This document shows positions 1 through 64,000 of a stretch of 64,000 nt of DNA, in pieces. The stretch spans positions 1 through 64,000 of the forward strand of contig NZ_JADKYP010000031.1 of NCBI RefSeq assembly GCF_015354405.1. The letters are read 5' to 3'. Below the pieces are notes generated by a model that worked only from the letters and a program-made list of their open reading frames with translations, was not told where the DNA came from and made no database searches. Position numbers and translations under genes: made by a program. Source of the DNA: Nocardia sp. BSTN01 (GTDB taxonomy: Bacteria > Actinomycetota > Actinomycetes > Mycobacteriales > Mycobacteriaceae). Within the stretch, counting starts at the first letter, position 1; every line of letters begins with the position of its first letter.

Positions 1-9
1 ACCAGGTAG

Positions 10-33
10 AAGGCCCGGCATTTGCTGGGCCTT
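10..33 (+). terminator. Hairpin terminator of a gene upstream of the window
   Basis: Arms AAGGCCCGGC and GCTGGGCCTT form a 10-bp stem with one G-U pair and an ATTT loop, followed by a short T-containing tail. No gene lies between it and the window edge, so it probably ends a transcript entering from the left. Confidence 0.55.
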
Positions 34-356
34 TGTCCATTCTGACGACACTTTTACGACAACTCATACCGCGTTGCCGTCGTCCGGCTGTTCGAACAGC
101 GATCCCATCGAGTCCAGCGCCTTGCACAACCGGAAACGCCTTGATCACCCCATAACCGCCCGCTTCAGCAGCCCCACCGGCGGCGACATGGGTGCAGGGT
201 AGGCAGCACTCCTGCGGAAACCTCGCGATGAGAGCCCTCGAAAGTGCCGCTCGGAGGCCACAGGGGCCTCGTTGTTCCGGTCCACCGTCCTCCGGCCGCT
301 TTTGCCCAGGGGCGCACAGCAGCACGACGTCAGGAAGGTGGCAGCTGTGTTAGGCG

Positions 357-623
357 GTGTTCTGGCAGTCACGGCGGATCCGGTCTGCCGCCGCGACGGG
401 GTCGGTGTGGTTCAACGGGACCGTGACGGCAGTGCCGGGTCCGGCAGAGTCCGCGCCGGACGCACAGGTGCACACCGATTCGGCGACCCTGCTCGGAATC
501 GGCGGTCGACAAATCGATCTCACCGAAGCGCTGACCGCCGGGCACCTCTCGCTGTCGGGCGACCCAGCAGTGCTGCGGGCACTCCTCGACGGGCTGTCGA
601 CCGTCATCGCCGAGAGCGATTAG
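357..623 (+). pseudogene. HxlR-type regulator C-terminal (SCP2-like) fragment
   Basis: The 88-codon frame reads like the C-terminal SCP2/alkyl-sulfatase-like domain attached to many actinobacterial HxlR regulators: a FNGTVT strand, then DAQVHTDSATLL and LSGDPAVLRALLDGL. The winged-helix domain that should precede it is absent, and nothing upstream in the same frame resembles it. I read this as the 3' remnant of a regulator gene whose 5' part was lost. A free-standing SCP2 protein is possible, but the start (GTG at 357) has no convincing ribosome site. It lies in a region with other gene debris. Confidence 0.45.
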
Positions 624-933
624 GGGGTCCGGGAACATCGACGAGAAAAGTCACGCTTAGGAGTTACCGCAGATAGTGGCATGCTCAAAATGAGCGGAGC
701 CGACAAACGCGCACCCGGCTGCCTCATCTTCAAACCCCGCAATGCCTGTGAACACGAGTAGCGTCCGAGCCGCCCGGTGCAGGCCCGGGGGACGACTTTG
801 CCGCGTCCTGTTGCGGCACACCGAGTTTCGTTACATTCGGCTGTGCGTCGGGGCTCGTTGTAACGAAACTCCAGCGTCAGCTCCGGCTACACGGCCAGGA
901 TCGCGGCGACAGGCTGACGTCATACGTCCCTGC

Positions 934-1857
934 TCAGGCGGAGGTCCGCAGGTGTTCGTGCGCCCACTCTTCGAAGCTGGTCAGGTCGATGCCCAGCGCA
1001 CGAGCGAACTGTGGCCGGGCCGGCTGGCCGACCACCTCCATGAACTCGTGCGTGGCACCCATGTCTCCCATGCCGGCGGCGCGCGCCTGCTCTTCGGTCA
1101 TGTCCGGGGCCGTCAATGGGACGCCCAGGGCGCGGGAGAGGGTCTCGGCGATTTCGGTCATGGTCAGGTAATCGCTGGCGAGCTCCAGTTCCACTCGGTG
1201 GAACTCGACGGGGGCCGACAGGGCAGCCGCCGCGGCTCGGCCCACGTCTTTGGCTGCTACGAGTGCCAGGTGCGTGCTCGGTTTGACAACGGTGACCAGG
1301 CCCCCTTCGACGCCGCGGGGGAAGTAGAACCGCATGGACGGCTCGAAGTTCTCCATGAAGAACGACGGCTTGAGCAACGTCCAGTAGGGAAAGTCGAGTT
1401 CGCGCAGCCGGTCCTGGATCGCGGCCTTCGTGCCGAGCGGGGCTTCCATCATCGCCCACCGTCCTTCGGCCCAGCCGGGAGCCTCGACGTGCTGGTCCAC
1501 GCCGCTGGTGGAAGACTGGACGAACTGCTCCACACCGGCCGCCCGCGCAGTCGTCATGAGGTTGTCCGCCTGGCTGACCTCGCCGGCGAAGTCGAACCCC
1601 TGCTCGGTGTATGCGGGCATCTGCACGGAGAAGACGGCCCGCACGCCGTCCATGGCCGCCTCGAGGGTCACGGGTTCGGTGAGATCGCCCACGAACAGGC
1701 TGGCGCCGAGTTCTTCGACGGCCCGTGCACGCGGCGTGCTCGGGTCGCGCACCAGGGCGCGCACCGGTGTTCCCTGCGCGAGCAGGGCACGGGCGGTGGC
1801 ACCGCCTTGGCGGCCAGTGGCACCGGTGACGAGAACCGGTGTTGCGGCAGTTGTCAT
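934..1857 (-). CDS. NmrA-family NAD(P)-binding protein
   Basis: This 307-residue protein has a Rossmann fold of the atypical SDR/NmrA type. The nucleotide loop is G12-ATGRQ-G18 close to the N-terminus, followed by ALVRDPSTPRA, the stretch that usually contacts the NADP ribose phosphate. The NmrA family includes redox sensors and NAD(P)H-dependent quinone or azo reductases, and the substrate cannot be read from the sequence. The gene is divergent from a TetR regulator at 1963, with a palindrome between them, so it is probably that regulator's target. Length is normal for the family and no defect is visible. Confidence 0.85.
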   Translation of the reverse strand: MTTAATPVLVTGATGRQGGATARALLAQGTPVRALVRDPSTPRARAVEELGASLFVGDLTEPVTLEAAMDGVRAVFSVQMPAYTEQGFDFAGEVSQADNLMTTARAAGVEQFVQSSTSGVDQHVEAPGWAEGRWAMMEAPLGTKAAIQDRLRELDFPYWTLLKPSFFMENFEPSMRFYFPRGVEGGLVTVVKPSTHLALVAAKDVGRAAAAALSAPVEFHRVELELASDYLTMTEIAETLSRALGVPLTAPDMTEEQARAAGMGDMGATHEFMEVVGQPARPQFARALGIDLTSFEEWAHEHLRTSA

Positions 1858-1910
1858 GTGTACATCTCCTCAGTGGTCACGCAGCCTGCAAACGGCGGGG
1901 CGCGCCGTTT

Positions 1911-1928
1911 CGTATTCGCTACAATACG
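1911..1928. promoter_or_regulatory. Candidate TetR operator (inverted repeat)
   Basis: CGTATT and AATACG form perfect 6-bp arms around a 6-bp centre, flanked further out by CGCCG and CGGCG. The site is midway between the divergent NmrA and TetR genes, the usual place for an autoregulatory TetR operator. Confidence 0.55.
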
Positions 1929-1962
1929 GCGGGGCCCGCCACTTATCAATATTGGAGAGATC

Positions 1963-2526
1963 ATGACTGGCCAGCGCTCGGACGCCCGCCGCAACTACAC
2001 GCACATCCTCGCCGTGGCCGAGGCCGAGGTGGCGGCCCAAGGAGCCCAGGCATCCTTGGAGCAGATCGCCCGCGTCGCAGGCGTCGGATCAGCCACCGTG
2101 CGGCGCCACTTCCCCACCCGCAAAGCCTTGCTAGAAGCCGTTTTCAGGCAGCGCGTCCACGCTCTGTGTGATCGCGCTCATACGCTCAGCGCCGAGCGCG
2201 ACAGCCGCTCCGCACTGGTGGAATGGCTGCGCGAGCTGCTCGCTTACTCACTCGCCGCACGCGGTCTGGCAGACGTCCTCTCCTACCAGCCACTCCAGGA
2301 CGAGGCCACCCAGGACTCCTGTGCGGCAGCCATCGGCGCGGCCGGCGCCTTACTACTACGCAGGGCCATTGACGACCAGGCTGTCCGGGAGGACGTCACC
2401 ATCGACGACCTACTCATCGTGATCGTCGGAATCGCCCTGGCCACCGAGAATTACACCGACCCGGCGATGCAGGCGGACCGCGCATTCCGGCTCACGGTCG
2501 CAGGGTTCGGGGCCAACGGCACCTGA
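1963..2526 (+). CDS. TetR-family transcriptional regulator
   Basis: The 187-residue protein has an N-terminal TetR helix-turn-helix (SLEQIARVAGVGSATVRRHF, residues about 34-53) and a C-terminal ligand domain of the type often annotated SBP_domain-containing TetR. ATG 1963 is chosen because GGAGAG lies four bases upstream; the reading frame is open much further upstream but that part is antisense to the NmrA gene. It is divergent from that gene and likely represses it through the palindrome at 1911-1928. The ligand is unknown. Confidence 0.85.
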   Translation: MTGQRSDARRNYTHILAVAEAEVAAQGAQASLEQIARVAGVGSATVRRHFPTRKALLEAVFRQRVHALCDRAHTLSAERDSRSALVEWLRELLAYSLAARGLADVLSYQPLQDEATQDSCAAAIGAAGALLLRRAIDDQAVREDVTIDDLLIVIVGIALATENYTDPAMQADRAFRLTVAGFGANGT

Positions 2527-2716
2527 GCACTCGTGCGCGGCACCGTCGCGGCCCTGGCCCAGTGCGTCAACCTGCCCACGAAGCTGGCCCCGGACCGGGT
2601 CCGACAGCGGGGGCCGTCCTTTGACGACATGCCGCCGAGGGGATCCGCGAGTCGCCCGGATCATGCGGAAACAGCGCAGTCGATCCATTGCGATCCGTTC
2701 CCGATTGACGACAGGG

Positions 2717-3014
2717 TTTTCCGACAGATACGCGGGTGAACGGATAGCAGTTCCGGGACAACGATCAGAAGAGGTGCGCGAGCTCGCTGGATACGCGCGG
2801 TCTGGTGACCGGCTCACCGTATCCGAGCTGTACAGGCTGTGCCGCGACCTCGCCGACATCCTCGCCGTGCGCGACTGGTGCAGACGACACCAGGTGAAGC
2901 TGCGAGTCCTTGTCCGGGGCGCTGTCGGGCATCACGGACCTGTCTGCGACCGACGCGACAACCACCATGCTGGTCAACGTGCTGATCTCGGTCGGCCAGT
3001 TTCAGCGCGACCTG
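2717..3014 (+). pseudogene. Serine resolvase/invertase remnant, frameshifted
   Basis: Two overlapping frames together follow a resolvase catalytic domain. The first gives RSGDRLTVSELYRLCRDLAD, matching the kGDtLvVwkLDRLgRs block of Hin-type recombinases. The second, entered by a frameshift near 2910, gives TTTMLVNVLISVGQFQRDL, matching the vlaaiAefERdLi block. The N-terminal segment with the catalytic serine is missing, and no DNA-binding C-terminus follows. It is therefore an inactive remnant of a mobile-element recombinase. Confidence 0.55.
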
Positions 3015-3088
3015 CCAACGCCAAGCCCTGCAACACTGCGCCCCGAGACCCTCGGCAAGCAGTCCGCCGAGAACGGCGTCCCCCCACC

Positions 3089-3205
3089 ATCACCGGCCGC
3101 GTCTCCGCGCTGCGCCGGCTCGTGCTGCAGGCCCCGGCGCCGGTCGTCGCCGATGCCCTGGGCATCCACTCCCGGACGAACGACTACCGCCACTTTCTCC
3201 AGTAG
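3089..3205 (+). pseudogene. Actinobacterial integrase C-terminal remnant
   Basis: A 38-codon tail contains RLVLQAPAPVVADALGIH, a segment I associate with the C-terminal region of large actinobacterial tyrosine site-specific integrases. The rest of the domain is absent and the tail after it is unlike the usual TWSRYA-type ending. It lies about 75 bp after the resolvase remnant, so two different recombinase genes have decayed here. The match is from memory of the family, not an alignment. Confidence 0.4.
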
Positions 3206-3270
3206 CGAGCGGTTCGGCGTGATGGTCGGTAGTCCCGGCGCCGGCCCGCGTGACGACGTGCCAGGGAATG

Positions 3271-3630
3271 TCAGTTGCACATGCGTTGCCTGTCGTAGTG
3301 GGAGCGAGCGGCTTCGACCGCGTCGAGGTAATTGACGGCCCATCCCAGCATGGCTTCCACCGGGGGCTGAAGGGTCCGGCCCAAGCGGGTGATGCGGTAT
3401 TCGATCGCGACCGGATCCGTGGATACGACAACTCGCTCGACCATGCCATTGCGCTCCAGTCGCCGCAGGCACGCGGTCAGTGACTTCGGTGTGACGGCGG
3501 GCAGGCGTTGACGAAGTTCGTTGAAGCGCCGGGGGCGGTCGCACAATGCCTCCAGTACCAGCAAAGACCACTTGTCGAAGAGCTGGTCGAGCAGGCGACG
3601 GCCGTCGCCGTTGAGCTCCGATCCGGTCAT
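3271..3630 (-). CDS. HxlR-family winged-helix regulator
   Basis: The 119-residue protein is a complete single-domain HxlR regulator. It contains the signature DKWSLLVLEAL (residues 19-29), then RRFNELRQRLPAVTPKSLTACLRRLERNGMV as the recognition region, and an arginine-rich wing. HxlR proteins sense aldehydes, quinones or thiol stress and usually act on a divergent neighbour. Here the neighbour is a crotonase at 3728, with an inverted repeat between. Unlike the fragment at 357, it has no SCP2 domain. Confidence 0.85.
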   Translation of the reverse strand: MTGSELNGDGRRLLDQLFDKWSLLVLEALCDRPRRFNELRQRLPAVTPKSLTACLRRLERNGMVERVVVSTDPVAIEYRITRLGRTLQPPVEAMLGWAVNYLDAVEAARSHYDRQRMCN

Positions 3631-3664
3631 GGCGGTCTCCTTCGCGATACCTGGTTTCGTTGCA

Positions 3665-3688
3665 GTATATGTGAACTACTAGATATAC
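3665..3688. promoter_or_regulatory. Candidate HxlR operator
   Basis: GTATAT and ATATAC arms are separated by 12 bp in an otherwise GC-rich context, between the divergent HxlR and crotonase genes. Size and placement suit an HxlR dimer. Confidence 0.5.
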
Positions 3689-3727
3689 ATGGGATACCTA
3701 TCGATCCGACCTGGGAAGACAGGAATC

Positions 3728-4567
3728 ATGATTGACGCATACGCGACCCTCAAGGTCGCCATCACCAGTGGCGTGGCTCACGTCGAGATCGACAACCCCC
3801 CAGTCAATCTGCTCAACGCTGCCCTCATGCTGGACCTGGACCGGTTCGCAGACGCGATGTCCGACAACGACGACATACGGGTGATCGTTTTCGCCAGCGC
3901 GGACCCGGACTTCTTCGTCGCACACGGCGACATGACGTTCGCCGACGACCTCGCGTCGTTCGGTGAACTCCCCATCGCACCCGAGCAAGACCAGTCCTTG
4001 AACCCGATGATGCGAGTCCACGAACGGATCCGGTCGCTGCCACAGACCACCATCGCCAAGCTGCGCGGGCTGGCACGCGGCGGCGGCGCGGAACTACTGT
4101 CCGCAATGGACATGCGGTTCGCATCGCTCGAGCACGCCGGCATGGCGCAGATGGAGTGTGCCCTGGGAATCATCCCGGGTGCGGGAGGCACCGCATACCT
4201 GACCGGTCTCGTCGGCCGCGCCCGCGCCCTGGAGATCATCCTCGGCGGGCGCCTGATAGATGCCGCGACCGCAGAACGGATCGGATGGGTGAACCGGGCC
4301 GTGCCGGACGCCGAGCTCGACTACGTCGTCGATATCCTCGCCGCCCGCATCGCCGCTCTGCCGCCCGGCGTTGCCCGCGCCGCGACCGAAGCGATCGACG
4401 CTGCGGCGGAGTCGACAACGCACGGCCTGCGAAAAGCCAACGAGGTCCTCAACGAACTGTTCGCCGAGCCCGCCGCAGCCCGCCTCGCGAAGGCTGCCCT
4501 GGCCGCCGGTGCCCAAACCCGCGACGGAGAACGTCGTCTCGAGACGCTCGTCGACAAGATCAGTTAG
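3728..4567 (+). CDS. Enoyl-CoA hydratase/isomerase (crotonase) family protein
   Basis: The 279-residue crotonase-fold protein keeps both glutamates used by hydratases: one in RGGGAELLSAMD and one in AQMECALGIIPGAGGTAYL. The oxyanion-hole strand is present around HGDMTF. The family hydrates or isomerises enoyl-CoA esters; the exact substrate is not visible. ATG 3728 is preferred to an in-frame start at 3689 because GGGAAG is well spaced before it and the upstream codons cover the operator. The partner HxlR gene suggests induction by a toxic carbonyl or aromatic compound. Confidence 0.8.
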   Translation: MIDAYATLKVAITSGVAHVEIDNPPVNLLNAALMLDLDRFADAMSDNDDIRVIVFASADPDFFVAHGDMTFADDLASFGELPIAPEQDQSLNPMMRVHERIRSLPQTTIAKLRGLARGGGAELLSAMDMRFASLEHAGMAQMECALGIIPGAGGTAYLTGLVGRARALEIILGGRLIDAATAERIGWVNRAVPDAELDYVVDILAARIAALPPGVARAATEAIDAAAESTTHGLRKANEVLNELFAEPAAARLAKAALAAGAQTRDGERRLETLVDKIS

Positions 4568-4975
4568 TGCCTCGTCGAGCAACGTTGGGTTGTAGTCGGG
4601 GCTTCGCAATGGGCAGTCGAACGATCTCGCGGGGGTCGGACAGCTTCCGACGCAGTTCGTCGGCGGCGTTGTTCCCGGCCCCGGCTGATCCTCCGTATCA
4701 CCGCGGACTCCGCGGTCGCGCGCCGGTTGCTCGGCTTCCTCGGGGCATGCGATCGTGACCGCTCACCTGCTCTCCCCTCCCGGCTCGCGGCCGCCTCCCG
4801 GTAGCCTGCACGTCACGTCTAAGTTGCTCTCCATTCTTCTCCGAAAGAGTGGACATCGCTGGGCTTAGTTATGTATGTTAATCAATATTCTGAGCTGCCT
4901 AGAGGCGAGACCGACCGTCGGGCTCGCACCGCTCGCGGCGGCCGGTATCTCACAGTGGAGACGGAGGCTTCGACG
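4568..4975. other. Intergenic stretch, no gene recognised
   Basis: No credible gene was seen. An AT-rich segment at about 4862-4892 interrupts the GC-rich sequence and may hold a promoter reading right toward the small frame at 4976. Confidence 0.4.
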
Positions 4976-5050
4976 ATGAATCCCTATGTTCTGATCCAGA
5001 ACCTGCTCAACCGACTCGATCTCGGATCTGCGGGGATCAGCGCCCAGTAG
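4976..5050 (+). CDS. Candidate 24-residue peptide with strong ribosome site
   Basis: ATG 4976 is preceded by ACGGAGG at ideal spacing and opens a 24-codon frame beginning MNPYVLIQNLLNRLDL and ending at TAG 5048-5050. The peptide is amphipathic with a hydrophobic N-terminal half. Its 3' end overlaps the convergent TetR gene by 14 bp. I recognise no family. The ribosome site is the main argument; without expression data it may be fortuitous. Confidence 0.3.
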   Translation: MNPYVLIQNLLNRLDLGSAGISAQ

Positions 5051-5741
5051 CGGGCGCGTCCGCGCCGGGGTCGAGGGGCGGCTCGAGCATCGGGACGAGA
5101 TAGTGCCGGGCGAGGGCCGCTACCTGATCGTCGTCGTCGAGGTCGATGACCTGGCTGGGAACCGCCAGATAGGAGGCGGAGATCCGCACCATCAACTCGG
5201 CCACCAGATCGACGTCGACCTCCTGGGCGACATGGCCGGCGCGCTGCTCACGGCGGAGTTGGTCGGCCACGAACCGGCGCACCATGGCGACGGTATGGCC
5301 CTGATCGCCGATCATGGATCCGACGAGCATGTCAGGTTCGGCGGCGAGCAGGCCGCCGATGATCGGGTTCTTGCGGATCACCTTCAATGAGCTGACGAAA
5401 CCCAGGACGACCCGGTCGGCTGCCGTGCGCGCGTGCCGGATGTCGACCAGGAACTGGTCGAAATAGCGCCGGTATTCGCGCACGATCACCTGCTCGACCA
5501 AGGCGTCCTTCGTCGCGAAACGGCGGTACACGGTGATGCGGGAAACATTGGCCCGCCGGGCCACATCGTCCATGGTCGAGCGGCGGACGCCGAGGGCGCC
5601 GAACTGTTCGACCGCCGCGTCGAGGATGCGCGAGCGGATGTCGTCACCCTCGTCGACGCGGTCGACCGCGTCGGTGTACGCGCGTTCGAGTGGTGACGTG
5701 CCGTTCCCTGAACCCTTCGAGGGCGGTGATCCGAGCTTCAC
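5037..5741 (-). CDS. TetR-family regulator, probable LcpR
   Basis: The 234-residue protein has a TetR helix-turn-helix (RRSTMDDVARRANVSRITVYRRF) after a polar N-terminal tail, then an all-helical ligand domain. GTG 5741 is chosen because AGAGGA lies five bases upstream; longer in-frame starts exist to 5816 but overlap the operator region. It is divergent from lcp at 5877. In rubber-degrading actinomycetes a TetR regulator (LcpR) often sits divergently next to lcp and represses it, so that role is inferred here from position and family. Confidence 0.75.
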   Translation of the reverse strand: MKLGSPPSKGSGNGTSPLERAYTDAVDRVDEGDDIRSRILDAAVEQFGALGVRRSTMDDVARRANVSRITVYRRFATKDALVEQVIVREYRRYFDQFLVDIRHARTAADRVVLGFVSSLKVIRKNPIIGGLLAAEPDMLVGSMIGDQGHTVAMVRRFVADQLRREQRAGHVAQEVDVDLVAELMVRISASYLAVPSQVIDLDDDDQVAALARHYLVPMLEPPLDPGADAPATGR

Positions 5742-5794
5742 GGTGTCCTCTCGCGCGCTTCGTTTCGAAAATCCTGACAACTTCTTGTGATCGC

Positions 5795-5809
5795 GACCAC
5801 GGTGTGGTC
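5795..5809. promoter_or_regulatory. Palindrome in the lcpR-lcp intergenic region
   Basis: GACCAC-GGT-GTGGTC is a perfect 6-3-6 inverted repeat between the divergent regulator and lcp. It may be one operator or part of the leftward promoter. Confidence 0.4.
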
Positions 5810-5816
5810 TCATCAA

Positions 5817-5849
5817 GATACTCAGAAACAGGGTTTGTATCTCTGTATC
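5817..5849. promoter_or_regulatory. Candidate LcpR operator near the lcp start
   Basis: A GATAC half-site at 5817 faces two GTATC half-sites at 5837 and 5845. The outer pair extends to a 10-bp arm with two mismatches. The site ends 27 bp before the lcp start codon, where repressor binding would block transcription. Confidence 0.45.
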
Positions 5850-5876
5850 TGCTTCTCAATGAAGAGGGACAATAGC

Positions 5877-7100
5877 ATGGACGGACTGGGTCTCAGCAGG
5901 CGCGATGCCCTGCGAGCAGGCGGTGGTTTGATCGGCGCTGCGGGCGCGCTCGCACTCGGGGCGCGGACCGCGCGGGCGGATCCGTGGACGTGGTCGCCGA
6001 GCGGTTCCGTGGTCGGCAGTGGCGGCGGCGCCGACCCGCTGACCGTGTGGGATCCGGAGGCGGATCCGGTGATCGCCGATGTCATGGACCACCAGGACAT
6101 TCCGCGGATCAACAATCTGCTGCGGACCTGGGTGTACAACGATCAGCCGATTCCGGCCGGGTTGCCGCAGAATATGCGCGACTTCATGGAGTACGCGCGG
6201 CAGCTGCCGTCGTGGGCGGACCAGGCCAAGATGGCAGCCGGCTTCGAATTCAACAAGAAGCGCGGAACGTATCTGGGTGTGCTCTACGCCTTCGCCAGCG
6301 GGATGATGGCGAACGTCATTCCGCACGAGGCGCGCGCGGTGTACTACTCCCGGGGCGGTTCGCATCTGAAGGACCGCATCGCCAAGACCGCGAAATTCGG
6401 TTACGACATCGGCACGGTCAACGCCTACCAGCCTGGCGGCGAAATGATCGTGACCTGCGTCAAGACCCGCATCATCCATGCCGCGGTCCGGCATCTGCTG
6501 CCGCAGTCGCCGCATTGGCCGAAGGAGCACACGCCGATCAGCCAGGACGACAAGATGGTCACCTGGCACAGCCTCGCCACGACCATCATGCGCACCTTCC
6601 GGGCCTGGAATCTGCAGATCCCGCAGGTCGAATCGGAGGGTTACCTGCACACCTGGCAGCTGGCCGGCCACTTCCTCGGCATTCGTGACGAATACATTCC
6701 CGCGACGTGGGAGCAGGCCGATGCCCAGGCCAAGCAGCAACTGGACCCGATCATCGAAGCGACGCCGGAGGGGATCGCGCTTGCGCACAACCTCTTGGAC
6801 CTGGGCTTCGATATCGATCTGACACTGCTCAGCAAGCCCATCCTGGGCGCGTTCACCCGATTCATCCTGGGCGACAAGATCGCCGACGATCTGCGGATCG
6901 CGCGGGAGCCGGTGTGGGATCCGCTGCTGAAGTTCAGTTGGGGACCGTTCGTCGCGGTGCGCGAGGGCGTGATGGGCGTGATCCCGCCGACCGCGGACGC
7001 GACCTGGCTGTTCGACGAATTCCTGCGGCAGTTCGTGTTGTGGTACATGGCCGAACTGCGGATGCCGCTGAGCATCGAAATCCCGCAGACCAACCGGTGA
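5877..7100 (+). CDS. lcp: Latex-clearing protein (rubber oxygenase), Tat-exported
   Basis: Lcp is a secreted b-type heme dioxygenase that cleaves the double bonds of poly(cis-1,4-isoprene) endwise. This protein has 407 residues, the length I recall for Lcp of Streptomyces sp. K30. A twin-arginine signal (SRRDAL, R8-R9) is followed by a hydrophobic stretch and a likely cut after A34 (TARA/DP). The DUF2236 core follows. R167/K170 and H201/H206 have the same spacing as R164/K167 and H198/H203 of the K30 enzyme, where the histidine is the axial heme ligand. ATG 5877 has AGAGGG upstream. A redox gene chain starts 52 bp downstream and may be co-transcribed. Confidence 0.9.
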   Translation: MDGLGLSRRDALRAGGGLIGAAGALALGARTARADPWTWSPSGSVVGSGGGADPLTVWDPEADPVIADVMDHQDIPRINNLLRTWVYNDQPIPAGLPQNMRDFMEYARQLPSWADQAKMAAGFEFNKKRGTYLGVLYAFASGMMANVIPHEARAVYYSRGGSHLKDRIAKTAKFGYDIGTVNAYQPGGEMIVTCVKTRIIHAAVRHLLPQSPHWPKEHTPISQDDKMVTWHSLATTIMRTFRAWNLQIPQVESEGYLHTWQLAGHFLGIRDEYIPATWEQADAQAKQQLDPIIEATPEGIALAHNLLDLGFDIDLTLLSKPILGAFTRFILGDKIADDLRIAREPVWDPLLKFSWGPFVAVREGVMGVIPPTADATWLFDEFLRQFVLWYMAELRMPLSIEIPQTNR

Positions 7101-7152
7101 TTCGCCGACTTCGCGGGCGACAGCGGTCTTCGGAGGCGAAGGTGGAACAAAG

Positions 7153-7455
7153 ATGACAACGAACCCGAATCTCTCGCGAATCCGGCGCGGTGCAACGGGA
7201 ATATTCGTCGCCGCGACGGTCGCCGTCGGTGGACTCGCCGTGGAATTGGCGGTGCAGGGCGGGACCATCGGCCATGCGGCGAAACCGGCGGAAACCGCGC
7301 AGCGGGTGTCCGTGGAGGGGCACCCGGCCGTTCCGGCCTCGGTGCCGACTTCTGCTGCGCCGCAACCAGATAGCAGCCGGCCGGGGGAGTGGACGCCCAC
7401 GCCGCCGGTGCAGAATTCCGACAGCGAACCGCACGAGCACACCGCCGGGTCATGA
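7153..7455 (+). CDS. Small exported or membrane-anchored protein of the ApbE cluster
   Basis: The 100-residue protein has one N-terminal hydrophobic segment (about residues 14-34) preceded by RIRR, then a low-complexity tail rich in Pro, Ser and Thr ending in HEHTAGS. It would be anchored with the tail outside, or released. It overlaps the apbE start by four bases (ATGA). In related clusters this position is often held by an exported FMN-binding-domain protein that ApbE flavinylates. Here that domain is absent, and the only GAT triplet lies beside the membrane segment. Its role is unknown. Confidence 0.7.
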   Translation: MTTNPNLSRIRRGATGIFVAATVAVGGLAVELAVQGGTIGHAAKPAETAQRVSVEGHPAVPASVPTSAAPQPDSSRPGEWTPTPPVQNSDSEPHEHTAGS

Positions 7456-8432
7456 GTACCGCGCGAGGCGCGGCGGTGGCCTCGGAGACGTTTCCGGCGA
7501 TCGGGACATCGGTCGTGGTCGTCTGCACCGATGCCCGGGAGCTGGCTCGCGCGACCGGCCTGGTCCGCGCGCGGCTGGACGACCTCGATCGTGCCGCCTC
7601 GCGCTTTCGCGCGGATTCCGAACTCGCGCAGATCAATTCGCGCAGTGCCGATGCGGCCCGAGCGGGTCGTTCGGAGCAGTTGCGCATCCCGGTCGGCACG
7701 ACCCTCGGTGCGTGTCTGCGGGCGGCGACGCGCACCCAGCGCTTGACCTCGGGGTTGGTCTCGGCCTCCCTGGGGGCGGCGCTGATCGCCTGCGGCTACG
7801 ACGACGATCTGGATGTGGTGCGCGCCCGCGGTGACGTGGGCTCGCCCGCACCCGATCGGATCTCGATTCCCCTGCGGCACATGATCTTCGACGAGCAGCG
7901 ATGGGAGGTGGCGCTGCCCGCGGGAACCGTGCTGGATCTGGGCGCGAGTGCGAAGGCGTGGGCGGCGGATACGATCGCCGCCGAACTGGCCGGGACCGGG
8001 CCCGGTGGCTATCTGGTGAATCTGGGTGGCGACATCGCCGTCGCGGGCACCGTCCCGCCGCAGGGCTGGTCCATCGGGGTGCGGGACTGGAACGACGCCG
8101 TGGTGCAGGTCGTCACCTCGACCGGGCAGGCGTTCGCGACCTCGTCGACGCGGCTGCGCACGTGGGTGCGCGGCGGCATTCGCCGCCATCACATCATCGA
8201 CCCGCGCACCGGCCGGTCCGCCCGGACGCGGTGGGCGCAGGTCACCTGCGCGGGACCCGATGCGGTGCAGGCCAATGCGGCCTCGACGGCCGCGATCATC
8301 CTCGACGATCAGGCGCCGCGATGGCTGACCGATCGCGGCGTGCCCGCCTGCCTGATGACCGTCGACCACGAGGTGGTGACGACTCCGGGGTGGCCCGCCC
8401 CGACCGCGGCGCGGAAGCGGCACGTGTCATGA
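7452..8432 (+). CDS. apbE: FAD:protein FMN transferase
   Basis: ApbE enzymes use FAD to attach FMN covalently to threonine or serine of extracytosolic proteins. The 326-residue sequence keeps the family blocks: RFRADSELAQIN near residue 60, DLGASAKAWAAD (metal and flavin site), YLVNLGGDIAVAG, and HHIIDPRTGRSA. The start overlaps the previous stop and the end overlaps the next start, so translation is coupled. No Tat or lipoprotein signal is visible, unlike many ApbE proteins, so it may act in the cytoplasm or use a partner. No obvious FMN-acceptor domain is encoded in this operon. Confidence 0.85.
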   Translation: MSTARGAAVASETFPAIGTSVVVVCTDARELARATGLVRARLDDLDRAASRFRADSELAQINSRSADAARAGRSEQLRIPVGTTLGACLRAATRTQRLTSGLVSASLGAALIACGYDDDLDVVRARGDVGSPAPDRISIPLRHMIFDEQRWEVALPAGTVLDLGASAKAWAADTIAAELAGTGPGGYLVNLGGDIAVAGTVPPQGWSIGVRDWNDAVVQVVTSTGQAFATSSTRLRTWVRGGIRRHHIIDPRTGRSARTRWAQVTCAGPDAVQANAASTAAIILDDQAPRWLTDRGVPACLMTVDHEVVTTPGWPAPTAARKRHVS

Positions 8433-8995
8433 CCAGTCCGTGGCTGTGGTACGTCTCGCGCGCCGCCGGGGTGGTCAGCCTCGTGCTGCTGACCCTGGTC
8501 GCGCTGCTCGGGATGTTCACGGCCGCGCGGGTGCGCCCCCGGCTCGCGGTATCGGCCGTGGCGATGGGGCTGCATCGCACGCTGGCCCTGGGCACGATCG
8601 TCTTCCTGGCCGCGCACATCGTGACCGCGACGGTCGATACGTACGTCCCTCTCGGATGGCTGTCGACGGTGGTGCCGTTCACGGCCGGCTACGAGCGGCA
8701 ATGGGTCGCGCTGGGCACCCTCGCCCTGGATATCCTGCTGGCCGTCCTCGCGACGTCCCTGCTGCGCCACCGGCTGCCGACCCGGATATGGCGTGCGGTG
8801 CACCTGCTCGCCTACGCGATGGCGCCGCTGGCGGTCGTGCACGGACTGACGATGGCCTCGGCACAGGATCCGGCGCTGTCCGCCGTCACCGTCGCCTGCG
8901 GTGTGGCGCTGGCGATCGGCGCGGTGTGGCGCTGGGCCCTGCCCGACGCGGATCGACATCGCCGCTCGGACATCGCTTCTCAGGAGTGGACGTGA
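8429..8995 (+). CDS. Ferric-reductase-like diheme membrane protein
   Basis: The 188-residue protein has about five or six membrane segments. Four histidines lie in two pairs, H49/H63 and H125/H138, spaced 14 and 13 residues. This is the pattern of two b hemes stacked across the membrane in ferric reductase and NADPH oxidase domains. There is no flavin or NAD domain, so electrons must come from a partner, most simply the downstream NuoF-like protein and ferredoxin. It would carry electrons from the cytoplasm to an outside acceptor. Coupling by ATGA and GTGA overlaps places it in the apbE operon. Confidence 0.8.
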   Translation: MTSPWLWYVSRAAGVVSLVLLTLVALLGMFTAARVRPRLAVSAVAMGLHRTLALGTIVFLAAHIVTATVDTYVPLGWLSTVVPFTAGYERQWVALGTLALDILLAVLATSLLRHRLPTRIWRAVHLLAYAMAPLAVVHGLTMASAQDPALSAVTVACGVALAIGAVWRWALPDADRHRRSDIASQEWT

Positions 8996-10086
8996 CCGGA
9001 CTGCCGGAGTTGCTGGCGGCCGCGGGGCTGCGCGGCCGCGGCGGGGCGAACTTTCCCACCGCCGCCAAACTCGAACTCGCCGCCCGCCACCGGGCCGAGT
9101 TGATCGTCAATGCCTGTGACGGGGAATGGGATTCGGCCAAGGACGCATGGGTCGTCGCGCACCATCTGCCCGAGGTGCTCGACGGCGCCCGGCGCGTTAC
9201 GGCGCAGCGGGTGCGGGTGGCCGCGCACCGGGGTTCGCGGACGCTGGCCGTGCTGGAGGCGGCGGGGGTCGACACCCTCGCGGTGCCCCGGCGGTATGTG
9301 TCGTCGGAGGAGTCGGCGTTGGTCCGGCTGGCGCACGGCGGTCCGGCGCGACCGGTGATGCGGTTCGAACCGATCACAGGCGGCGGCCGGGACCCGCGCG
9401 GGCGACGACTCGCGCCGACACTGGTACTCAACGTCGAAACGGTGTGGCGGATTCAGCAGCTCGCGGAATACGGGCCGGGCTGGTTCCGCTCCTACGGCAC
9501 TGCCGACGAGCCGGGCCCGCGGCTGGTGACGGTTGCCGACGGTGTCCGCGACCCCGGAGTCCATGCCGCGGAGGCGGGGCTGCCCGTCTCCGAAATCCTG
9601 GATCGGGCAGGCGGTCTCACCACCTCTCCGCAGGCGCTGTGGGTGAACGGTCTGAGCGGCGGATTCCTGCCCGCCGAGGCGCGACATACGCTGTGGTCGC
9701 GATCGGCTCTGGCGCCGTTCGGACTCGGGACCGGGGTCGGCACTTTTCGTGTCCTGGCCGCCGGCAGCGATCCGTGGCAGGTGGTGCTGTCCGCGCTGAC
9801 CTATGCGGCGGGAGAATCCGCCGGCCAGTGCGGCCCGTGCATGTTCGGTTTGCCCGCGCTGCGTGACGATCTGAGCGATCTGCTCGAGCGGCGAGCCCCG
9901 GCCGAGACCGCCGAGCGGCTCCTGCGCAGGCTCGCCCGTGTTCCGGGGCGGGGTGCGTGCCGGTTTCCCGACGGCGTGGCCCGGTTCCTGGCTTCCGCCC
10001 TGGACGTGTTCGGCACATCGCTTCTCGTCGAAAGCCTCGGGAGAGAACGCTTTTCGGCCCACAACAAGGATGGATCGTGTCCCTGA
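8992..10086 (+). CDS. NuoF-like NAD(P)H:acceptor flavoprotein subunit
   Basis: The 364-residue protein resembles the NADH-binding subunit of complex I. GRGGANFPTAAKLELA near the N-terminus corresponds to the FMN/NADH glycine-rich motif of NuoF. A central SLBB-like region follows, and the C-terminal iron-sulfur region has GQCGPCMFG (C280, C283) and GACRFPDG (about C323). The third cysteine of the classical CxxCxxC is replaced by Gly286, so the cluster ligation differs from NuoF. It probably oxidises NAD(P)H and passes electrons to the ferredoxin encoded next. GTG start, overlapping the previous stop. Confidence 0.75.
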   Translation: MTGLPELLAAAGLRGRGGANFPTAAKLELAARHRAELIVNACDGEWDSAKDAWVVAHHLPEVLDGARRVTAQRVRVAAHRGSRTLAVLEAAGVDTLAVPRRYVSSEESALVRLAHGGPARPVMRFEPITGGGRDPRGRRLAPTLVLNVETVWRIQQLAEYGPGWFRSYGTADEPGPRLVTVADGVRDPGVHAAEAGLPVSEILDRAGGLTTSPQALWVNGLSGGFLPAEARHTLWSRSALAPFGLGTGVGTFRVLAAGSDPWQVVLSALTYAAGESAGQCGPCMFGLPALRDDLSDLLERRAPAETAERLLRRLARVPGRGACRFPDGVARFLASALDVFGTSLLVESLGRERFSAHNKDGSCP

Positions 10087-10316
10087 CAGCTCGAGCCCTC
10101 GGTATCGGCCGGCCCCCGTCCGGCGTCCTGGCGGTCGATCGCATCGCCTGTACCGGCCACGGCATCTGTGCGCAGGTGCTGCCGGAGAAGATAGTTCCGG
10201 ACGAGTGGGGTTATCCCGTCCTCACCGATTCCGAGCCGGACGCCGCGCTCGCGATCGAGGCGATCAAACTCTGCCCGGCCGCGGCCCTGCGCTGGGTCGC
10301 GCCACCGGTCCGCTGA
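10077..10316 (+). CDS. Small [3Fe-4S]-type ferredoxin
   Basis: The 79-residue protein has C25-x2-H28-x2-C31 and a distant C66-P, the pattern of P450-type [3Fe-4S] ferredoxins in which the middle cysteine is replaced, here by histidine. GTG 10077 overlaps the 3' end of the NuoF-like gene by ten bases. It likely carries electrons between that protein and the diheme membrane protein. Histidine at the variable position may raise the potential, as in other His-variant ferredoxins. Confidence 0.8.
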   Translation: MSLTARALGIGRPPSGVLAVDRIACTGHGICAQVLPEKIVPDEWGYPVLTDSEPDAALAIEAIKLCPAAALRWVAPPVR

Positions 10317-10350
10317 CGAGTAGATACGCTGGCGCCCAGCGCATTCGAGA

Positions 10351-10599
10351 TCAGAGTTCCGCGTGTGCCGTCATCACCGTGGGCGCCGACGTGCCGGACC
10401 AACCGCACGGTGAGGCGCAGGTCGCGATGACCGCATCGGTGATCGTGCCGTCGCTGTAGAGCGTGGTGCGCAGCACGGCCTGTGCCGGGTAGCCGCAGGC
10501 CTGACATTTGCCGAAGTAGTTGAGAATTTCGCGCGACCGGACAGCGGCGATACTGCGCCGCCCGGATGCGCCGTCCAGATGGATGGTTTCGCTGGTCAC
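10351..10599 (-). CDS. Small zinc-ribbon-like protein
   Basis: This 82-residue protein has two cysteine pairs, C32-x2-C35 and C61-x3-C65, as expected for a zinc ribbon, with a strand-rich centre. GTG 10599 has AAGGA five bases upstream. It is convergent with the ferredoxin gene, 34 bp apart. I do not recognise a family, and nothing in the context gives a function. Confidence 0.55.
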   Translation of the reverse strand: MTSETIHLDGASGRRSIAAVRSREILNYFGKCQACGYPAQAVLRTTLYSDGTITDAVIATCASPCGWSGTSAPTVMTAHAEL

Positions 10600-11065
10600 G
10601 GTGATCCTTCGATTCGGTGGACCCGGCGGTGTCGGTGAACGACAATCGAGCCGGCCGGGATCCGCTGCAGAGACCGGCGATCCCCCTGCGATACCGCCGG
10701 GCTCACGCACCGGTCGTGCCGGGTCCGTCGCGGTCACACCCGTGGGCAGTTCAGAGTCCGACGGTCGGCGGCACACTCTCATGTTAATCCCTATGGCTGC
10801 GGATGTGCAGGAATTTCCGATAACTTCCGACCAACGCCCGGCTTTGCGGGTCGGTACCGCCTTGACATATGAGCACGGACTATTCGCCGTCCTGCCAGTT
10901 CCGCGCGATGACTTCACAAAACGTGAATTTCCAGTAACATACGCATCTGCGGGCTCCCGGATCACCGGGGGACCGCGGCCAGCGGGCGAGGGTGCCCGTA
11001 TCCGGTGCGTGCGGGAGGTGCGTGCACCGGATATCCGGCCGATGGGTGAAAGGACTTGCGTCGCA
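10600..11065. other. Intergenic region before the mce locus
   Basis: No convincing gene was seen. The rightward open frame through this region lacks coding character until ATG 11066. Divergent promoters for the zinc-ribbon gene and the small membrane proteins must lie here. A relatively AT-rich stretch runs from about 10780 to 10950. Confidence 0.4.
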
Positions 11066-11290
11066 ATGCTGAAGCGACTCGATCGGCTCTTGAGCTACGA
11101 GATGAAGGTGTCCGAATTCCTCGGGACGCTCATCATTCTCGCCGTGCCCTACGGCATCATCGGGGTGATCTGGACCCTGACGCACACCTCGCACCTGAAG
11201 CAGATGCACGGCATCGACGTGGTCATATCCTTCCTGGGATCGATCGTGTGCTGGCCCGTGCTCACCTTCTCGAACGTCTGCATGACCTAG
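11066..11290 (+). CDS. Small two-helix membrane protein upstream of the mce operon
   Basis: The 74-residue protein has two likely membrane helices (about residues 18-38 and 52-70) joined by a short polar loop with HTSHLKQMH. ATG 11066 follows AAAGGA by 11 bases. It stands three bases before a second small membrane gene and about 420 bp before yrbEA. Pairs of such proteins are common in front of nocardial mce loci, but I know no function. It may assist the permease. Confidence 0.55.
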   Translation: MLKRLDRLLSYEMKVSEFLGTLIILAVPYGIIGVIWTLTHTSHLKQMHGIDVVISFLGSIVCWPVLTFSNVCMT

Positions 11291-11292
11291 TC

Positions 11293-11484
11293 ATGATGGC
11301 GCTGGTGTGGCTCATCGACATCTTGGTGATCGGCGTCAAGATCCTCGGTGGGCGAATCAAGGTCAATCCTGTTCTCCGATTCGGCCTGTGGGTCGCGGTG
11401 TTGTGCGCGGTGGGCGCCGGGATCGCACTGCTCGGGGCGCTGTTGGTGCTGCTGCAGCACTACCTGGAGAATCTCCCCGAATGA
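11293..11484 (+). CDS. Small two-helix membrane protein
   Basis: The 63-residue protein is almost entirely two hydrophobic helices (residues 3-20 and 29-55) linked by GGRIKVNP. Two adjacent ATG codons (11293, 11296) could start it. It directly follows the previous small membrane gene and is presumably co-transcribed with it. No family recognised. Confidence 0.5.
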   Translation: MMALVWLIDILVIGVKILGGRIKVNPVLRFGLWVAVLCAVGAGIALLGALLVLLQHYLENLPE

Positions 11485-11714
11485 ACCGGGTAGCATCCGT
11501 CTGAAGACGGAATATTCCATAACTTAGTGGCTGGTCGCGCGGGCGGAAACTCGTGCAATATCGCATCGATCCGATTCGGCAATGCGAGAACAGTCGATAA
11601 CTTACTATCTTGTGTCGCACCGAATCGGTGTGTAACACTTCACACGCTCACCGCCCGGCAGCTTCGTTGCGGCTGCCCGCGACAAGCGGTGAGCGTGAGA
11701 AAGGAACGACCGCT
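11485..11714 (+). promoter_or_regulatory. mce operon leader with nested hairpin
   Basis: This gap holds the likely mce promoter and leader. GGAATATTCC (11510-11519) is followed at once by TAACTTAGTGG (11520-11530), an element that recurs at 22600. Nearer the gene, CGCTCACCGC (11645-11654) pairs with GCGGTGAGCG (11686-11695), and GGCAGC pairs with GCTGCC inside it. This two-level hairpin ends five bases before the AAAGGA ribosome site at 11700. Confidence 0.5.
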
Positions 11715-12605
11715 GTGACGTCGACTCGAGTCTCCGATCGGCCGGATCCGCCGGCTCCGCCCTGGCGGACCGCCGACGAGGGCGAACTGCAGCGACTTGT
11801 CGAGGCGGCCGGCGGCCTCTGGCGCCGGCATCCGCAACGTTCGCTGGAAACCCTCGGCCGACAGGTCGCGCTGGGGCGGGAGGCGTTCGTTCAGCTCTTC
11901 GTCGCGATGATCCAGCGCCGGTTTCCGTACCAGGAATTCATCAGGCAGTGCGCCTTCATGGCCAATGTCTCGGCCGCGCCGACGGTATTCGTGGCCATTC
12001 CGATCGCCGTCGTGGTGTCCATCGAGGTCGGTGCGCTGGTGAACCAGGTGGGCGCGACGACGTTCATCGGTTCGGTTGCCGCACTGGGGATCATCCGTCA
12101 GGGCGCGCCGCTGGTCTCGGCGCTGATGATCGCCGGTGCGGTGGGTTCGGCGATCTGTGCCGACCTCGGATCGCGGACGATCCGCGAGGAGATCGACGCC
12201 ATGCGGGTGATGGGTGTCGATCCGGTGCGCCGGCTGGTCGCTCCGCGGCTGGCCGCGGCGGTACTGGTGAGCGTATTGCTCTGCGGCTTCATCGTTTTCG
12301 TCGGATTCGCGACGGCGTACATGTTCAACGTGTACGCCCAATCCGGCACTCCCGGATCGTTCATCGGATCGTTCGCGTCGTTCGCGGTCGCCAGCGATCT
12401 GTTGATCGCCCTGACGAAGGCCGCGATCTTCGGCGCGCTCACGGCGATCATCGCCTGCGATGTGGGTCTGCACACCAGCGGCGGACCGGCCGGTGTCGCG
12501 AATTCGGTGAACTCCGCGGTGGTCAGCTCCGCGCTGATGTTGTTCGCTACCAACATCATTCTCACCCAGCTGTCGAATACCTTGCTCCCGACGAAGGTCG
12601 GCTGA
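11715..12605 (+). CDS. yrbEA: MCE permease subunit YrbEA
   Basis: The 296-residue protein is one of the paired MlaE-family permeases that form the membrane pore of Mce lipid importers. It has about five helices after an amphipathic N-terminal domain. The conserved EQ-loop-like motif IREEIDAMRVMGVDPVRRLVAPR, where the MceG ATPase docks, is at about residues 155-177. GTG 11715 is chosen for the AAAGGA nine bases upstream. It is followed after one base by yrbEB. The ATPase (MceG) is not in this window, as is usual for actinobacteria, where it is encoded elsewhere. Confidence 0.92.
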   Translation: MTSTRVSDRPDPPAPPWRTADEGELQRLVEAAGGLWRRHPQRSLETLGRQVALGREAFVQLFVAMIQRRFPYQEFIRQCAFMANVSAAPTVFVAIPIAVVVSIEVGALVNQVGATTFIGSVAALGIIRQGAPLVSALMIAGAVGSAICADLGSRTIREEIDAMRVMGVDPVRRLVAPRLAAAVLVSVLLCGFIVFVGFATAYMFNVYAQSGTPGSFIGSFASFAVASDLLIALTKAAIFGALTAIIACDVGLHTSGGPAGVANSVNSAVVSSALMLFATNIILTQLSNTLLPTKVG

Positions 12606-12606
12606 G

Positions 12607-13470
12607 ATGGCCAGTTCCTACACGCCGCCCGCGGCCCGGCCGCTGCGCGCCGTCGGACATGCGGCGCTGGCCCCGGTGCACGCGAACCAGCGCCTCGGGC
12701 ATCAGGCCATCACCTTCTTCCAGGCGCTGGCCGCGATCCCGTTCGTGGTCAAGCACTATCGGAAGGAACTCGCCCGGCTGACGGCCGATGTGAGCTGGGG
12801 TAACGGGTCGCTGATCGTCGGTGGCGGCACCATCGGCGTCGTCTTCATCCTGTGTTCGTTCGGCGGGATCATCGTCGGAATGGAGTCGTTCACGGCGTTG
12901 AACCTCCTGACCATGAGCCCACTGACCGGCGCCATCGCCGGTTTCGCGACCACCCGGGAATTGGCGCCCATCCTGGCGACCCTGGCCTTCGCGATTCAAT
13001 CGGGCTGCCGGTTCACCGCGCAGCTGGGTTCGATGCGGATCTCCGAGGAGATCGACGCGCTGGAATCGTGCGCGATCCGGCCGCTGCCCTACCTGGTCAG
13101 CACCCGGATGATCGCGGCGACGGTGACGATCGTCCCGCTCTACAGCGTCGGTCTGGCCGCCGCCTATCTGACCACCAAACTCACGGTGCTGTTCCTCGGC
13201 GGCACCACCGCGGGGACCTACGACCACTACTTCTTCCAGTTCCTGATCGGGCCGGACGTCTTCTATTCGCTGCTGAAGGTCGTGCTCTTCACACTGCTCG
13301 CCACCTTCATCCAGTGCTACTACGGCTATGTCGCCAGCGGCGGGCCGGAGGGAGTCGGAGTGGCGGCCGGGCGGGCGATCAAGATGGTGATCGTCGTGAT
13401 GGTGTTCGCGAATCTCTTTCTCACCCTGGCGATCTGGGGTATCGACCCCGGATTCCGGATCTCAGGATAG
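12607..13470 (+). CDS. yrbEB: MCE permease subunit YrbEB
   Basis: The 287-residue MlaE-family permease is the partner of YrbEA. It carries the same coupling motif in the form RISEEIDALESCAIRPLPYLVSTR, five or six membrane helices, and the conserved GTTAGTYDHYF periplasmic loop. The gene begins two bases after the yrbEA stop and its stop abuts the mceA start. With the six Mce proteins it would form one transporter for a lipid such as a sterol or mycolic/fatty acid. Which lipid cannot be decided from these subunits. Confidence 0.92.
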   Translation: MASSYTPPAARPLRAVGHAALAPVHANQRLGHQAITFFQALAAIPFVVKHYRKELARLTADVSWGNGSLIVGGGTIGVVFILCSFGGIIVGMESFTALNLLTMSPLTGAIAGFATTRELAPILATLAFAIQSGCRFTAQLGSMRISEEIDALESCAIRPLPYLVSTRMIAATVTIVPLYSVGLAAAYLTTKLTVLFLGGTTAGTYDHYFFQFLIGPDVFYSLLKVVLFTLLATFIQCYYGYVASGGPEGVGVAAGRAIKMVIVVMVFANLFLTLAIWGIDPGFRISG

Positions 13471-14931
13471 GTGTCGTTCGTGATTCTCGATCCCAGTGGC
13501 CGCGGTGCGACCGCTCGCCAGCTCACGCTGGCCGGTCTCGCGATGCTGCTCGTGGTGGCCGCGCTGCTGTATCTGCTGGCCTTGCGCTACACCGGTCGTT
13601 TCACCGAGAAGGTTCCCGTCCATGCCGTTCTCACCAGTACCGGAGACGGGCTGCCCAAACATGCCGACGTGAAATTCCGCGGCATGGTCGTCGGCACCGT
13701 CGATGCGGTCGAGGTGGTGGCGAAAGGGGAGCGGCAGCGCGCCGATATCGCGCTGAAACCGCGTGTCGCCGAGGCGATTCCGGCCAACGTCACCGCCCGT
13801 GTCATTCCCAACAACCTGTTCGGCGTGACCGCGATCGAATTGGTCGACAACGGGCCCGACACCGCGAAACTGCATTCCGGCTCGACCATTGCCCAGGACA
13901 CCGGTGCCGCGACCGTTCAATTGCAGACCACGCTCAACGTCCTGCGCAATGTGCTGAGCAATATTCAGCCGGAGAAGCTGGGCCGGGTGCTGGCGACGCT
14001 GTCCGCGGCGCTGGAACCGTCGGCGCGGGTGCCGGGTTCGACCGTGGAACGGCTCGACACCTGGGTCACCCAGGTGCACGATATTCCCGATATCGGCGAC
14101 CTGCTCGGTGATCTGGGCCGTGCCGCCACCGCACTGAGTCAGTCGGCGCCGGAATTGGTGGGCGTGCTGTCGGACTCGGTGACGACCGCGCGGACCCTCA
14201 CCGAGCGCCGCTCGAATCTCGTCGCGCTGCTGACGAATGCGGGTGGCGCCGTCGACTCGGTCAACCACCTGTTCGCGCGCAACCCGGATTCGGGCAAATT
14301 CCTCGTCGCCGGTCTGGACGATCTGTTCGGCGGCCTGGCCAAGGATCCCGAGGCGATTCCGTTCACCGCCGCCAACCTCAACACGGCGTTGCAACGTCTG
14401 AAGACCACGTTCCACTGGGGTCCGAAACAACAGATGGTGTGGGCGATGGACGCCTCGCTCACTCCGTTCCAGCAGTACACCGCGAAGGACTGCCCGCACT
14501 ACGGCGACGAGTACGGTCCGCGCTGCGGTGGTGCGACCGTGCCGAATGTGGCTCCACCGCAGGTCTATCCGCAACAGCAGCTGCCGCGCTGGCTCGACGC
14601 GGCCGGACCCCGTCCGACGCCGGCTCCCGCGGCGCCGACCGCGCCCGCGCAGCAGCCGCTGATCCCCGGCCTGCCCGCCCTGCCCGGCGTTCCGGCGCTG
14701 CCCGGTCTGCCGAGCCTGCCGCTGATCCCCGGCATCACCGCACCGGCCGCCTACCGCGCCACGCCCGGTGATCCGGCGGCCACCCGTCCCGCCGCCCTGC
14801 GTGGGCCCGCCGCGGTGGCCGCGGTGGTCGGCGGTCCGCCGAATGTGGCGCAGCTCCTGCTGCTGGGGCCGGTCCTCGCCGGGGGCTATCTGACTGTGGG
14901 CGAGACGCCGGAAGGTGGTGTGACGCAGTGA
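13471..14931 (+). CDS. mceA: Mce family protein MceA
   Basis: The 486-residue protein has an N-terminal membrane anchor (about residues 18-40), then the MCE domain (VPVHAVLTSTGDGLPKHADVKFRG through AIELVDNGP) and a long helical region that builds the periplasmic tube. The C-terminal tail, from about residue 370, is rich in Pro, Ala and Leu with GLPALPGVPALPGLPSL repeats, typical of MceA. Cysteines near residues 344 and 352 may form a disulfide. GTG start directly after the yrbEB stop; the end overlaps mceB by four bases. Confidence 0.9.
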   Translation: MSFVILDPSGRGATARQLTLAGLAMLLVVAALLYLLALRYTGRFTEKVPVHAVLTSTGDGLPKHADVKFRGMVVGTVDAVEVVAKGERQRADIALKPRVAEAIPANVTARVIPNNLFGVTAIELVDNGPDTAKLHSGSTIAQDTGAATVQLQTTLNVLRNVLSNIQPEKLGRVLATLSAALEPSARVPGSTVERLDTWVTQVHDIPDIGDLLGDLGRAATALSQSAPELVGVLSDSVTTARTLTERRSNLVALLTNAGGAVDSVNHLFARNPDSGKFLVAGLDDLFGGLAKDPEAIPFTAANLNTALQRLKTTFHWGPKQQMVWAMDASLTPFQQYTAKDCPHYGDEYGPRCGGATVPNVAPPQVYPQQQLPRWLDAAGPRPTPAPAAPTAPAQQPLIPGLPALPGVPALPGLPSLPLIPGITAPAAYRATPGDPAATRPAALRGPAAVAAVVGGPPNVAQLLLLGPVLAGGYLTVGETPEGGVTQ

Positions 14932-15950
14932 AATCGACTAAGGCACTGATCGGTTTCGGCATCTTCGCGGTCGTCGCGATCGCGCTGACCTCGACCATCT
15001 ACGGCAGCCTGCAACGCACGGTGCCGGGCTCGACCAGCCGGTACTCAGCCGTCTTCTCCGATGTGCTCGGACTGCGGGTCGGCGACGACGTGCGCATGGC
15101 CGGGGTGCGGGTCGGCCGGGTGGACAAGATCGACTTCGTCGGCGACTACAAGGCCGGCGTGGAGTTCAGCATCCGGAGCAACCAGCATCTGACCACCACG
15201 ACCAAGGCGATGGTGCGCTACCAGAACCTGATCGGCCAGCGTTACGTCGCGCTGGCTCCGGGGAAGGAAGCGGGCACATCGTTGCCGGCGGGCGGGCGCA
15301 TTCCCCTCGAGCACACCGAGCCGTCGTTCGACGTGTCGGCCCTGCTGTCCGGCTTCGAGCCGCTGTTCTCGGTGCTGCAACCCGATCAGGTGAATTCGCT
15401 GTCCGAGACGCTGATTCAGGCGCTGCAGGGCAATCAGGTCTCGCTGAGCACCTTGATTACCCAGGCCGCGCAGCTGGCCGGAACCTTCGGCCAGCGCGAC
15501 AAGATCCTCGGTGACGTGGTCTCGAACCTCAGCAGCGTGATGTCCGGCCTGGCGCATCGCAGCAACGAACTCGAGACACTGATCACCCAGACCCGTTCGC
15601 TGATGGACGGGCTCTACGCCCAGGGTGAGGCGTTGAAGTCGTCGGTCGACCAGGTCGCCACCTCGACCGATTCGCTGGTCGGATTGGTGGCCCAGGTCAA
15701 GCCCGGCATCGCGGCCGCGCAGAACAAGGCCACCACCGGTGTGGCGCTGCTGCTGCTCAACGGCGCGTCGCTGGACCGCGCGGCGGTGCAACTGCCGAAC
15801 ATGCTGAACCGGGTGGCCCAGTTCTCCAGTTACGGCGCCTACGCCAGCGCCTACTTCTGTGGTCTCGACGTCTCGCTGTGGGGCGTGCTCCTGCCGCCGG
15901 GCCTGTTCTCCCAGATCGGTGGCAACGCGCATTCGGAGGTGTGCCGGTGA
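14928..15950 (+). CDS. mceB: Mce family protein MceB
   Basis: The 340-residue protein has an anchor helix (residues 4-24), the MCE domain (SRYSAVFSDVLGLRVGDDVRMAGVRVGRV), a conserved block ending IPLEHTEPSFDVSALLSGFEPLF, a helical barrel region, and the ending SQIGGNAHSEVCR. GTG start with GTGA overlap to mceA. A second, solitary gene for a protein of the same type is at 51632, and the two share nearly every block listed here. Expected role: one of six subunits lining the lipid channel between outer membrane and permease. Confidence 0.92.
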   Translation: MKSTKALIGFGIFAVVAIALTSTIYGSLQRTVPGSTSRYSAVFSDVLGLRVGDDVRMAGVRVGRVDKIDFVGDYKAGVEFSIRSNQHLTTTTKAMVRYQNLIGQRYVALAPGKEAGTSLPAGGRIPLEHTEPSFDVSALLSGFEPLFSVLQPDQVNSLSETLIQALQGNQVSLSTLITQAAQLAGTFGQRDKILGDVVSNLSSVMSGLAHRSNELETLITQTRSLMDGLYAQGEALKSSVDQVATSTDSLVGLVAQVKPGIAAAQNKATTGVALLLLNGASLDRAAVQLPNMLNRVAQFSSYGAYASAYFCGLDVSLWGVLLPPGLFSQIGGNAHSEVCR

Positions 15951-16981
15951 TGGCGAGATTCGCGCGACCGAGGTTGCCGAAGGTGTTCGGATTCCTGCGC
16001 AACCGGTATCTGCGGCTCGGCCTGATCGCCTCGGCGACCGTGCTGATCCTGCTGCTCGGCTCCAGCGTGCTCACCCAGGCCCGCTTGGGGGACAAGACGA
16101 TTCACGCCGAATTCGCGCAAGCCGCCGGGCTGCGTCCCGGTGCGTCCGTCGACGTCTCGGGGATCGAGGTGGGCGCGGTGCGTGCGGTGCGGCTCGACGG
16201 CGCCAAGGTGGTCGCGGATCTGAAGGTGCGCGGCGATCTGCGGCTGGGACCGGACGCGCGGGCGGCGATCAAGATGTCGACCATCCTCGGGCGGCTGCAC
16301 GTCGATCTGGTGCCGGGCAACGGAAAAGGGTTGCCGGACAACCGGATCAAGCTCGATCACACCAGCGTGCCCTACAACCTGAGCAAGGTGATCCAGGACC
16401 CGCAGTACAAGGCGTCGTTCGAACGGATCGAGCGGATCGACCCGCAGAAGTTGCGGGAGGCGCTCGACACCATGAACCAGCAGATGGGCGACTCACCGCA
16501 GCTGGCGGTGCAGGCGCTCGACAGCATCGGCTCGCTGGCGAAGGTGATCAACGACCGCCGCGACGAGGTCGACACCCTGCTGAAGGGAATGGATCAGGTC
16601 TCCCAGCTGGTCGCCGACAACCAGAACAGTGTGCTGATGCTGCTGACCCGCGGCGAGGCCATCGGTCAGGCCGTGCAGAAGCGCCAGCAACTGCTGAAGA
16701 ACCTGCTCGACAATGTCGCCTCACTGTCGAAGTTGCTGCAGGACATGGGGTTGGAGAACAACAACCAGTTCGGCCCGATGATCCGGGATCTGAACACCAT
16801 GTCCGAGGGGCTGGAGAAGAACAAGACCAACCTCGACCGGCTCTACGAGATCATGCCGGTCACCTTGCGGCAGTTCAACAACGTATTGGGCAACGGACCG
16901 TACGGCGAGGTGTATGTGCCGTGGGGACTGTTCCCCGACAACTGGATCTGTTTCGCACAGGTCGTTCAGGGGTGTAAGTGA
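15947..16981 (+). CDS. mceC: Mce family protein MceC
   Basis: The 344-residue protein has a positively charged N-terminus (ARFARPRLPKVFGFLRNR), one anchor helix, the MCE domain (TIHAEFAQAAGLRPGASVDVSGIEVGAV) and a coiled, Gln/Asn-rich helical region to the end. GGAGG at 15936-15940 serves either GTG 15947 or ATG 15950; both overlap the mceB stop. Nothing is missing relative to the family. Confidence 0.9.
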   Translation: MMARFARPRLPKVFGFLRNRYLRLGLIASATVLILLLGSSVLTQARLGDKTIHAEFAQAAGLRPGASVDVSGIEVGAVRAVRLDGAKVVADLKVRGDLRLGPDARAAIKMSTILGRLHVDLVPGNGKGLPDNRIKLDHTSVPYNLSKVIQDPQYKASFERIERIDPQKLREALDTMNQQMGDSPQLAVQALDSIGSLAKVINDRRDEVDTLLKGMDQVSQLVADNQNSVLMLLTRGEAIGQAVQKRQQLLKNLLDNVASLSKLLQDMGLENNNQFGPMIRDLNTMSEGLEKNKTNLDRLYEIMPVTLRQFNNVLGNGPYGEVYVPWGLFPDNWICFAQVVQGCK

Positions 16982-18084
16982 TGAAACTGCGCGCACTGGC
17001 CCAACTCGCCGCGGTGTGCCTGGTCGCCTCCGCCGCCTCGGGCTGTTCACTGCTGCCGGGCTCGCTCGGTACGGCCGCGAACGAGGTGCTCGGCGACAAC
17101 ATGCGCATCAGCGCCGATTTCGACAATGTGGCCGGGCTGTACGCCGGCAACGAGGTCGATGTGCTGGGTGTGCCGGTCGGCACCGTCGAATCGGTGGAGG
17201 CCAAGGGCACCTACGTGCAGGTGGTCATGCAGGTCGACAAGAGCGTGAAACTTCCCGCCGACGCCATGGCCGCACTGGTGAATCCGCAGCTGATCACCAA
17301 CCGTCACGTCGAATTGGCGCCGGCCTACGACGGAACCGGGCCCACCATGGCCGACGGCGCGCATATTCCGTTGCCGCGCACCAGGACACCGGTGGAGCTC
17401 GACCGCATCATGCAGACCTTCGACCAGCTCGGCGCGTCGCTGAAGGGTGACAGCGACACCGGGCCGATGGCCAGCCGGGTGCTGTTCCCGCTGCTCAACG
17501 GCAACGGCGACAAACTGCGCGAGACTCTGGACGCGCTCTCGGGCGCGTTCGAGACGACGTTCGCCAACAAGGACCAGATCTCCAATACGATCGTCAAGCT
17601 CAACGACGTCACTCAGGTCATCGCCCAGAACGACCAGACCGTACGGGATTTCAGCGGCCGGCTCACCGAATTGCTGAAGCTGATGGGCGATCAGGCGCCC
17701 GGCTTGCAGGCGGTGCTCACCCAGCTCAACGATTTCGTCGCCAATACCGCCACGGTGGTGGGACAGAACAAGGACCAGCTCGCCGGGGCTCTGACCCGGT
17801 TCGTGGCGATCAGCGATCAGATGCGCGCCAATGCCCGCAACCTCACCGAAATCGTGGATGTCGCGCCGCTGATGTTCGAGAACCTGGCCAATGCCACCAG
17901 TTACGAACATCAGGCGCTGCGCCTGCACGGCCTGCTCGACAAATCCGTGCTCGACGGTGAAGCGCTGTCCACCTTCTGTGAGCGGGTGATGATGCGCCTC
18001 GACGGCTGCCGGACCGGAAAGATCGCCGATATGGGGCCCGATTTCGGACTCACCGCCGCACTTCTGGGGATCAGCGGAAAATGA
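16978..18084 (+). CDS. mceD: Mce family lipoprotein MceD
   Basis: The 368-residue protein starts with a lipoprotein signal: basic MMKLRA, a hydrophobic core, and lipobox VASAASGC with the acceptor at C23. The MCE domain (MRISADFDNVAGLYAGNEVDVLGVPVGTV) and helical region follow. In mycobacterial operons the fifth gene (mceE) is the usual lipoprotein. Here the fourth is one as well. GTG 16978 overlaps mceC by four bases. The protein would be anchored to the outer face of the inner membrane. Confidence 0.9.
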   Translation: MMKLRALAQLAAVCLVASAASGCSLLPGSLGTAANEVLGDNMRISADFDNVAGLYAGNEVDVLGVPVGTVESVEAKGTYVQVVMQVDKSVKLPADAMAALVNPQLITNRHVELAPAYDGTGPTMADGAHIPLPRTRTPVELDRIMQTFDQLGASLKGDSDTGPMASRVLFPLLNGNGDKLRETLDALSGAFETTFANKDQISNTIVKLNDVTQVIAQNDQTVRDFSGRLTELLKLMGDQAPGLQAVLTQLNDFVANTATVVGQNKDQLAGALTRFVAISDQMRANARNLTEIVDVAPLMFENLANATSYEHQALRLHGLLDKSVLDGEALSTFCERVMMRLDGCRTGKIADMGPDFGLTAALLGISGK

Positions 18085-19274
18085 CACGATCACAGCGCAG
18101 AAACTCCCGCCGCGGCATCGTTTTCACCGCCGTCGCGACCGCCACCACACTCGGCATCAGCGGGTGCGGCCTGACCTTGGAGAATGTGCCGATGCCCAAG
18201 CCGGGCATCGGCGGTCCGGGCTACACCGTGCACGCCGCGTTCACCGATGTGCTGAATCTGCCCGATCACGCCCACGTGCGCATCGGCGGCACCGATATCG
18301 GCACCGTCACCGGCATCGAGACCACGAATTTCGTCGCCGATGTGCGGATGCAGATCCGCTCCGACATCGTGCTGCCGCGCGGGACGACGGTGGAATTGCG
18401 CCAGGCCACGCCGCTGGGCGATATGTCGGTGGCCATGACCCTGCCGTCCGCGCAGGAAGCGGGTCCGCCGCTGCGCGACGGAGACACCATCGGCGTCGAC
18501 CACACCGGCACCGCCGCCTCCGTCGAGCAGCTGATGATGTCGGTGGCCATGCTGGTCAACGGCGGCGGTATCAACCAGGCCGCACAGATCACCACGCAGA
18601 TGAATTCGATGTTCGCCGGGCGTGGACCGCAACTGGCGCATCTGCTGAGCGAGATGACCAGCGTGATCACCGCCCTCAATCAGCGCACCGGCGATATCGA
18701 CGCCACCCTGCAGGGATTGAATACGCTCTCCGGTGAATTGGCCAGGCGCAAAAAGGAACTCGGCGCGGCGGCCGATACGTTCCCGCAACTGCTCGGACTG
18801 GTGAACGAGAACAATCAGCGCATCGTCGATCTCACCACCAAGGTGTCGACCACCATGGCGGCCCTGGGAGATTTCACCGATACCACCAGCCCGCAGTTCC
18901 TGAGCCTGTTCGACAGCATTCAGAAATTGATGTCGGGCTTCACGGAAATGGGTGGCAATCTTACCGAGGCGCTCAAGGGCCTCGACGAAATCTATCCGTC
19001 GCTGATGGCCAGCTTCCGGGGGCCGGCGTTGGCGGTCATGCCGGTGGTGTCGTATCTGAGCATCGGTGCGCTCAGTGATCCGCACGGCAGCAGATGGCCC
19101 GAAATCGGCGACGTTCCGGCCTTCGCCGGCAGTTTGGCGCAGGTATTCGAGAAAGTGTTCGGCCGGGTCATCAGTCCGCCGCAGCCGGTGCCGGGTACGG
19201 CGCCTCCCGGCGCGAATCCGCCGGACGCGCCCGGTGTCCCGACCGAACCTTCCCAGCAGGGTGGTGAGCGATGA
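18081..19274 (+). CDS. mceE: Mce family lipoprotein MceE
   Basis: The 397-residue protein has a signal (SQRRNSRRG, hydrophobic core) with lipobox GISGC, acceptor about C29, then the MCE domain (YTVHAAFTDVLNLPDHAHVRIGGTDIGTV). A long helical region and a Pro/Gly-rich tail of about 40 residues complete it. It is the LprK equivalent. Two RR dipeptides near the start could suggest Tat export, but the lipobox fits the standard route. ATGA overlaps link it to both neighbours. Confidence 0.9.
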   Translation: MTRSQRRNSRRGIVFTAVATATTLGISGCGLTLENVPMPKPGIGGPGYTVHAAFTDVLNLPDHAHVRIGGTDIGTVTGIETTNFVADVRMQIRSDIVLPRGTTVELRQATPLGDMSVAMTLPSAQEAGPPLRDGDTIGVDHTGTAASVEQLMMSVAMLVNGGGINQAAQITTQMNSMFAGRGPQLAHLLSEMTSVITALNQRTGDIDATLQGLNTLSGELARRKKELGAAADTFPQLLGLVNENNQRIVDLTTKVSTTMAALGDFTDTTSPQFLSLFDSIQKLMSGFTEMGGNLTEALKGLDEIYPSLMASFRGPALAVMPVVSYLSIGALSDPHGSRWPEIGDVPAFAGSLAQVFEKVFGRVISPPQPVPGTAPPGANPPDAPGVPTEPSQQGGER

Positions 19275-20464
19275 ATACTCCGCTGTGGAATTGGGTGGTG
19301 CGCCGGCGCATCGCCCTGGCCAATCTCAGCCTGATCGTGGTGCTGGTGATCGGGTCCGGATATCTGGCCCGATATGTGTTGCGGTTCAATCCGATTCCGC
19401 ACACGTTCACCGTCACCGTGCAACTGGCGACCTCGGGCGGCATCCTCCCGGGCAACGACGTGACCTTCCGCGGCACCCGCGTCGGCAAGGTCGCCGATGT
19501 GCGTGTCGCCGGTGACGGAATCGACGCGATCGCAGAGATCGACGACAGCGCGAAGATTCCGGTCGGCGGTGCGGTGCACGTCGGCCGGCTGTCGGCGGCG
19601 GGCGAGCAGTACCTGGACTTCCGGCCCGACGCCGATACCGGTCCGTATCTGTCCGACGGCGCCGTCGTGGAGCGCGCACGCACCAGCGTGCCGATTCCCG
19701 TGCAGAATCTGCTGACCGACCTGAGCGGATTCATCGGCGGACTGAATCCGGACCGGCTCACCGTCATCGTCGACGAACTGGACACGGCGCTGGCCGGGGG
19801 CCCGGATCGATTGCGCAACATGATCTCCGGCATCAGTCGTGCGATGGCGGGGCTGTCCGATCTGCTGCCGCAGACCCACCAGCTGCTCGAGAACCTGCAG
19901 GTGATCGCGGAGACCACCTCGCACGCCCAGCCCGACCTGAGCACCCTCACCGCGGCGGGCAGCGCGTTGTTCCAGCAGGCGACCGCCGCCGACAACGAGA
20001 TTCGGAAATTCCTCGACCAGGGCCCGGGTGAGCTGGCGACACTCGGCGACGTGGTGGCGAAGAATCAGGATCCGCTGACCGATCTGGTCACCAATTTCGT
20101 CGCCATCACCAAGGCGGCGAAATTGCGCCAGCCGGCGATCGAGGCACTGTTTCCCGCACTGCGCCAAGGTATTCAAGCGCTCGGGGTGCCCGCCCACGAC
20201 GGCGCGTATCACACGCTCGCCGACTTCTGGCCGCGTCCGACCTGCGACTACGACACGATTCCGGTGGCACCGACCAAGATCATGACCGATACCCGGGTGC
20301 GGCTGTACAACTACTGCCTCACCGCCGATCCCGCACTGCAGGTGCGTGGTTCGGCCAATGCACCGCGGCCGAATCTCCCCGACAACGGATCCGGACCGCC
20401 GCCGGGCGTCACCGGCAACGAGATGTCGCGGCCCATCCCGTCCGGCCCCCTACCCGACAATTAG
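19271..20464 (+). CDS. mceF: Mce family protein MceF
   Basis: The 397-residue protein has an anchor helix (about residues 15-38), the MCE domain (HTFTVTVQLATSGGILPGNDVTFRGTRVGKV), a helical region, and a Pro/Asn-rich C-terminal tail. It closes the six-gene mceA-F set, in the canonical order with four-base overlaps throughout, so the operon appears intact. Its stop is followed 12 bp later by the Mce-associated gene. Confidence 0.9.
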   Translation: MNTPLWNWVVRRRIALANLSLIVVLVIGSGYLARYVLRFNPIPHTFTVTVQLATSGGILPGNDVTFRGTRVGKVADVRVAGDGIDAIAEIDDSAKIPVGGAVHVGRLSAAGEQYLDFRPDADTGPYLSDGAVVERARTSVPIPVQNLLTDLSGFIGGLNPDRLTVIVDELDTALAGGPDRLRNMISGISRAMAGLSDLLPQTHQLLENLQVIAETTSHAQPDLSTLTAAGSALFQQATAADNEIRKFLDQGPGELATLGDVVAKNQDPLTDLVTNFVAITKAAKLRQPAIEALFPALRQGIQALGVPAHDGAYHTLADFWPRPTCDYDTIPVAPTKIMTDTRVRLYNYCLTADPALQVRGSANAPRPNLPDNGSGPPPGVTGNEMSRPIPSGPLPDN

Positions 20465-20476
20465 GAAGCGAACACG

Positions 20477-21214
20477 ATGAGCGACAAGGAAAGTGGAGGC
20501 GCCGAGGAGCGCGAACCCACGGTCGACGCCGTCGACGAAGCGGAGACCGCGGCAGCCGAGGCATCCGCGGCATCCGACACGGTCGGATCGGATGCGGCGG
20601 GGACATCCGATACCACCGAGTCGGTTCCCGGCGCAGCGGCCGCCACCGAAACGACCACCGCGGCGAAGGTTTCGCCGTTGTCGCGACTGCGTCCGGATTC
20701 CGGCGGACGCGGTATGCGGATCGGTCTGCGGGCGGCGGTGGCCGTGGTCCTGGGCGCCGCGATCGGCACGAGTATCTACTTCTACCTGCAGAACAAGGAT
20801 CACGAGGAGGTGCTGGACGCGCAGGCTCAGGCCCGCCAGGCCGCCTGCGCCTACGGTCCCGTGGTCTCGACCTACGATTCGAAACATCTCGACCAGTACG
20901 TCCGCGATGTGCTGGCCGGAGCTTCCGGTGAGTGGAAGAAGCAGTTCGAATCCAACAGCAAGGACTTGAGCGACGTCCTGGCCAAGGGCGAGGTCGTCGC
21001 GAAGTCGACCGATGTGCAGTGCGCGATCCGTTCCGGGGACAAGAATTCCGCGGAGGCGATCGTGGTGATCGGCCAGACCATCACCAGCCTGGGCACCCAG
21101 GGCAAACCGGAACCGGGACAGCTGTCGACGGTGATGCGACTGCAGAAGCAGGGCGACCGCTGGCTGGTCGACAAGATCAGCACGCCGCTGACTCCGCTGC
21201 CGCCGCAGTCGTAG
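20477..21214 (+). CDS. Mce-associated membrane protein (Mam type)
   Basis: The 245-residue protein has an acidic, Ala/Ser/Thr-rich cytoplasmic tail (residues 1-65), one membrane helix (about 83-104), and a C-terminal domain of the NTF2/VirB8-like shape seen in Mce-associated proteins (Mas/Mam). The segment DHEEVLDAQAQARQAACAYGPVVSTYDSK is typical. Proteins of this class stabilise Mce complexes in mycobacteria. A purine-rich GGAAGCGAA precedes ATG 20477. It is the last structural gene of the operon. Confidence 0.8.
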   Translation: MSDKESGGAEEREPTVDAVDEAETAAAEASAASDTVGSDAAGTSDTTESVPGAAAATETTTAAKVSPLSRLRPDSGGRGMRIGLRAAVAVVLGAAIGTSIYFYLQNKDHEEVLDAQAQARQAACAYGPVVSTYDSKHLDQYVRDVLAGASGEWKKQFESNSKDLSDVLAKGEVVAKSTDVQCAIRSGDKNSAEAIVVIGQTITSLGTQGKPEPGQLSTVMRLQKQGDRWLVDKISTPLTPLPPQS

Positions 21215-21245
21215 CGGTCCTCGGCGAAAAGGATTGGCAGACAAT

Positions 21246-22499
21246 GTGAGTCGCGCACAGGACGGTCGCGCGAAGGCGACGGCGCCGGCCACGCACAACC
21301 CCGAACGCGTGATCCGCCGCCGGCCCAAGAACCGCCGGGCGCAGATCGCCTCCGCCTCGGCGGCGGCCTTCGGATCGCTGGGCTATCACGGCGTGAGCAT
21401 GGAGGATATCGCCGCCCGGCTCGGGATTTCCTCGGCGGCGCTGTACCGGCACTATCCGAGCAAGTACGCGCTGTTCCGCGAGGAGCTGCTGCGTTTGTCC
21501 GCCGCCGCGGTGACGGCGGTGACGCTGCCCGCGGAGGTGCAGGGCCACAGTGCCGAAGCGCGACTCGGACTCGTCATCGACGCCGTCGTGGCCGATACCA
21601 TCGCCAATCGTCCGACGGCCGCCCTGGCGCGGTGGGAGGCCCGCTACCTCGATCGCGACGATCGCCGGATCTTCGACGAACGGTTCGAGACCGCGATCTC
21701 CGCGCTGCGCGCTCTGATCGGCGAACTGCGGCCGGAGTTGGCCCGCCGCGAGGGCCTGGTTCGCGCGGTCGCGATCTTCAGTGTGGTGAGCAGTATCGGC
21801 GACCACCACGCGCATCTGCCGGCGAAATCGCTCGCGGTGGTGCTGAGCGAGGCGGCCTGGTCGTTGATCCGAACCGACCTGCCGGTAGCCGCCGACCAGC
21901 CGGAACCCGTGCGGGCGAGCGAGATTCCGCAATCGTTCAAACATCAGGTGCTGCTGAACAAGGCGGTCGAGCTGTTCCACGAGCGCGGTTACCCGAATGT
22001 GAGCGTCGAGGAGATCGCGGCGGCGGCCGAATTGTCGGCGGCCTCGGCGGTGTACCGGTACTACCGCAGCAAGGATGCCCTGCTGGCGGCGGCCTTCCGG
22101 CGGGTGGCCGACCGGATGGCCGCCGCGATCGCACCCGCGGTGGAGGCGTCGCACACCTCCGAGGAGGCATTGGCGACACTGATCGACCTCTATGTCGCGG
22201 GCTCGTTCGCCGAGCGTGAGCTGACGTTCGTCTACTACGCCGAATTCGGCAATGTCGGCGCCTACGAGCGGACGGTGCTGCGCAATATCCAGCGGCTGGT
22301 GGTGGCCGAATGGGTGGAGTTGCTGGTGGATGCGCGGCCGGAGCTGGCGCGGGCGCAGGCCCGCATCCTCGTCCATGCCGGGTTCGGGCTCGTCGTCGGT
22401 CTGGGGCGGCTGTTCGGGAACAACCAGCAGATGTGTCCTCGTGCCCATGTGGTCAGACTGATGGAGATGACGTTGTTCGGACGACTCGCGGCGCGATAG
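21246..22499 (+). CDS. Tandem double-TetR regulator downstream of mce
   Basis: The 417-residue protein contains two complete TetR units in one chain. The first helix-turn-helix is at residues 50-78 (VSMEDIAARLGISSAALYRHY) and the second at about 252-282 (VSVEEIAAAAELSAASAVYRYY), each followed by a helical ligand domain. Such a monomer could mimic a TetR dimer. GTG 21246 is chosen; an in-frame TTG at 21234 sits too close to AAAAGGA. It follows the mce operon by about 30 bp and probably controls it or the MpaB gene beyond. Confidence 0.8.
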   Translation: MSRAQDGRAKATAPATHNPERVIRRRPKNRRAQIASASAAAFGSLGYHGVSMEDIAARLGISSAALYRHYPSKYALFREELLRLSAAAVTAVTLPAEVQGHSAEARLGLVIDAVVADTIANRPTAALARWEARYLDRDDRRIFDERFETAISALRALIGELRPELARREGLVRAVAIFSVVSSIGDHHAHLPAKSLAVVLSEAAWSLIRTDLPVAADQPEPVRASEIPQSFKHQVLLNKAVELFHERGYPNVSVEEIAAAAELSAASAVYRYYRSKDALLAAAFRRVADRMAAAIAPAVEASHTSEEALATLIDLYVAGSFAERELTFVYYAEFGNVGAYERTVLRNIQRLVVAEWVELLVDARPELARAQARILVHAGFGLVVGLGRLFGNNQQMCPRAHVVRLMEMTLFGRLAAR

Positions 22500-22860
22500 T
22501 CGTGAGGTCAACCGAATTCGCGGCAACTTAGTTGGCGGAATCAGTCCTGAAGTCTCGAATATTGTGTTGCGGACCCGTTGATCAAATGAGAATTCTGAGT
22601 AACATAGTGGGCGCCGGGCCGACCCTGAGGAGTATACGAGGGGGTGTCGCCGTGGCAGAGGGAGAAATCCGCGAGAGCGCCGGTAACCGCGCATCGGTGG
22701 TTGTCGCGTCGGCTCCGCAACGAGCCGGTCTGCCGGGTGGGCCCCCGAGCTCCCGTGTCGCATGGTGCCGCCCGATCCCGGCGGCACCGCCCGCGCCCCG
22801 AAGCGCGGGGCCCGGCGCATCTCCGGTCGCGCCGGCGAAACGTTCCGAGAGAGGACTCGC
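22500..22860 (+). promoter_or_regulatory. Promoter and long leader of the MpaB-type gene
   Basis: TTGATC (22578-22583) and TAACAT (22600-22605), 16 bp apart, form a plausible promoter. TAACATAGTGG here is nearly the same as the element at 11520 before the mce operon, and both follow a short palindrome (AGAATTCT here). The roughly 250-bp leader contains a CCCGCGC/GCGCGGG hairpin at 22790-22809. An open frame in it has no coding character. Confidence 0.45.
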
Positions 22861-23868
22861 ATGACAACGGCAACGCAGCCTTGGGAGCCGAATTACACCG
22901 ACCCGCACAGTGATTCCTACGTCCCGGAGGAATCCGCGCCCGTCGGGCGGGGCCGGGCGGAGGAGCGGCGAGCTCCACACTCCGACGTCGCGCAGATGCC
23001 GCCGCTGACGCTGGAGCAGACGCGCATCCACATCCCGGACTTCCATCGCTCGCCGCGCAAGCGCCCCGCGCAACTGCCCGACTCCCTGGATTTCTGGATG
23101 TTCGCGGGTGCCGCCGCCAACGTCGCGATGCAGTTCGCGCATCCCGCGGTGGCGGCCGGCGTCATGGAGAGCACCGTGGAATCCGGTGCGCTCATGGTGC
23201 ATCCGTGGAAGCGACTGCGCACCACCGCCTCGTATCTGGCGGTGGCGATTCTCGGTACGCCGGAGGAGAAGAAGGAATTCCGCGAGGCGGTGAACGTCGC
23301 GCACCGGCAGGTGCGGTCCAAGCCCGGCTCGAAGGTGAAGTACAACGCCTTCGACCGGAATCTGCAACTGTATGTCGCGGCGTGTATCTACATCGGGTTC
23401 GAGGATTCCCACCAGCTGATCAACGGCAAGATGTCACCGGAGGAACTCGAGGCGTTCTATCAGGGGGCGGATACCTTCGGCACCACCCTGCAGGTGCATC
23501 CCGACATGTGGCCGAAGACGCGCGCCGACTTCGACGAGTACTGGGTCGAGGCCTGCCGGCAGGTGATCGTCGACGACGCGTTCCGCGCGTATATCGGGGA
23601 CCTGCTGCATCTTCGGATGATCCACTGGTATATGCGACTGATCTTCGGCGGGCTGCTGCGCTTTCTCACCGCCGGATTCCTGCCTCCGCATTTCCGCGAA
23701 CAGATGGGAGTGGAGTGGAGCGCGGCCGATCAGCGCCGATTCGAGCATCTGTTCCTGTTCGTGGGATTCGTGAACCGGTTCATCCCCAAGTTCATCCGGT
23801 TCTCGGGGACGAAGATGATGATGCGGGATGTGCAGCGGCGGATCCGTAAGCAGAAGGTTCTCGTGTGA
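22861..23868 (+). CDS. MpaB-family oxygenase (DUF2236)
   Basis: The 335-residue protein belongs to the DUF2236 family named after mycotoxin-pathway oxygenase MpaB and related to the heme enzyme Lcp. Family features include NVAMQFAHPAVAAGVMES, AYLAV-type helices and the conserved HPDMWPKTRADFDEYWVEAC block. There is no signal peptide, unlike lcp in this window, so it should act in the cytoplasm or at the membrane through its hydrophobic MIHWYMRLIFGGLLRFL segment. ATG 22861 follows GAGAGGA. The substrate is unknown; position behind mce suggests a lipid. Confidence 0.75.
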   Translation: MTTATQPWEPNYTDPHSDSYVPEESAPVGRGRAEERRAPHSDVAQMPPLTLEQTRIHIPDFHRSPRKRPAQLPDSLDFWMFAGAAANVAMQFAHPAVAAGVMESTVESGALMVHPWKRLRTTASYLAVAILGTPEEKKEFREAVNVAHRQVRSKPGSKVKYNAFDRNLQLYVAACIYIGFEDSHQLINGKMSPEELEAFYQGADTFGTTLQVHPDMWPKTRADFDEYWVEACRQVIVDDAFRAYIGDLLHLRMIHWYMRLIFGGLLRFLTAGFLPPHFREQMGVEWSAADQRRFEHLFLFVGFVNRFIPKFIRFSGTKMMMRDVQRRIRKQKVLV

Positions 23869-23906
23869 ATTCACCGGTGCGGCACATCGTTTGCCGCCCG
23901 TGACAG

Positions 23907-23935
23907 GTGCGGCGGATCCGGCCGATCCGCCGCAC
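23907..23935. terminator. Hairpin between convergent MpaB-type genes
   Basis: GTGCGGCGGATC and GATCCGCCGCAC form a perfect 12-bp stem around a 5-base loop. It sits 39 bp after one gene's stop and 28 bp before the other's, so it can stop transcripts from both sides, although no T-run follows. Confidence 0.6.
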
Positions 23936-23963
23936 GGTCCGCGTTTCCGGCGGCGGTCGACAA

Positions 23964-24863
23964 CTATGTGGCAGGCGATATCGCTCTCGCCGCGTTCGTT
24001 CCGTGCGCGGTGCGGGCCTGGGGTAGATAGCGCATACGAGCGGGGAGTAGCGCCATACGGCTTCTCGTGGTCGCCGCATAGCGGCGCAGCGCGAATCGGT
24101 CGCCGCGATGCAGGTCGACTCCGAGCAACGCACGCGCCGGAGCGGCGATGAGCGCGCGGACGGCGGCGGTGGGAAGGCGCCGCGGGATCCACGCGTCGGG
24201 GCGCAGCACCTGCGGAGCCAGCGCCGCGGCGTTGTCGCCGTATCGCAATCCGGCGCAGGCATTCTCGAAGTAGGTCACGAACTCCGGCCACGTCCGCGGC
24301 ATGGCGCGCGCGGAGATGCCGTGCCGCAGATACCACTCGCAGCATTCGTGATAGAGCCGCTCACGGTCGTGATCGGAGAGCGGGCGACCGAAGATGTCGA
24401 CCGAGGTCATCAGCGTATCGACGTAGGTGGCGTGCTGGAAGAAGAAGATCTCCGGCTGCAGAGCGTGATACCGCGCGCCCCATTCGTCGCGCCCCTTCAC
24501 GTGTTCGTGCCCGAATTGGATCACCGATCGCATATCCCGCTCGCTGTAGGCCATGTAGACCATCTGCGATACGGTGCGTTTCTTGTGCTCCCACAGCCGA
24601 TTCGGCGCGTGTTGCACCAGACCGGCGGCGATACCGGGATGCAGGATCTGAAAGGCGAGCGCCCGCGGCAGGCACAGCGCGAACCGCCGATCTCCCAGAT
24701 AGCGATGCAACAACGAATCCCGCTGACCCGGCCTGGCCACTGCGCCCCGCCCTCTCCGACTCCGCTGCGAAAATCCGGGCTCGCCCCATGCGGACGGGAA
24801 CTGGGGACCACGACGGAGCGAGCCCGGACAGACGGTCCGGTCGATCACACCCACGGGCACCAC
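23964..24863 (-). CDS. MpaB-family oxygenase (DUF2236), second copy type
   Basis: The protein has up to 299 residues, with GTG 24863 as the longest sensible start; the first 45 residues are poorly conserved-looking and the true start may be near the RDSLLHRYLGD segment. Core family motifs are ALAFQILHPGIAAGLVQH, MVYMAYSERDMRSVIQFGHEHVKG and TWPEFVTYFENAC. It is a distant relative of the gene facing it at 22861, not a recent duplicate. Heme or metal binding is expected from the family but no substrate can be named. Confidence 0.7.
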   Translation of the reverse strand: MVPVGVIDRTVCPGSLRRGPQFPSAWGEPGFSQRSRRGRGAVARPGQRDSLLHRYLGDRRFALCLPRALAFQILHPGIAAGLVQHAPNRLWEHKKRTVSQMVYMAYSERDMRSVIQFGHEHVKGRDEWGARYHALQPEIFFFQHATYVDTLMTSVDIFGRPLSDHDRERLYHECCEWYLRHGISARAMPRTWPEFVTYFENACAGLRYGDNAAALAPQVLRPDAWIPRRLPTAAVRALIAAPARALLGVDLHRGDRFALRRYAATTRSRMALLPARMRYLPQARTAHGTNAARAISPAT

Positions 24864-25123
24864 GAGTTCGGCCGGTCGTCGTGGAACAGTACATCACCGA
24901 CCGTGAATGAGCGTCAACATAATCGCGAGAAAAGATCACTTGTGGTCACGGATTGTGCGGAATAGATGCAAGTGAACGGCTAGTTGGTGATCGTCGCGTC
25001 GGAGATCGACCTCGGTATCGCATCAGAATCCGCCGGTAACTACCGAGACTCCTTCCCGGTCGGTTGACTCGATCCGGCCCGGCTGGCCGCGCCGGAACCC
25101 GTTCACCGAGGCTGAGTGTGTGA
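24864..25123. other. Intergenic region, no gene recognised
   Basis: The stretch between the leftward MpaB-type gene and the operator at 25124 shows no coding frame. It should hold the leftward promoter of that gene, but no clear -10/-35 pair was identified. Confidence 0.4.
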
Positions 25124-25163
25124 TAGTGCGCTAATAGTTTGTGCACTAACTATTAGTGCACTA
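25124..25163. promoter_or_regulatory. Three phased MarR-type operator decamers
   Basis: TAGTGCGCTA (25124), TTGTGCACTA (25139) and TAGTGCACTA (25154) recur at exactly 15-bp steps. A larger inverted repeat, CTAATAGT-N10-ACTATTAG (25131-25156), covers the middle. The array ends 25 bp before the start of the broken marR gene, and its sequence suits a MarR-family repressor. Confidence 0.65.
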
Positions 25164-25188
25164 GTCTGGCCTCGACAGGAGGAGCGAC

Positions 25189-25355
25189 ATGACGACCGAC
25201 GTCGAGGATCCGCTGCGGCTGGACCGGCAGGTGTGTTTCGCGGCCGTCGCGAACTGCTCGAGCACGGACTCGATCCCGAACTGGCCGATGTCGCCGAACG
25301 GCAGCGTGCGGCGGCGCAACGCGAGCAGTACGAACTGCGGCACGGGCGCGGCTGA
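25189..25355 (+). pseudogene. Broken marR-family gene
   Basis: After a good ribosome site (GGAGGAG), ATG 25189 opens with MTTDVEDPLRLDRQVCFA, a typical start of actinobacterial MarR/OhrR-like regulators. The sequence then loses all similarity. Two bases out of frame it continues as RRELLEHGLDPELADVAERQ to a stop at 25353-25355, which looks like the end of a different protein. The arrangement suggests that a deletion removed the MarR DNA-binding core and joined its first 18 codons to another gene's tail. Confidence 0.5.
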
Positions 25356-25479
25356 CCGCCGCGCGGTCGCGGAATGTGTGCCCGCCGAACCGATTCCGCG
25401 CCGCGACCCGGATGGCCGGTCCGGCTCGTCGCGCCCGCGGTCGGTTATCGGGGGTGTACTGTAAGTCCTGTCGGTAATC

Positions 25480-25495
25480 GCACAGTGCGCTGTGC
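25480..25495. promoter_or_regulatory. Palindrome upstream of a small ORF
   Basis: GCACAG-TGCG-CTGTGC is a perfect inverted repeat about 70 bp before the ribosome site of the small gene at 25565. It may be an operator or a leader hairpin. Confidence 0.35.
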
Positions 25496-25564
25496 GCGCG
25501 AGCGGTGCGGCCGATTCGCTGGCCGGACGGGCCGTCGATGGTGAGAATCTAAAGGACATCCGAT

Positions 25565-25720
25565 ATGAGTGAGCAGCCGAATCTGTTCAGCCACAGTCCG
25601 GTACCCATCGAGACGCCGGCGCCCGCCGGTGGGGTGGCGCATCGTCCGCTGTTTCGCAGTGCGAGTTCCTCGGCCGGACCCGAGGGCGGGGAGGCGCCCG
25701 CCGACGACGTAGCCCGGTGA
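25565..25720 (+). CDS. Candidate 51-residue protein
   Basis: ATG 25565 is preceded by AAAGGA with eight bases of spacing and opens a 51-codon frame starting MSEQPNLFSHSPVPIETPAP and ending ADDVAR. The product is Pro/Ala/Ser-rich, acidic at the end, with no cysteine and no membrane helix; it is probably disordered. I recognise no family. Its third codon positions are GC-rich, as in real genes here, and the ribosome site is strong. It could also be the remaining end of a decayed gene. Confidence 0.35.
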   Translation: MSEQPNLFSHSPVPIETPAPAGGVAHRPLFRSASSSAGPEGGEAPADDVAR

Positions 25721-26039
25721 TCCACGCGGCGCCCGTCGCCGATCGGTCCGGGGATCTCGGACACGATCCGGCAACGGGCGCACCCGTGAGAGACCCAGGC
25801 GCGACCTGGCGAAACGGGTGATGACACGCGGTGGCGGACGGAATTGATACGAAAGCTGTATCCGTCGCGACCGAACCGTTAGCAAATCCTCATCGAATTG
25901 TCGTTTTTCGGGCTCTGATGCCGATCATAGGCTCGGGGAGTGTTTCCGCGCTCCGGTAGTGTCGGTCCCGCAATCATTCGGCTAACGAATCGGCGGGGTA
26001 GTCACGCCCAGGCGTTACCTGCTGGGGACGGAGTCCGGC
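25721..26039. other. Intergenic region before the polytopic membrane protein
   Basis: No gene was seen. A less GC-rich segment at about 25850-25925 may contain the promoter for the gene at 26040. Confidence 0.4.
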
Positions 26040-27488
26040 ATGAGTGCTGTGACTTTCGGTTCTCCGGATATCCGGGGGCACGTACAACGGTTGTCGGCCG
26101 GCATCACCGACACGCAATGGCTGCGAGTGGCCGCGGAAACCTCGGCCGCCTGCATCAGCGCCGGGGTCGCCGGGCTGGCCATGATGATGCCGATCAGCCA
26201 GTCCTGGCTCTCGCCGGGGTCGGCACTGCAGGTCGACCTGCTGATCTTCAATATGCCGCTGGCGCTGACCGCCGGCGCGCTGATCGCGGTGATCGCGGTC
26301 TCGGTATCGGCGGCGATCGGCAACAGTCGCCTCGCCTGGTGCGCCGTCTTCTGCGCGACCGCGGCGATGTTGGTCAACCACACCTTGCTCGTCCGATTGG
26401 AGACCCGGACGCTGTCGACGCTCAACTACGTCGACTCCATGCTCGCCGGCGTGGTCCTGGGCTGTCTGGCCGCGGCGGTGTGGCATCGCCGCGCCCCGGC
26501 CGGGGGTTATCTGTTCGGCGCGCTGGCCTCGATTCTGTTCGCCGACCTCACCCAGGCCCCGGATTTCGCCTCTGCCGTCCCGGGGGAGGGCATCCTGCGC
26601 GGGGCGCCTCCGGTCTGGCTGATTCTCGTCGCGCTCGGACTGATGCTGTTCACGGCCGTGCTGTTCCGGCAAGAGCGGCAACCCGAACCCGACGACAGCG
26701 CGGTGGTACCGCTGAAACCGGTGGTATCCGCGGTCGTGATCGTCTCGGCGACCCTGGCCACGTCCGTGTGGATGGCCCGCGGCGGTGCGCTCGTGTCGAT
26801 TCTGGTGGGCGGGGCGATACTGCTGCTCGCCACCGCGGTGGCGGCGCTGCTGCTGCCCGAACGGGACGGAATGCTGATCGTGGTCATGGTCGCCTTCGCC
26901 TCGGCGGGGTCGGCTCTGCTCACCGTCCCGCGGCCCTCCTGGTCGACCGGGCTGGTGGTCGCGGCCGCGGGTGCCGGACTCTACGCCGGATGGCGAATCC
27001 GGCTACCGATGCCGGCCGTCGTGGGCTCGGTCGTGCTGGCGATCGCGGCCGCGGCGAGTGCCGTGCTGGTGGACGTGCCGACCGCGGCGGTGACCGTGCC
27101 GAGCTGTATCGCATTGGCCGCGATGGCGGGGTACGCCCTGGGATGTGCGATCGGCCCGCGTGCGACCAGTGCGGTCGTCGGAATCGTCATCCTCTTCGTG
27201 CCCTCCGCGGGGGTGGCGCTGCAGGGTCGCGACCTAGGCCGGCTCGAGTATTCCCACACCTGGTTCCGCAGTGCCGAGGCGGCCGTCACCGCGGTGCCGG
27301 GGATCGTCGCCGCGGGGATCGGGATCGGCTGCGCCGCCATAGTCCTGCTGATCGGGCGGCTCAGGCCGGAGGGTGCTCTCGGCCGGCGCGGGGCCGACGG
27401 TGTGGCGGGTCCCGAGCCGAATCCGGCTCAGGCGCGGCGCAATTCGCTCACCACGGCGAAATCGACGCCGTCGGCATCGGCGAGGTAG
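26040..27488 (+). CDS. Polytopic membrane protein, about 11-12 helices, family not recognised
   Basis: The 482-residue protein has roughly a dozen hydrophobic segments between residues 30 and 450 and few charged residues in between. The first half contains RLETRTLSTLNYVDSMLAGVV, and the second half begins after a charged loop (RQERQPEPDDSAVVPLK). The architecture resembles type VII secretion component EccD-like or other transporter membrane domains, but there is no N-terminal ubiquitin-like domain and no clear match. ATG 26040 has GGACGGAG upstream. The last 20 codons overlap the convergent gene at 27428 by 61 bp. Confidence 0.6.
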   Translation: MSAVTFGSPDIRGHVQRLSAGITDTQWLRVAAETSAACISAGVAGLAMMMPISQSWLSPGSALQVDLLIFNMPLALTAGALIAVIAVSVSAAIGNSRLAWCAVFCATAAMLVNHTLLVRLETRTLSTLNYVDSMLAGVVLGCLAAAVWHRRAPAGGYLFGALASILFADLTQAPDFASAVPGEGILRGAPPVWLILVALGLMLFTAVLFRQERQPEPDDSAVVPLKPVVSAVVIVSATLATSVWMARGGALVSILVGGAILLLATAVAALLLPERDGMLIVVMVAFASAGSALLTVPRPSWSTGLVVAAAGAGLYAGWRIRLPMPAVVGSVVLAIAAAASAVLVDVPTAAVTVPSCIALAAMAGYALGCAIGPRATSAVVGIVILFVPSAGVALQGRDLGRLEYSHTWFRSAEAAVTAVPGIVAAGIGIGCAAIVLLIGRLRPEGALGRRGADGVAGPEPNPAQARRNSLTTAKSTPSASAR

Positions 27489-28504
27489 ACCGGCTGGGTG
27501 GTGTGCGCGCCGCGGACCTTCACCTCACCGCGCGGGCCGCCATAACGCACCCGGGCGGCATGGCGCTCGATATCGCGCACGTCGAGGCTGCGCGCCGCCT
27601 CCGCCAGCGAGGCGAACAGCAGCAGACCCTCGTAGCAGGATTCGCCGATGTTGTTCAGCGCCGGAGCGAAGGTGCCGTACCGGGCGGTGTAGCGGCTGCC
27701 GAATTCCATCGCCTCGGGCGATACCACGCTCTCGAAATAGCCTGAGGCGGTGAACAATCCGCGGGTGCTGTCCGGGCCGCCGGCGTACAGGACGTCCTCG
27801 CCGATCATCATGCTCAGCCGCAGCCGGTCCTCGTCGAGGCCCGCGCGGGCGAAGGCGCGATTGAACGCCGCGCAGTCGGCGCCGACCATCAGCAGCAGCA
27901 CCCCTTGGGCGGACGAGCGGCGAATCAGGTCGAGGGCCGGCCCGAAGGCGCGGCTGCCGAGCGGGACGAATGTCTCGCCGACGATGTCGATATCCCCGAA
28001 TGCCGCCGCCTCGCGGGTGACCCGGGCGGTTTCGCGTGGCCACACGTAATCGTTGCCGACGATGCACCACCGGCGGATGCCTTGTTCCGCGCGCAGCCAG
28101 CGCAACGCCGGAAAAAGTTGATGATCGGGCGTCTCGCCGACCATGTACACGCCGTCGGAATTCTCGCCGCCCTCGTAGAACGTGGTGTAGACGTACGGCA
28201 CCCGTCCGGCCGTGCGGGGCGTCAGCACCCGGCGGGCGTTGGACAGATGCCAGCCCACCACGCCGTCGACGGCGCCGGTGCCGATCATACGATCGATGCG
28301 CTCGGCCAGCAGCGGCAGCGGCGCGCCCGCGTCGACCGTGTGCAATCGCACCGGCCGGTCCAGGATTCCGCCCGCGCGATTGATGTCCTCCGCCGCCAGC
28401 GCGGCGCACGCCTCACAGGACGGGCCGAACAGGCCCGCCGGTCCGCTACCGGGCACCACCAGCGCGATATCGACGGTGTCGCGCCCGCCGCGGGAGTTCG
28501 ACAT
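27428..28504 (-). CDS. AmiC-like cytoplasmic amide/urea-binding protein
   Basis: The 358-residue protein has the type I periplasmic-binding fold of AmiC/FmdD/UrtA proteins. Family features are GPSCEACAALAAEDINRAGGILDRPV, VVGWHLSNARRVLTPRT, and YVYTTFYEGGENSDGVYMVGETP. No signal peptide or lipobox precedes it, so it should stay in the cytoplasm, as AmiC does when it senses amides and restrains an antiterminator. No amidase, AmiR or ABC permease gene is adjacent. ATG 28504 follows GGAGG by eight bases. It is divergent from the copper-type ATPase. Confidence 0.75.
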   Translation of the reverse strand: MSNSRGGRDTVDIALVVPGSGPAGLFGPSCEACAALAAEDINRAGGILDRPVRLHTVDAGAPLPLLAERIDRMIGTGAVDGVVGWHLSNARRVLTPRTAGRVPYVYTTFYEGGENSDGVYMVGETPDHQLFPALRWLRAEQGIRRWCIVGNDYVWPRETARVTREAAAFGDIDIVGETFVPLGSRAFGPALDLIRRSSAQGVLLLMVGADCAAFNRAFARAGLDEDRLRLSMMIGEDVLYAGGPDSTRGLFTASGYFESVVSPEAMEFGSRYTARYGTFAPALNNIGESCYEGLLLFASLAEAARSLDVRDIERHAARVRYGGPRGEVKVRGAHTTQPVYLADADGVDFAVVSELRRA

Positions 28505-28629
28505 CACCGGAACCTCCGCGCCCGAAACATCCTTCGCCGAATAGTCGCCCCCCGAGCCGACCATGTTAACGACAGCCCGTGATCGTGGCGAGCCCCGACC
28601 TTCCGGGCAGGTGAAGTGGCCTTGTTTGG

Positions 28630-28652
28630 CATATACCCCCTGCGGGTATATG
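28630..28652. promoter_or_regulatory. CsoR-type metal-responsive operator
   Basis: CATATACCC and GGGTATATG form perfect 9-bp arms around CCTGC. CsoR/RcnR-family repressors bind such A/T-flanked CCC-GGG palindromes. It lies 41 bp before the ATPase start, so copper-induced derepression is likely. No csoR gene is in the window. Confidence 0.7.
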
Positions 28653-28693
28653 GTCATGGTAGTCGCTCGCGCCGGTCGAGAGGAGTCGTGCAC

Positions 28694-31006
28694 ATGGTGG
28701 ACAACGGTCACGCAACCGTGGTGCTGGATCTGAGTGGCCTGCACTGGGCGAGCCGCCGGCAGGTCGCCACCCGGGTCCTGCAAGCCCGTCCCGGTGTCCT
28801 CGAGGCCGCGGTCAATCCCGCCGCCCAGACCGCGACGGTCGGCTTCGACCCGGCCCGGACCTCGGTTCACGAATTGCGGGAATGGTTGCGGGACTGCGGA
28901 ATCCACTGCTCCGGACTGTCGGTTCCCTGGCACGTCTGCGACCCCCTGGCCGAGCCGTCCGAACCGGCCGGCGCGCACCGGCACGAACCCGCGGAACCTC
29001 CGCACGATCATCACGGCACGCACGACCATCACGACATGTCGATGGCCGCGATGGCCGCCGATATGCGCAACCGATTCCTGGTCGCGCTGGTCTTCTCGGT
29101 GCTCGTCATGATGTGGTCGCCGATGGCGACGGATATGTTCGGCATCGACCTGCCGGTGCCGTTCGGGCTGCGCCAGGATGTGTGGGCGTTGATCCTGAGC
29201 CTGCCGGTGATCGGCTATTCGTCGACGATCTTCTTCACCGGTGCGTGGCAGGCGCTGCGGGCGCGGACCCTCGACATGATGGTCCTGGTGGCCGTCGCCA
29301 TCGGCGCGGGCTGGCTGTATTCACTGGCCATCACCCTCACGGGCGGCGGCGAGGTCTTCTACGAGGCGTCGACCATGCTCGCCACCTTCGTGCTGCTCGG
29401 GCACTGGTTCGAGATGCGCGCCCGCGGCGGGGCCACCGACGCCATCCGCACCCTGCTGGATCTGGCGCCGCCGCGCGCGGTGGTATTGCGCGACGGCGCG
29501 GAGGTGGAGATTCCCACCGCCGAGGTCGCCGTCGGCGATCTGCTGCTGGTGCGGCCCGGTGCCAAGATCCCGGTGGACGGCGTCGTGGAAGACGGCGACA
29601 GCGAGGTCGACGAGTCGATGGTGACCGGAGAGAGTCTGCCGGTGCACAAACAACCGGGTGCTCCGGTGATCGGCGCCAGCATCAACGTCGACGGCACCCT
29701 GCGCGTGCGTGCGGACAAGGTCGGCTCCGACACCGCGCTGGCGCAGATCGTGAATCTCGTTCAGCAGGCGCAGAATTCGAAGGCACCAGGCCAGAAGCTG
29801 GCCGACCGCGCGGCGTTCTGGCTGGTCCTGGTCGCGCTGATCGGCGGTGCGGCCACCCTGGCCGGATGGCTGCTCGCCGGTGCCACCTTCGCCACCGCCA
29901 TGTTGTTCGCGATCACCGTCGTGGTGATCACCTGCCCCGACGCACTCGGCCTGGCCACGCCGACGGCGATCATGGTCGGCACCGGACTCGGCGCTCGCCG
30001 GGGCATCCTGTTCAAGAACGCCCTCGCACTGGAGACCGCGGCCCGCGTCGACGTGGTGGTGCTGGACAAGACCGGCACCCTGACGAAGGGGCAACCGGCC
30101 GTCACCGAATTCGTGACCGCGGCGGCCGAGCCCTCACCCCGGCTGCTCGCGGCGGTGGCCGCCGTCGAGCGGGAGTCCGAACACCCACTGGCCCAGGCGA
30201 TCGTCCGCTACGCCGAGGAACGCGGCGTCGCGCCCGCGCGGGCCGAGAAGTTCGAGAACGTCCCCGGCCACGGCGCCGTCGCCACGGTCGACGGGCAGCG
30301 CGTCGTCATCGGCAACCGGCGATTGCTGGATCGCGAGGGGATCGAACTCGGCGAATTGACCGCCGCTCGGGCCCGGATCGCGGACGGCGGGCAGACCGCG
30401 GTGCTGGTGGCGGTCGACGACAAGGCGGTCGCGGTCGTCGGCATCGCCGACGCGCCCCGCGAGACCGCCGCCGCCGCGGTGCGCGACATGCACGATCTCG
30501 GCGTGGAAGTCGTGATGCTTACCGGCGACAATCGCGCGACCGCCGACCGTATCGCGGCCGAATTGGGTATCGACACCGTCATCGCGGAGGTGCTGCCCGG
30601 TGACAAGGCCGACACCATCGCGCGATTACAGTCCGGCGGAAGGAAAGTCGCGATGGTCGGCGACGGCGTGAACGACGCGCCCGCGCTGGCGCGGGCCGAC
30701 CTCGGCATCGCGATCGGCGCCGGTACGGACGTGGCCATCGACACCGCCGATGTGGTTCTGATGCGATCGGACCCGCTCGACGTGCCCACCGCGTTGCGGA
30801 TCGGGCGCGGCACCCTGCGCAAGATGCATCAGAATCTGGCGTGGGCGGTGGGTTACAACGCGGTCGCCCTCCCGATCGCGGCGGGTGTGTTCGAGCCGGC
30901 CTTCGGATTCACCCTGCGTCCGGAGATCGCCGCCCTGACCATGTCGGGCTCCAGCATCATCGTCGCGCTGAACGCGGTGTCGCTCAAACGACTTCGCTTG
31001 CCGTAG
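28694..31006 (+). CDS. Copper-type P1B ATPase with CPD motif
   Basis: The 770-residue heavy-metal exporter is complete: TGES (311-314), phosphorylated D458 in DKTGT, SEHPLA in the nucleotide domain and GDGVNDAP. The last helices carry YN and MSGSS, as in Cu(I) pumps. Two features are unusual. The membrane metal motif is CPD (414-416), not CPC. The N-terminal HMA domain has lost its CxxC (GLHWASRR instead) and is followed by a His-rich linker (residues 95-113), as in CopB types. ATG 28694 follows GAGAGGAG. A CsoR-type operator precedes the gene. Cu(I) or Cu(II) export is likely but metal choice is uncertain. Confidence 0.85.
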
Positions 31007-31008
31007 CG

Positions 31009-31044
31009 GCAGGGGTAGAGCCGGCCGGACGGTGCTACCCCTGC
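31009..31044. terminator. Shared hairpin between convergent genes
   Basis: GCAGGGGTAG (31009-31018) pairs with CTACCCCTGC (31035-31044). The 16-base loop holds the self-complementary CCGGCCGG. It begins just after the ATPase stop and overlaps the 3' end of the leftward serine hydrolase gene. Confidence 0.5.
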
Positions 31045-32279
31045 GGCCGGGCGATGGGCGAGCGAGGAACGACCGCCGAGATCTGTGCGCACAACCGCCA
31101 GGGCCGCTCGGTGTCCACGGTCGACTTGCCGCTGGTCAAGATGGCGCCGGACAGTCCGCGGTCGAGGTCGGCCCAGCCGTACTGGGTGGTCAGACCGCTA
31201 CGGCCGAAATGGGTTTCGGTGTGATCGCCGAATTTCGACCGGCGCCCGCCCAGCTCGAATCCGGCGCGACCGACCCGGCCCGCGATGCCCGGAATCCGGG
31301 GCGCCGGGGCGATCGCGCTGTGCAGCGTGTCGGGGGACAGGATCCGCACACCGTCGAGTTCCCCACCGCGACACAATATTTCGTAGAAGCGTGAAAGTTC
31401 CGAGGCGGTGGTCACGAGATTGCCGGAGGGCAGCTCCGCGGTGAGGAACGCGCGCACCGATTCCGCCGACGTCGAGGCGCTCATGCCGCCACCGAGCGCC
31501 TTACCGGCCACCACCGACCAGGCCCGGGATGGCCGCGGTCCGGTACGCACGCTCGGCACCACCCGGTCGACGTCGGCGGGGGCCACGCCGAAGGTGGTCC
31601 ATCGGAATCCGAGCGGATTCAGCACCTGGTCGGCGAGATGGTCGCGCATCCGCTTGCCGGTCGCGCGCTGGACCAGCAGGCGCAGAATCAACCCGCTGGT
31701 CAGGGCGTGATAGACGCGGAATCGCCGGGGTGGCCAGCTCGGCCGCAACTCGATCAGCGCCCGCACCGCGAGTTCCTCGTCCACGACGGCGTCGAAGCCG
31801 CGGTAACCCGCCGGCATGAACGGCACCCCGGCGGAGTGGGACAGCACATCGGCGATGGTGATGCGGCCCTTGCCGTGCGCCGCGAATTCCGGAATGTAGT
31901 CGCACACCCGGTCTTCCGGGGCGAAGGCGCCCTGCTCGATCAGCATCGCCATCACCGTCGCGGCGACGCCTTTGGCGGTGGAGAAACCGCAGAACGGGGT
32001 GTCGACGGTGATCGGTGTGCGTTCGACGTCGGGACCGTCGCCGGGGGCGTTACCCCAGCCGTGACCGATGGCCCGGTTCAGCACGACGGCGCCGTGGCGG
32101 CGCAGGCAGATCTGGATCGCGGGAGTGGTTCCCATCCGGTACCACGCGCGGACCGACTCCCACACCGCTTCGACCTCGCCCGGCCGCAGACCCACCGCGG
32201 TGGGGTCGTCCTCGGGACCCACCGCGGTCACGGTGTCCGGATCGGCGGGGACGGAAACCATCGGGGCCACAGTGCTCAC
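31035..32279 (-). CDS. Serine beta-lactamase-like hydrolase (class C/EstB type)
   Basis: The 414-residue protein has the penicillin-binding/beta-lactamase fold. The nucleophile motif is S100-T-A-K103 (FSTAKG), the second motif is YHALTSG near residue 190, and HFGRSGLTTQ near the end replaces the KTG box. Such proteins are mostly esterases or peptidases of unknown substrate. No signal peptide is visible, so it is probably cytoplasmic and not a resistance enzyme. GTG 32279 or ATG 32261 may start it; neither has a strong ribosome site. A small gene at 32491 precedes it on the same strand. Confidence 0.75.
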   Translation of the reverse strand: MSTVAPMVSVPADPDTVTAVGPEDDPTAVGLRPGEVEAVWESVRAWYRMGTTPAIQICLRRHGAVVLNRAIGHGWGNAPGDGPDVERTPITVDTPFCGFSTAKGVAATVMAMLIEQGAFAPEDRVCDYIPEFAAHGKGRITIADVLSHSAGVPFMPAGYRGFDAVVDEELAVRALIELRPSWPPRRFRVYHALTSGLILRLLVQRATGKRMRDHLADQVLNPLGFRWTTFGVAPADVDRVVPSVRTGPRPSRAWSVVAGKALGGGMSASTSAESVRAFLTAELPSGNLVTTASELSRFYEILCRGGELDGVRILSPDTLHSAIAPAPRIPGIAGRVGRAGFELGGRRSKFGDHTETHFGRSGLTTQYGWADLDRGLSGAILTSGKSTVDTERPWRLCAQISAVVPRSPIARPQG

Positions 32280-32332
32280 GGCGTCAGCATAGTGATCGGG
32301 GGCATCGGTGCAGGTCGGGGCGTCGTCGCGGC

Positions 32333-32491
32333 TCAGCTGCGCAATTCGCGAGCGAGCGCTCCCACCGCCTTGCCGAGCGCCTCGACGGCGTAGGCGAGCT
32401 CCCGGGTGGCGGTGTCGCGGGCGTAGCCGCTGGCTCGGCCCGCGCTGGCGGCCGCGGTATCGGCCCATTCGGCGGCATCGGTGGAACCCAC
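32333..32491 (-). CDS. Small helical protein, 52 residues
   Basis: GTG 32491 follows AAGGAGAG with good spacing and opens a 52-codon frame. The product begins MGSTDAAEWADTAAASAGRA and ends ALARELRS; it is Ala-rich, strongly helical and probably amphipathic. Codon use looks genuine, with G/C third positions throughout. It lies 53 bp before the serine hydrolase and is likely co-transcribed. No family recognised. Confidence 0.5.
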   Translation of the reverse strand: MGSTDAAEWADTAAASAGRASGYARDTATRELAYAVEALGKAVGALARELRS

Positions 32492-32618
32492 GAGCTCTCC
32501 TTCATCGGTCGGTCGATCACCCTCACGGTAGGTGCCACACCGGCCTCGGGGCGAGGGGTGCGACCGCTCTACCAGGGAACTCTCAGCGGGCTCTGACCGA
32601 TCTCACCCCGCCTGCGCC

Positions 32619-32783
32619 CTACAGCCCGGGCGTGACCGGTTCGACCATGCGCCATCCGACACTGGTCACCGACGGTGCCAGACTCAACCGGCTGACCGCC
32701 GACTCCATCTGCCGGTCGTCGCGTTGATCGCCGACCAGATCCGCGCGCACCTCCACCCGCCCCGCATCCTCGGCACGGTGGCG
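32619..32783 (-). pseudogene. Possible MgtC/SapB C-terminal remnant
   Basis: The 54-codon end of a leftward open frame reads VEVRADLVGDQRDDRQMESA then VSRLSLAPSVTSVGWRM. This resembles the C-terminal ACT-like domain of MgtC/SapB proteins, where a line of the form LSLEPxVxxVxW is common. The membrane part of MgtC is not present upstream in any frame. I read it as a remnant, with low certainty. Confidence 0.3.
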
Positions 32784-32852
32784 CGCGCGACCGCGGGCCT
32801 GGCAAACCGTTCGGCCGGCGGACACCGGACGCCGGGGCGGAGGCATTTGCCT

Positions 32853-32877
32853 GATTCGAACCGCCGAACCCGGGTAG
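32853..32877 (+). promoter_or_regulatory. SigF/SigB-type promoter
   Basis: GATT (32853-32856), a 15-bp spacer and GGGTAG (32872-32877) match the GTTT-N15-GGGTA pattern of actinobacterial SigF/SigB promoters with one mismatch in the -35. It stands 60 bp before the membrane gene at 32938. Confidence 0.5.
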
Positions 32878-32937
32878 TACGCCTGCAAGCAGGGAGGAGT
32901 GTGCCCTGTGCGGCCGAAACCGGGAGACGGAGGTGCC

Positions 32938-33261
32938 ATGATGACGGACCCGCGGATGGCGCGTGGAAGCACATCGCAGGAGCAGGCGCAGCGGCGGCGG
33001 ATGCTGCGAGCGCCGCGCAAGCATGCCGGTGAGGGAATCGAGGACACGTACAACATTCCGGGCATCGTGCTGTGTGCATTGAGTTTCGTCGCGCTGGCGC
33101 TCGCGCTCACCGCCGCCGGATACGGCTTCGGCGGATGGGCGATCGTGGCCGGTGTGGTGTGCGCGGTGTGCCTGATCAGCGGCGTGGCGTGGATCGCGCT
33201 CGAGAGCAAGCGGACGCAGGCTCGCGACCAGTGGGAGCCGCATCAGCGACAGGGGCACTGA
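32938..33261 (+). CDS. Small two-helix membrane protein
   Basis: The 107-residue protein has a basic cytoplasmic N-terminus (SQEQAQRRRMLRAPRKH), two helices at about residues 41-61 and 64-87, and a polar tail. A G/A-rich GGGAGACGGAGG precedes tandem ATG codons at 32938 and 32941. It lies under a SigF-type promoter and 68 bp before the catalase gene, so it may be the first gene of a stress operon. No family function known to me. Confidence 0.65.
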   Translation: MMTDPRMARGSTSQEQAQRRRMLRAPRKHAGEGIEDTYNIPGIVLCALSFVALALALTAAGYGFGGWAIVAGVVCAVCLISGVAWIALESKRTQARDQWEPHQRQGH

Positions 33262-33329
33262 TCAGGGTAGGACCGCTGGTCCGCCGCGGGGCGTGATCGC
33301 CGCGCCGATCCGGTCCGGAGAGGAGAGAA

Positions 33330-34859
33330 ATGGTCGAGAAGACTCGCGCCGGCGGTTTCACCACCGACGACGCCGGAATTCCGGTGGCCGGCGACGAAGA
33401 TTCGCTCACGATAGGCCCCGACGGCCCGATCCTGCTCCACGACGCGTACCTGATCGAGAAGATGGCCGCGTTCAATCGCGAACGCGTCCCCGAACGTCAG
33501 CCGCACGCCAAGGGCGGCGGCGCGTTCGGTGTCTTCGAGACCACGCAGGATATGAGTGCCTACACCTGCGCGAAGGTCTTCCGGCCCGGAGCGAGGACCG
33601 AGATGCTGGCGCGGTTCTCCACGGTGGCCGGTGAGCGTGGCAGCCCGGACACCTGGCGTGATCCGCGCGGATTCGCGTTGAAGTTCTATACCGAGGACGG
33701 CAATTTCGACCTGGTCGGCAACAACACCCCGATCTTCTTCGTCCGCGATCCGATGAAGTTCCAGGACTTCATCCGATCGCAGAAACGCCGGGCGGACAAC
33801 AACTTACGCGACCACGACATGCAGTGGGACTTCTGGACGCTGTCGCCGGAGTCGGCGCACCAGGTCACCTGGCTGATGGGCGATCGCGGGATCCCGCGCA
33901 CCTGGCGCCACATGAACGGCTATTCCAGCCACACCTACATGTGGGTCAACGCCGAAGGCGAGAAGCACTGGGTCAAGTACCACTTCCTCACCGACCAGGG
34001 TGTGGAGTTCTTCACCCAGGACGAGGGCGATCAGATGGCCTCGATGGATACCGACTACCACACCCGGGATCTGTGGGAGGCGATCGAGCGCGGCGACTAT
34101 CCGAGCTGGACGCTGAAGGTGCAGATCATGCCGTTCGAGGCGGCCAAGACCTATCGGTTCAACCCGTTCGATCTGACCAAGGTGTGGCCGCACGGCGACT
34201 ATCCGCTCTACGAGGTCGGCCGGATGACGTTGAACCGCAACCCGTCCGACTATCACACCGAGATCGAACAGGCCGCCTTCGAGCCGAGCAGCGCGGTGCC
34301 GGGCACGGGGCCGAGCCCGGACAAGATGCTGCTGGGCCGGTGGTTCTCGTATCCGGACGCCCACCGCTACCGGATCGGCGCGAACTACAAGGAATTGCCG
34401 GTCAACGCGCCGAAGTCGCCGTCGCATTCCTACACCAAGGACGGCCACATGCGGCACCACAATCCGGGTGACCCGGTCTACGTGCCGAATTCCAAGGGCG
34501 GTCCGCACGCCGAACCCGGCCGCGCCGGTCCGACCGCCGGCTGGTACACCGACGGCGAAATGGTGCGTGCGGCGTACACGCTGCGCCGCGACGACGACGA
34601 TTGGGGTCAGGCGGGCACTCTCGTGCGCCAGGTGCTCGACGACGCGGCGCGAGAACGGTTGGTGGACAACATCGTCGGCCATCTGCTCAACGGGGTGTCC
34701 GAGCCGGTCCTGGCACGCGCCTTCGAATACTGGCGCAATGTCGACAAGGAGCTCGGCGACCGGGTGGAATCCGGGGTCCGGGCGAAACAGGACGAGAAGG
34801 ATCCGAAGGCGGCCGCGCAGGGCAACCCCGCTCGGTCGTCCGCACAGCACAAGGCCTGA
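33330..34859 (+). CDS. katA: Monofunctional heme catalase
   Basis: The 509-residue protein converts hydrogen peroxide to water and oxygen. The distal histidine H59 lies in [12 protein letters not shown], the distal asparagine near N131 in [10 protein letters not shown], and the heme-ligand tyrosine Y341 in [14 protein letters not shown]. Length fits the small-subunit clade. GGAGAGGAG precedes ATG 33330. A strong terminator follows. It lies among genes with SigF/SigB-type promoters, which suggests stationary-phase or stress control. No OxyR or Fur-type gene is adjacent. Confidence 0.93.
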
Positions 34860-34888
34860 GAAGAACCGGACAGGCGAATGCGGTCGAA

Positions 34889-34918
34889 TCCGCCCACCCC
34901 GCCGGTAGCGGGTGGGCG
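34889..34918 (+). terminator. Strong hairpin terminator after katA
   Basis: CCGCCCACCCCGC pairs with GCGGGTGGGCGG around CGGTA, a 12-bp stem with one bulge, 30 bp after the catalase stop. Only two T follow, as is common in GC-rich actinobacteria. Confidence 0.65.
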
Positions 34919-34951
34919 GTTGAGCGGGTCTTCTCGTGGTATGTCCCGATC

Positions 34952-36751
34952 ATGATCGCGAATTCCGCTGCCGCCCCCCATGTCCTGCGGGAGTACTCGT
35001 TCATCGCGGACGGTCAGCGCGGCGCCCTGGTCGGTCCGCGCGGTGACATCTCGTGGATGTGCCTGCCGCGCTGGGACGGAGACGCCGTCTTCGCGAGCCT
35101 GCTGGGCGGTTCCGGCATGTACGCCGTCACGCCGTCGGGGCCGTTCGTCTGGGGTGGCTACTACGAGGACGGCACGCTGATCTGGCGGTCGCGGTGGCTG
35201 TCCGGCAGTGCGGTGATCGAATGTCGCGAGGCATTGGCCTTTCCGGGTGATCGGCATCGGGCGGTGCTGATGCGGCGGGTGGTGGCGGTGCAGGAGGATG
35301 CCGAGGTCGATGTGGAATTGCGGCCGGTCGCGCGGTTCGGCGCCGCGCCGATACACCATCCGCGCCGCGCGGACGGGGTGTGGACGGCTCGCGCGGGCGG
35401 GCTGCGAATGCGCTGGACCGGCGCGCCCGGCGCCGAGATCGACGAGGACGGTTCCGGCCGGGGATGGACGGCTCACCTGTCGGTACCCGCGGGCGGCTAC
35501 CACGATCTGATCCTGGAAATGTCCGATCGCACCCTGCCCGATGATTTTCCCGACCCCGATACCTACTGGGAGGCAACCGAAAACGCCTGGCGGCGCGACC
35601 GCCCGGATTTCGGTGCCACGGCCGCGCCGCGCGACAGCGCGCACGCGTTCGCGATCCTGCGCGGGATGACCGCCGATACCGGCGGCATGGTGGCGGCGCC
35701 CACCACCAGCCTGCCCGAACGTGCCGACCGGGGCGAGAACTACGACTACCGCTACGTCTGGATCCGCGACCAATGCCTGGCCGGGCAGGCGATCGCGATC
35801 GGCGGCCCCCATCCGTTGCTCGACGCCGCGGTCGGTTTCACTGCCGCCCGCCTGCTCGACGACGGTCCTACGCTGGCGCCCGCCTACACCATCGATGGCA
35901 AGAGTGTGCCGCGGGTGCGCGAGATCGAGCTTCCCGGATATCCGGGTGCGCGGCCCGTCATCGGCAACCGGGTTCGCGGGCAGTTTCAGCTCGACATCTT
36001 CGGCGAGGCGTTGCTGTTGTTCTCCGCGGCCGCTCGGCACGATCGGCTCGGCGGCGATCACCGCCGCGCGGTCGACATCGCGGTGTCGGCGATCGCGGAC
36101 AACCATCACCGCCCGGACGCGGGGATCTGGGAGATCGAGGACCGGCTGTGGACCCATTCCCGCCTGATCTGCGCGGCCGGGCTACGCGCGGTCGCGGCCT
36201 GCCCGGACACCGGCGCCGATACCGCCTACTGCAGTTCGCTGGCCGATACGCTGGTGGCCGAGGCGGCCCGCACCGGAGTGCATCCGACCGGTCGCTGGCA
36301 GCGGGCTCCCGATCAACCGGGAGTGGACGCCGCGCTGCTCCTGCCGCTGATCCGCGGTGCGGTACCGGCCGACGACCCGCGCTACGCGGCCACCTTCTTC
36401 GCGATCCAGCGGGATCTGACCACCGACTATTGCGTCTACCGCTACCGTCACGACGATCGTCCGCTCGAGATGAGCGAAGGCGCGTTCCTGCTGTGCGGCT
36501 TCACCATGGCGATGGCGGCCGCCCAGCTCGACCGCCCGGTGACCGCGATGCGTTTCTTCGAGCGCAATCGCGCCTCGTGCGGGACCCCGGGCCTGTTCGC
36601 CGAGGAATTCGATGTCCGCCAGCGGCAGTTGCGCGGCAATCTGCCCCAGGCGTTCGTGCACGCGATGCTGCTGGAGGCGTCGCTGCGGCTCGGACCGCTC
36701 GCGCCGGAGCTGCCGTCGGAAGCGGTGGTGCCGACGGATCGGGGCAACTAG
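34952..36751 (+). CDS. Glycoside hydrolase family 15 (glucoamylase/trehalase-like)
   Basis: The 599-residue protein has the N-terminal beta-sandwich (YSFIADGQRGALVGPRGDISWMCLPRWDGDAVFASLLGG) and the (alpha/alpha)6 barrel of actinobacterial GH15 enzymes. YDYRYVWIRDQ marks the substrate pocket. GIWEIEDRLWTHSRLIC carries a conserved glutamate, and GLFAEEFDVRQRQLRGNLPQAF the second acid/base region. Mycobacterial relatives hydrolyse trehalose. No signal peptide, so it is intracellular. ATG 34952 is used. Its stop overlaps the stop of the convergent ChoD-like gene by four bases. Confidence 0.85.
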   Translation: MIANSAAAPHVLREYSFIADGQRGALVGPRGDISWMCLPRWDGDAVFASLLGGSGMYAVTPSGPFVWGGYYEDGTLIWRSRWLSGSAVIECREALAFPGDRHRAVLMRRVVAVQEDAEVDVELRPVARFGAAPIHHPRRADGVWTARAGGLRMRWTGAPGAEIDEDGSGRGWTAHLSVPAGGYHDLILEMSDRTLPDDFPDPDTYWEATENAWRRDRPDFGATAAPRDSAHAFAILRGMTADTGGMVAAPTTSLPERADRGENYDYRYVWIRDQCLAGQAIAIGGPHPLLDAAVGFTAARLLDDGPTLAPAYTIDGKSVPRVREIELPGYPGARPVIGNRVRGQFQLDIFGEALLLFSAAARHDRLGGDHRRAVDIAVSAIADNHHRPDAGIWEIEDRLWTHSRLICAAGLRAVAACPDTGADTAYCSSLADTLVAEAARTGVHPTGRWQRAPDQPGVDAALLLPLIRGAVPADDPRYAATFFAIQRDLTTDYCVYRYRHDDRPLEMSEGAFLLCGFTMAMAAAQLDRPVTAMRFFERNRASCGTPGLFAEEFDVRQRQLRGNLPQAFVHAMLLEASLRLGPLAPELPSEAVVPTDRGN

Positions 36752-38448
36752 GTGATGTCGACGATCGGCAACCGCAGCGCGGCGGGGGCGTCGGCGGGAA
36801 CCACCGGCGCCGTGGGGGAGACCGGTGCCAGCCGCCGGTAGGGCGCGCCCAGCGGCGGACGCTGATCGGGCTCACCCTTGTTGGGCCACAGCGCCAGCGC
36901 CCGTTCGGCCTGTGCGGTGATGGTCAGCGACGGGTTGACGCCGAGATTCGCCGAAATCGCCGAGCCGTCGACGATATGCAGGCCCGGATGGCCGTACATG
37001 CGCTGATAGGGGTCCACGACGCCGGTGTCCGGTGAATCGCCGATCACGCAGCCGCCGATGAAATGTCCGGTCATCGGGATGCCGAACAGGCTGGTGAAAC
37101 CGGCGGTCGCGATGCCGTCGATCTTGTCGGCCACACGGTGGGCCACCTCGTGCCCGGCCGGAATGGACGTCGGATTGGGTTGTCCCTCACCCTGTTTCGT
37201 GGTCATCCGGCGTCCGAACAGCCCGCGTTCGGTGTAGGTGGTGAGCGAATTGTCCACCGACTGCATCACCAGCAGGCCGATCATCCGCTCCGACCAGCGG
37301 CGCGGATTGTGCACCTTCGCCAGATCGCGGCGGCGCCGCCAGTTCTCGCGCAACCACAGCCGGGTGCGTGCGGTGCTGCCGTCCTCGTCGTACATCACGG
37401 TCGTCATCAGCGACAGCACATTGCTGCCCTTGCCGTAGCGCACCGGTTCGATATGGGTGTCGGCGTCGGGATGGATCGAGGAGGTGATGGCCACGCCCTT
37501 GGTGAAGTCGGTATCGGCGCGCCGACTCCGAATCGACAGCAGCTCTTCGGAATTCGTGCGCGACAGATAGCCCAGCCGCGCGGAGATGTGCGGTAGCGAG
37601 CCGCGGTCGCGCAGCCGGTGCAGCAGCCGCTGGGTGCCGAGTGCGGCCGCGGCGAAGATCACCTGTTCGGCGGTGAAGCTGCGGCGTGCCTTGCGAACCC
37701 AGCGCCCGGTGCGGACGGTGTCGACGCGGTACCCGCCCGAGGGTAGCGGCACCACATCCACCACGGTGGTGTGCGGATGCACGGTGGCCCCGGCCTTCTC
37801 GGCGAGATACAGGTAGTTCTTCACCAGCGTGTTCTTGGCGTTGTGGCGGCATCCGGTCATACATTCGCCGCAATGGGTGCAGGTGCGCCGGGACGGGCCG
37901 ACACCGCCGAAGTAGGGGTCGGCCACCTCCTGCCCGGCGCGAGTGCCGTTGCCGCCGAACAGGACTCCCACCGGCGTGTGCCGGAACGACGCTCCGACTC
38001 CCAGTTCCTCGGCGACCTCGCGCAGCACCCGGTCCGAGGCCGTGGTCGCCGGATTCGTGGTGACGCCGAGCATTCGTTTGGCCTGGTCGTAGTGCGGCGC
38101 CAGTTCGGCGTCCCAGTCGGTGATGTGGGCCCACTGCGGGTCGGCGAAGAATTTCGCGGGCGGTTCGTACAGGGTGTTCGCGTAGACGAGGGAGCCGCCG
38201 CCGACACCGGCGCCGCTCATGATGAAAGTGTCCTTCAACAGGGTCAGGCGCTGGATGCCGAAACATCCCAGGCGCGGCGCCCACAGGAATTGCCGCGCGC
38301 GCCAGGAGTTCTTCGCGAACTCGTCGTCGGCGAAGCGGCGGCCGGCCTCGAGGACGCCGACCCGGTAGCCCTTCTCGGTCAGGCGCAGCGCGCTCACGCT
38401 GCCGCCGAATCCCGACCCGATGACTACCACGTCGTAGTCGAACCCCAT
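36748..38448 (-). CDS. choD: GMC oxidoreductase, cholesterol-oxidase (ChoD) like
   Basis: The 566-residue FAD enzyme matches mycobacterial ChoD in layout. The FAD loop is G11-SGFG-G16; GAGVGGGSLVYANTLYEP follows at about 79-96, and HIVDGSAISANLGVNPSLTITA near the end is the GMC C-terminal motif. No signal peptide is present, unlike secreted cholesterol oxidases. C190, C193, C196 and C200 form a ferredoxin-like CxxCxxCxxxC. AGGAAAGGG precedes ATG 38448. The AraC regulator gene lies 85 bp upstream on the same strand. Sterol oxidation is likely but not certain. Confidence 0.8.
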   Translation of the reverse strand: MGFDYDVVVIGSGFGGSVSALRLTEKGYRVGVLEAGRRFADDEFAKNSWRARQFLWAPRLGCFGIQRLTLLKDTFIMSGAGVGGGSLVYANTLYEPPAKFFADPQWAHITDWDAELAPHYDQAKRMLGVTTNPATTASDRVLREVAEELGVGASFRHTPVGVLFGGNGTRAGQEVADPYFGGVGPSRRTCTHCGECMTGCRHNAKNTLVKNYLYLAEKAGATVHPHTTVVDVVPLPSGGYRVDTVRTGRWVRKARRSFTAEQVIFAAAALGTQRLLHRLRDRGSLPHISARLGYLSRTNSEELLSIRSRRADTDFTKGVAITSSIHPDADTHIEPVRYGKGSNVLSLMTTVMYDEDGSTARTRLWLRENWRRRRDLAKVHNPRRWSERMIGLLVMQSVDNSLTTYTERGLFGRRMTTKQGEGQPNPTSIPAGHEVAHRVADKIDGIATAGFTSLFGIPMTGHFIGGCVIGDSPDTGVVDPYQRMYGHPGLHIVDGSAISANLGVNPSLTITAQAERALALWPNKGEPDQRPPLGAPYRRLAPVSPTAPVVPADAPAALRLPIVDIT

Positions 38449-38533
38449 CGCCGCGCCCTTTCCTGTTACCGATCGTCCACTCGTACCGTATGGGCAGATC
38501 AGGGGGCGGACGCAGAGATCGGCGGCCAGATAA

Positions 38534-39589
38534 TCAATAGTTCCGGTCACGCCGGTAGGCGGCCGGTGTGGTTCCGGTCCAGCGCTTGAAGGCGTGGATG
38601 AACGGTGTCGCCTCCGCGTAGCCGAGCCGGATGGCGATGTCGTCGATGGTCAGCGGCGTCCCCGAGAGCATCTCCTGGGCGAGCGCCCGGCGCACCTCGT
38701 CGAGCAGCGCCCGATAACTGGTCCCGGCCTCGGTGAGGCGGCGGCGCAGCGTCCGCACGCTCATGTTGAGCTCCCGGGCCACGGCCTCGATCGGCGGCGG
38801 GGTGGTGATACCGGTCGCCCCGCTGCCGGGCAGCAGTCGTTCCCGGACCTCGGCCGCGATCCCGGTGCGCGCGCTGCGGCGTTGCACCAGATCCCGGCAC
38901 TGGGCGATACAGACCGCCCAGGTCTGCTGATTCGCCTGCGGCAGCGGCTGGGCCAGGATTTCCGGTGCGACGGTGAACATGGTGTGCGCGCGCCCGAAGC
39001 GCGGCCGCGCACCGAGCACGTCCTCGAGCCGATCGGCGTACGGCGGTTCGTCGTAACCGAATTCCATCCGGGCGAAGGAGAAGTCGTGGCCGAGCAGATC
39101 GGCCATCACCCGATGCATGGCGACGATGTCGCGTTCCACCAGGAAGGTCTGCACATCCGGCGGGATGAGCTCGTGATGAATCCAGGCGATCACATCGTCG
39201 CGCCGGTACTCGACGATCGGTGTACAGAAGGCGAATCCGAGCCGGTAGTACCGCATCGCCAGCGAAATCGCTTCACGCAGAGTGGGACTGGTGACGCAGG
39301 CGAAGCCGAAGATGCCGAAGGTGCTCAGCCGGTACCGCCGCCCGACCTCGACGCCGAGTGCGGGTATCTCGCCGAGTTCGGCGACCAGATTGCGCACCAC
39401 CGCCAATTCGGCCTCGGCCGGGATCTGTGCTCCGGGATCGGTGAGCGCGGCCGGTCCGATACCGGATCCGGTGAGCAGCCGCGCCCGGTCCACCCCGTGT
39501 TCGGCGGCGAATTCGATCATCACCGCGACGCTGGCGATCCCGCGGGGGAAGTTCCAGGTGCGGACCTCGGGCGCCTCGACGGTGTGCAT
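38534..39589 (-). CDS. AraC-family regulator with Arabinose_bd domain
   Basis: The 351-residue protein has the N-terminal ligand domain found in OruR/VirS-type regulators (MIEFAAEHGVDRARLLTGSGI and following) and a C-terminal double helix-turn-helix (SVRTLRRRLTEAGTSYRALLDEVRRALAQ and DDIAIRLGYAEATPFIHAFKRW). VirS controls the mymA operon in mycobacteria. Here the next gene on the strand is choD, so that may be its target. ATG 39589 has no strong ribosome site. Confidence 0.85.
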   Translation of the reverse strand: MHTVEAPEVRTWNFPRGIASVAVMIEFAAEHGVDRARLLTGSGIGPAALTDPGAQIPAEAELAVVRNLVAELGEIPALGVEVGRRYRLSTFGIFGFACVTSPTLREAISLAMRYYRLGFAFCTPIVEYRRDDVIAWIHHELIPPDVQTFLVERDIVAMHRVMADLLGHDFSFARMEFGYDEPPYADRLEDVLGARPRFGRAHTMFTVAPEILAQPLPQANQQTWAVCIAQCRDLVQRRSARTGIAAEVRERLLPGSGATGITTPPPIEAVARELNMSVRTLRRRLTEAGTSYRALLDEVRRALAQEMLSGTPLTIDDIAIRLGYAEATPFIHAFKRWTGTTPAAYRRDRNY

Positions 39590-39651
39590 GGCACCATTAT
39601 GGCCGAAACTATTGATCTCTCGGGACGATCCGCCCGGGATAGGGTTGTCGG

Positions 39652-40176
39652 ATGGAGCAGGCGCAGTCCGCCGGCGGCCGGGAAGACCGCGATCGGGAAT
39701 GGGACCGCGAGGTCCGTGGTGAGACGGAAACCGAACAGCTGGACCGCAATCTGACCAGCTTGATTCAGGAATTGCGAGTGGTGCAGACGGGCGTGCAGCT
39801 GCTGACCGGCTTCCTGTTGACGCTGCCGTTCCAGGCCAGGTTCACCACGGTGTCCACCCCGATGCGCGGGCTGTATCTGGCGGTCGTGACCGCCTCGATC
39901 GCGGCGACGGTCTTCCTGATCGCGCCGGTCGCCGCCCACCGCATCCTGTTCCGCCAGCATCGCCTCGGCAGCGTGGTGCGCACCGCCCACACGTTCGCGC
40001 TGGTCGGGCTGGCGCTGCTCGGCATCGCGCTCACCGGAGTCGCCGTGCTGATCTTCGACACGGTGGCCGGTGCGGTCGCCGCCACCGTCATCGGTGTGTG
40101 TTTCGCGGTGCTGTTTCTCCTGACCTGGTTCGCCCATCCGTGGCGGGAGCGCCGGCGCGGCAGCGAGACGCGGTGA
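39652..40176 (+). CDS. DUF6328 four-helix membrane protein
   Basis: The 174-residue protein has a charged N-terminal segment followed by ELRVVQTGVQLLTGFLLTLPFQARF, the hallmark of the DUF6328 family, then four membrane helices (about residues 45-65, 72-95, 108-130, 133-155). Function is unknown. Family members are common beside stress genes in actinobacteria, as here. It is divergent from the AraC gene. Confidence 0.75.
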   Translation: MEQAQSAGGREDRDREWDREVRGETETEQLDRNLTSLIQELRVVQTGVQLLTGFLLTLPFQARFTTVSTPMRGLYLAVVTASIAATVFLIAPVAAHRILFRQHRLGSVVRTAHTFALVGLALLGIALTGVAVLIFDTVAGAVAATVIGVCFAVLFLLTWFAHPWRERRRGSETR

Positions 40177-40213
40177 GGACGCCCACAGCGGCCCGAAATA
40201 GCGGTCGGAGGGC

Positions 40214-40238
40214 GTTTCGTGCCGGGGTCGCCGGGTAT
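40214..40238 (+). promoter_or_regulatory. Consensus SigF/SigB-type promoter
   Basis: GTTT (40214-40217), 15 bp, then GGGTAT (40233-40238) is an exact match to the stress-sigma pattern GTTT-N15-GGGTAT. The CsbD-like gene starts about 44 bp downstream. The sigma factor that would read it is encoded at 41019. Confidence 0.7.
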
Positions 40239-40281
40239 CGCGCCCGATGTCAGTGATTTCGACGCGTTGGAGGTGAATCCC

Positions 40282-40536
40282 TTGTCGGAGCACGAGAAGG
40301 GCGGAGGCCGCGAAGGCCTCGAAGGCGTCGTGGAAGGCGCGAAGGGTAAGGCCAAGGAAGCCGCCGGCCAGGTATTCGGAAAGGACGACCTGCGCGAGGA
40401 GGGCAAGGCCCAGCAGAGCCGCGCCGAATCGCAGCGCGAGGCCGCCCAGAAGGAGGCCGAGGCCGAGAAGCATCGTGCGGAAGCCGGTGTGGAGGAGAAG
40501 CGGCAGCAGGCCTACCAAGGCAACGGCGGCTCCTGA
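40282..40536 (+). CDS. CsbD/microaggregate-like stress protein
   Basis: The 84-residue, highly charged, helical protein reads LSEHEKGGGREGLEGVVEGA, then GKAKEAAGQVFGKDDLREEGKAQQSRA, matching CsbD-like and actinobacterial 'microaggregate-binding' proteins. These are general-stress proteins of unknown mechanism. TTG 40282 is chosen because GGAGG lies nine bases upstream and because the longer frame from 40219 would overlap the SigF-type promoter. A very strong terminator follows. Confidence 0.7.
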   Translation: MSEHEKGGGREGLEGVVEGAKGKAKEAAGQVFGKDDLREEGKAQQSRAESQREAAQKEAEAEKHRAEAGVEEKRQQAYQGNGGS

Positions 40537-40563
40537 CGGTGAGGTGAGCCAACCAAACCGAAA

Positions 40564-40592
40564 GGGTGCCCGGCCGTAGCGACCGGGCACCC
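40564..40592 (+). terminator. Strong intrinsic terminator
   Basis: GGGTGCCCGG and CCGGGCACCC form a perfect 10-bp stem with a 9-base loop, followed by TTTCTT. It ends the CsbD-like transcript and could also act leftward. Confidence 0.85.
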
Positions 40593-40655
40593 TTTCTTCG
40601 TTCGAACATCGTGCGCGAGAATCGGATTCGTACCGGGAATTCGTGATCCTCGGTA

Positions 40656-40979
40656 TTACCGGCCGAGCGCGCTGGCGAGTTGTTTCTTCGTCATCTTCGA
40701 GCGGCCCTTGATATTGCGTTGGCGCGCTTCGTTGTAGAGCTGATCACGGGTCGGCCCCTGCGAACCCTTTCCGGAACGCTGGCCCCCGCGGCGCTGCGGA
40801 GACGTATCGTTGGTGGAACTGCGGCTCGCGGTGCGGGTTTTGCCCGCCTGTGCGCGATTCTTGTTGACCGTGCGTGCGCCGATTTCCTCTGCGCGGCCCT
40901 TACTCGCACCCCGTTTCCGAGCCGAGGACTTCACATGTTCGTATTGGCGTTCTTCTTTGGCAGACCATTCCTTGGGCAT
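40656..40979 (-). CDS. Small basic protein of 'plasmid stabilization' type
   Basis: The 107-residue protein is very rich in Arg, Lys, Ser and Gln. It begins MPKEWSAKEERQYEHVKSSA and ends TRDQLYNEARQRNIKGRSKM followed by TKKQLASALGR, a small Rho-N/SAP-like helical motif that may bind nucleic acid. Databases often name such proteins plasmid stabilization or addiction proteins without evidence. It lies between the CsbD-like gene and sigF on the sigF strand, so a role under stress is possible. Confidence 0.65.
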   Translation of the reverse strand: MPKEWSAKEERQYEHVKSSARKRGASKGRAEEIGARTVNKNRAQAGKTRTASRSSTNDTSPQRRGGQRSGKGSQGPTRDQLYNEARQRNIKGRSKMTKKQLASALGR

Positions 40980-41018
40980 GACTACACCTTTCGGTCGTGT
41001 GGATGGACGGTTCGATCC

Positions 41019-41831
41019 CTAGGTCGGCTGCGGCTCGCAGAGTGCCTGCTGCCGAAGACTTTTCAGCGTGCGCGACAGAATGCGGGAGACGTGCATCTGA
41101 GAGATCTGCAGTTTCTCGGCGATCTGGTTCTGCGTCTTGGATTCGAAGAAGCGCATGATCAGAATTCTGCGTTCCCGGGTGGGCAGCGCGTCGATGAGCG
41201 GGCGCACCGCCATCGCGTCCTCGGTCAGCTGGTAGCACTGTTCCTCGGCGCCGAGTTTGTCCATGATCGCGCCGTCGTCGGCGTCGACGACGGCGTCGAT
41301 GGAATTCGGCTGGTAGGCGTTGCCGGCGATCATGGCCTGCACCACCTGTGGACCGTCGACGTCGAGGGCTTCGGACAGCTCGCGGGCCGTGGGCATGCGC
41401 CCGAGTTCGTGAGCCAGATGTTCGGTCGTCGGACCGATGCGCAGCCATAATTCCTTGACGGCGCGCGGGACCCGGGTCGACCAGGTGTAATCACGGAAGT
41501 GACGGCGAACCTCGCCCATCACGGTCGGCACGGCGAAGGAGAGAAAAGAATTTCCTCGTGCCGGATCGAATCGATCGACGGCCAGGACGAGACCGAGCCT
41601 CGCCACCTGGTGCAGATCGTCGAACGTCTCGCCGCGGCCGGAGAATTTCCGGGCGATATGCTCGGCCAGCGGCAGGCAGAGTTCGATGATTTCCGCTCGG
41701 ACCGACTCCCGATGCGGATCGGCATGATCCAGAGCGGCCAGTTTCTCGAACCAGGGTTCGATGTTGTCATAACTGTTGGCACCGTGGCGTGCGGCGGTTT
41801 CGGCACGCCGGGCGATCGGTTCATGTGTCAT
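41019..41831 (-). CDS. sigF: Stress sigma factor of the SigF/SigB type
   Basis: The 270-residue group 3 sigma factor has region 2 (AEHIARKFSGRGETFDDLHQVARLGLVLAVDRFD and FLSFAVPTVMGEVRRHFRD), region 3 with HELGRMPTARELSEAL, and region 4 ending TQNQIAEKLQISQMHVSRIL. ATG 41831 has GAGG eight bases upstream. No anti-sigma gene (RsbW/UsfX) is adjacent, which is unusual for this class; control must come from elsewhere. GGGTAC-type promoter sequence precedes the gene, consistent with autoregulation. Confidence 0.88.
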   Translation of the reverse strand: MTHEPIARRAETAARHGANSYDNIEPWFEKLAALDHADPHRESVRAEIIELCLPLAEHIARKFSGRGETFDDLHQVARLGLVLAVDRFDPARGNSFLSFAVPTVMGEVRRHFRDYTWSTRVPRAVKELWLRIGPTTEHLAHELGRMPTARELSEALDVDGPQVVQAMIAGNAYQPNSIDAVVDADDGAIMDKLGAEEQCYQLTEDAMAVRPLIDALPTRERRILIMRFFESKTQNQIAEKLQISQMHVSRILSRTLKSLRQQALCEPQPT

Positions 41832-41870
41832 TCGAGATACCTCGCTTCCAACTGATCCGACCCAGACTGG

Positions 41871-41895
41871 GTACCCGTTGGTGCGGCTCTCAAAA
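41871..41895 (-). promoter_or_regulatory. SigF-type promoter of sigF
   Basis: On the minus strand, TTTT, a 15-base spacer and GGGTAC resemble GTTT-N15-GGGTA with one mismatch. It lies 40 bp before the sigF start and would allow autoregulation. Confidence 0.45.
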
Positions 41896-41996
41896 GACGT
41901 CGAAGGGCGTACGCCGGAATATTTGCCGATTTCCGGGCGGTGACCAGGACGTACGCCGTTTCTGATAATATCCGGCACCGGCCGGAATTTGTGTTT

Positions 41997-42830
41997 TCAG
42001 CCTTCCGGCGTGTTACCGACCCGCCGGTCGTAGTCCGCGCGGGCGGCTCGATCGACCTCATCGGTGAATATTCGGTGCACGCCCATGCGGCGGGCGGTGA
42101 ATTCGCCGAACGCGCGCGGGGTGAGTTTGTTGAACGCCATCGCCACCCCGGCCAGCCTGGTCACGGTGACCCGGCGCCGCGGTCGCGCGATCAGCCGCGT
42201 CACCGCCCGGGCGACATCCTCGGGTTCGGCCAGCAGACCCATCGGCGCCTTGGTACCCACGATCAATTCGGTGCGGGTGAATGTCGGCAGCACCGCCGAG
42301 AAGTGGACTCCGCTGCCGCGGCATTCCAGCCGCATGGCCTCGGTGAAGCCGAGGACGGCCTGTTTACTCGCACAGTAGGTCGCCATGCCGGGGGTGGGAT
42401 TCTCCCCGGCCAGCGACGCGATATTCACGATGTGGCCGTGCCCGCGCGAAAGCATCTGTGGCAGTGCGGCTTTGGTGCCGTTCATGACACCGAGGACGTT
42501 GACCTCGAGGATGCGGCGGGTGATGGTGTCGGATTCGTCGGTGAAGCGGCCGACGGGCATGATGCCGGCGTTGTTGATCAGGACGTCGACGGGGCCGGCC
42601 TCGGTCTCGACCGCCGCGAGGAAGTCCGCGAACGAGTCCGGGTCGGTCACGTCGAGCGCCAAGGCGGCCGCGGCGCCGAGCCGCGATCCGGCCTCGGCGA
42701 CGGCGTCCGCATCGATATCGCCGAGCGCCACTCGCGCACCGGCGTCGCGCAGGTGTTCGGCGATCGAACAGCCGATCCCCCGCGCGCCGCCGGTGACGGC
42801 GACCACCGTCCCCGGCAGTCTGGTGCTCAC
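41997..42830 (-). CDS. Short-chain dehydrogenase paired with CYP51
   Basis: The 277-residue classical SDR has the cofactor loop TGGARGIG (residues 14-21), NNAG, and catalytic YCASK. D37-I-D near the second strand suggests NAD(H) preference. GTG 42830 overlaps the cyp51 stop by four bases, so the two are translated together. In M. tuberculosis an SDR-type gene also neighbours cyp51. Its substrate may be the sterol product or another alcohol carried through the same pathway. Confidence 0.85.
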   Translation of the reverse strand: MSTRLPGTVVAVTGGARGIGCSIAEHLRDAGARVALGDIDADAVAEAGSRLGAAAALALDVTDPDSFADFLAAVETEAGPVDVLINNAGIMPVGRFTDESDTITRRILEVNVLGVMNGTKAALPQMLSRGHGHIVNIASLAGENPTPGMATYCASKQAVLGFTEAMRLECRGSGVHFSAVLPTFTRTELIVGTKAPMGLLAEPEDVARAVTRLIARPRRRVTVTRLAGVAMAFNKLTPRAFGEFTARRMGVHRIFTDEVDRAARADYDRRVGNTPEG

Positions 42831-44176
42831 CCGCGCCGCCGGTACCGGACGGTGCACGGCTGCTGCAACTGCACCACCATCTTGGAGTGGTCGTTGCGGT
42901 AGCTGTCGGAGGGCTGCGCCATCTCGAATTCCCAGTCCCGCAACAAAATCGAGAAGATCGCCTTCAACTGCATGAGGGCGAACGCCTGGCCGACGCAGCG
43001 ATGCCGTCCGGCGCCGAACGGGATCCAGGTCCAGCGGTTCACCAGATCCGCCTGATTGGGGTCGACATAGCGGCCGGGATCGAAGCGGTCGGGCTCGGGG
43101 AAGTCCTCCGCGATCCGGTTGGAGACCGCCGGTGTGGTCGCGACCAGATCGCCCGGTGCGATGCTGTGCCCGCACACCTCGAATTCGCCGCGCGCGACGC
43201 GCATCAAGATGATCAGCGGCGGATGCAGCCGCAGCGTCTCCTTCAATGTCGCCTCGAGCTGCGGAATCTGGCGCAGCGCATGGAAACTCACGTCCTGGCC
43301 GTCGGCGTAGAGCTCGTCGAGTTCGCCGACGACGCGGGCCAGCACCTCGGGATTGCGCAGCAGTTCGATGGTCGTCCAGGCCGCGGTACCGGAGGTAGTG
43401 TGGTGGCCGGCGAACATCATCGAGATGAAGATGCCGGTGATCTCGCTGGCGGAGAATCGCAACTCGCCCTGTTCGTCGCGGATCGAGACCAGCACGTCGA
43501 GCATGTCGCGATCCTCCTTGCCCTGCGGCGGATTCGCGATGCGGCCGTTCATGATCTCCTGGACCAGTTCCACCAGCTTCGCGCGGGCCTCGTCGCGGCG
43601 GCGGAAGCTCTCGATCGGCGCGTAGGGGTCGACGTAGCACAGCGCGTCGGTGCCGCGTTCGAGTTCGTGGTACAGGTGCGCGAACCGCTCGTCGAGTTCC
43701 TCGCGGAACTTCTTGCCGATCAGGCAGGCCGAGGAGGTGTAGATGGTCAGCTCGGCGAAGAACTCGAGCAGGTCGATTTCGCCCTCGTCGCCCCAGCCCT
43801 CGAGGATGCGGTGCACCTCGTGCGCGATGGTTTCGGCGTGCCCGCGCATGAAGTCGCCGCGCAGGGCCTGGTTGTGCAGCATTTCCTTGCGGCGCTCGGG
43901 GCTGGCGTCGAAGACCACGCCGTCACCGAAGATCGGCTTCATGAACGGGTAGGCGGCACCCTGGTCGAGATCTTCGTCGGCCGCGCGGAAGAAGAATTCG
44001 TTCGCCTCGGCGCCCGAGAGCAGGATGACGTCCTTGTCGGCCAGCCGGAACGAGCCCACATCGCCGCACTCGGACCGCACCCGCCGCATCAGCGCGATGG
44101 GATCGGTGCGGAACTCTTCGAGGTGGCCGTGCTCGTGTTCGCCCCCGGAGACCTGCCGCGGCTTGACCAACGTCAT
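42827..44176 (-). CDS. cyp51: Cytochrome P450 CYP51 (sterol 14-alpha-demethylase)
   Basis: The 449-residue P450 follows M. tuberculosis CYP51 almost block for block: HGHLEEFRTDP near the N-terminus, AYPFMKPIFGDGVVFDASPERRKEMLHN, the I-helix AGHHTTSG (256-263), ExxR as ETLR (313-316), and the heme loop FGAGRHRCVG with C394. It has no membrane anchor, as in bacteria. AAGGA precedes ATG 44176. The [3Fe-4S] ferredoxin gene that follows cyp51 in mycobacteria is missing here; an SDR is in its place. Confidence 0.93.
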   Translation of the reverse strand: MTLVKPRQVSGGEHEHGHLEEFRTDPIALMRRVRSECGDVGSFRLADKDVILLSGAEANEFFFRAADEDLDQGAAYPFMKPIFGDGVVFDASPERRKEMLHNQALRGDFMRGHAETIAHEVHRILEGWGDEGEIDLLEFFAELTIYTSSACLIGKKFREELDERFAHLYHELERGTDALCYVDPYAPIESFRRRDEARAKLVELVQEIMNGRIANPPQGKEDRDMLDVLVSIRDEQGELRFSASEITGIFISMMFAGHHTTSGTAAWTTIELLRNPEVLARVVGELDELYADGQDVSFHALRQIPQLEATLKETLRLHPPLIILMRVARGEFEVCGHSIAPGDLVATTPAVSNRIAEDFPEPDRFDPGRYVDPNQADLVNRWTWIPFGAGRHRCVGQAFALMQLKAIFSILLRDWEFEMAQPSDSYRNDHSKMVVQLQQPCTVRYRRRG

Positions 44177-44317
44177 GAGAAATCCTTCCGCATTCCCGGA
44201 TCCATCCGTGATGGACACGTGTCTGGACGGTACTACGGAAGGGTGGGCGAGGCAAGGTCCGGCACTGTTTCGGGCAGTGCCGGACCGATGTGCGGGACGG
44301 GATTCGGGTGCTGGTGC

Positions 44318-44980
44318 TCAGCGCAGGACCGGCGCCGAGCGCACGGTGCTGAGCTGCCGGATGATCGCGGCGGCGTGGTTGTCGAACCGCTCCCGGTCGA
44401 TGGTGATATCGCCGATCAGATACGGGCGGTAGCAATAGGCGAGCGCGCCGAAGATGGCCATCGCGTTGAGCGTCGCGTCGGTTTCGTCGGGTGCCGGGGT
44501 GTCGGTGTCGTCGGCGGCGATCACCGACGCGATCGGCCCGGTGATCACCGCGACCAGTTCGCTGCCGCGCCGGGTCAGCGCCGGGGTGGCGATCGATTCG
44601 ACGAACAGGATGCGCCCGCGCCGGGGGTCCTCGGTGAGAAAATCGGTGAACGCGCGCACCACGTGACCGAACAGCAGATCCCGGTCCTCGGGGGCGTCGG
44701 CCAGTGCGGCGAGCAGCCGATCCCGGCACTGTTCGACGGTGTTCTCGAGGACGGTGGTCGTCAAATCGTCGAGATTGGCGAAACTCTCGTAGAAATAACG
44801 TTCGGTGAGCCCGGCCTGTCGGCATACTCCGCGCATCGAGGTCTCGGCCGCGCCGACGCCGGCCATGAGCTCGTAACCGGCCTGCAGTAGCCGTTCACGA
44901 CGTGCGGCGATGCGATCGGCCGGTTCGCGCCCACGCCAGGGGCGGCTGCCCGTTTTCGGAGTGTGCGGCGAATCGGCCAT
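44318..44980 (-). CDS. TetR-family regulator of the mymA-like operon
   Basis: The 220-residue protein has a TetR helix-turn-helix (AETSMRGVCRQAGLTERYFYESF, residues about 45-67) and a helical ligand domain. It is divergent from a four-gene operon starting at 45100, and a perfect 9-bp palindrome lies between. It most likely represses that operon, with a hydroxylated lipid or sterol as possible inducer. ATG 44980 is used. Confidence 0.85.
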   Translation of the reverse strand: MADSPHTPKTGSRPWRGREPADRIAARRERLLQAGYELMAGVGAAETSMRGVCRQAGLTERYFYESFANLDDLTTTVLENTVEQCRDRLLAALADAPEDRDLLFGHVVRAFTDFLTEDPRRGRILFVESIATPALTRRGSELVAVITGPIASVIAADDTDTPAPDETDATLNAMAIFGALAYCYRPYLIGDITIDRERFDNHAAAIIRQLSTVRSAPVLR

Positions 44981-45018
44981 GGCCGTGATGCTACCGGGGG
45001 CCGCCGACGGGGCGATGA

Positions 45019-45056
45019 GTTGACATCGAGTGCTGTTGACATCCATTGATGTCAAC
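45019..45056. promoter_or_regulatory. TetR operator with an extra half-site
   Basis: GTTGACATC and GATGTCAAC (45035-45056) are perfect 9-bp arms with a CATT spacer. A further GTTGACATC half-site stands at 45019-45027, one and a half turns upstream. The site is between the divergent TetR gene and the hydrolase operon. Confidence 0.7.
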
Positions 45057-45099
45057 ATTACGGTCGGAGCATCGCTTCGACCACCCGCAAGGACGCGCC

Positions 45100-45975
45100 A
45101 TGAACACCTCGGTCTACGACGACCAAGCCCACGCGATCAGGGCCCGCGATGTGCGATTCGATTTCGACTCCGTCCCCATGCACTACATTCCGGGCGAGGT
45201 CATGGCGACCCACATCATCAACGTGATGCACCTGGTTCTCCCGGAGGGGGAACGCGCGATGGCCGCGGCCCTGGCCGAGGCGCTGGCCTATATCGACGAC
45301 GAGCGGCTGCGCGAAGAGGTTCAGGGTTTCATCGGCCAGGAGAATCAGCACGCCAGCTCGCACGCGCAGGCGCGCCGCCACCTGGAGTCGCTCGGACTCG
45401 ACGTGGCCCCGATGGTGGAGACGGTGGCCTGGCTGGTCGATCGGATGCTCGGCGATCACGGCCTCACCGGCCGCGCCAAACACGAGTGGCTGTGCGAGCG
45501 GCTGGGCCTGTTCGCCGGGATGGAGCACTACACCGCCGTCATCGGCGAATGGCTGCTCACCAACGACGTGCTCGAGGCCAAGAACATGCATCCGGCGATG
45601 CTGGACCTGATTCGCTGGCACGGCGCGGAGGAGGTCGAACACCGCAGCGTGGTCTACGACGCGTACATGCACGTCGACGGCGGATATCTGCGCAAGGCCC
45701 GCACGGCCGTGCTGGCCAGCTCGTCGCTGCTGGTGCTGTTCGTGATCGCCGGCGGCTATCTGTTCGGCAAGGATCCCGACCCCCGCAAGGGACGGTTCTG
45801 GCCGTTGCAGTTCCTCAGCGCCTCCGCCCGCGGCGTGGTGCCGCGCATGTCGACCTTCCTGACCGAGATACCGCGCTATCTGCGGCCCGGATTCCATCCC
45901 TCCCAGCTCGGCAGTATGGACAACGCGCTGCGGTATCTCGCGCAGTCTCCGGCGGCGCGCGAGGGCCGGCGATGA
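45100..45975 (+). CDS. Metal-dependent hydrolase family protein (PF10118)
   Basis: The 291-residue protein matches the family annotated as predicted metal-dependent hydrolase. It has helical segments rich in His and Glu: IGQENQHASSHAQARRHLE, GLFAGMEHYTAVIGEWLL and WHGAEEVEHRSVVYDAY. The spacing resembles a ferritin-like di-metal site. One membrane helix follows near residue 205. ATG 45100 follows AAGGA. It is the first gene of a coupled operon with a reductase and a Baeyer-Villiger oxygenase, so it may be an oxygenase-like di-iron enzyme. Confidence 0.75.
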   Translation: MNTSVYDDQAHAIRARDVRFDFDSVPMHYIPGEVMATHIINVMHLVLPEGERAMAAALAEALAYIDDERLREEVQGFIGQENQHASSHAQARRHLESLGLDVAPMVETVAWLVDRMLGDHGLTGRAKHEWLCERLGLFAGMEHYTAVIGEWLLTNDVLEAKNMHPAMLDLIRWHGAEEVEHRSVVYDAYMHVDGGYLRKARTAVLASSSLLVLFVIAGGYLFGKDPDPRKGRFWPLQFLSASARGVVPRMSTFLTEIPRYLRPGFHPSQLGSMDNALRYLAQSPAAREGRR

Positions 45976-47063
45976 CGGCGGTGGCGTACCCGGTCGCCGC
46001 CGACCGGCCGGAGTATCGGCCGTCGCTGCCGCTGCGGGCGGTCGGCGCGGTGTTCGACCTGTATCGCCGCGGCGTCACCACGGAACCGCCGATCGAGGTG
46101 CTGTCGCGGCCGAATCCGGTGCGGCGCAGTGGTTTCGAGCGCGAGCTGATCGTGGCCCGGCGCGAGACGCAGGCCGCGGATGTGGTCGTGCTGACGCTGG
46201 TCGCTCCCTACGGCGAACGGTTGCCGAGCTGGGTTCCGGGTGCGCACATCGACGTGCTTCTGCCCTCCGGGCGCCAGCGGCAGTATTCGCTCAACGGTGA
46301 CCCGGCCGATCGCGGGAGCTACCGCATCGCCGTACGCCATCTGCCCGAGGGCGGCGGTGGATCCGACGAGATCCATCGCGACGTGGCGGTGGGGGACCGG
46401 TTGCGCGTGCGCGGGCCGCGCAACGCCTTCGGTTATATCGACGCACCGCACTACGTCTTCGTGGCGGGCGGCATCGGCATCACCCCCTTGCTGCCGATGG
46501 TGGCCGACGCCGAACGGCGCGGAATCGATTGGCGGCTGATCTATCTCGGCCGCAGCCGGGCGACGATGCCGTTCCTCGACGAGCTGTCGGCCCATCGCGG
46601 CGGACGGCTCGAGGTCCGGCCCGACGACGAATTCGGTCTCGCCGACCTCGATCTGATTCTGGCCGACGTGCCGCGCGGCACCGCGATCTACGTCTGCGGT
46701 CCGCCACCGCTGATGGCCGCCGCGCTGGACACCGAGGCCGCCCACGAGCCGACCGTCTCGGTGCACACCGAACGTTTCTCGCCGCTGCCGGTGCAGCAGG
46801 GCCGGCCGTTCCGGATCCGGTTGCGGCGCAGCGGTCACACCGTGGACGTGGCGGCCGACGAGTCGGCCCTGGCGGCCATCGGCCGGGTCCTGCCCGACGT
46901 CGCCTATTCGTGCCGGCAGGGATTCTGCGGCACATGCGCGGTGAGCGTGCACGCCGGCGCCGTCGACCATCGCGATCGGCGGCTGAGCCCCGCCGAACGT
47001 GAGACCACCATGCTCACCTGCGTCTCGCGCGCGGCGGGCGACACTCTCGAACTCGACCTGTGA
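45972..47063 (+). CDS. Flavin/NAD reductase with C-terminal [2Fe-2S] domain (PDR/VanB type)
   Basis: The 363-residue protein has a ferredoxin-reductase-like flavin domain (RQRQYSLNGDP), an NAD domain (FVAGGIGITPLLPM, CGPPPLM) and a C-terminal plant-type ferredoxin domain with CRQGFCGTC and a distant TC. An extra 50 residues at the N-terminus precede the usual domain. It takes electrons from NAD(P)H to an oxygenase; the preceding PF10118 protein is the best candidate partner, since the BVMO has its own flavin. Coupled by ATGA. Confidence 0.88.
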   Translation: MTAVAYPVAADRPEYRPSLPLRAVGAVFDLYRRGVTTEPPIEVLSRPNPVRRSGFERELIVARRETQAADVVVLTLVAPYGERLPSWVPGAHIDVLLPSGRQRQYSLNGDPADRGSYRIAVRHLPEGGGGSDEIHRDVAVGDRLRVRGPRNAFGYIDAPHYVFVAGGIGITPLLPMVADAERRGIDWRLIYLGRSRATMPFLDELSAHRGGRLEVRPDDEFGLADLDLILADVPRGTAIYVCGPPPLMAAALDTEAAHEPTVSVHTERFSPLPVQQGRPFRIRLRRSGHTVDVAADESALAAIGRVLPDVAYSCRQGFCGTCAVSVHAGAVDHRDRRLSPAERETTMLTCVSRAAGDTLELDL

Positions 47064-47116
47064 GCACGAGACCGGTTGTTTCGGGCAACGACGCCCGCAC
47101 CGAAAGGAATTCGACG

Positions 47117-48634
47117 ATGGCAGTATCCGAGAGCGCCCCCGCCGAACACACCCCGATCGCGGTGATCGGCGCCGGAGTCGCCGGAATCGGCCTCGCGGTG
47201 TCGTTGCGCGCGGCCGGATTCGAGGACTTCCTGATTCTCGAACGCGCCGATGATCTCGGTGGCACCTGGCAGGCCAACACCTATCCCGGCTGCGCCTGCG
47301 ATGTCCCCTCACACCTCTACTCCTATTCCTTCGCGCCGAATCCGGACTGGTCGCGCACCTACGGACGCCAGCCTGAAATCCTGGGCTATCTGCGCGATGT
47401 CGCCGAGCGCCACGATGTGGTGCGGCATATGCGTTTCGGCACCGATGTGCTGCGCGCGCAGTGGGACGAATCGCGGCGGCGGTGGCTCGTGCGCACCGAT
47501 CGGGGAGTGCTCAGCGCCGATGTGCTGATCTCGGCGGTCGGCCCGTTCAGCGAGGCGAAGATTCCGAATATGCCGGGGCGCGAGACCTTCCGCGGCACCC
47601 AGTTCCACTCGCTGCACTGGAACCACGAGCACGATCTGACCGGCGAGCGCGTCGCCGTGATCGGCACCGGTGCCTCGGCGGTGCAGTTCATTCCCGAGAT
47701 CGCGCCGAAGGTGCAACGGCTCACGGTCTTCCAGCGCTCCGCGCCGTGGATCGTCTCGCGCCTGGATCGGTCCACCCTCGGCGTGGAGCGCGCACTGCTG
47801 CGCCGGATGCCGCTGCTCGGTACCGCGCTGCGGGGCGCCTACTACGCCGGTATCGAAAGCTTCGGGCTGGTCGGATTCGTCGACCGTCGCTTCCGCCATC
47901 CGTTCCAGGCGCTGTCGGGGATGCAACTTCGCCGCCAGGTCCGCGATCCGGCCCTGCGGCGAAAATTGACCCCGGACTACATGATCGGATGCAAGCGCGC
48001 GATCTTCTCCGACGCGTACTATCCGGCCCTCACGCGCGACAACGTCGACGTGGTGACGGAATCCATCGCCGAGATCCGCCCCGGATCGATCGTCACCACC
48101 GACGGTGCGGAACATCCGGTCGACACCATCGTCTGGGGCACCGGGTTCGGCGCGATACCGAAACTCTACGACCGGATCGAAGGCGTCGGCGGACTGACCG
48201 TGGCCGACCACTACCGTCGCCGGCCCAGCAGTTATCTGGGCGCGGCCATCGCGGGCTTCCCCAATATGTTCCTGACCCTCGGCCCGTTCGGCGCCGCGGG
48301 GAACCAGTCCGCGATCTTCATGATCGAATCGCAGATCACCTACATCGTCGACGCGCTGAAAACCCTGCGCGACAACGAGGTCGACCGCGTCGAGGTCCGG
48401 GCCTCGGTGCAGGACCGGTTCCTCGACGAGATGCGGCAGCGCAGTCGCGATACCGTGTGGCTGGGCGGCGGCTGCGACAGCTACTACACCACCGACAAGG
48501 GCGAGAACGCCGGACTGTATCCGAACTGGAGTTTCGAATACCGCCGCCGAGTCGCGAGTTTCGACGCGGACTCCTATCTACTGTCGCGCCACGTACCGGA
48601 TCCGACCACCGCAGAGATGAGCAGTATCCGATGA
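47117..48634 (+). CDS. Baeyer-Villiger-type flavin monooxygenase
   Basis: The 505-residue FAD/NADPH enzyme has G-x-G-x-x-G loops at residues 18-24 (GAGVAGIG) and near 185 (GTGASAVQF). Between them lies the BVMO fingerprint FxGxxxHxxxW at 158-168 (FRGTQFHSLHW). It resembles MymA/EthA-type enzymes that oxidise ketones or thioethers. ATG 47117 follows AAAGGA; a GTG at 47060 would overlap the previous stop but gives a non-conserved N-terminus. It overlaps the SDR gene by four bases. Confidence 0.9.
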   Translation: MAVSESAPAEHTPIAVIGAGVAGIGLAVSLRAAGFEDFLILERADDLGGTWQANTYPGCACDVPSHLYSYSFAPNPDWSRTYGRQPEILGYLRDVAERHDVVRHMRFGTDVLRAQWDESRRRWLVRTDRGVLSADVLISAVGPFSEAKIPNMPGRETFRGTQFHSLHWNHEHDLTGERVAVIGTGASAVQFIPEIAPKVQRLTVFQRSAPWIVSRLDRSTLGVERALLRRMPLLGTALRGAYYAGIESFGLVGFVDRRFRHPFQALSGMQLRRQVRDPALRRKLTPDYMIGCKRAIFSDAYYPALTRDNVDVVTESIAEIRPGSIVTTDGAEHPVDTIVWGTGFGAIPKLYDRIEGVGGLTVADHYRRRPSSYLGAAIAGFPNMFLTLGPFGAAGNQSAIFMIESQITYIVDALKTLRDNEVDRVEVRASVQDRFLDEMRQRSRDTVWLGGGCDSYYTTDKGENAGLYPNWSFEYRRRVASFDADSYLLSRHVPDPTTAEMSSIR

Positions 48635-49542
48635 TCACAGGACCGTTCGATATGGTGCGCACGCTGCTGGCCCCGGTGCTCGGCGGGGGTGAGCGACTCG
48701 ACGTGCGCGACAAGGTCGTGGTGATCACCGGCGGCGCCGCCGGCATCGGCTACGAGCTGGCCCGGCTGCTCTACGACCGCGGCGCCTACGTCGCGCTGTT
48801 CGACATCGACGCCGAGGCCGTGCGCGCGAGTGCGGCCGCACTCGGCATCCGGGCGGTCGCGATCACCGTCGACGTGGCCGACCGGGAGGGAGTACGGCTG
48901 GCGGTCGGACAGGTACGGGAGAACTTCGGGCGCATCGACGTGGTGGTGGCCAACGCCGGCGTCGTCCCGCGCCCGGCGACCGTGCGGCTGCTCGATCCCG
49001 AGGAATTCGACCGGGTGCTGGCGATCAACCTCACCGGCGCCTTCAACACCGTTCAGCCCGCGCTCGACGACGTCATCGCGGCGCACGGTCACGTCGTCGT
49101 GGTCTCCTCGTGTGCCGCGTTCGCCCCCGGAATGGGCGGTTCGCCGTACATGGTGAGCAAGGCCGGGGTGGAACAGCTCGGGCGCGCGCTGCGGGTGGAA
49201 CTCGGCGGAACGGGCGCCTCGGCCGGAATCGCCTATTTCGGCGTGGTGGAGACGGCGATGACCCACGACACCCTGGACGAGGACGAGCTGGGCGCCGAAT
49301 TCGGCGCGCTGCTGCCCTGGCCGCTGAATCAGCGCATCACCGCCCGGCGGGCCGCCGAGGTGATCGCCGGTGCCATCGAACGCCGGTCCGCGCGCACCGT
49401 GGCGCCCGCGGGGTGGGAGCCGTACGCGCTGCTGCGGGGCGCGGTGAACGTGGCCCTCGATCACAAGCTGAGCGTCGACGAGCGGGTGCGCTCGCTGACG
49501 CAGCGGCTCGAACAGCGCATCCTCGCAGATCGCGGCCGGTAA
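48631..49542 (+). CDS. Short-chain dehydrogenase of the mymA-like operon
   Basis: The 303-residue classical SDR has TGGAAGIG, VVANAGV and catalytic YMVSK after a 26-residue N-terminal extension. DID after the second strand favours NAD. It ends the operon begun at 45100. A plausible sequence is alcohol to ketone by the SDR and ketone to ester by the BVMO, in the manner of the mycobacterial mymA operon. ATGA start overlap. Confidence 0.88.
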   Translation: MITGPFDMVRTLLAPVLGGGERLDVRDKVVVITGGAAGIGYELARLLYDRGAYVALFDIDAEAVRASAAALGIRAVAITVDVADREGVRLAVGQVRENFGRIDVVVANAGVVPRPATVRLLDPEEFDRVLAINLTGAFNTVQPALDDVIAAHGHVVVVSSCAAFAPGMGGSPYMVSKAGVEQLGRALRVELGGTGASAGIAYFGVVETAMTHDTLDEDELGAEFGALLPWPLNQRITARRAAEVIAGAIERRSARTVAPAGWEPYALLRGAVNVALDHKLSVDERVRSLTQRLEQRILADRGR

Positions 49543-49647
49543 CCGGATTCGCAAATCTGAGAGATTTCAAAGGATCGGCACAGATTCCGATCAGGACCGA
49601 TCGGCACCATGGATCCCGAGGACCCACTCGGCGAGATGAGGTGTGCG

Positions 49648-49998
49648 ATGGTCGATATCGAGATCACGGGTACGACGGTCACCGTCCATGTCCGTGGCAC
49701 CCACCGGTTGCTCTCGCTGTGCGAACGGGTGCGCTTCGATCTGTCCCACGTCGTGGCCGTCGCGCCCGCGGAGGTGGATCTGCGGCCGCCGTGGATGCGC
49801 GCGCCCGGCACCTTCTTCCCGGGCGTGATCGCGGCCGGCGTCTTCCGCGGCAAAGGCCGCAAGGAGTTCTGGGATACCCGCTTCGACGGTCGTGGGGTGC
49901 GGATCGAACTGACCGGCACCGAATTCAGCCGGATCGTCGTCGATGTGGAGGAGCCGGACGAGGTGCGCCGGATACTGGCGCGCGCCGCCGCTGCCTGA
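49648..49998 (+). CDS. Conserved hypothetical protein, 116 residues
   Basis: The protein is a short alpha/beta domain beginning MVDIEITGTTVTVHVRGTHR with strands up to about residue 90 and a C-terminal helix. APGTFFPGVIAAGVFRGKGRKEFWDTRF is a block I have seen in actinobacterial hypothetical proteins predicted to fold like PH or phage-tail subunits. No membrane segment. The start at 49648 is preferred to 49609 because of domain limits. Function unknown. Confidence 0.6.
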   Translation: MVDIEITGTTVTVHVRGTHRLLSLCERVRFDLSHVVAVAPAEVDLRPPWMRAPGTFFPGVIAAGVFRGKGRKEFWDTRFDGRGVRIELTGTEFSRIVVDVEEPDEVRRILARAAAA

Positions 49999-50051
49999 GC
50001 CCCCGCCCGCGAACCCCGAACGGGGTGAATCTCGCTGCCTCACAGCCCATT

Positions 50052-50092
50052 GCGACACGCCGAATCGGCGTGCCGCGCGCGACACGCCGAAT
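50052..50092. repeat. Direct repeat with internal palindrome
   Basis: GCGACACGCCGAAT occurs at 50052-50065 and 50079-50092. The first copy is part of a near-perfect palindrome, CACGCCGA-A-TCGGCGTG (50056-50072). It stands about 125 bp before the gene at 50216 and may be its operator. Confidence 0.5.
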
Positions 50093-50215
50093 AAGTCTGG
50101 CATTGGGGCTAATCCGCAGTTTCGCAGATGGCGGTTCATCGACTATGAATGGCATGTGCCGTTCCCACTTCGTGAACACTTGCCGGCCACCGTATCTCAC
50201 CGGGCGGTGGTCTAG

Positions 50216-51418
50216 TTGACCGTCGAACACCCCGGAGAAGATGAGGTCAGGCAGCTCGCGCGACGGGTCGAGAAGGCCCGCGGGCGGCTTGCGTACCAGT
50301 TCGATCCGGCGCTGACCGAGGCCCTCTCCGAGAACGAGCTGCAGGCCGAACGTGAACTCGCGGAGAAGATCCGCGAGCAGGAACGCGAACAGCGCTGGAA
50401 AAATGTACAGGCGGCGGCATCGACGTCCGACCGCGCCAGGCAGACCTCCGAAGCGATCGCGAAGGCCGATATGCGAGATCTGTTGATGGCCCGCAAGGCA
50501 ATTGCGGCGCAGAGACGAGAATCCAGCCCGCACGCCAAGGTGGCGTCGCTGTATCGGCATCGCGCCTGGTCGATGCGCGCGCTCGCGGGTGTGGTCATCG
50601 CCGGCATGCTGTGGTCGGCGGTCAACGTGCAGCACAACATCGCCCCCGGTGGCGCCAGCGATCCGCTGTACTGGTTCAGCTACCTGCTCGAAGGCATGAT
50701 CAGCGTCTGCCTGGTCATCATCATGATCGGCACCAACAAGGTCGCCGAATGGGGCATCCTGCAGAGCCGCCGTCAGGTCGCGCTCGCCGAACTGGCCCTG
50801 CTGGCGCTGACCGTCGGCCTCAACACCTACCCGTACCTGCGCAGCGGCGACTGGTACAACGTCGGCGTGCACGCCGTGGCGCCGGTGATGATCGGTGTGG
50901 CGCTGCTGGTCCACGACGCGGCCAGCCAGCGCTACGGCCAGGCCATCACCCAGGCCACCGATCAGATCCGCGATCTGCCCGACCCGGCCGAACAGATCCG
51001 CCGCAGCATGCCGACCTTCGTCAGCTTCATCCGGCAGTCCGCGCCCGACACCCGCCCGGCCCCGATGGCCGCGCTGCCGGGCGCCGGCGACACCACCACC
51101 GAGGCGCCGGCCACCGAATCCGCGCGCACGGTGGAGACGGTCGATCCGATCGTCGAGCCGGACATCTGGACCCCGAAGAAGTCCTCGAGTCGCCGGTCCG
51201 ATACCGATGCGGCGGATTCGGTCGCCGACGGCAAGGCGAGCAAGTCCCCGAAATCCGATGCCGCCGACGACGACTCGGATCCGCTGAGCGCCTACGACAC
51301 CGGCCAGTTCCGCATCGCGGACAGCCTCGAGCAGGAACTCGAACAGATCCGTGCCGAGCGGAAGGCGGCACGCGCCGCGAAGCAGCGCGCGGGCTCCAAC
51401 GGCTCGATCATCGACTGA
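50216..51418 (+). CDS. Membrane protein with coiled-coil and four helices, not recognised
   Basis: The 400-residue protein has a charged N-terminal coiled-coil-like region (residues 1-110, rich in Glu, Arg, Ala), four membrane helices at about 117-139, 150-180, 185-205 and 212-235, then a long low-complexity cytoplasmic tail rich in Ser, Asp, Lys and Ala, ending in a second charged helix. The helical core reminds me of Spd/DUF2637 membrane proteins of actinobacterial conjugative plasmids, but no transfer genes are nearby. TTG 50216 is the apparent start. A strong terminator follows. Confidence 0.6.
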   Translation: MTVEHPGEDEVRQLARRVEKARGRLAYQFDPALTEALSENELQAERELAEKIREQEREQRWKNVQAAASTSDRARQTSEAIAKADMRDLLMARKAIAAQRRESSPHAKVASLYRHRAWSMRALAGVVIAGMLWSAVNVQHNIAPGGASDPLYWFSYLLEGMISVCLVIIMIGTNKVAEWGILQSRRQVALAELALLALTVGLNTYPYLRSGDWYNVGVHAVAPVMIGVALLVHDAASQRYGQAITQATDQIRDLPDPAEQIRRSMPTFVSFIRQSAPDTRPAPMAALPGAGDTTTEAPATESARTVETVDPIVEPDIWTPKKSSSRRSDTDAADSVADGKASKSPKSDAADDDSDPLSAYDTGQFRIADSLEQELEQIRAERKAARAAKQRAGSNGSIID

Positions 51419-51453
51419 TCCATACCCCGGTACGTCCCCTCGTACCGTCTGCA

Positions 51454-51486
51454 CAACAGCCCGGCGCGACCAGCGCCGGGCTGTTG
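51454..51486 (+). terminator. Strong hairpin terminator
   Basis: CAACAGCCCGGCGC and GCGCCGGGCTGTTG form a perfect 14-bp stem with loop GACCA, 35 bp after the stop of the gene at 50216. Confidence 0.8.
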
Positions 51487-51599
51487 TCGTTCCCGACCGG
51501 CGTGGCATAGGTCACAATCGGCCGCCTCCGACTACAGTGCCTGCGGTCAGCGCAATCATCGCCGGCGTTTTCGGGTTTCGTGTGGAAGTTCGAGGAGGC

Positions 51600-51635
51600 G
51601 TGGTTTTGCTCGTCCGTGGTTCCGGATGCCGATGA
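51600..51635 (+). CDS. Leader peptide coupled to orphan mceB
   Basis: GAGGAGG (51592-51598) is the only strong ribosome site before the orphan mceB. It serves a tiny frame starting at GTG 51600 or TTG 51606 and reading VVLLVRGSGCR. Its TGA (51633-51635) overlaps the mceB ATG 51632 as ATGA. This points to termination-reinitiation or to an attenuator leader. The TTG start has the better spacing. Confidence 0.4.
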   Translation: MVLLVRGSGCR

Positions 51636-52675
51636 GTATCCGCAAGCAGGCACTCGGGTTCGGCGCATTCGCCATCGTCTCGATTCTGGTCACGGTGGTG
51701 ATCTGGAATACGTTGGCGCGCACGGTGAACGGCCCGACCGACCGTTATTCGGCGATCTTCAGCGATGTGCTCGGGCTGCGGCCCAACGACGACGTGCGCA
51801 TCGCCGGTGTGCGGGTCGGCAAGGTCACCGCGATCGGCTTCGACGTCAACCCCCAGACCAACAAGCATCTGGCGAAGGTGACCTTCGAGGTGCAGCGCGA
51901 TCAGCACCTCTACAGCGACACCAAGGCGCTGGTCCGCTATCAGAACCTGATCGGTCAGCGGTATCTCGCGCTGGCGCCCGGTACCGCGCCGGATTCGCGC
52001 CTCCTCGCGCCCGGCGGGCGGATTCCGCTGGAACGCACCGAGCCCTCCTTCGATATCTCGGCGTTCCTCAACGGTTTTCAGCCGCTGTTCGAGAATCTGC
52101 TCCCGGAGCAGGTGAACGACCTGTCGACGACGTTGATCCAGGCGCTGCAGGGCGACGGGGTGTCGTTGTCCACCTTCATCACCCAGGCCGCCGCGCTGGC
52201 CACCGACTTCGAGCGGCGCGACGCGATCCTGAAAGACATCATCACGAACCTGTCCGGAGTGATGTCGGGCCTGGCCCGGCGCAGCGACGAACTGGAAACC
52301 CTGATCACCCAGACCCGCGCGCTGATCAGCGGCCTCTACGAACAGGGGCAGTCGCTGCTGGCCTCGACGGAGCAGATCGCCGGTGCCAGTGACAGTTTGG
52401 TGGCGATGGTCGCGCAGGTGCAGCCGAAGCTGGCCCCCGCGCAGAACTCCACCCGGGACGCGCTGACGCTGCTGATCGGCAACGGCGCGAAACTGGATCA
52501 GGCCGCGATCGATCTGCCCGGAATCCTGTCCGATGTCGGCAAGTTCTCCGGGGACGGGACCTACGCCGCCGCGTATCTGTGCTCCCTCGACATCTCGCTG
52601 TACGGCATCCTGTTTCCGCGTGGATTGTTTTCGCAGATCGGCGGGCACAACCAGTCGGCGGTCTGCCGCCCTTGA
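51632..52675 (+). CDS. Orphan MceB-type protein
   Basis: The 347-residue protein is a full MceB paralogue: anchor helix (residues 8-27), MCE domain with RYSAIFSDVLGLRPNDDVRIAG, then KALVRYQNLIGQRYLALAPG, the block IPLERTEPSFDISAFLNGFQPLF, and an ending SQIGGHNQSAVCR. It is closest in this window to mceB at 14928. No permease or other Mce subunit accompanies it, and it stands between two terminators as a single unit. It may replace the operon-encoded subunit in a mixed complex. ATG 51632 is chosen for its overlap with the leader peptide stop; ATG 51626 is possible. Confidence 0.88.
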   Translation: MSIRKQALGFGAFAIVSILVTVVIWNTLARTVNGPTDRYSAIFSDVLGLRPNDDVRIAGVRVGKVTAIGFDVNPQTNKHLAKVTFEVQRDQHLYSDTKALVRYQNLIGQRYLALAPGTAPDSRLLAPGGRIPLERTEPSFDISAFLNGFQPLFENLLPEQVNDLSTTLIQALQGDGVSLSTFITQAAALATDFERRDAILKDIITNLSGVMSGLARRSDELETLITQTRALISGLYEQGQSLLASTEQIAGASDSLVAMVAQVQPKLAPAQNSTRDALTLLIGNGAKLDQAAIDLPGILSDVGKFSGDGTYAAAYLCSLDISLYGILFPRGLFSQIGGHNQSAVCRP

Positions 52676-52688
52676 CCCCATGACGGCA

Positions 52689-52722
52689 ACGGGCCCGGCT
52701 CCGAAGTAGGAGCCGGGCCCGT
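52689..52722. terminator. Strong bidirectional hairpin terminator
   Basis: ACGGGCCCGGCTCC and GGAGCCGGGCCCGT form a perfect 14-bp stem with loop GAAGTA, between the convergent orphan mceB and GlsB-type genes. Confidence 0.85.
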
Positions 52723-52733
52723 CGTTCGTGCGC

Positions 52734-52997
52734 TCAGGCGCGACTGCGGATCGCCTTGTAGATGACCAGAATGATCACGGCACCGATGATCGCGCCGAGG
52801 AAAGTGTGCTGAACGGGCGGGTGGACGCTGAACTTGTGCGGGGCGAAGACCAGACTGCCCAGGGTCCCGCCGACGTAACCGCCGACGATGCCCAGCACGA
52901 TGGTCAGAATCCAGCCGAAGTTCTCCTTACCGGGAACCAGGAGGCGAGCGATCGCACCGGCGATGAGGCCGATGATGATCATCGTGATGATACCCAT
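52734..52997 (-). CDS. GlsB/YeaQ/YmgE-type stress membrane protein
   Basis: The 87-residue protein has three glycine-rich membrane helices. The motif IIIGLIAGAIARLLVPGKENFGW and later GIVGGYVGGTLGSLVF are diagnostic of the transglycosylase-associated/GlsB family, which is stress-induced in many bacteria and has no defined mechanism. ATG 52997 follows AAGGAG. It lies downstream of the HdeD-type gene on the same strand, with a hairpin between. Confidence 0.85.
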   Translation of the reverse strand: MGIITMIIIGLIAGAIARLLVPGKENFGWILTIVLGIVGGYVGGTLGSLVFAPHKFSVHPPVQHTFLGAIIGAVIILVIYKAIRSRA

Positions 52998-53073
52998 GGT
53001 GAATCTCCTTGCGGGCAACCTGTAGGGGACCCGACGGTAGCAGGGGAAAGGGCCTGTTCGCAGGCACACGACG

Positions 53074-53103
53074 TCGCCCCAGGCGAATTCGCGCCCGGGG
53101 CGA
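53074..53103 (-). terminator. Possible hairpin after the HdeD-type gene
   Basis: TCGCCCC and GGGGCGA form a 7-bp stem; inside the 16-base loop GCGAATTCGC can fold again. It is located just after the HdeD-type stop on the minus strand. Confidence 0.4.
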
Positions 53104-53121
53104 AGGGGTGTGCCCGGCCGA

Positions 53122-53712
53122 TTACAGGTCGACGGGAGTCTTCTTGGCCACGCTGCGTACCTCGACGGCGTAGATCATCTCCATCACGCCCATGAAGATC
53201 AGCCACCAGCCGACGACCAGTGCCAGCACGGTGATCGAGTGGATGGGCCAGACCACCAGTGCGATACCACCGATCAACAACAGGATGCCGAAGAAGATCG
53301 ACCAGCCGCGACCCGGAACCCCTTGCGGCGTCTCGGCTCCCGCGACCATGGCGGCGATCCCGCGGAACAGCCAGCTGATGCCGATCCACAGGCCCAGCAG
53401 CACCAGGGAGTTGCCGATGCTGCGGAAGGCGAAGAAGGCGAGGATGAACGACAGGATGCCGCTGATGAGGGTCAGCACCCGGTAGCCGGTGCTGACGTGC
53501 GGGCCGAAGGCGGCGACCAACTGCAGAATTCCGGAGATCAGCAGATATACGCCGAACAGAATGCCGGCCACGGCGAGCGTCGGACCGGGCCAGACGAGCA
53601 CGATAATCCCGACGATCACCGACAGCAGGCCGATGACCAGCAATGATTGCCATGCGCCACGGGCCAATTGGTGCAATGGCCCCACGTAAACTCCCTCTTT
53701 GCTGGTTGTCAT
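53122..53712 (-). CDS. HdeD-family membrane protein
   Basis: The 196-residue protein has six membrane helices in two threefold units, each with the DUF308/HdeD pattern (GLLSVIVGIIVLVWPGPTLAVAGILFGVYLLISGILQL and GILLLIGGIALVVWPIHSITVLALVVGWWLIFMGVMEM). In E. coli HdeD contributes to acid resistance. Together with the GlsB-type gene it forms a small envelope-stress unit. ATG 53712 lies in a TTG/ATG-poor region and has GGGAG-like sequence upstream on the minus strand. Confidence 0.85.
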   Translation of the reverse strand: MTTSKEGVYVGPLHQLARGAWQSLLVIGLLSVIVGIIVLVWPGPTLAVAGILFGVYLLISGILQLVAAFGPHVSTGYRVLTLISGILSFILAFFAFRSIGNSLVLLGLWIGISWLFRGIAAMVAGAETPQGVPGRGWSIFFGILLLIGGIALVVWPIHSITVLALVVGWWLIFMGVMEMIYAVEVRSVAKKTPVDL

Positions 53713-53808
53713 GTGGGCAGGATAAGTCCAGTGGACTCGATAGCGGGCAATTAACCAGTATCGAACGAGTTACGTTGTGCGTGGGTGTGACCGCACGTGG
53801 GTGGGTGG

Positions 53809-53821
53809 TACCATATATGGC
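53809..53821 (+). promoter_or_regulatory. vapBC operator/promoter, probably leaderless
   Basis: CCATATATGG (53811-53820) is a perfect 10-bp palindrome, the usual kind of VapB operator. It ends one base before the vapB ATG at 53822. TACCAT at 53809-53814 fits a -10 box whose start site would fall on that ATG, and no ribosome site is present. Confidence 0.5.
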
Positions 53822-54061
53822 ATGAACAAGACGACCGTGTACCTTCCCGAGGACTTGGAAATGCGTCTCGACGCCGAGTCCGCGGCTACCGGCGTCAGCA
53901 AGGCGGAGTTGATCCGGACCGCCATCCGGCAACTTCTGGAAGCGTCCGGCCCCCCGAAAAGGCGTGCGCTGCCGGTCTTTCGGAGCGGGCGGGTCCGTGA
54001 TGCGGACTCCATGGATGACGACATTCATGCCCACATCAAGGAGCGAGCGGCCCGGCGGTGA
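53822..54061 (+). CDS. vapB: VapB-type antitoxin
   Basis: The 79-residue protein starts with a ribbon-helix-helix DNA-binding domain (KTTVYLPEDLEMRLDAESAATGVSKAELIRTAIRQLLE) and ends in a disordered, basic segment that should wrap the toxin. It represses its own promoter and neutralises VapC. Its stop overlaps the vapC GTG by four bases. The pair has lower GC and different codon preference than neighbours only slightly, so recent transfer is not evident. Confidence 0.85.
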   Translation: MNKTTVYLPEDLEMRLDAESAATGVSKAELIRTAIRQLLEASGPPKRRALPVFRSGRVRDADSMDDDIHAHIKERAARR

Positions 54062-54492
54062 TCATCGTCGCGGATACTTCGGCGCTGTTCGCCGGATTCG
54101 ATGCCGACCAGCCCGAACAGTCGCGCATCGCCGAGATATTGGACAAAGAGGTGTTGGCAATCTCTCCGCTGGTGATCACCGAGCTGGACCATTTGGTCCA
54201 CCGAGATCTGGGCTTCTCCGCGGCGATGCAGGTTGTAGACGCGTTGGCGGATCGCATGACGGAAGGGCAATACCGGCTGGCGGAGTTGAAGCCTGCCGAT
54301 GTCGTTGCGGCCCAGTCCGTCCGGCGAAAATACGAGGGTTTGCGGCTCGATTTGGCCGACGGGGTCGGTGTCGTTCTGGCGGACAGGTACAAGACCGATC
54401 TGATCCTCACGCTGGACCAGCGGGATTTCCGTGCCATCGAGCCGCTGTCACCCGGTATGCGGTCCTTCCGAATCCTTCCGTTCGATATGTGA
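54058..54492 (+). CDS. vapC: VapC-type PIN-domain toxin
   Basis: The 144-residue PIN-domain ribonuclease has the acidic metal-binding set complete: D6 in VADTSALF, E42 in ITELDHLV, D101 in LADGVGVVLAD and D120/D123 in TLDQRDF. It should cleave RNA, commonly a tRNA or 23S rRNA loop in actinobacteria, when VapB is degraded. GTG 54058 overlaps vapB. All catalytic residues are intact, so the module should be active. Confidence 0.88.
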   Translation: MIIVADTSALFAGFDADQPEQSRIAEILDKEVLAISPLVITELDHLVHRDLGFSAAMQVVDALADRMTEGQYRLAELKPADVVAAQSVRRKYEGLRLDLADGVGVVLADRYKTDLILTLDQRDFRAIEPLSPGMRSFRILPFDM

Positions 54493-54536
54493 GGCCACCA
54501 GCCGGACTCCGTGGTCGGGCTCGCCGACTCCGGAGC

Positions 54537-54752
54537 GACCGGCATCTGCACACCCTGAGCGGGCCGCAGGCGCGTGCCGCCCTGCTCGGCGCGGGGGTCG
54601 ACGAGGTGATGGCCGACGCGATCATGGCGCTACGGGCCACCGCGCTCGATTCGTTCACCTCGGTGATCCATCCGGACGTGGAGCAGATCACCGGCCGCCC
54701 CGCCCGCACCTTCCGGGAATGGGCCCGCGACCATCGCGCCGAATTCGAATAG
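54537..54752 (+). pseudogene. NmrA-type oxidoreductase 3' remnant
   Basis: The last 71 codons of a frame read DRHLHTLSGPQARAALLG, then ALDSFTSVIHPDVEQITGRPARTFREWARDH. This is the C-terminal part of NmrA/azoreductase-type NAD(P)-binding proteins, where a TLTGP line and a TGRPPRTFxEFxRD ending are common. The Rossmann part is absent and vapC occupies its place, so vapBC or another event replaced the 5' end. Confidence 0.5.
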
Positions 54753-54871
54753 GCAACGGCCGCAACGGTTTCACGCCGGCCGCACCGGTCGTCGGCGGTC
54801 GGCGCGACGGCGATGGATAGGCTGGGTGCGGGTATCGACACCTGTCCACCGCTGCGCAGAATCGAGGCGTC

Positions 54872-55735
54872 ATGGAACTGAGTCTGCACTACTGGAACTT
54901 CTCGACTCCCGCCGATCCGGCGCGCACCGCCGGTGCCATCGCGGAGACCGCGCGGATCGCCGAGGAGGGCGGTTTCACCGAATTCACGGTGATGGATCAC
55001 TACTTCCAGATGGAACACACCGGCGTGGCCGAGGAGCCGATGCTCGAGGCCTACACGACGCTGGGATACGTCGCCGCGCTGACCGAGCGGATGCGCCTGG
55101 CCGTGCTGGTGACCGGTGTGATGTACCGGTATCCCGGTCTGCTCGCCAAGATCGTCACCACGCTGGACGTGCTGTCGGGCGGGCGTGCGCAACTCGGTAT
55201 CGGCGCCTCCTGGTACGAGCGGGAGCAGCGCGGGCTGGGTGTGCCGCTGGTGCCGATGGGGGAGCGCTTCGAACGACTCGAGGAGACGCTGCAGATCTGC
55301 CTGCAGATGTGGAGCGACGACAACGGCCCGTACCGGGGCGCCCACTACCGGTTGGACGAAACACTGTGTGTACCGGCGCCGTTGAGCCGTCCGCGGCCGC
55401 CGATCCTGATCGGTGGTGGCGGAGAGAAGAAGACCCTGCTGCTGGTCGCCCGCTACGCCGAGGCGTGCAATCTGTTCGCCTCCTCGCCCGAGGATGTCAC
55501 GCACAAACTCGACGTGCTGCGCGCGCACTGCGCGGCGGAGGGGCGCGATTACGACGCGATCCGCAAGACCGCCACCTACATCGGCCCGGTCGTGAACGAT
55601 CCCGACGCCTTCGTCGCCGACGCCGAACGCTATGCGGCACTGGGGATCACACAATTCGACATCATGCCCGACCGGGATCCGGTCGAATACGCCGAACGCG
55701 CGGCGGAGTTGGTGCCGCGGCTGCGTTCACTCTGA
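54872..55735 (+). CDS. LLM-class F420-dependent oxidoreductase
   Basis: The 287-residue TIM-barrel protein belongs to the bacterial luciferase-like family in its F420 branch. Features are EFTVMDHYFQME, RMRLAVLVTGVMYRYPGLLAKIVTTLDVLSGGRAQLGIGASWYEREQRGLGVP, and PPILIGGGGEKKTL. Substrates range from glucose-6-phosphate to small aromatics; none can be assigned. It is convergent with the TetR gene, five bases apart. Confidence 0.85.
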   Translation: MELSLHYWNFSTPADPARTAGAIAETARIAEEGGFTEFTVMDHYFQMEHTGVAEEPMLEAYTTLGYVAALTERMRLAVLVTGVMYRYPGLLAKIVTTLDVLSGGRAQLGIGASWYEREQRGLGVPLVPMGERFERLEETLQICLQMWSDDNGPYRGAHYRLDETLCVPAPLSRPRPPILIGGGGEKKTLLLVARYAEACNLFASSPEDVTHKLDVLRAHCAAEGRDYDAIRKTATYIGPVVNDPDAFVADAERYAALGITQFDIMPDRDPVEYAERAAELVPRLRSL

Positions 55736-55740
55736 TGCGT

Positions 55741-56364
55741 TCACCCCGATGCGCGGCCGTACTCGCCGAACGCCGGTTCCAGCAGATCGAAGATCCGATC
55801 GGCCTCGGCGGTGACGGTGGCCGCGACGTGGTGACGCGAGGCGCCGGACAGTTGTAGCTGCTGAATCCGCTGGAACAGCAGTCGGCAGGCCGCCGCGAAC
55901 TGGGCGGCGGCCGCCCGGCGCAGCAGGTCGTCACCGGGCAGCACCTCGGCCAAGGCCTGTTCGCGCAGCTCGTGGAGTTCGCGCACCCGCGCGGTGAGTG
56001 TCGGGCTGTCGGCGAGCATGCGGCTGAACTCCGGCCCTGAGAAGCCCTGGTCGGCGGCGTAATCCTGGGCCGCGGTCCGGAACCGGCGTCGTAGCGCGGC
56101 GAGGGCCGATTCGTTCGCGGCGCGGGCGGTCACCGCCGCGGCGAGGGCGCCGACGAACTGCTCGTGATGGTCCAGTGCCAGATCCTCCTTGCGCGGGAAA
56201 TAGTTGGTCACGGTTTTCTTCGCCACCCGTGCGGCCTCGGCGATCTCGGCGATCGTGGTCGCCTCGAATCCGCGCTCGATGAACAGCCTGGTCGCGGTGT
56301 CGGAGATCTCCTGGCGGGTCTGCTGCTTCTTGGTCTCCCGCAGTCCCGGGGATGCGCTGGTCAC
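55741..56364 (-). CDS. TetR-family regulator
   Basis: The 207-residue protein has a TetR helix-turn-helix (ATTIAEIAEAARVAKKTVTNYFPRKEDL, residues about 35-62) and a helical ligand domain. It is divergent from the quinone-reductase gene at 56530, and two inverted repeats lie between. It probably represses that gene in response to a quinone or related electrophile. Confidence 0.85.
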   Translation of the reverse strand: MTSASPGLRETKKQQTRQEISDTATRLFIERGFEATTIAEIAEAARVAKKTVTNYFPRKEDLALDHHEQFVGALAAAVTARAANESALAALRRRFRTAAQDYAADQGFSGPEFSRMLADSPTLTARVRELHELREQALAEVLPGDDLLRRAAAAQFAAACRLLFQRIQQLQLSGASRHHVAATVTAEADRIFDLLEPAFGEYGRASG

Positions 56365-56396
56365 GGAAGAAGATTACCACCAACATAAAAATCGCC

Positions 56397-56440
56397 TTGA
56401 CGTACGTTGAGGTGGCTGTCTAATTTTACGTCGGTCGTAA
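56397..56440. promoter_or_regulatory. Two candidate TetR operators
   Basis: TTACG-TCGGT-CGTAA (56426-56440) is a perfect 5-bp-arm repeat. TTGACGTACGTTGAG (about 56397-56411) contains the palindrome ACGTACGT. Both share the ACG/CGT core and lie between the divergent TetR and reductase genes. Confidence 0.55.
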
Positions 56441-56529
56441 GTATTTGATCGGGTTGCCTGGCAACAGCTGCCGAGTCATCCGGGTTTCCGTACGCGGCGG
56501 CATGCCGCCCAGGTCGAAAGGCGCTGTCA

Positions 56530-57459
56530 GTGCGCGCAATTCAGTTCACACCCGCCGCGGATCGCATAGCCGGCGCCCGGATCGTGGAGATCGCGCGTCC
56601 CGTGCCCGCTCCCGGGCAATTGCTGGTCCGCACCGAGTTGACCGGGGTGAGTATCGGCCTGGTGCGGATGCTGCGGGCCGATGCCACGGCGAATCCCGGC
56701 GGGGAGATGGTCGGAACGGTGGTCGCGGTGGGTTCCGGCCTCGAAGAATCCTGGATCGGCACCCGGGTGGGCGGGGTGGTGTTCGCCTCGGTGTATGCCG
56801 AATACGTCTGTGCCACACCGGCGATGGTCACCGAGGTCCCGGCCGGTGTGCCGGCGGCCGACGCCCTGGCCGTGGTGCGTGGTGGCCTGGTCGCGATGGG
56901 CGTGGTGCGCGCCGCGAAATCCGTTGCGGGCAGCTCGGTTCTGATCACCGCCGCCGCCTCCGGAGCCGGCCATCTGGCGCTGCAGCTCGCCCGGGCGGCC
57001 GGAGCGACCCGGGTGGTCGCCGCGGTCGGATCGGCCGACAAGGCCGATTTCGCGCGGGAGTGCGGCGCCGATGCCGCGGTGACCTACGACCGTCCGTGGT
57101 CCGAGACCTTCGATATCGTGCTCGACGGTGTCGGCGGTGACGTGGTGCAGCGCGGGGTGGACAGCCTGGGACCACACGGCACGCTGGTCGCCTTCAGTGC
57201 CGGCGGCGGCGCGGTCGACACCTCCACGTTGCTGGGTGAACTCAAAACGGTCACCGGTTTTTCGATGGGATTGCTGTCGCGGACCGAGCCCGAACTCATC
57301 GAGCGGTATCGCGCGGAATTGTGGAAGCTGTTGGCGCAGAACGAGTTACGGCCACACGTGGAGGTGCGTGACTGGACCGAACTGGATGTGGTCGTCGATC
57401 TGATCGCCGCCCGCCGCACCGTGGGGCGGATGGCGATCAGCACCGGACCCGGCGTGTGA
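56530..57459 (+). CDS. MDR-family NADPH:quinone reductase-like protein
   Basis: The 309-residue zinc-free medium-chain reductase has the N-terminal GroES-like domain and a nucleotide domain with AAASGAGHLALQLARAAGATRVVAAVGS. VLDGVGG in the middle is typical of quinone and enoyl reductases. No zinc ligands are visible. GTG 56530 follows AAAGG. Its control by the divergent TetR and placement beside the lipid cluster do not show a substrate. Confidence 0.85.
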   Translation: MRAIQFTPAADRIAGARIVEIARPVPAPGQLLVRTELTGVSIGLVRMLRADATANPGGEMVGTVVAVGSGLEESWIGTRVGGVVFASVYAEYVCATPAMVTEVPAGVPAADALAVVRGGLVAMGVVRAAKSVAGSSVLITAAASGAGHLALQLARAAGATRVVAAVGSADKADFARECGADAAVTYDRPWSETFDIVLDGVGGDVVQRGVDSLGPHGTLVAFSAGGGAVDTSTLLGELKTVTGFSMGLLSRTEPELIERYRAELWKLLAQNELRPHVEVRDWTELDVVVDLIAARRTVGRMAISTGPGV

Positions 57460-57474
57460 CGAGCACGCTCGCGC

Positions 57475-57876
57475 TCACAACACCGCCTGGGTCTGGGTGA
57501 CCTTGCCGACGAGTTTGCCGGCGTCGTCGTGGATTTCGGTTTCCACCACGATGAAACTGCGCCCCGCGTGCAGCGGCGTCGACGAGGCCACCGCGTAACC
57601 GGACCGTACCGCCCGCAGGAAGTTCGTCTTCGACTCCACGGTCGTGGTGCCCTGTTTGCCCTCCGGCAGATTCAGGTACGCGCATACCGCGCCGGTGGCG
57701 TCGGCCAGCGACATCAGCACCCCGCCGTGCAGGACACCGCCGAGCGTGCACAGGCTCTCGTCCCAGGCGAGCCGGCTGCGCACCAGCTTCGGCCCGTGCT
57801 CGAGCACCTCGACGCCCAGTTTCTCGGTGAACGGCATGGTGCTGTGGAACAGCCGGGTTCCTTCGGTATCGATCAT
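57475..57876 (-). CDS. PaaI-type hotdog thioesterase
   Basis: The 133-residue hotdog-fold protein has the family motif LGGVLHGGVLMSLADATGAVCAYL at about 45-70, with the usual glycines and the Asp used in catalysis. It should cleave acyl- or aroyl-CoA. Its ATG overlaps the MMPL stop by four bases, making it the last gene of the leftward lipid cluster, where it could release or edit acyl chains. A convergent quinone-reductase gene ends 15 bp away. Confidence 0.85.
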   Translation of the reverse strand: MIDTEGTRLFHSTMPFTEKLGVEVLEHGPKLVRSRLAWDESLCTLGGVLHGGVLMSLADATGAVCAYLNLPEGKQGTTTVESKTNFLRAVRSGYAVASSTPLHAGRSFIVVETEIHDDAGKLVGKVTQTQAVL

Positions 57877-60017
57877 GATGTCGAGCTTGCCCGGACGCGT
57901 GCGCGAGGTCCATTACCTTCGGGGTAACGATCGCGGGCGGGGCGCATCGGCCACCAGTTCAGCGGGCCCATCAATCGCACCAGCGCCGGCACCAGCAGCA
58001 TTCGCACCAGCGTGGCGTCGATGATCAGCGCCAGGATCATGCCGAGGCCGAGGAATCGCATCGGGGTCAGCGGGGACAGCGTGAAGGCGCCGGTGATGAA
58101 CACCAGAAGCGTTGCGGCCGAGGTGATCACGCGGGCGGTGCGGACCGTGCCGGTGCGGATCGCGGACACGGTGTCGCAACCGGCGTGGCGGGCCTCGACC
58201 ATGCGCGAGAGCAGGAAGACCTCGTAGTCGGTGGAGAGCCCGAAGACGACGGCGATGATCAGCACCATCATCCCCGCCGAGAGCGGTCCCACGCTCACGT
58301 GCAGCAGATCGGCCAGATTGCCCCGGCAGAAGATCCAGGTCAGGATGCCGAAGGTCGCCGCGAGGCTGAGGAAGGCCAGCAGTACCGCCTTGACCGGCAG
58401 CACCGCCGAGCGGAACGCCGCGCCGAGCAGGATCAGCGTGGCGAGCACCATCACCGCGATCATCAGCGGCATCCGGGAGGTGATGGCCGCGACGCTGTCC
58501 ACGGTGGCCGCGGTGTCGCCCCCGACCTGGATCTTCACACCATCGGGTGGGTCGAATTCCCGTATGCGCGTCACGGTTTCGGCAGCGCCGGGGGAGCGGT
58601 CGGGGTCGTCCAGCGCCGCGTGCAGTACGACCGCGTCGTCCACCGTGGCGAGTCGCTGCACGTCGTGCACACCCGGGATCGTGCCGAGCGCGCGGATCGC
58701 GGCGGCGGTGGGCCGGGAGTCGGGTGGTGCGCCGTCACCGCGCAGCAGAACCGTCGCGCCGCTGCCGGCCTCCGGGAAACGGGTGGCGAGTTCGTCGACG
58801 CCCGCGCGCACGGCATTGCCCGCCGGAAGCGCCGTGTGGTCGACATCGCCGAGCCGGACGCCCAGCACCGGTGTGGCCAGCACGAGCAGCAGCCCGCCTA
58901 CGGTGACGGCCACGAGACCGGGCCGGCGCACCACCGCGTCGACCACCCGGCCCCACCATCGCTCGGCGCGCCGCTGTCCGCGGTCGAAGGCGTCGCGGCG
59001 CCAACTCCAGGCGCCGACGCGGTGACCGAGCAGCGCGAGCGCGGCCGGCAGGACGGTCAGCGACAGCCCCGCGGCCAGCAGCACCGCCGCGATGGCCCCG
59101 AAGCCCAGCGACCGCAAAACGGCCTGCGGGAAGACGAGCGTTCCGGCGAAGGCGCAGGCCAGCAGCAGCGCAGAGAATCCGACGGTGCGACCGGCGGTGG
59201 CCAGGGTGCGGGTCACCGCCTCGGAGACCGCGGCCCCCGCGGCGAGTTCCTCCCGGAATCGGGTGACCACGAACAACCCGTAGTCGATGGCCAGGCCCAG
59301 CCCCAGCAGCGAGGCCACGTTCACGGCGAACACACTCACCTCGGTGGCATGTGCGATCGTTCCGACCGCACCCAGTGAGCCCACGACGGCGAGCACACCC
59401 ACCAGCAGCGGCAGGCCGGCGGCGACCACCCCGCCGAATACCAGCACCAGAATCGCCGCGGTGATCGGCAGCGAGATGGATTCGGCGAGAACCAGATCGT
59501 GCCGGGACTGGCGGTCGATCTCGTCGGCGAGTGCGCTGTAGCCGGTGAAGCGCACCGAGACGCCGGGAACGGTCAGCGCCGCGGCGATGTCGTGGTAGGC
59601 GGCGATGCGCTGATTGTCGTCGCCGGCGGCGAACACCACGGCCAGCCCCTGCCGGCCGTCCGCCGACCGCAGGAAGCCCTGGCGCGGTGGGGCGTTGTTC
59701 CAATAGGTCTGCACCGGCTGGGCCAGCAGTGCCGGATCGATGTGGTCCACCGCCTGCTGGACGCGCGGGCCGAGTGCGGTGAGGTCCTGTCCGTCGGGCG
59801 CGGTGTAGATCGCGATCACATCGGGGTTCTGCCGGCCCAGATGCGCGGTGACCACCCGGTCGACGAGCGCGGATTCGCTGCCCGGATCGGCGAATCCGGC
59901 CGCGCTCACTCGCTGCTGGACGTCGGCGCCGAACAGTCCGCATACGATCGCGACACCGATGGCCGCCAGTAGTACCAGTGTCGGGCGGGTACCGACGAGC
60001 CGCGCCCAGCGTGTCAT
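57873..60017 (-). CDS. MMPL-family lipid transporter
   Basis: The 714-residue RND/MMPL protein has two repeated units, each with one helix, a periplasmic domain and five helices. Conserved lines are LGLGLAIDYGLFVVTRFREEL (helix 4, with the proton-relay Asp-Tyr pair) and VVFGLSTDYEVFLLSRMVEARHAG (helix 10). These exporters move complex lipids to the cell envelope in mycolic-acid bacteria. ATG 60017 overlaps the acyltransferase stop. Its place in the operon suggests that it exports the product of the enzymes encoded upstream. Confidence 0.92.
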   Translation of the reverse strand: MTRWARLVGTRPTLVLLAAIGVAIVCGLFGADVQQRVSAAGFADPGSESALVDRVVTAHLGRQNPDVIAIYTAPDGQDLTALGPRVQQAVDHIDPALLAQPVQTYWNNAPPRQGFLRSADGRQGLAVVFAAGDDNQRIAAYHDIAAALTVPGVSVRFTGYSALADEIDRQSRHDLVLAESISLPITAAILVLVFGGVVAAGLPLLVGVLAVVGSLGAVGTIAHATEVSVFAVNVASLLGLGLAIDYGLFVVTRFREELAAGAAVSEAVTRTLATAGRTVGFSALLLACAFAGTLVFPQAVLRSLGFGAIAAVLLAAGLSLTVLPAALALLGHRVGAWSWRRDAFDRGQRRAERWWGRVVDAVVRRPGLVAVTVGGLLLVLATPVLGVRLGDVDHTALPAGNAVRAGVDELATRFPEAGSGATVLLRGDGAPPDSRPTAAAIRALGTIPGVHDVQRLATVDDAVVLHAALDDPDRSPGAAETVTRIREFDPPDGVKIQVGGDTAATVDSVAAITSRMPLMIAVMVLATLILLGAAFRSAVLPVKAVLLAFLSLAATFGILTWIFCRGNLADLLHVSVGPLSAGMMVLIIAVVFGLSTDYEVFLLSRMVEARHAGCDTVSAIRTGTVRTARVITSAATLLVFITGAFTLSPLTPMRFLGLGMILALIIDATLVRMLLVPALVRLMGPLNWWPMRPARDRYPEGNGPRARVRASSTS

Positions 60018-61207
60018 GCGAGTACCGAATCCGGCTGCGGTAGTTCGCTTTCCAAGGTATCCGCGATGCGGTCCAGCAGCGCTTCGAGCCGATCCTCGAT
60101 ACCGTGGCCGTTGCGCGCGGAGACCGTCAGCTCGGTGCGGCCGCCGGCCTCGACCATCGCGAACAGCAGCGGCATCGCGACGCTGTGCTGCGGCAGCACC
60201 CGCACCGACGTGGGCGACCAGCCGGGCACCGCCAGTTCGCCGAGATCGAAGCGGCCCATGTGCGAGACCGTCGCCGAGGCGAGGTTGCGTCCGAAGCGGG
60301 CGCCGAGCGCGTTGGTGGTGCGCAGAATGATGCGGCCGACTGCATGTGGAGCGTTGGCGATCGCGCTGGCGGCCAGCTGGTTGAGTTCCGTGCGTTCCCG
60401 CAGACCCGCGCGCATGTGTTCGCGCACCTGCCGCCAATCCTGGCCGGGACGGATGTCGAGGAACAGCGGCAACGCCAGATTCGCCGTCGACCGCAGCTGT
60501 GGGTCGTGGCGGCGCAGATCGACCGGCACCATGATCCGCTGCGTAGTGCCCGCGGCATCGGCCAGCAGTGCCGACACCCGCGCCACCGCACCGGGACCGG
60601 TGGCCGCGATACTGCGGTGCCGCAGCAGATGCCGGGGGCTGCCCACCTCCTGACGGCCGTGGCCGACCGCCGCGCGGAAGCGGGGAATCATCGCGGTGGG
60701 ACGTCCGGGTGCGCCGAGGCGCCGCACCAGTTCCCGGTCGGCGACCGGGTCGCGAAGTTCCTCCGGCTGTTCACCGCGTAGCGCGGCGAGGACGTTGCGG
60801 GTCCACAGCACCATGCCCATCCCGTCCATGACGCCGTGGAACACCCGGAAGATCACGGTGACCGGGTCGCCGGTCAGCAGCAGCACCTCACAGGTGGTCT
60901 CCGGGGTCGGGCCGATCGCCGACGCGAGGACCGGATCCGCCTCGAGGCGGGCGTAGTTCACGACGTGACCGGGAAGCTCGCGCACGGCGGGCGGCACGCC
61001 GGTGTCCACCCAGTATGTGCCCTCGCGCCGCAGCCGCGCGCCCGGGCAGGCGGCGGCCGCGACCGCGACAGCCCGGCGCAACCGCTCCGCGTCGAGGGTT
61101 CCGGTTCCCGGAATCGCCAGTTGCATCAGAAACGGCGGCGCCATATCCCGCATGGGAAAATACATGCGCTCGGTGGGCGAGATCCGCCGCCGGAAGACGG
61201 TACTCAT
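60014..61207 (-). CDS. Condensation-type acyltransferase (PapA/WS-DGAT like)
   Basis: The 397-residue protein has a chloramphenicol-acetyltransferase-like fold. FHGVMDGMGM (near residue 124) supplies the His-x3-Asp of the HHxxxDG motif used by PapA, WS/DGAT and NRPS condensation domains, though the first His is Phe. STANLALPLFLDI and a late RFDLGELAVPGW match the second half. It would esterify a hydroxyl group with an acyl-CoA. AGGAG precedes ATG 61207. It lies between the OleD-like and MMPL genes and is coupled to the latter. Confidence 0.75.
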   Translation of the reverse strand: MSTVFRRRISPTERMYFPMRDMAPPFLMQLAIPGTGTLDAERLRRAVAVAAAACPGARLRREGTYWVDTGVPPAVRELPGHVVNYARLEADPVLASAIGPTPETTCEVLLLTGDPVTVIFRVFHGVMDGMGMVLWTRNVLAALRGEQPEELRDPVADRELVRRLGAPGRPTAMIPRFRAAVGHGRQEVGSPRHLLRHRSIAATGPGAVARVSALLADAAGTTQRIMVPVDLRRHDPQLRSTANLALPLFLDIRPGQDWRQVREHMRAGLRERTELNQLAASAIANAPHAVGRIILRTTNALGARFGRNLASATVSHMGRFDLGELAVPGWSPTSVRVLPQHSVAMPLLFAMVEAGGRTELTVSARNGHGIEDRLEALLDRIADTLESELPQPDSVLA

Positions 61208-61227
61208 GATCGGCTCCTGACTGTGCG

Positions 61228-62268
61228 TTACCGCAGATCGCGGGTGAGTTGCTCGATGCCGCCCTCGGATTCGAGCCACGACAGGAACCCGGCCAGGCCC
61301 TGTTCGCGGTCGACGATCGGCGCGTAACCGAAATCCCGTGCCGCCGCGCCGGTGTCGTAGGTCGCGGTGCGGGTCAGCAACGCGACCACATAGCGCGACA
61401 GCGGTGGCGACCAGCGCCGCGCGATCGCCGGTACGCGCCAGACGGTTTCGAGCACCGAGACGGCGACCGCCAGCACCCGCGGATCGGGCCGCCGGCTGGG
61501 CGCCGGGTAGCCGAGCCCGCACGCCACCTCGGCGAGGAAGGCCCACACGTCGGTCTGCTCCGCGTCGGCGACGAAATAGGCCTTGCCACCGACCCGGTCG
61601 GTGCCGGCGGCGCCCAGGCAGGCGTGCACGATGTTGTCGACATGGCACAGCGACGCCCGGACCGAGCGGCCGAACGACAGATCGGGCAGGCGCCCCTGCG
61701 CGGTCCGTCCCAGCAGGCGCACGATCGGCCCGGAGCGGTCGCCGGCTCCCCAGATCGCGCGCGGCCGCAGCGCGCAGGTGGTGAAACCCGCGGTGTCGGC
61801 GGCCAAGACGGCGCGCTCGGCGGCGGCCTTGGTCTCGGAGTAGAAGTTCAGATAGTGGCGCGGATACGGCACCGATTCGTCGATGTCGATCTGATCGCCG
61901 CCGTCGCGATCCATCAGCGCGCTCGGACTCGAGATGAACACGAAACGCGTCGCTCCCGCGGCGCGGGCCGCGCGCAGCAGGACTTCGGTGGCGCGCAGGT
62001 TCTCGGCGCGAAACTGCGCGCGGGTGCCGCGCTCGTCGACGCGGGCGGCGCTGTGGAACACGACATCGACTCCGGCGCAGGCACTTTCGAGCGAGCTTTC
62101 ATCGGTGAGGTCGCCGAAGGCGACCCGCACACCGTCGAGATCGGGCAGATCACCGAGGTTGCTGGTGCGCCGCGCGAGCACGGTCACCTCGTGGCCGCCC
62201 TCGCGTACCAGGCGGCGGACCAGCGCGCCGCCGAGAAATCCGGATGCGCCCGTGACGAGCGCCTTCAC
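61228..62268 (-). CDS. OleD-like NAD(P)-dependent beta-ketoacyl reductase (3-beta-HSD family)
   Basis: The 346-residue extended SDR has the Rossmann loop TGASGFLGG (residues 7-15) and catalytic YSETK. RPRAIWGAGDRSGPIVRLL and AYFVADAEQTDVWAFL are blocks shared by sterol 3-beta-dehydrogenases and OleD. In olefin and beta-lactone pathways OleD reduces 2-alkyl-3-ketoacids to 3-hydroxyacids, which OleC then activates. Presence next to an OleC-like gene favours that role over sterol oxidation. Its ATG overlaps the preceding gene's stop. Confidence 0.8.
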   Translation of the reverse strand: MKALVTGASGFLGGALVRRLVREGGHEVTVLARRTSNLGDLPDLDGVRVAFGDLTDESSLESACAGVDVVFHSAARVDERGTRAQFRAENLRATEVLLRAARAAGATRFVFISSPSALMDRDGGDQIDIDESVPYPRHYLNFYSETKAAAERAVLAADTAGFTTCALRPRAIWGAGDRSGPIVRLLGRTAQGRLPDLSFGRSVRASLCHVDNIVHACLGAAGTDRVGGKAYFVADAEQTDVWAFLAEVACGLGYPAPSRRPDPRVLAVAVSVLETVWRVPAIARRWSPPLSRYVVALLTRTATYDTGAAARDFGYAPIVDREQGLAGFLSWLESEGGIEQLTRDLR

Positions 62269-62552
62269 CGTTGCTTCTCCTCGAAAGACGCCGTGCTACC
62301 GGCTGTTTCGGTACGCCACCAGGTGAGACCGAACAGCTGCGTCATGACGGCGGTGTACAGGCGGGACCGGCCGCTGCCTCGTGCGGCGCGCAACGCGACC
62401 GGAATCTGGGCGGCGTGCACACCGATGCTGAGCATCGCGTCGATCCACCACAGGGCTCGCAGCCAGCGGCGGCCGGAGTGCCGGATTGCCGGACCGGCCA
62501 GCAGAAACAACCAACCGGCAATCGGAATACTGCGTAGTGCGACAACTTTCAC
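62265..62552 (-). CDS. Small membrane-associated protein of the lipid cluster
   Basis: The 95-residue protein has two hydrophobic segments (about residues 8-20 and 30-50), several tryptophans (AGWLFLLAGPAIRHSGRRWLRALWWIDAML) and an amphipathic C-terminal part. It overlaps the OleC-like stop (GTGA) and the OleD-like start (ATGA), so it is translated in step with both enzymes. I do not recognise the family. It may hold the soluble enzymes at the membrane, where lipid substrates and the MMPL exporter are. Confidence 0.6.
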   Translation of the reverse strand: MKVVALRSIPIAGWLFLLAGPAIRHSGRRWLRALWWIDAMLSIGVHAAQIPVALRAARGSGRSRLYTAVMTQLFGLTWWRTETAGSTASFEEKQR

Positions 62553-64000
62553 CGTCGCACCGCCTTCGCGGTCTGCCGGGCCGCCCATACCGCGAGCTGT
62601 TCGCGCCCGATCTTGGCGTTGTGCCGGATGTCGACCGGGAAGTTCGGATGGAACAGGAACTCCGAGATCTTCGTGGTGAGCTCGAATTCCGCGCCACGCG
62701 CACGCAGCGCGGCGGTCACGTCGTCACGATCGGCGCCCGCGCCCAGTTCCACACACAGCACGGGGCGCTGGGCTCCGGCCGGGCCCACCCCGACCAGCGC
62801 CGTGCGCGCCACACCGGCGACGGCGTTGAAGATCTGTTCGACCTGGACCGTGAACATCGGCCCGTCGGCGGTGCGTACCCGCTGAGATTTGCGCCCGCAG
62901 AACCAGATTCGTCCCTGATCGTCGATCCGTGCCAGGTCGCCGGTGCGATGCCAGACGGTCTCGCCGTCGATGATCTTGCCCGTCGCGTTCGCCGCGGCGG
63001 GCCAGTAATAGCGGGTGCTCACATTCGGCCCCGCCACCACCAGTTCGCCGATGCCGCCGGTGGTCGCCACGTCGTTCTCCCGGGCCTGGGCGTCCGCCCA
63101 GGTAGGCAGCGGGTCGTCGGTGATCGCCACGACGCGCGCCCGCACCCGGTCGGCGGGGCGGCCGATGCAGGTGCCCGCGCCGGCGCGGGCGCGTTCGGAC
63201 AGGCCGTCCAGCAGTTCACGCGATTCGATCGTCGACATCGGCAGCGCCTCGGTGGACCCGTATCCGGCGTAGACCAGCACATCCTCGTCGAGCACCGCGC
63301 GCAGGCCGGCGATACACCAGTCCGGGACCGGTGCGCCCCCGGAGTAGATACTGCGCAGCGTCGGTAGCCGGGTGCCGGTCTGTTCCAGGTGGCGCAGCAG
63401 CGGGATGAGCGCCGCGGGAGAGGCGAACATGGTGCGTACCCCGAATCTGCCGATGGCGTCGGCCACGTGCGCCGGATCGGTCGAACCCACCTTGCTGGGG
63501 ATCAGCGGCGGCAGGACGCACTGGGAGCCGAGCAGCAGATCCAGGATGCCGACCAGCGGCAGCGTGATCAGCGAGGTCTGCGGCGGTACGTGGCCGCGCG
63601 CGGCGTGGACCTGCTCGACCATGGCCGACAGATTGCCGTGGGTCATCTCCACGGCCTTGGCGGGTCCGGTGCTCCCGGTGGTGAAGGCGATCATCAGCGG
63701 GTCGTCGTCGGGCGCCGGAGTGCGCTCCGGCGCCGTGCCGGACGGGCGGCGGCCCCAGCTGTCGAAGGTCGCTCCGCCCCAGAACCAGCGCCGCCCGACC
63801 GTGACCGCGACCCGCACCCCGCGGAAGTAGCGGCGGAACAGCACTCGCGCCGCATGCGCCTGCGGAATGCCGATGAACGCCTCGGCGTCGGCCGCCCGCA
63901 GGCACCGCAGCATCCGGCGCAGGCCCATGCCCGGATCGATGACCACCGGCACGGCACCGATCTTCAACAGGCCCAGCATGATCGCGTACAGCTCCGGCCC
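62549..64000 (-). CDS. OleC-like adenylate-forming enzyme, 5' end outside the window
   Basis: At least 483 residues of an AMP-forming enzyme are visible. GPELYAIMLGLLKIGAVPVVIDPGMGLRRML opens it, followed by the P-loop FTTGSTGPAKAVEMTHG, then YGSTEALPM, TGDLARIDDQGRIWFCGRKSQRV, and the A10 lysine in DIRHNAKIGREQLAVWA. The VDPGMG and HNAKIxREqLAVWA lines are those of OleC, which converts 3-hydroxyacids to beta-lactones. The N-terminal 60-100 residues, and any fused OleB domain as in some actinobacteria, lie beyond 64000. Fatty acyl-AMP ligase activity is the alternative. Confidence 0.8.
   Translation of the reverse strand, partial: GPELYAIMLGLLKIGAVPVVIDPGMGLRRMLRCLRAADAEAFIGIPQAHAARVLFRRYFRGVRVAVTVGRRWFWGGATFDSWGRRPSGTAPERTPAPDDDPLMIAFTTGSTGPAKAVEMTHGNLSAMVEQVHAARGHVPPQTSLITLPLVGILDLLLGSQCVLPPLIPSKVGSTDPAHVADAIGRFGVRTMFASPAALIPLLRHLEQTGTRLPTLRSIYSGGAPVPDWCIAGLRAVLDEDVLVYAGYGSTEALPMSTIESRELLDGLSERARAGAGTCIGRPADRVRARVVAITDDPLPTWADAQARENDVATTGGIGELVVAGPNVSTRYYWPAAANATGKIIDGETVWHRTGDLARIDDQGRIWFCGRKSQRVRTADGPMFTVQVEQIFNAVAGVARTALVGVGPAGAQRPVLCVELGAGADRDDVTAALRARGAEFELTTKISEFLFHPNFPVDIRHNAKIGREQLAVWAARQTAKAVRR

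Follow-up and report, generated by a model that had tools for sequence, protein, structure and literature searches.

A likely nocardiolactone-type operon in a Nocardia nova-complex strain, apparently a cut-down relative of the lipstatin operon

Organisation of the operon

The window analysed here, a stretch of 64,000 nt from Nocardia sp. BSTN01, ends within an eight-gene operon that spans 66184 to 57475 on the minus strand according to open reading frame (ORF) calls and the sequence of the same contig beyond the window (Table 1). The window edge truncates the operon, its first genes lie beyond position 64,000 on the same contig, and the OleC-like gene has its initial 222 bases past the window end. 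The five genes named in the first-pass annotation (OleC-like, OleD-like, acyltransferase, MMPL transporter and thioesterase) are all open, in the order given there and on the minus strand. As to the translational coupling proposed for them, five of the seven gene junctions are 4-nt overlaps and the remaining two are gaps of 10 and 20 nt. Likewise, the supposed OleC/OleD pair shares one operon but is not adjacent; an ORF that had been missed lies between the two genes and overlaps each by 4 nt. The thioesterase gene at the end of the operon is present in 10 of the 69 type-1 loci.

Table 1. Genes of the operon in order of transcription
Gene product	Coordinates	Strand	Length	Remarks
Cys-bearing KAS-III (OleA/LstA-like)	66184→65135	-		first operon gene; outside window
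Cys-less KAS-III (LstB-like)	65124→64219	-		second operon gene; outside window
OleC/NltC-like beta-lactone synthetase	64222→62549	-	557 aa	window part 62549..64000
Small protein	62552→62265	-	95 aa	GTG start
OleD-like 2-alkyl-3-oxoalkanoate reductase	62268→61228	-	346 aa	
Stand-alone HxxxD acyltransferase-like protein (AT)	61207→60014	-	397 aa	
MMPL exporter, MmpL3 subfamily	60017→57873	-	714 aa	
Hotdog-fold thioesterase	57876→57475	-	133 aa	

The beta-lactone enzymes

Beyond position 64,000, where oleA-type thiolases were to be looked for, two OleA-type proteins are encoded just past the edge. Because of these, and because by its scores the ligase goes with the OleC family, the contrary picture of an ordinary acyl-AMP ligase with no OleA nearby is not borne out, and with both thiolases, the OleC-like and the OleD-like gene in place the proposal of an OleA/C/D-type beta-lactone operon is confirmed. 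The Cys-bearing KAS-III protein has C124 in 78 of 79 aligned rows, the other row having a gap, and H267 and N301 in all 79; its Cys-less partner has E57 in 79 of 79. The pair is therefore of the LstA/LstB type, a Cys subunit with a Glu subunit, and by position E57 would correspond to E60 of LstB. Cys, His and Asn in one subunit and Glu without Cys in the other is also how the work is reported to be divided between LstA and LstB (PMC12141560).

The OleC-like protein matches two olefin beta-lactone synthetase models at 505 and 376 bits and PRK09274 at 591 bits, the next of the 25 models listed reaching only 133 bits, so the earlier label of an OleC-type enzyme and not an ordinary ligase stands by model scores. 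Both OleC matches are below the models' own cut-offs of 900 and 850 bits (505 against a curated 900 for NF045786, OleC olefin beta-lactone synthetase), and on these scores the protein is best regarded as a relative, not an equivalog, of Xanthomonas OleC. The OleD-like protein scores 204 bits with the OleD model, under its cut-off of 580.

Relation to nocardiolactone loci

The nocardiolactone (nlt) gene cluster of Nocardia brasiliensis was reportedly described by Robinson et al. in 2020 (a study cited in PMC7413640), and nocardiolactone synthetase is said to have been characterised from that species. The operon shares with it the order of two KAS-III genes, OleC-type beta-lactone synthetase and OleD reductase, and no OleB-like protein or alpha/beta hydrolase is found among the seven flanking proteins scanned. 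In PMC7064751, N. brasiliensis and Streptomyces toxytricini are both given as beta-lactone makers with oleACD clusters lacking oleB. OleC-family genes number two in one of the two N. brasiliensis assemblies searched and one in the other, the next best homologues being only about 27% identical, and all three loci (L068, L071 and L080) also include the small-protein, AT and MMPL genes, the thioesterase gene being an extra of the window. Since the synthetase was characterised in a species whose loci carry AT and MMPL, the present operon is, on sequence comparison, very probably the nocardiolactone locus of this Nocardia nova-complex strain, and the cluster very probably makes a fatty beta-lactone. 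Which N. brasiliensis copy is nltC we infer by elimination.

All copies in these two assemblies are of type 1, which supports their orthology with the window operon. For the same reason type-2 loci (11 of 80), with a divergent KAS-III pair and neither AT nor MMPL, were rejected as the true nlt cluster. The AT and MMPL genes, which the first-pass annotation did not know from described ole or nocardiolactone clusters, do belong to the operon, but the idea that they set it apart from nocardiolactone clusters is not supported, as all three N. brasiliensis loci have both. No description of either gene in nlt clusters was found in the literature covered, which does not extend to the main nlt paper and is weak evidence on this point.

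Ancestry of the AT and of the small protein

Neither single-sequence nor profile searches gave a Pfam or NCBIfam match for the AT. Its best PDB match (E 0.065) is not significant, a further PDB search gave none at E 1 or better, and profile comparison with a canonical condensation-domain pair gave a probability of 0.3%, no link and about the same as a negative control in which hhalign compared the AT with the KAS-III-B profile (0.2%). These searches being empty, we name the protein no more than an HxxxD domain in the place of a condensation domain. Its description as PapA/WS-like is unsupported by the libraries searched, in which no Pfam model of a canonical NRPS condensation domain, PapA or WS acyltransferase matches; only the HxxxD motif and gene context favour an acyltransferase.

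What the AT does resemble is the domain at the N-terminus of an NRPS-like protein of lipstatin type, with which it shares descent. The gene functions of the lipstatin operon lstABCDEF of S. toxytricini were reportedly established by Bai et al. in 2014; locus L186 of a class-level relative, which we take to be a lipstatin operon from its gene order, matches the succession KAS-III, KAS-III, OleC, OleD, AT domain seen in the window. The pairing of Cys and Glu subunits is shared as well. By contrast, the window operon has no formyltransferase and no adenylation-thiolation (A-T) didomain, LstE-type adenylation and carrier domains being absent from the AT, and it has a separate gene for the OleC tail and an MmpL3-type exporter. 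In Rhodococcus, in L186 and in three other relatives, the AT domain opens an NRPS-like protein (AT-A-T) that is accompanied by a formyltransferase-like gene, an arrangement newly noted here that is, judged by gene content, a lipstatin-type operon. No description of such an operon in Rhodococcus was found in the literature covered, again weak evidence, the lst operon paper lying outside that coverage.

Rooted on L186/L187, the 20 sampled stand-alone ATs form one clade (support 99) nested among the fused ones, and therefore Nocardia probably lost the rest of the NRPS-like protein, that is, the A-T part. Support for the core-protein tree is only moderate, at 84-87, and falls to 48 on the Rhodococcus side. 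The Nocardia type-1 loci showed neither A-T nor formyltransferase, an LstF-type formyltransferase has no match in the strain's own genome at E 1e-20, and within the genus a formyltransferase match occurs in 5 of 149 genomes. Those formyltransferase-like genes that were tested score below curated cut-offs.

The 95-aa protein has two moderately hydrophobic stretches. In three relatives, L186, L187 and L195, the OleC frame ends in a C-terminal tail homologous to it, which suggests the origin of the small ORF of Nocardia clusters. The operon is apparently a reduced relative of the one for the lipase inhibitor lipstatin, which joins two known beta-lactone pathways by descent and suggests where the unannotated AT came from.

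The MMPL exporter

The MMPL protein scores 406 bits against MmpL3, 107 against MmpL5 and 104 against MmpL4, and both Asp-Tyr pairs of MmpL3, which have a proton-relay role, align in it. It thus shares its subfamily with the trehalose monomycolate exporter MmpL3, but with 714 aa it lacks the long C-terminal part, and the operon MMPLs form a group separate from this genome's MmpL3-like proteins. Against NF052608 (MmpL3), a model that gave sub-threshold matches in 6 of 14 control genomes as well, it reaches 473-482 bits, far from the curated cut-off of 1400, and the genome's own best match 1037 bits; identity with the genome's best MmpL3 match (L134) is 38%. The relatives with AT-A-T and formyltransferase carry an MMPL too, so in them it likely exports a lipstatin-like compound. 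None lies within the fetched flank of four Nocardia type-1 loci, and none was seen at L195 and L196.

Proposed pathway and product

We consider it likely that this is an nlt-type operon of an N. nova-complex strain, descended from a lipstatin-type operon minus A-T and formyltransferase, with an MmpL3-type exporter. Gene content, order, conservation, the ancestry of the AT and small protein and the motif residues were read directly; the reaction steps follow enzyme families. The KAS-III pair would join two fatty acyl-CoAs in a non-decarboxylative head-to-head condensation, the 3-keto acid would be reduced by the OleD-like enzyme, and the OleC-like enzyme would adenylate the 2-alkyl-3-hydroxy acid and close the beta-lactone, perhaps with the 95-aa protein as its membrane anchor. 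With no OleB among the seven flanking proteins scanned, the lactone would be retained. The stand-alone AT would probably acylate a lipid hydroxyl, conceivably with acyl-CoA or another donor in place of the lost carrier domain, and the MMPL might move the product to the envelope. Product esterification and envelope export we infer from these assignments.

Nocardiolactone, a simple dialkyl beta-lactone, has no ester and so offers no known task for the AT; esterification of the product is plausible. AT is conserved (a single match in the strain's own genome; single-domain in all 62 Nocardia type-1 loci holding it; 101 of 104 stand-alone-type rows with an OleC-family row 1,078-1,579 bp away), and the true end product may therefore not yet be known. 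Tentatively, that product could be other than plain nocardiolactone: the AT, independent of a carrier, would esterify a beta-lactone lipid (or transfer it, ring-opened, to a carrier), and an MmpL3 paralogue dedicated to the task would bring this new envelope lipid to the surface of many Nocardia species.

Somewhat unlikely, in our estimate, is that nocardiolactone itself is the end product, exported free by the MMPL, with the AT a leftover chaperone or scaffold. N. brasiliensis has the same genes, the loss of A-T and formyltransferase described above fits, and nocardiolactone is described as a fatty acid derivative resembling lipstatin in PMC7413640; a non-catalytic leftover, however, is at odds with an HxxxD motif whose H and D are invariant in 68 of 68 AT rows and with a Ka/Ks of 0.11-0.18, which argue for catalysis.

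The product class of OleA/OleD equals that of mycolic acids, and together with the nearness of the exporter to MmpL3 and its aligned Asp-Tyr pairs this could point to the beta-lactone as an activated, mycolate-like 2-alkyl-3-hydroxy acyl group that the AT opens onto sugar or glycerol, the ester being exported as MmpL3 exports trehalose monomycolate. We know of no enzyme of the AT's kind that takes a beta-lactone donor, however, and the separate grouping of the operon MMPLs and their presence beside a likely lipstatin-like cargo make this improbable. Of similarly low probability is independent recruitment of a PapA/WS-type acyltransferase with later fusion in the relatives. It would accord with the single-domain state of every Nocardia type-1 AT and with two weak relatives, scoring 186 and 150 bits, whose frames measure just 658 and 637 aa, but not with the nested position of the stand-alone ATs, the missing PapA/WS match, or the 12 non-Nocardia matches above 500 bits, all in frames of more than 1,000 aa (five were opened and all carry A-T). 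The olefin pathway of Xanthomonas and Micrococcus (OleABCD; PMC7064751) shares the OleA, OleC and OleD types and differs in having one OleA in place of two unequal KAS-III subunits. Such a pathway with OleB elsewhere in the genome is highly improbable, given that the seven flanking proteins scanned include no alpha/beta hydrolase and that the nearest operons are of lipstatin type.

With a likely nlt-type operon of probable lipstatin-type descent, the vague question of what nocardiolactone is for and how it leaves the cell becomes approachable gene by gene. Of the 149 sampled genomes of the genus, which includes opportunistic pathogens, 100 have an AT no more than 1.6 kb from an OleC-family gene. 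Beta-lactone natural products inhibit diverse hydrolytic enzymes, as stated in PMC7413640. For Rhodococcus qingshengii and relatives, the same descent leads us to predict a lipstatin-like beta-lactone bearing a formyl-aminoacyl group.

Gene order and core enzymes

The cluster is real, conserved and of a largely known kind. The contig comprises 83,175 bases, the window being its first 64,000, and the operon is readable beyond the window edge as eight minus-strand genes spanning 66184 to 57475. Thiolases of the OleA type, which the first-pass annotation had proposed to look for past 64000, are present there as two KAS-III genes. From first gene to last, the junctions are a 10-nt gap, three 4-nt overlaps, a 20-nt gap and two 4-nt overlaps. 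On one flank were scanned a galactokinase, a galactose-1-phosphate uridylyltransferase, a cell-wall amidase and a CobW protein, and on the opposite flank a zinc-type dehydrogenase, a TetR regulator and a luciferase-like protein; no alpha/beta hydrolase (OleB type) was found among these seven proteins.

Genes of the operon, from first to last
Order	Product	Length (aa)	Coordinates	Strand
1	KAS-III with Cys	349	66184→65135	-
2	KAS-III without Cys	301	65124→64219	-
3	OleC-like	557		-
4	Small protein, between OleC-like and OleD-like	95		-
5	OleD-like	346		-
6	Acyltransferase-like (AT)	397		-
7	MMPL	714		-
8	Hotdog thioesterase	133		-

The OleC-like protein scores 591 bits against PRK09274, 505 and 376 bits against two olefin beta-lactone synthetase models, and at most 133 bits against the others of the 25 models shown (of 97). 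By these profile matches it is assigned to the OleC family, yet it falls under the cut-offs of both olefin models. For the first KAS-III the second best PDB match is 3row (XcOleA), with Cys, His and Asn aligned. An alignment of the window and 78 loci shows Cys124 of this protein in every row except one, which has a gap there (78 of 79); His267 and Asn301 are present throughout (79/79). In the second KAS-III the Cys column holds Ala (64), Gly (14) or Ser (1), and Glu57 is invariant (79/79). According to PMC12141560, LstAB, the KAS-III pair of lipstatin, requires both its Cys subunit and Glu60 of the partner subunit; Glu57 would be the counterpart of that Glu60.

The OleC frame of L186 and L187 (class-level relatives) and of L195 (a family relative) runs on into an extension to which the 95-aa protein can be aligned, most rows sharing features around HxxQIP and FGxTWW. 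In the window the OleC-like and 95-aa genes are separate and have a GTGA overlap in common. The small protein has two moderately hydrophobic stretches, and one guess is that it tethers the synthetase to the membrane. It can be lost, since L100, L101, L104 and L106-L112, a neocaledoniensis-salmonicida group, gave no match to it.

Distribution and the acyltransferase-like AT

Scanning the species-genome collection with OleC gave 383 confirmed places. The best 80 were taken, and as these comprise 75 Nocardia and 5 Rhodococcus loci the sample is weighted to near relatives; within it, those nearest to the window strain are N. aobensis, N. cerradoensis and N. kruczakiae (96% OleC identity). The 80 loci were sorted by hand into two types. 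Type 1, displaying the KAS-III pair on the same strand or cut at a contig end, includes 69 loci. Type 2, displaying a divergent pair with neither AT nor MMPL, includes 11 (L057, L059, L061, L067, L084, L086, L087, L088, L091, L092 and L097). The 95-aa protein occurs in 57 of the type-1 and 4 of the type-2 loci, and the thioesterase gene in 10 of the 69 type-1 loci. Stand-alone AT is present in 62 of the 64 Nocardia type-1 loci, the exceptions (L089, L115) ending at a contig edge. An MMPL match is present in 58 of the 64, two being fragments (L041, L105); none was found in the fetched flank of L100, L101, L109 and L110. The neighbours of the cluster in L084, the type-2 locus that was opened, include a secretory lipase and a LuxR-type regulator. 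In L064, L069, L070, L075, L078, L083 and L118 the OleC protein is 594-607 aa long and exceeds the rest by about 40-50 residues; split matches near residue 160 suggest an insertion there.

Searches of Pfam and NCBIfam gave no match for the AT, and the PDB none that was significant. Its HxxxD motif keeps H124 and D128 in all 68 rows of an alignment covering the window and 67 loci. Against four relatives the Ka/Ks of the AT is 0.11-0.18, similar to OleD (0.15-0.22) and MMPL (0.11-0.15), with the small protein looser (0.18-0.38) and the thioesterase tighter (0-0.14); by this measure the AT does not look decayed. In a drawn sample of the genus, 102 of 149 genomes have an AT match. Among the matches listed, 101 of 104 stand-alone-type AT rows lie near an OleC-family row, 1,078-1,579 bp apart, in 100 genomes (seven rows in frames above 1,000 aa tallied separately, two weak rows excluded); the three remaining rows comprise a detached copy and two whose contigs carry no OleC row. 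Also among the matches listed, and leaving out second pieces of split matches, 23 of 124 OleC rows (at least 68% identity) have no AT nearby, some being known type-2 loci and two contig breaks. Three OleC-family matches with no AT nearby contain one stop codon each (G093:C228:58299-59963, G100:C1:128077-129741, G082:C6:191479-193146) and are possibly decaying copies. A second stand-alone AT at L133:6789-9298, 68% identical, overlaps a gene labelled cytochrome P450-like by eye, 630 kb away from the OleC operon of the same genome.

Relation to the nocardiolactone cluster

A beta-lactone synthetase of N. brasiliensis has reportedly been characterised by Robinson et al. Of two N. brasiliensis assemblies, one has two OleC-family genes and the other has one (loci L068, L071 and L080); every copy is of type 1 and accompanied by AT and MMPL, and the next best homologues show about 27% identity; by elimination, nltC therefore belongs to the OleC family of the window. 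The first-pass annotation did not know of AT and MMPL genes from described ole or nocardiolactone clusters; that they set this cluster apart is not supported by these two assemblies, where both are ordinary neighbours of nltC-family genes. PMC7413640 describes identification of the nocardiolactone cluster and 36 homologous clusters, six originally called lipstatin-type, and PMC7064751 ascribes both oleACD clusters without oleB and beta-lactone production to S. toxytricini and N. brasiliensis.

Lipstatin-type relatives

In Rhodococcus loci L113, L116, L119 and L120 a gene of 994-1010 aa occupies the AT position, followed by a formyltransferase-like gene and then MMPL; the fifth, L114, stops within AT at a contig edge. 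By Pfam, the large gene of L113 has an AT domain, then adenylation and carrier domains (AT-A-T), and those of L116, L119 and L120 match its A-T part at 59-67% identity. The formyltransferase-like gene of L113 has formyltransferase as best model (58 bits, under the cut-off). Family relatives L195, L196 and L198 likewise carry AT-A-T and a formyltransferase-like gene, which precedes AT-A-T in L196 (L194 and L197 are repeat records of L113 and L120). L198 carries MMPL; none was seen in the 19.5 kb each of L195 and L196. On its 8.5-Mb contig, L186 has the order KAS-III, KAS-III, OleC, OleD, AT-A-T, formyltransferase-like, the same as in the lipstatin operon, and L187 is a second such operon, truncated where its contig ends.

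None of the 64 Nocardia type-1 loci has a formyltransferase (E 1e-8) or A-T (250 bits) at these thresholds. A formyltransferase occurs in 5 of the 149 genus genomes, and in every case a fused AT row outside the cluster lies no further than about 3.2 kb away; the gene is missing at two further fused rows and was not found in the window's genome. In a family-wide AT search (251 genomes), all 12 non-Nocardia matches above 500 bits lie in frames above 1,000 aa, with A-T present in the five opened, and the 13 Nocardia matches lie in frames of at most 725 aa; two weaker matches, at 186 and 150 bits, have frames of 658 and 637 aa. When 33 AT domains are placed in a tree with L186/L187 as root, the 20 stand-alone ATs sampled fall into one clade (99) nested within the fused ATs (successive node supports 100, 90, 95). 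A tree of four core proteins (34 of the 80 loci, the window and five relatives) joins Nocardia type 1 (84) with type 2 (87), the Rhodococcus side being weakly supported (48). Taken together, the simplest reading is that Nocardia lost A-T and formyltransferase. Off-cluster pairs of AT-A-T and a formyltransferase-like gene occur at L129:8521-12359 and L131:4183-7886, in genomes of the same genus that additionally hold type-1 and type-2-like OleC genes; there the pathway may be split over the chromosome.

The MMPL exporter

Chains of MmpL3 match the operon MMPL at 406 bits and those of MmpL5 at 107 bits, and both Asp-Tyr pairs, the proton relay of MmpL3, are aligned. The MmpL3 model is not strict: 6 of 14 control genomes also gave matches under its cut-off. 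The window's own genome holds three better MmpL3 matches elsewhere (best 1,037 bits). In a quick tree the Nocardia and Rhodococcus operon MMPLs group with one another beside these three, at a node whose support was not printed; the cargo thus need not be trehalose monomycolate. The older cargo is likelier a lipstatin-like lipid, because relatives with AT-A-T and formyltransferase carry MMPL too. In the literature searched, which does not include the key papers, no account was found of the cluster descending from an operon of the lipstatin type, of where the AT and the small protein come from, or of the MmpL3-type partner being frequent.

Other KAS-III arrangements in the family

KAS-III-B-like genes, resembling the Cys-less subunit of the window's operon, occur in genus g29 of the same family (G373, G270, G219, G234, G181, G259, G309, G684), 3 of 8 with a stop inside the match. 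In the four opened loci (L188-L191) the gene adjoins a KAS-III-A-like gene, resembling the Cys-bearing subunit, and no OleC match in the 19.5 kb fetched exceeds 45 bits. In family relatives L192:5047-10425 and L193:4875-10325 a single frame of ~1,800 aa carries condensation, adenylation, carrier, KAS-III-A-like and KAS-III-B-like domains, so that an NRPS module and a pair of the LstAB type are fused; the gene downstream is weakly OleD-like, at about 30% identity.
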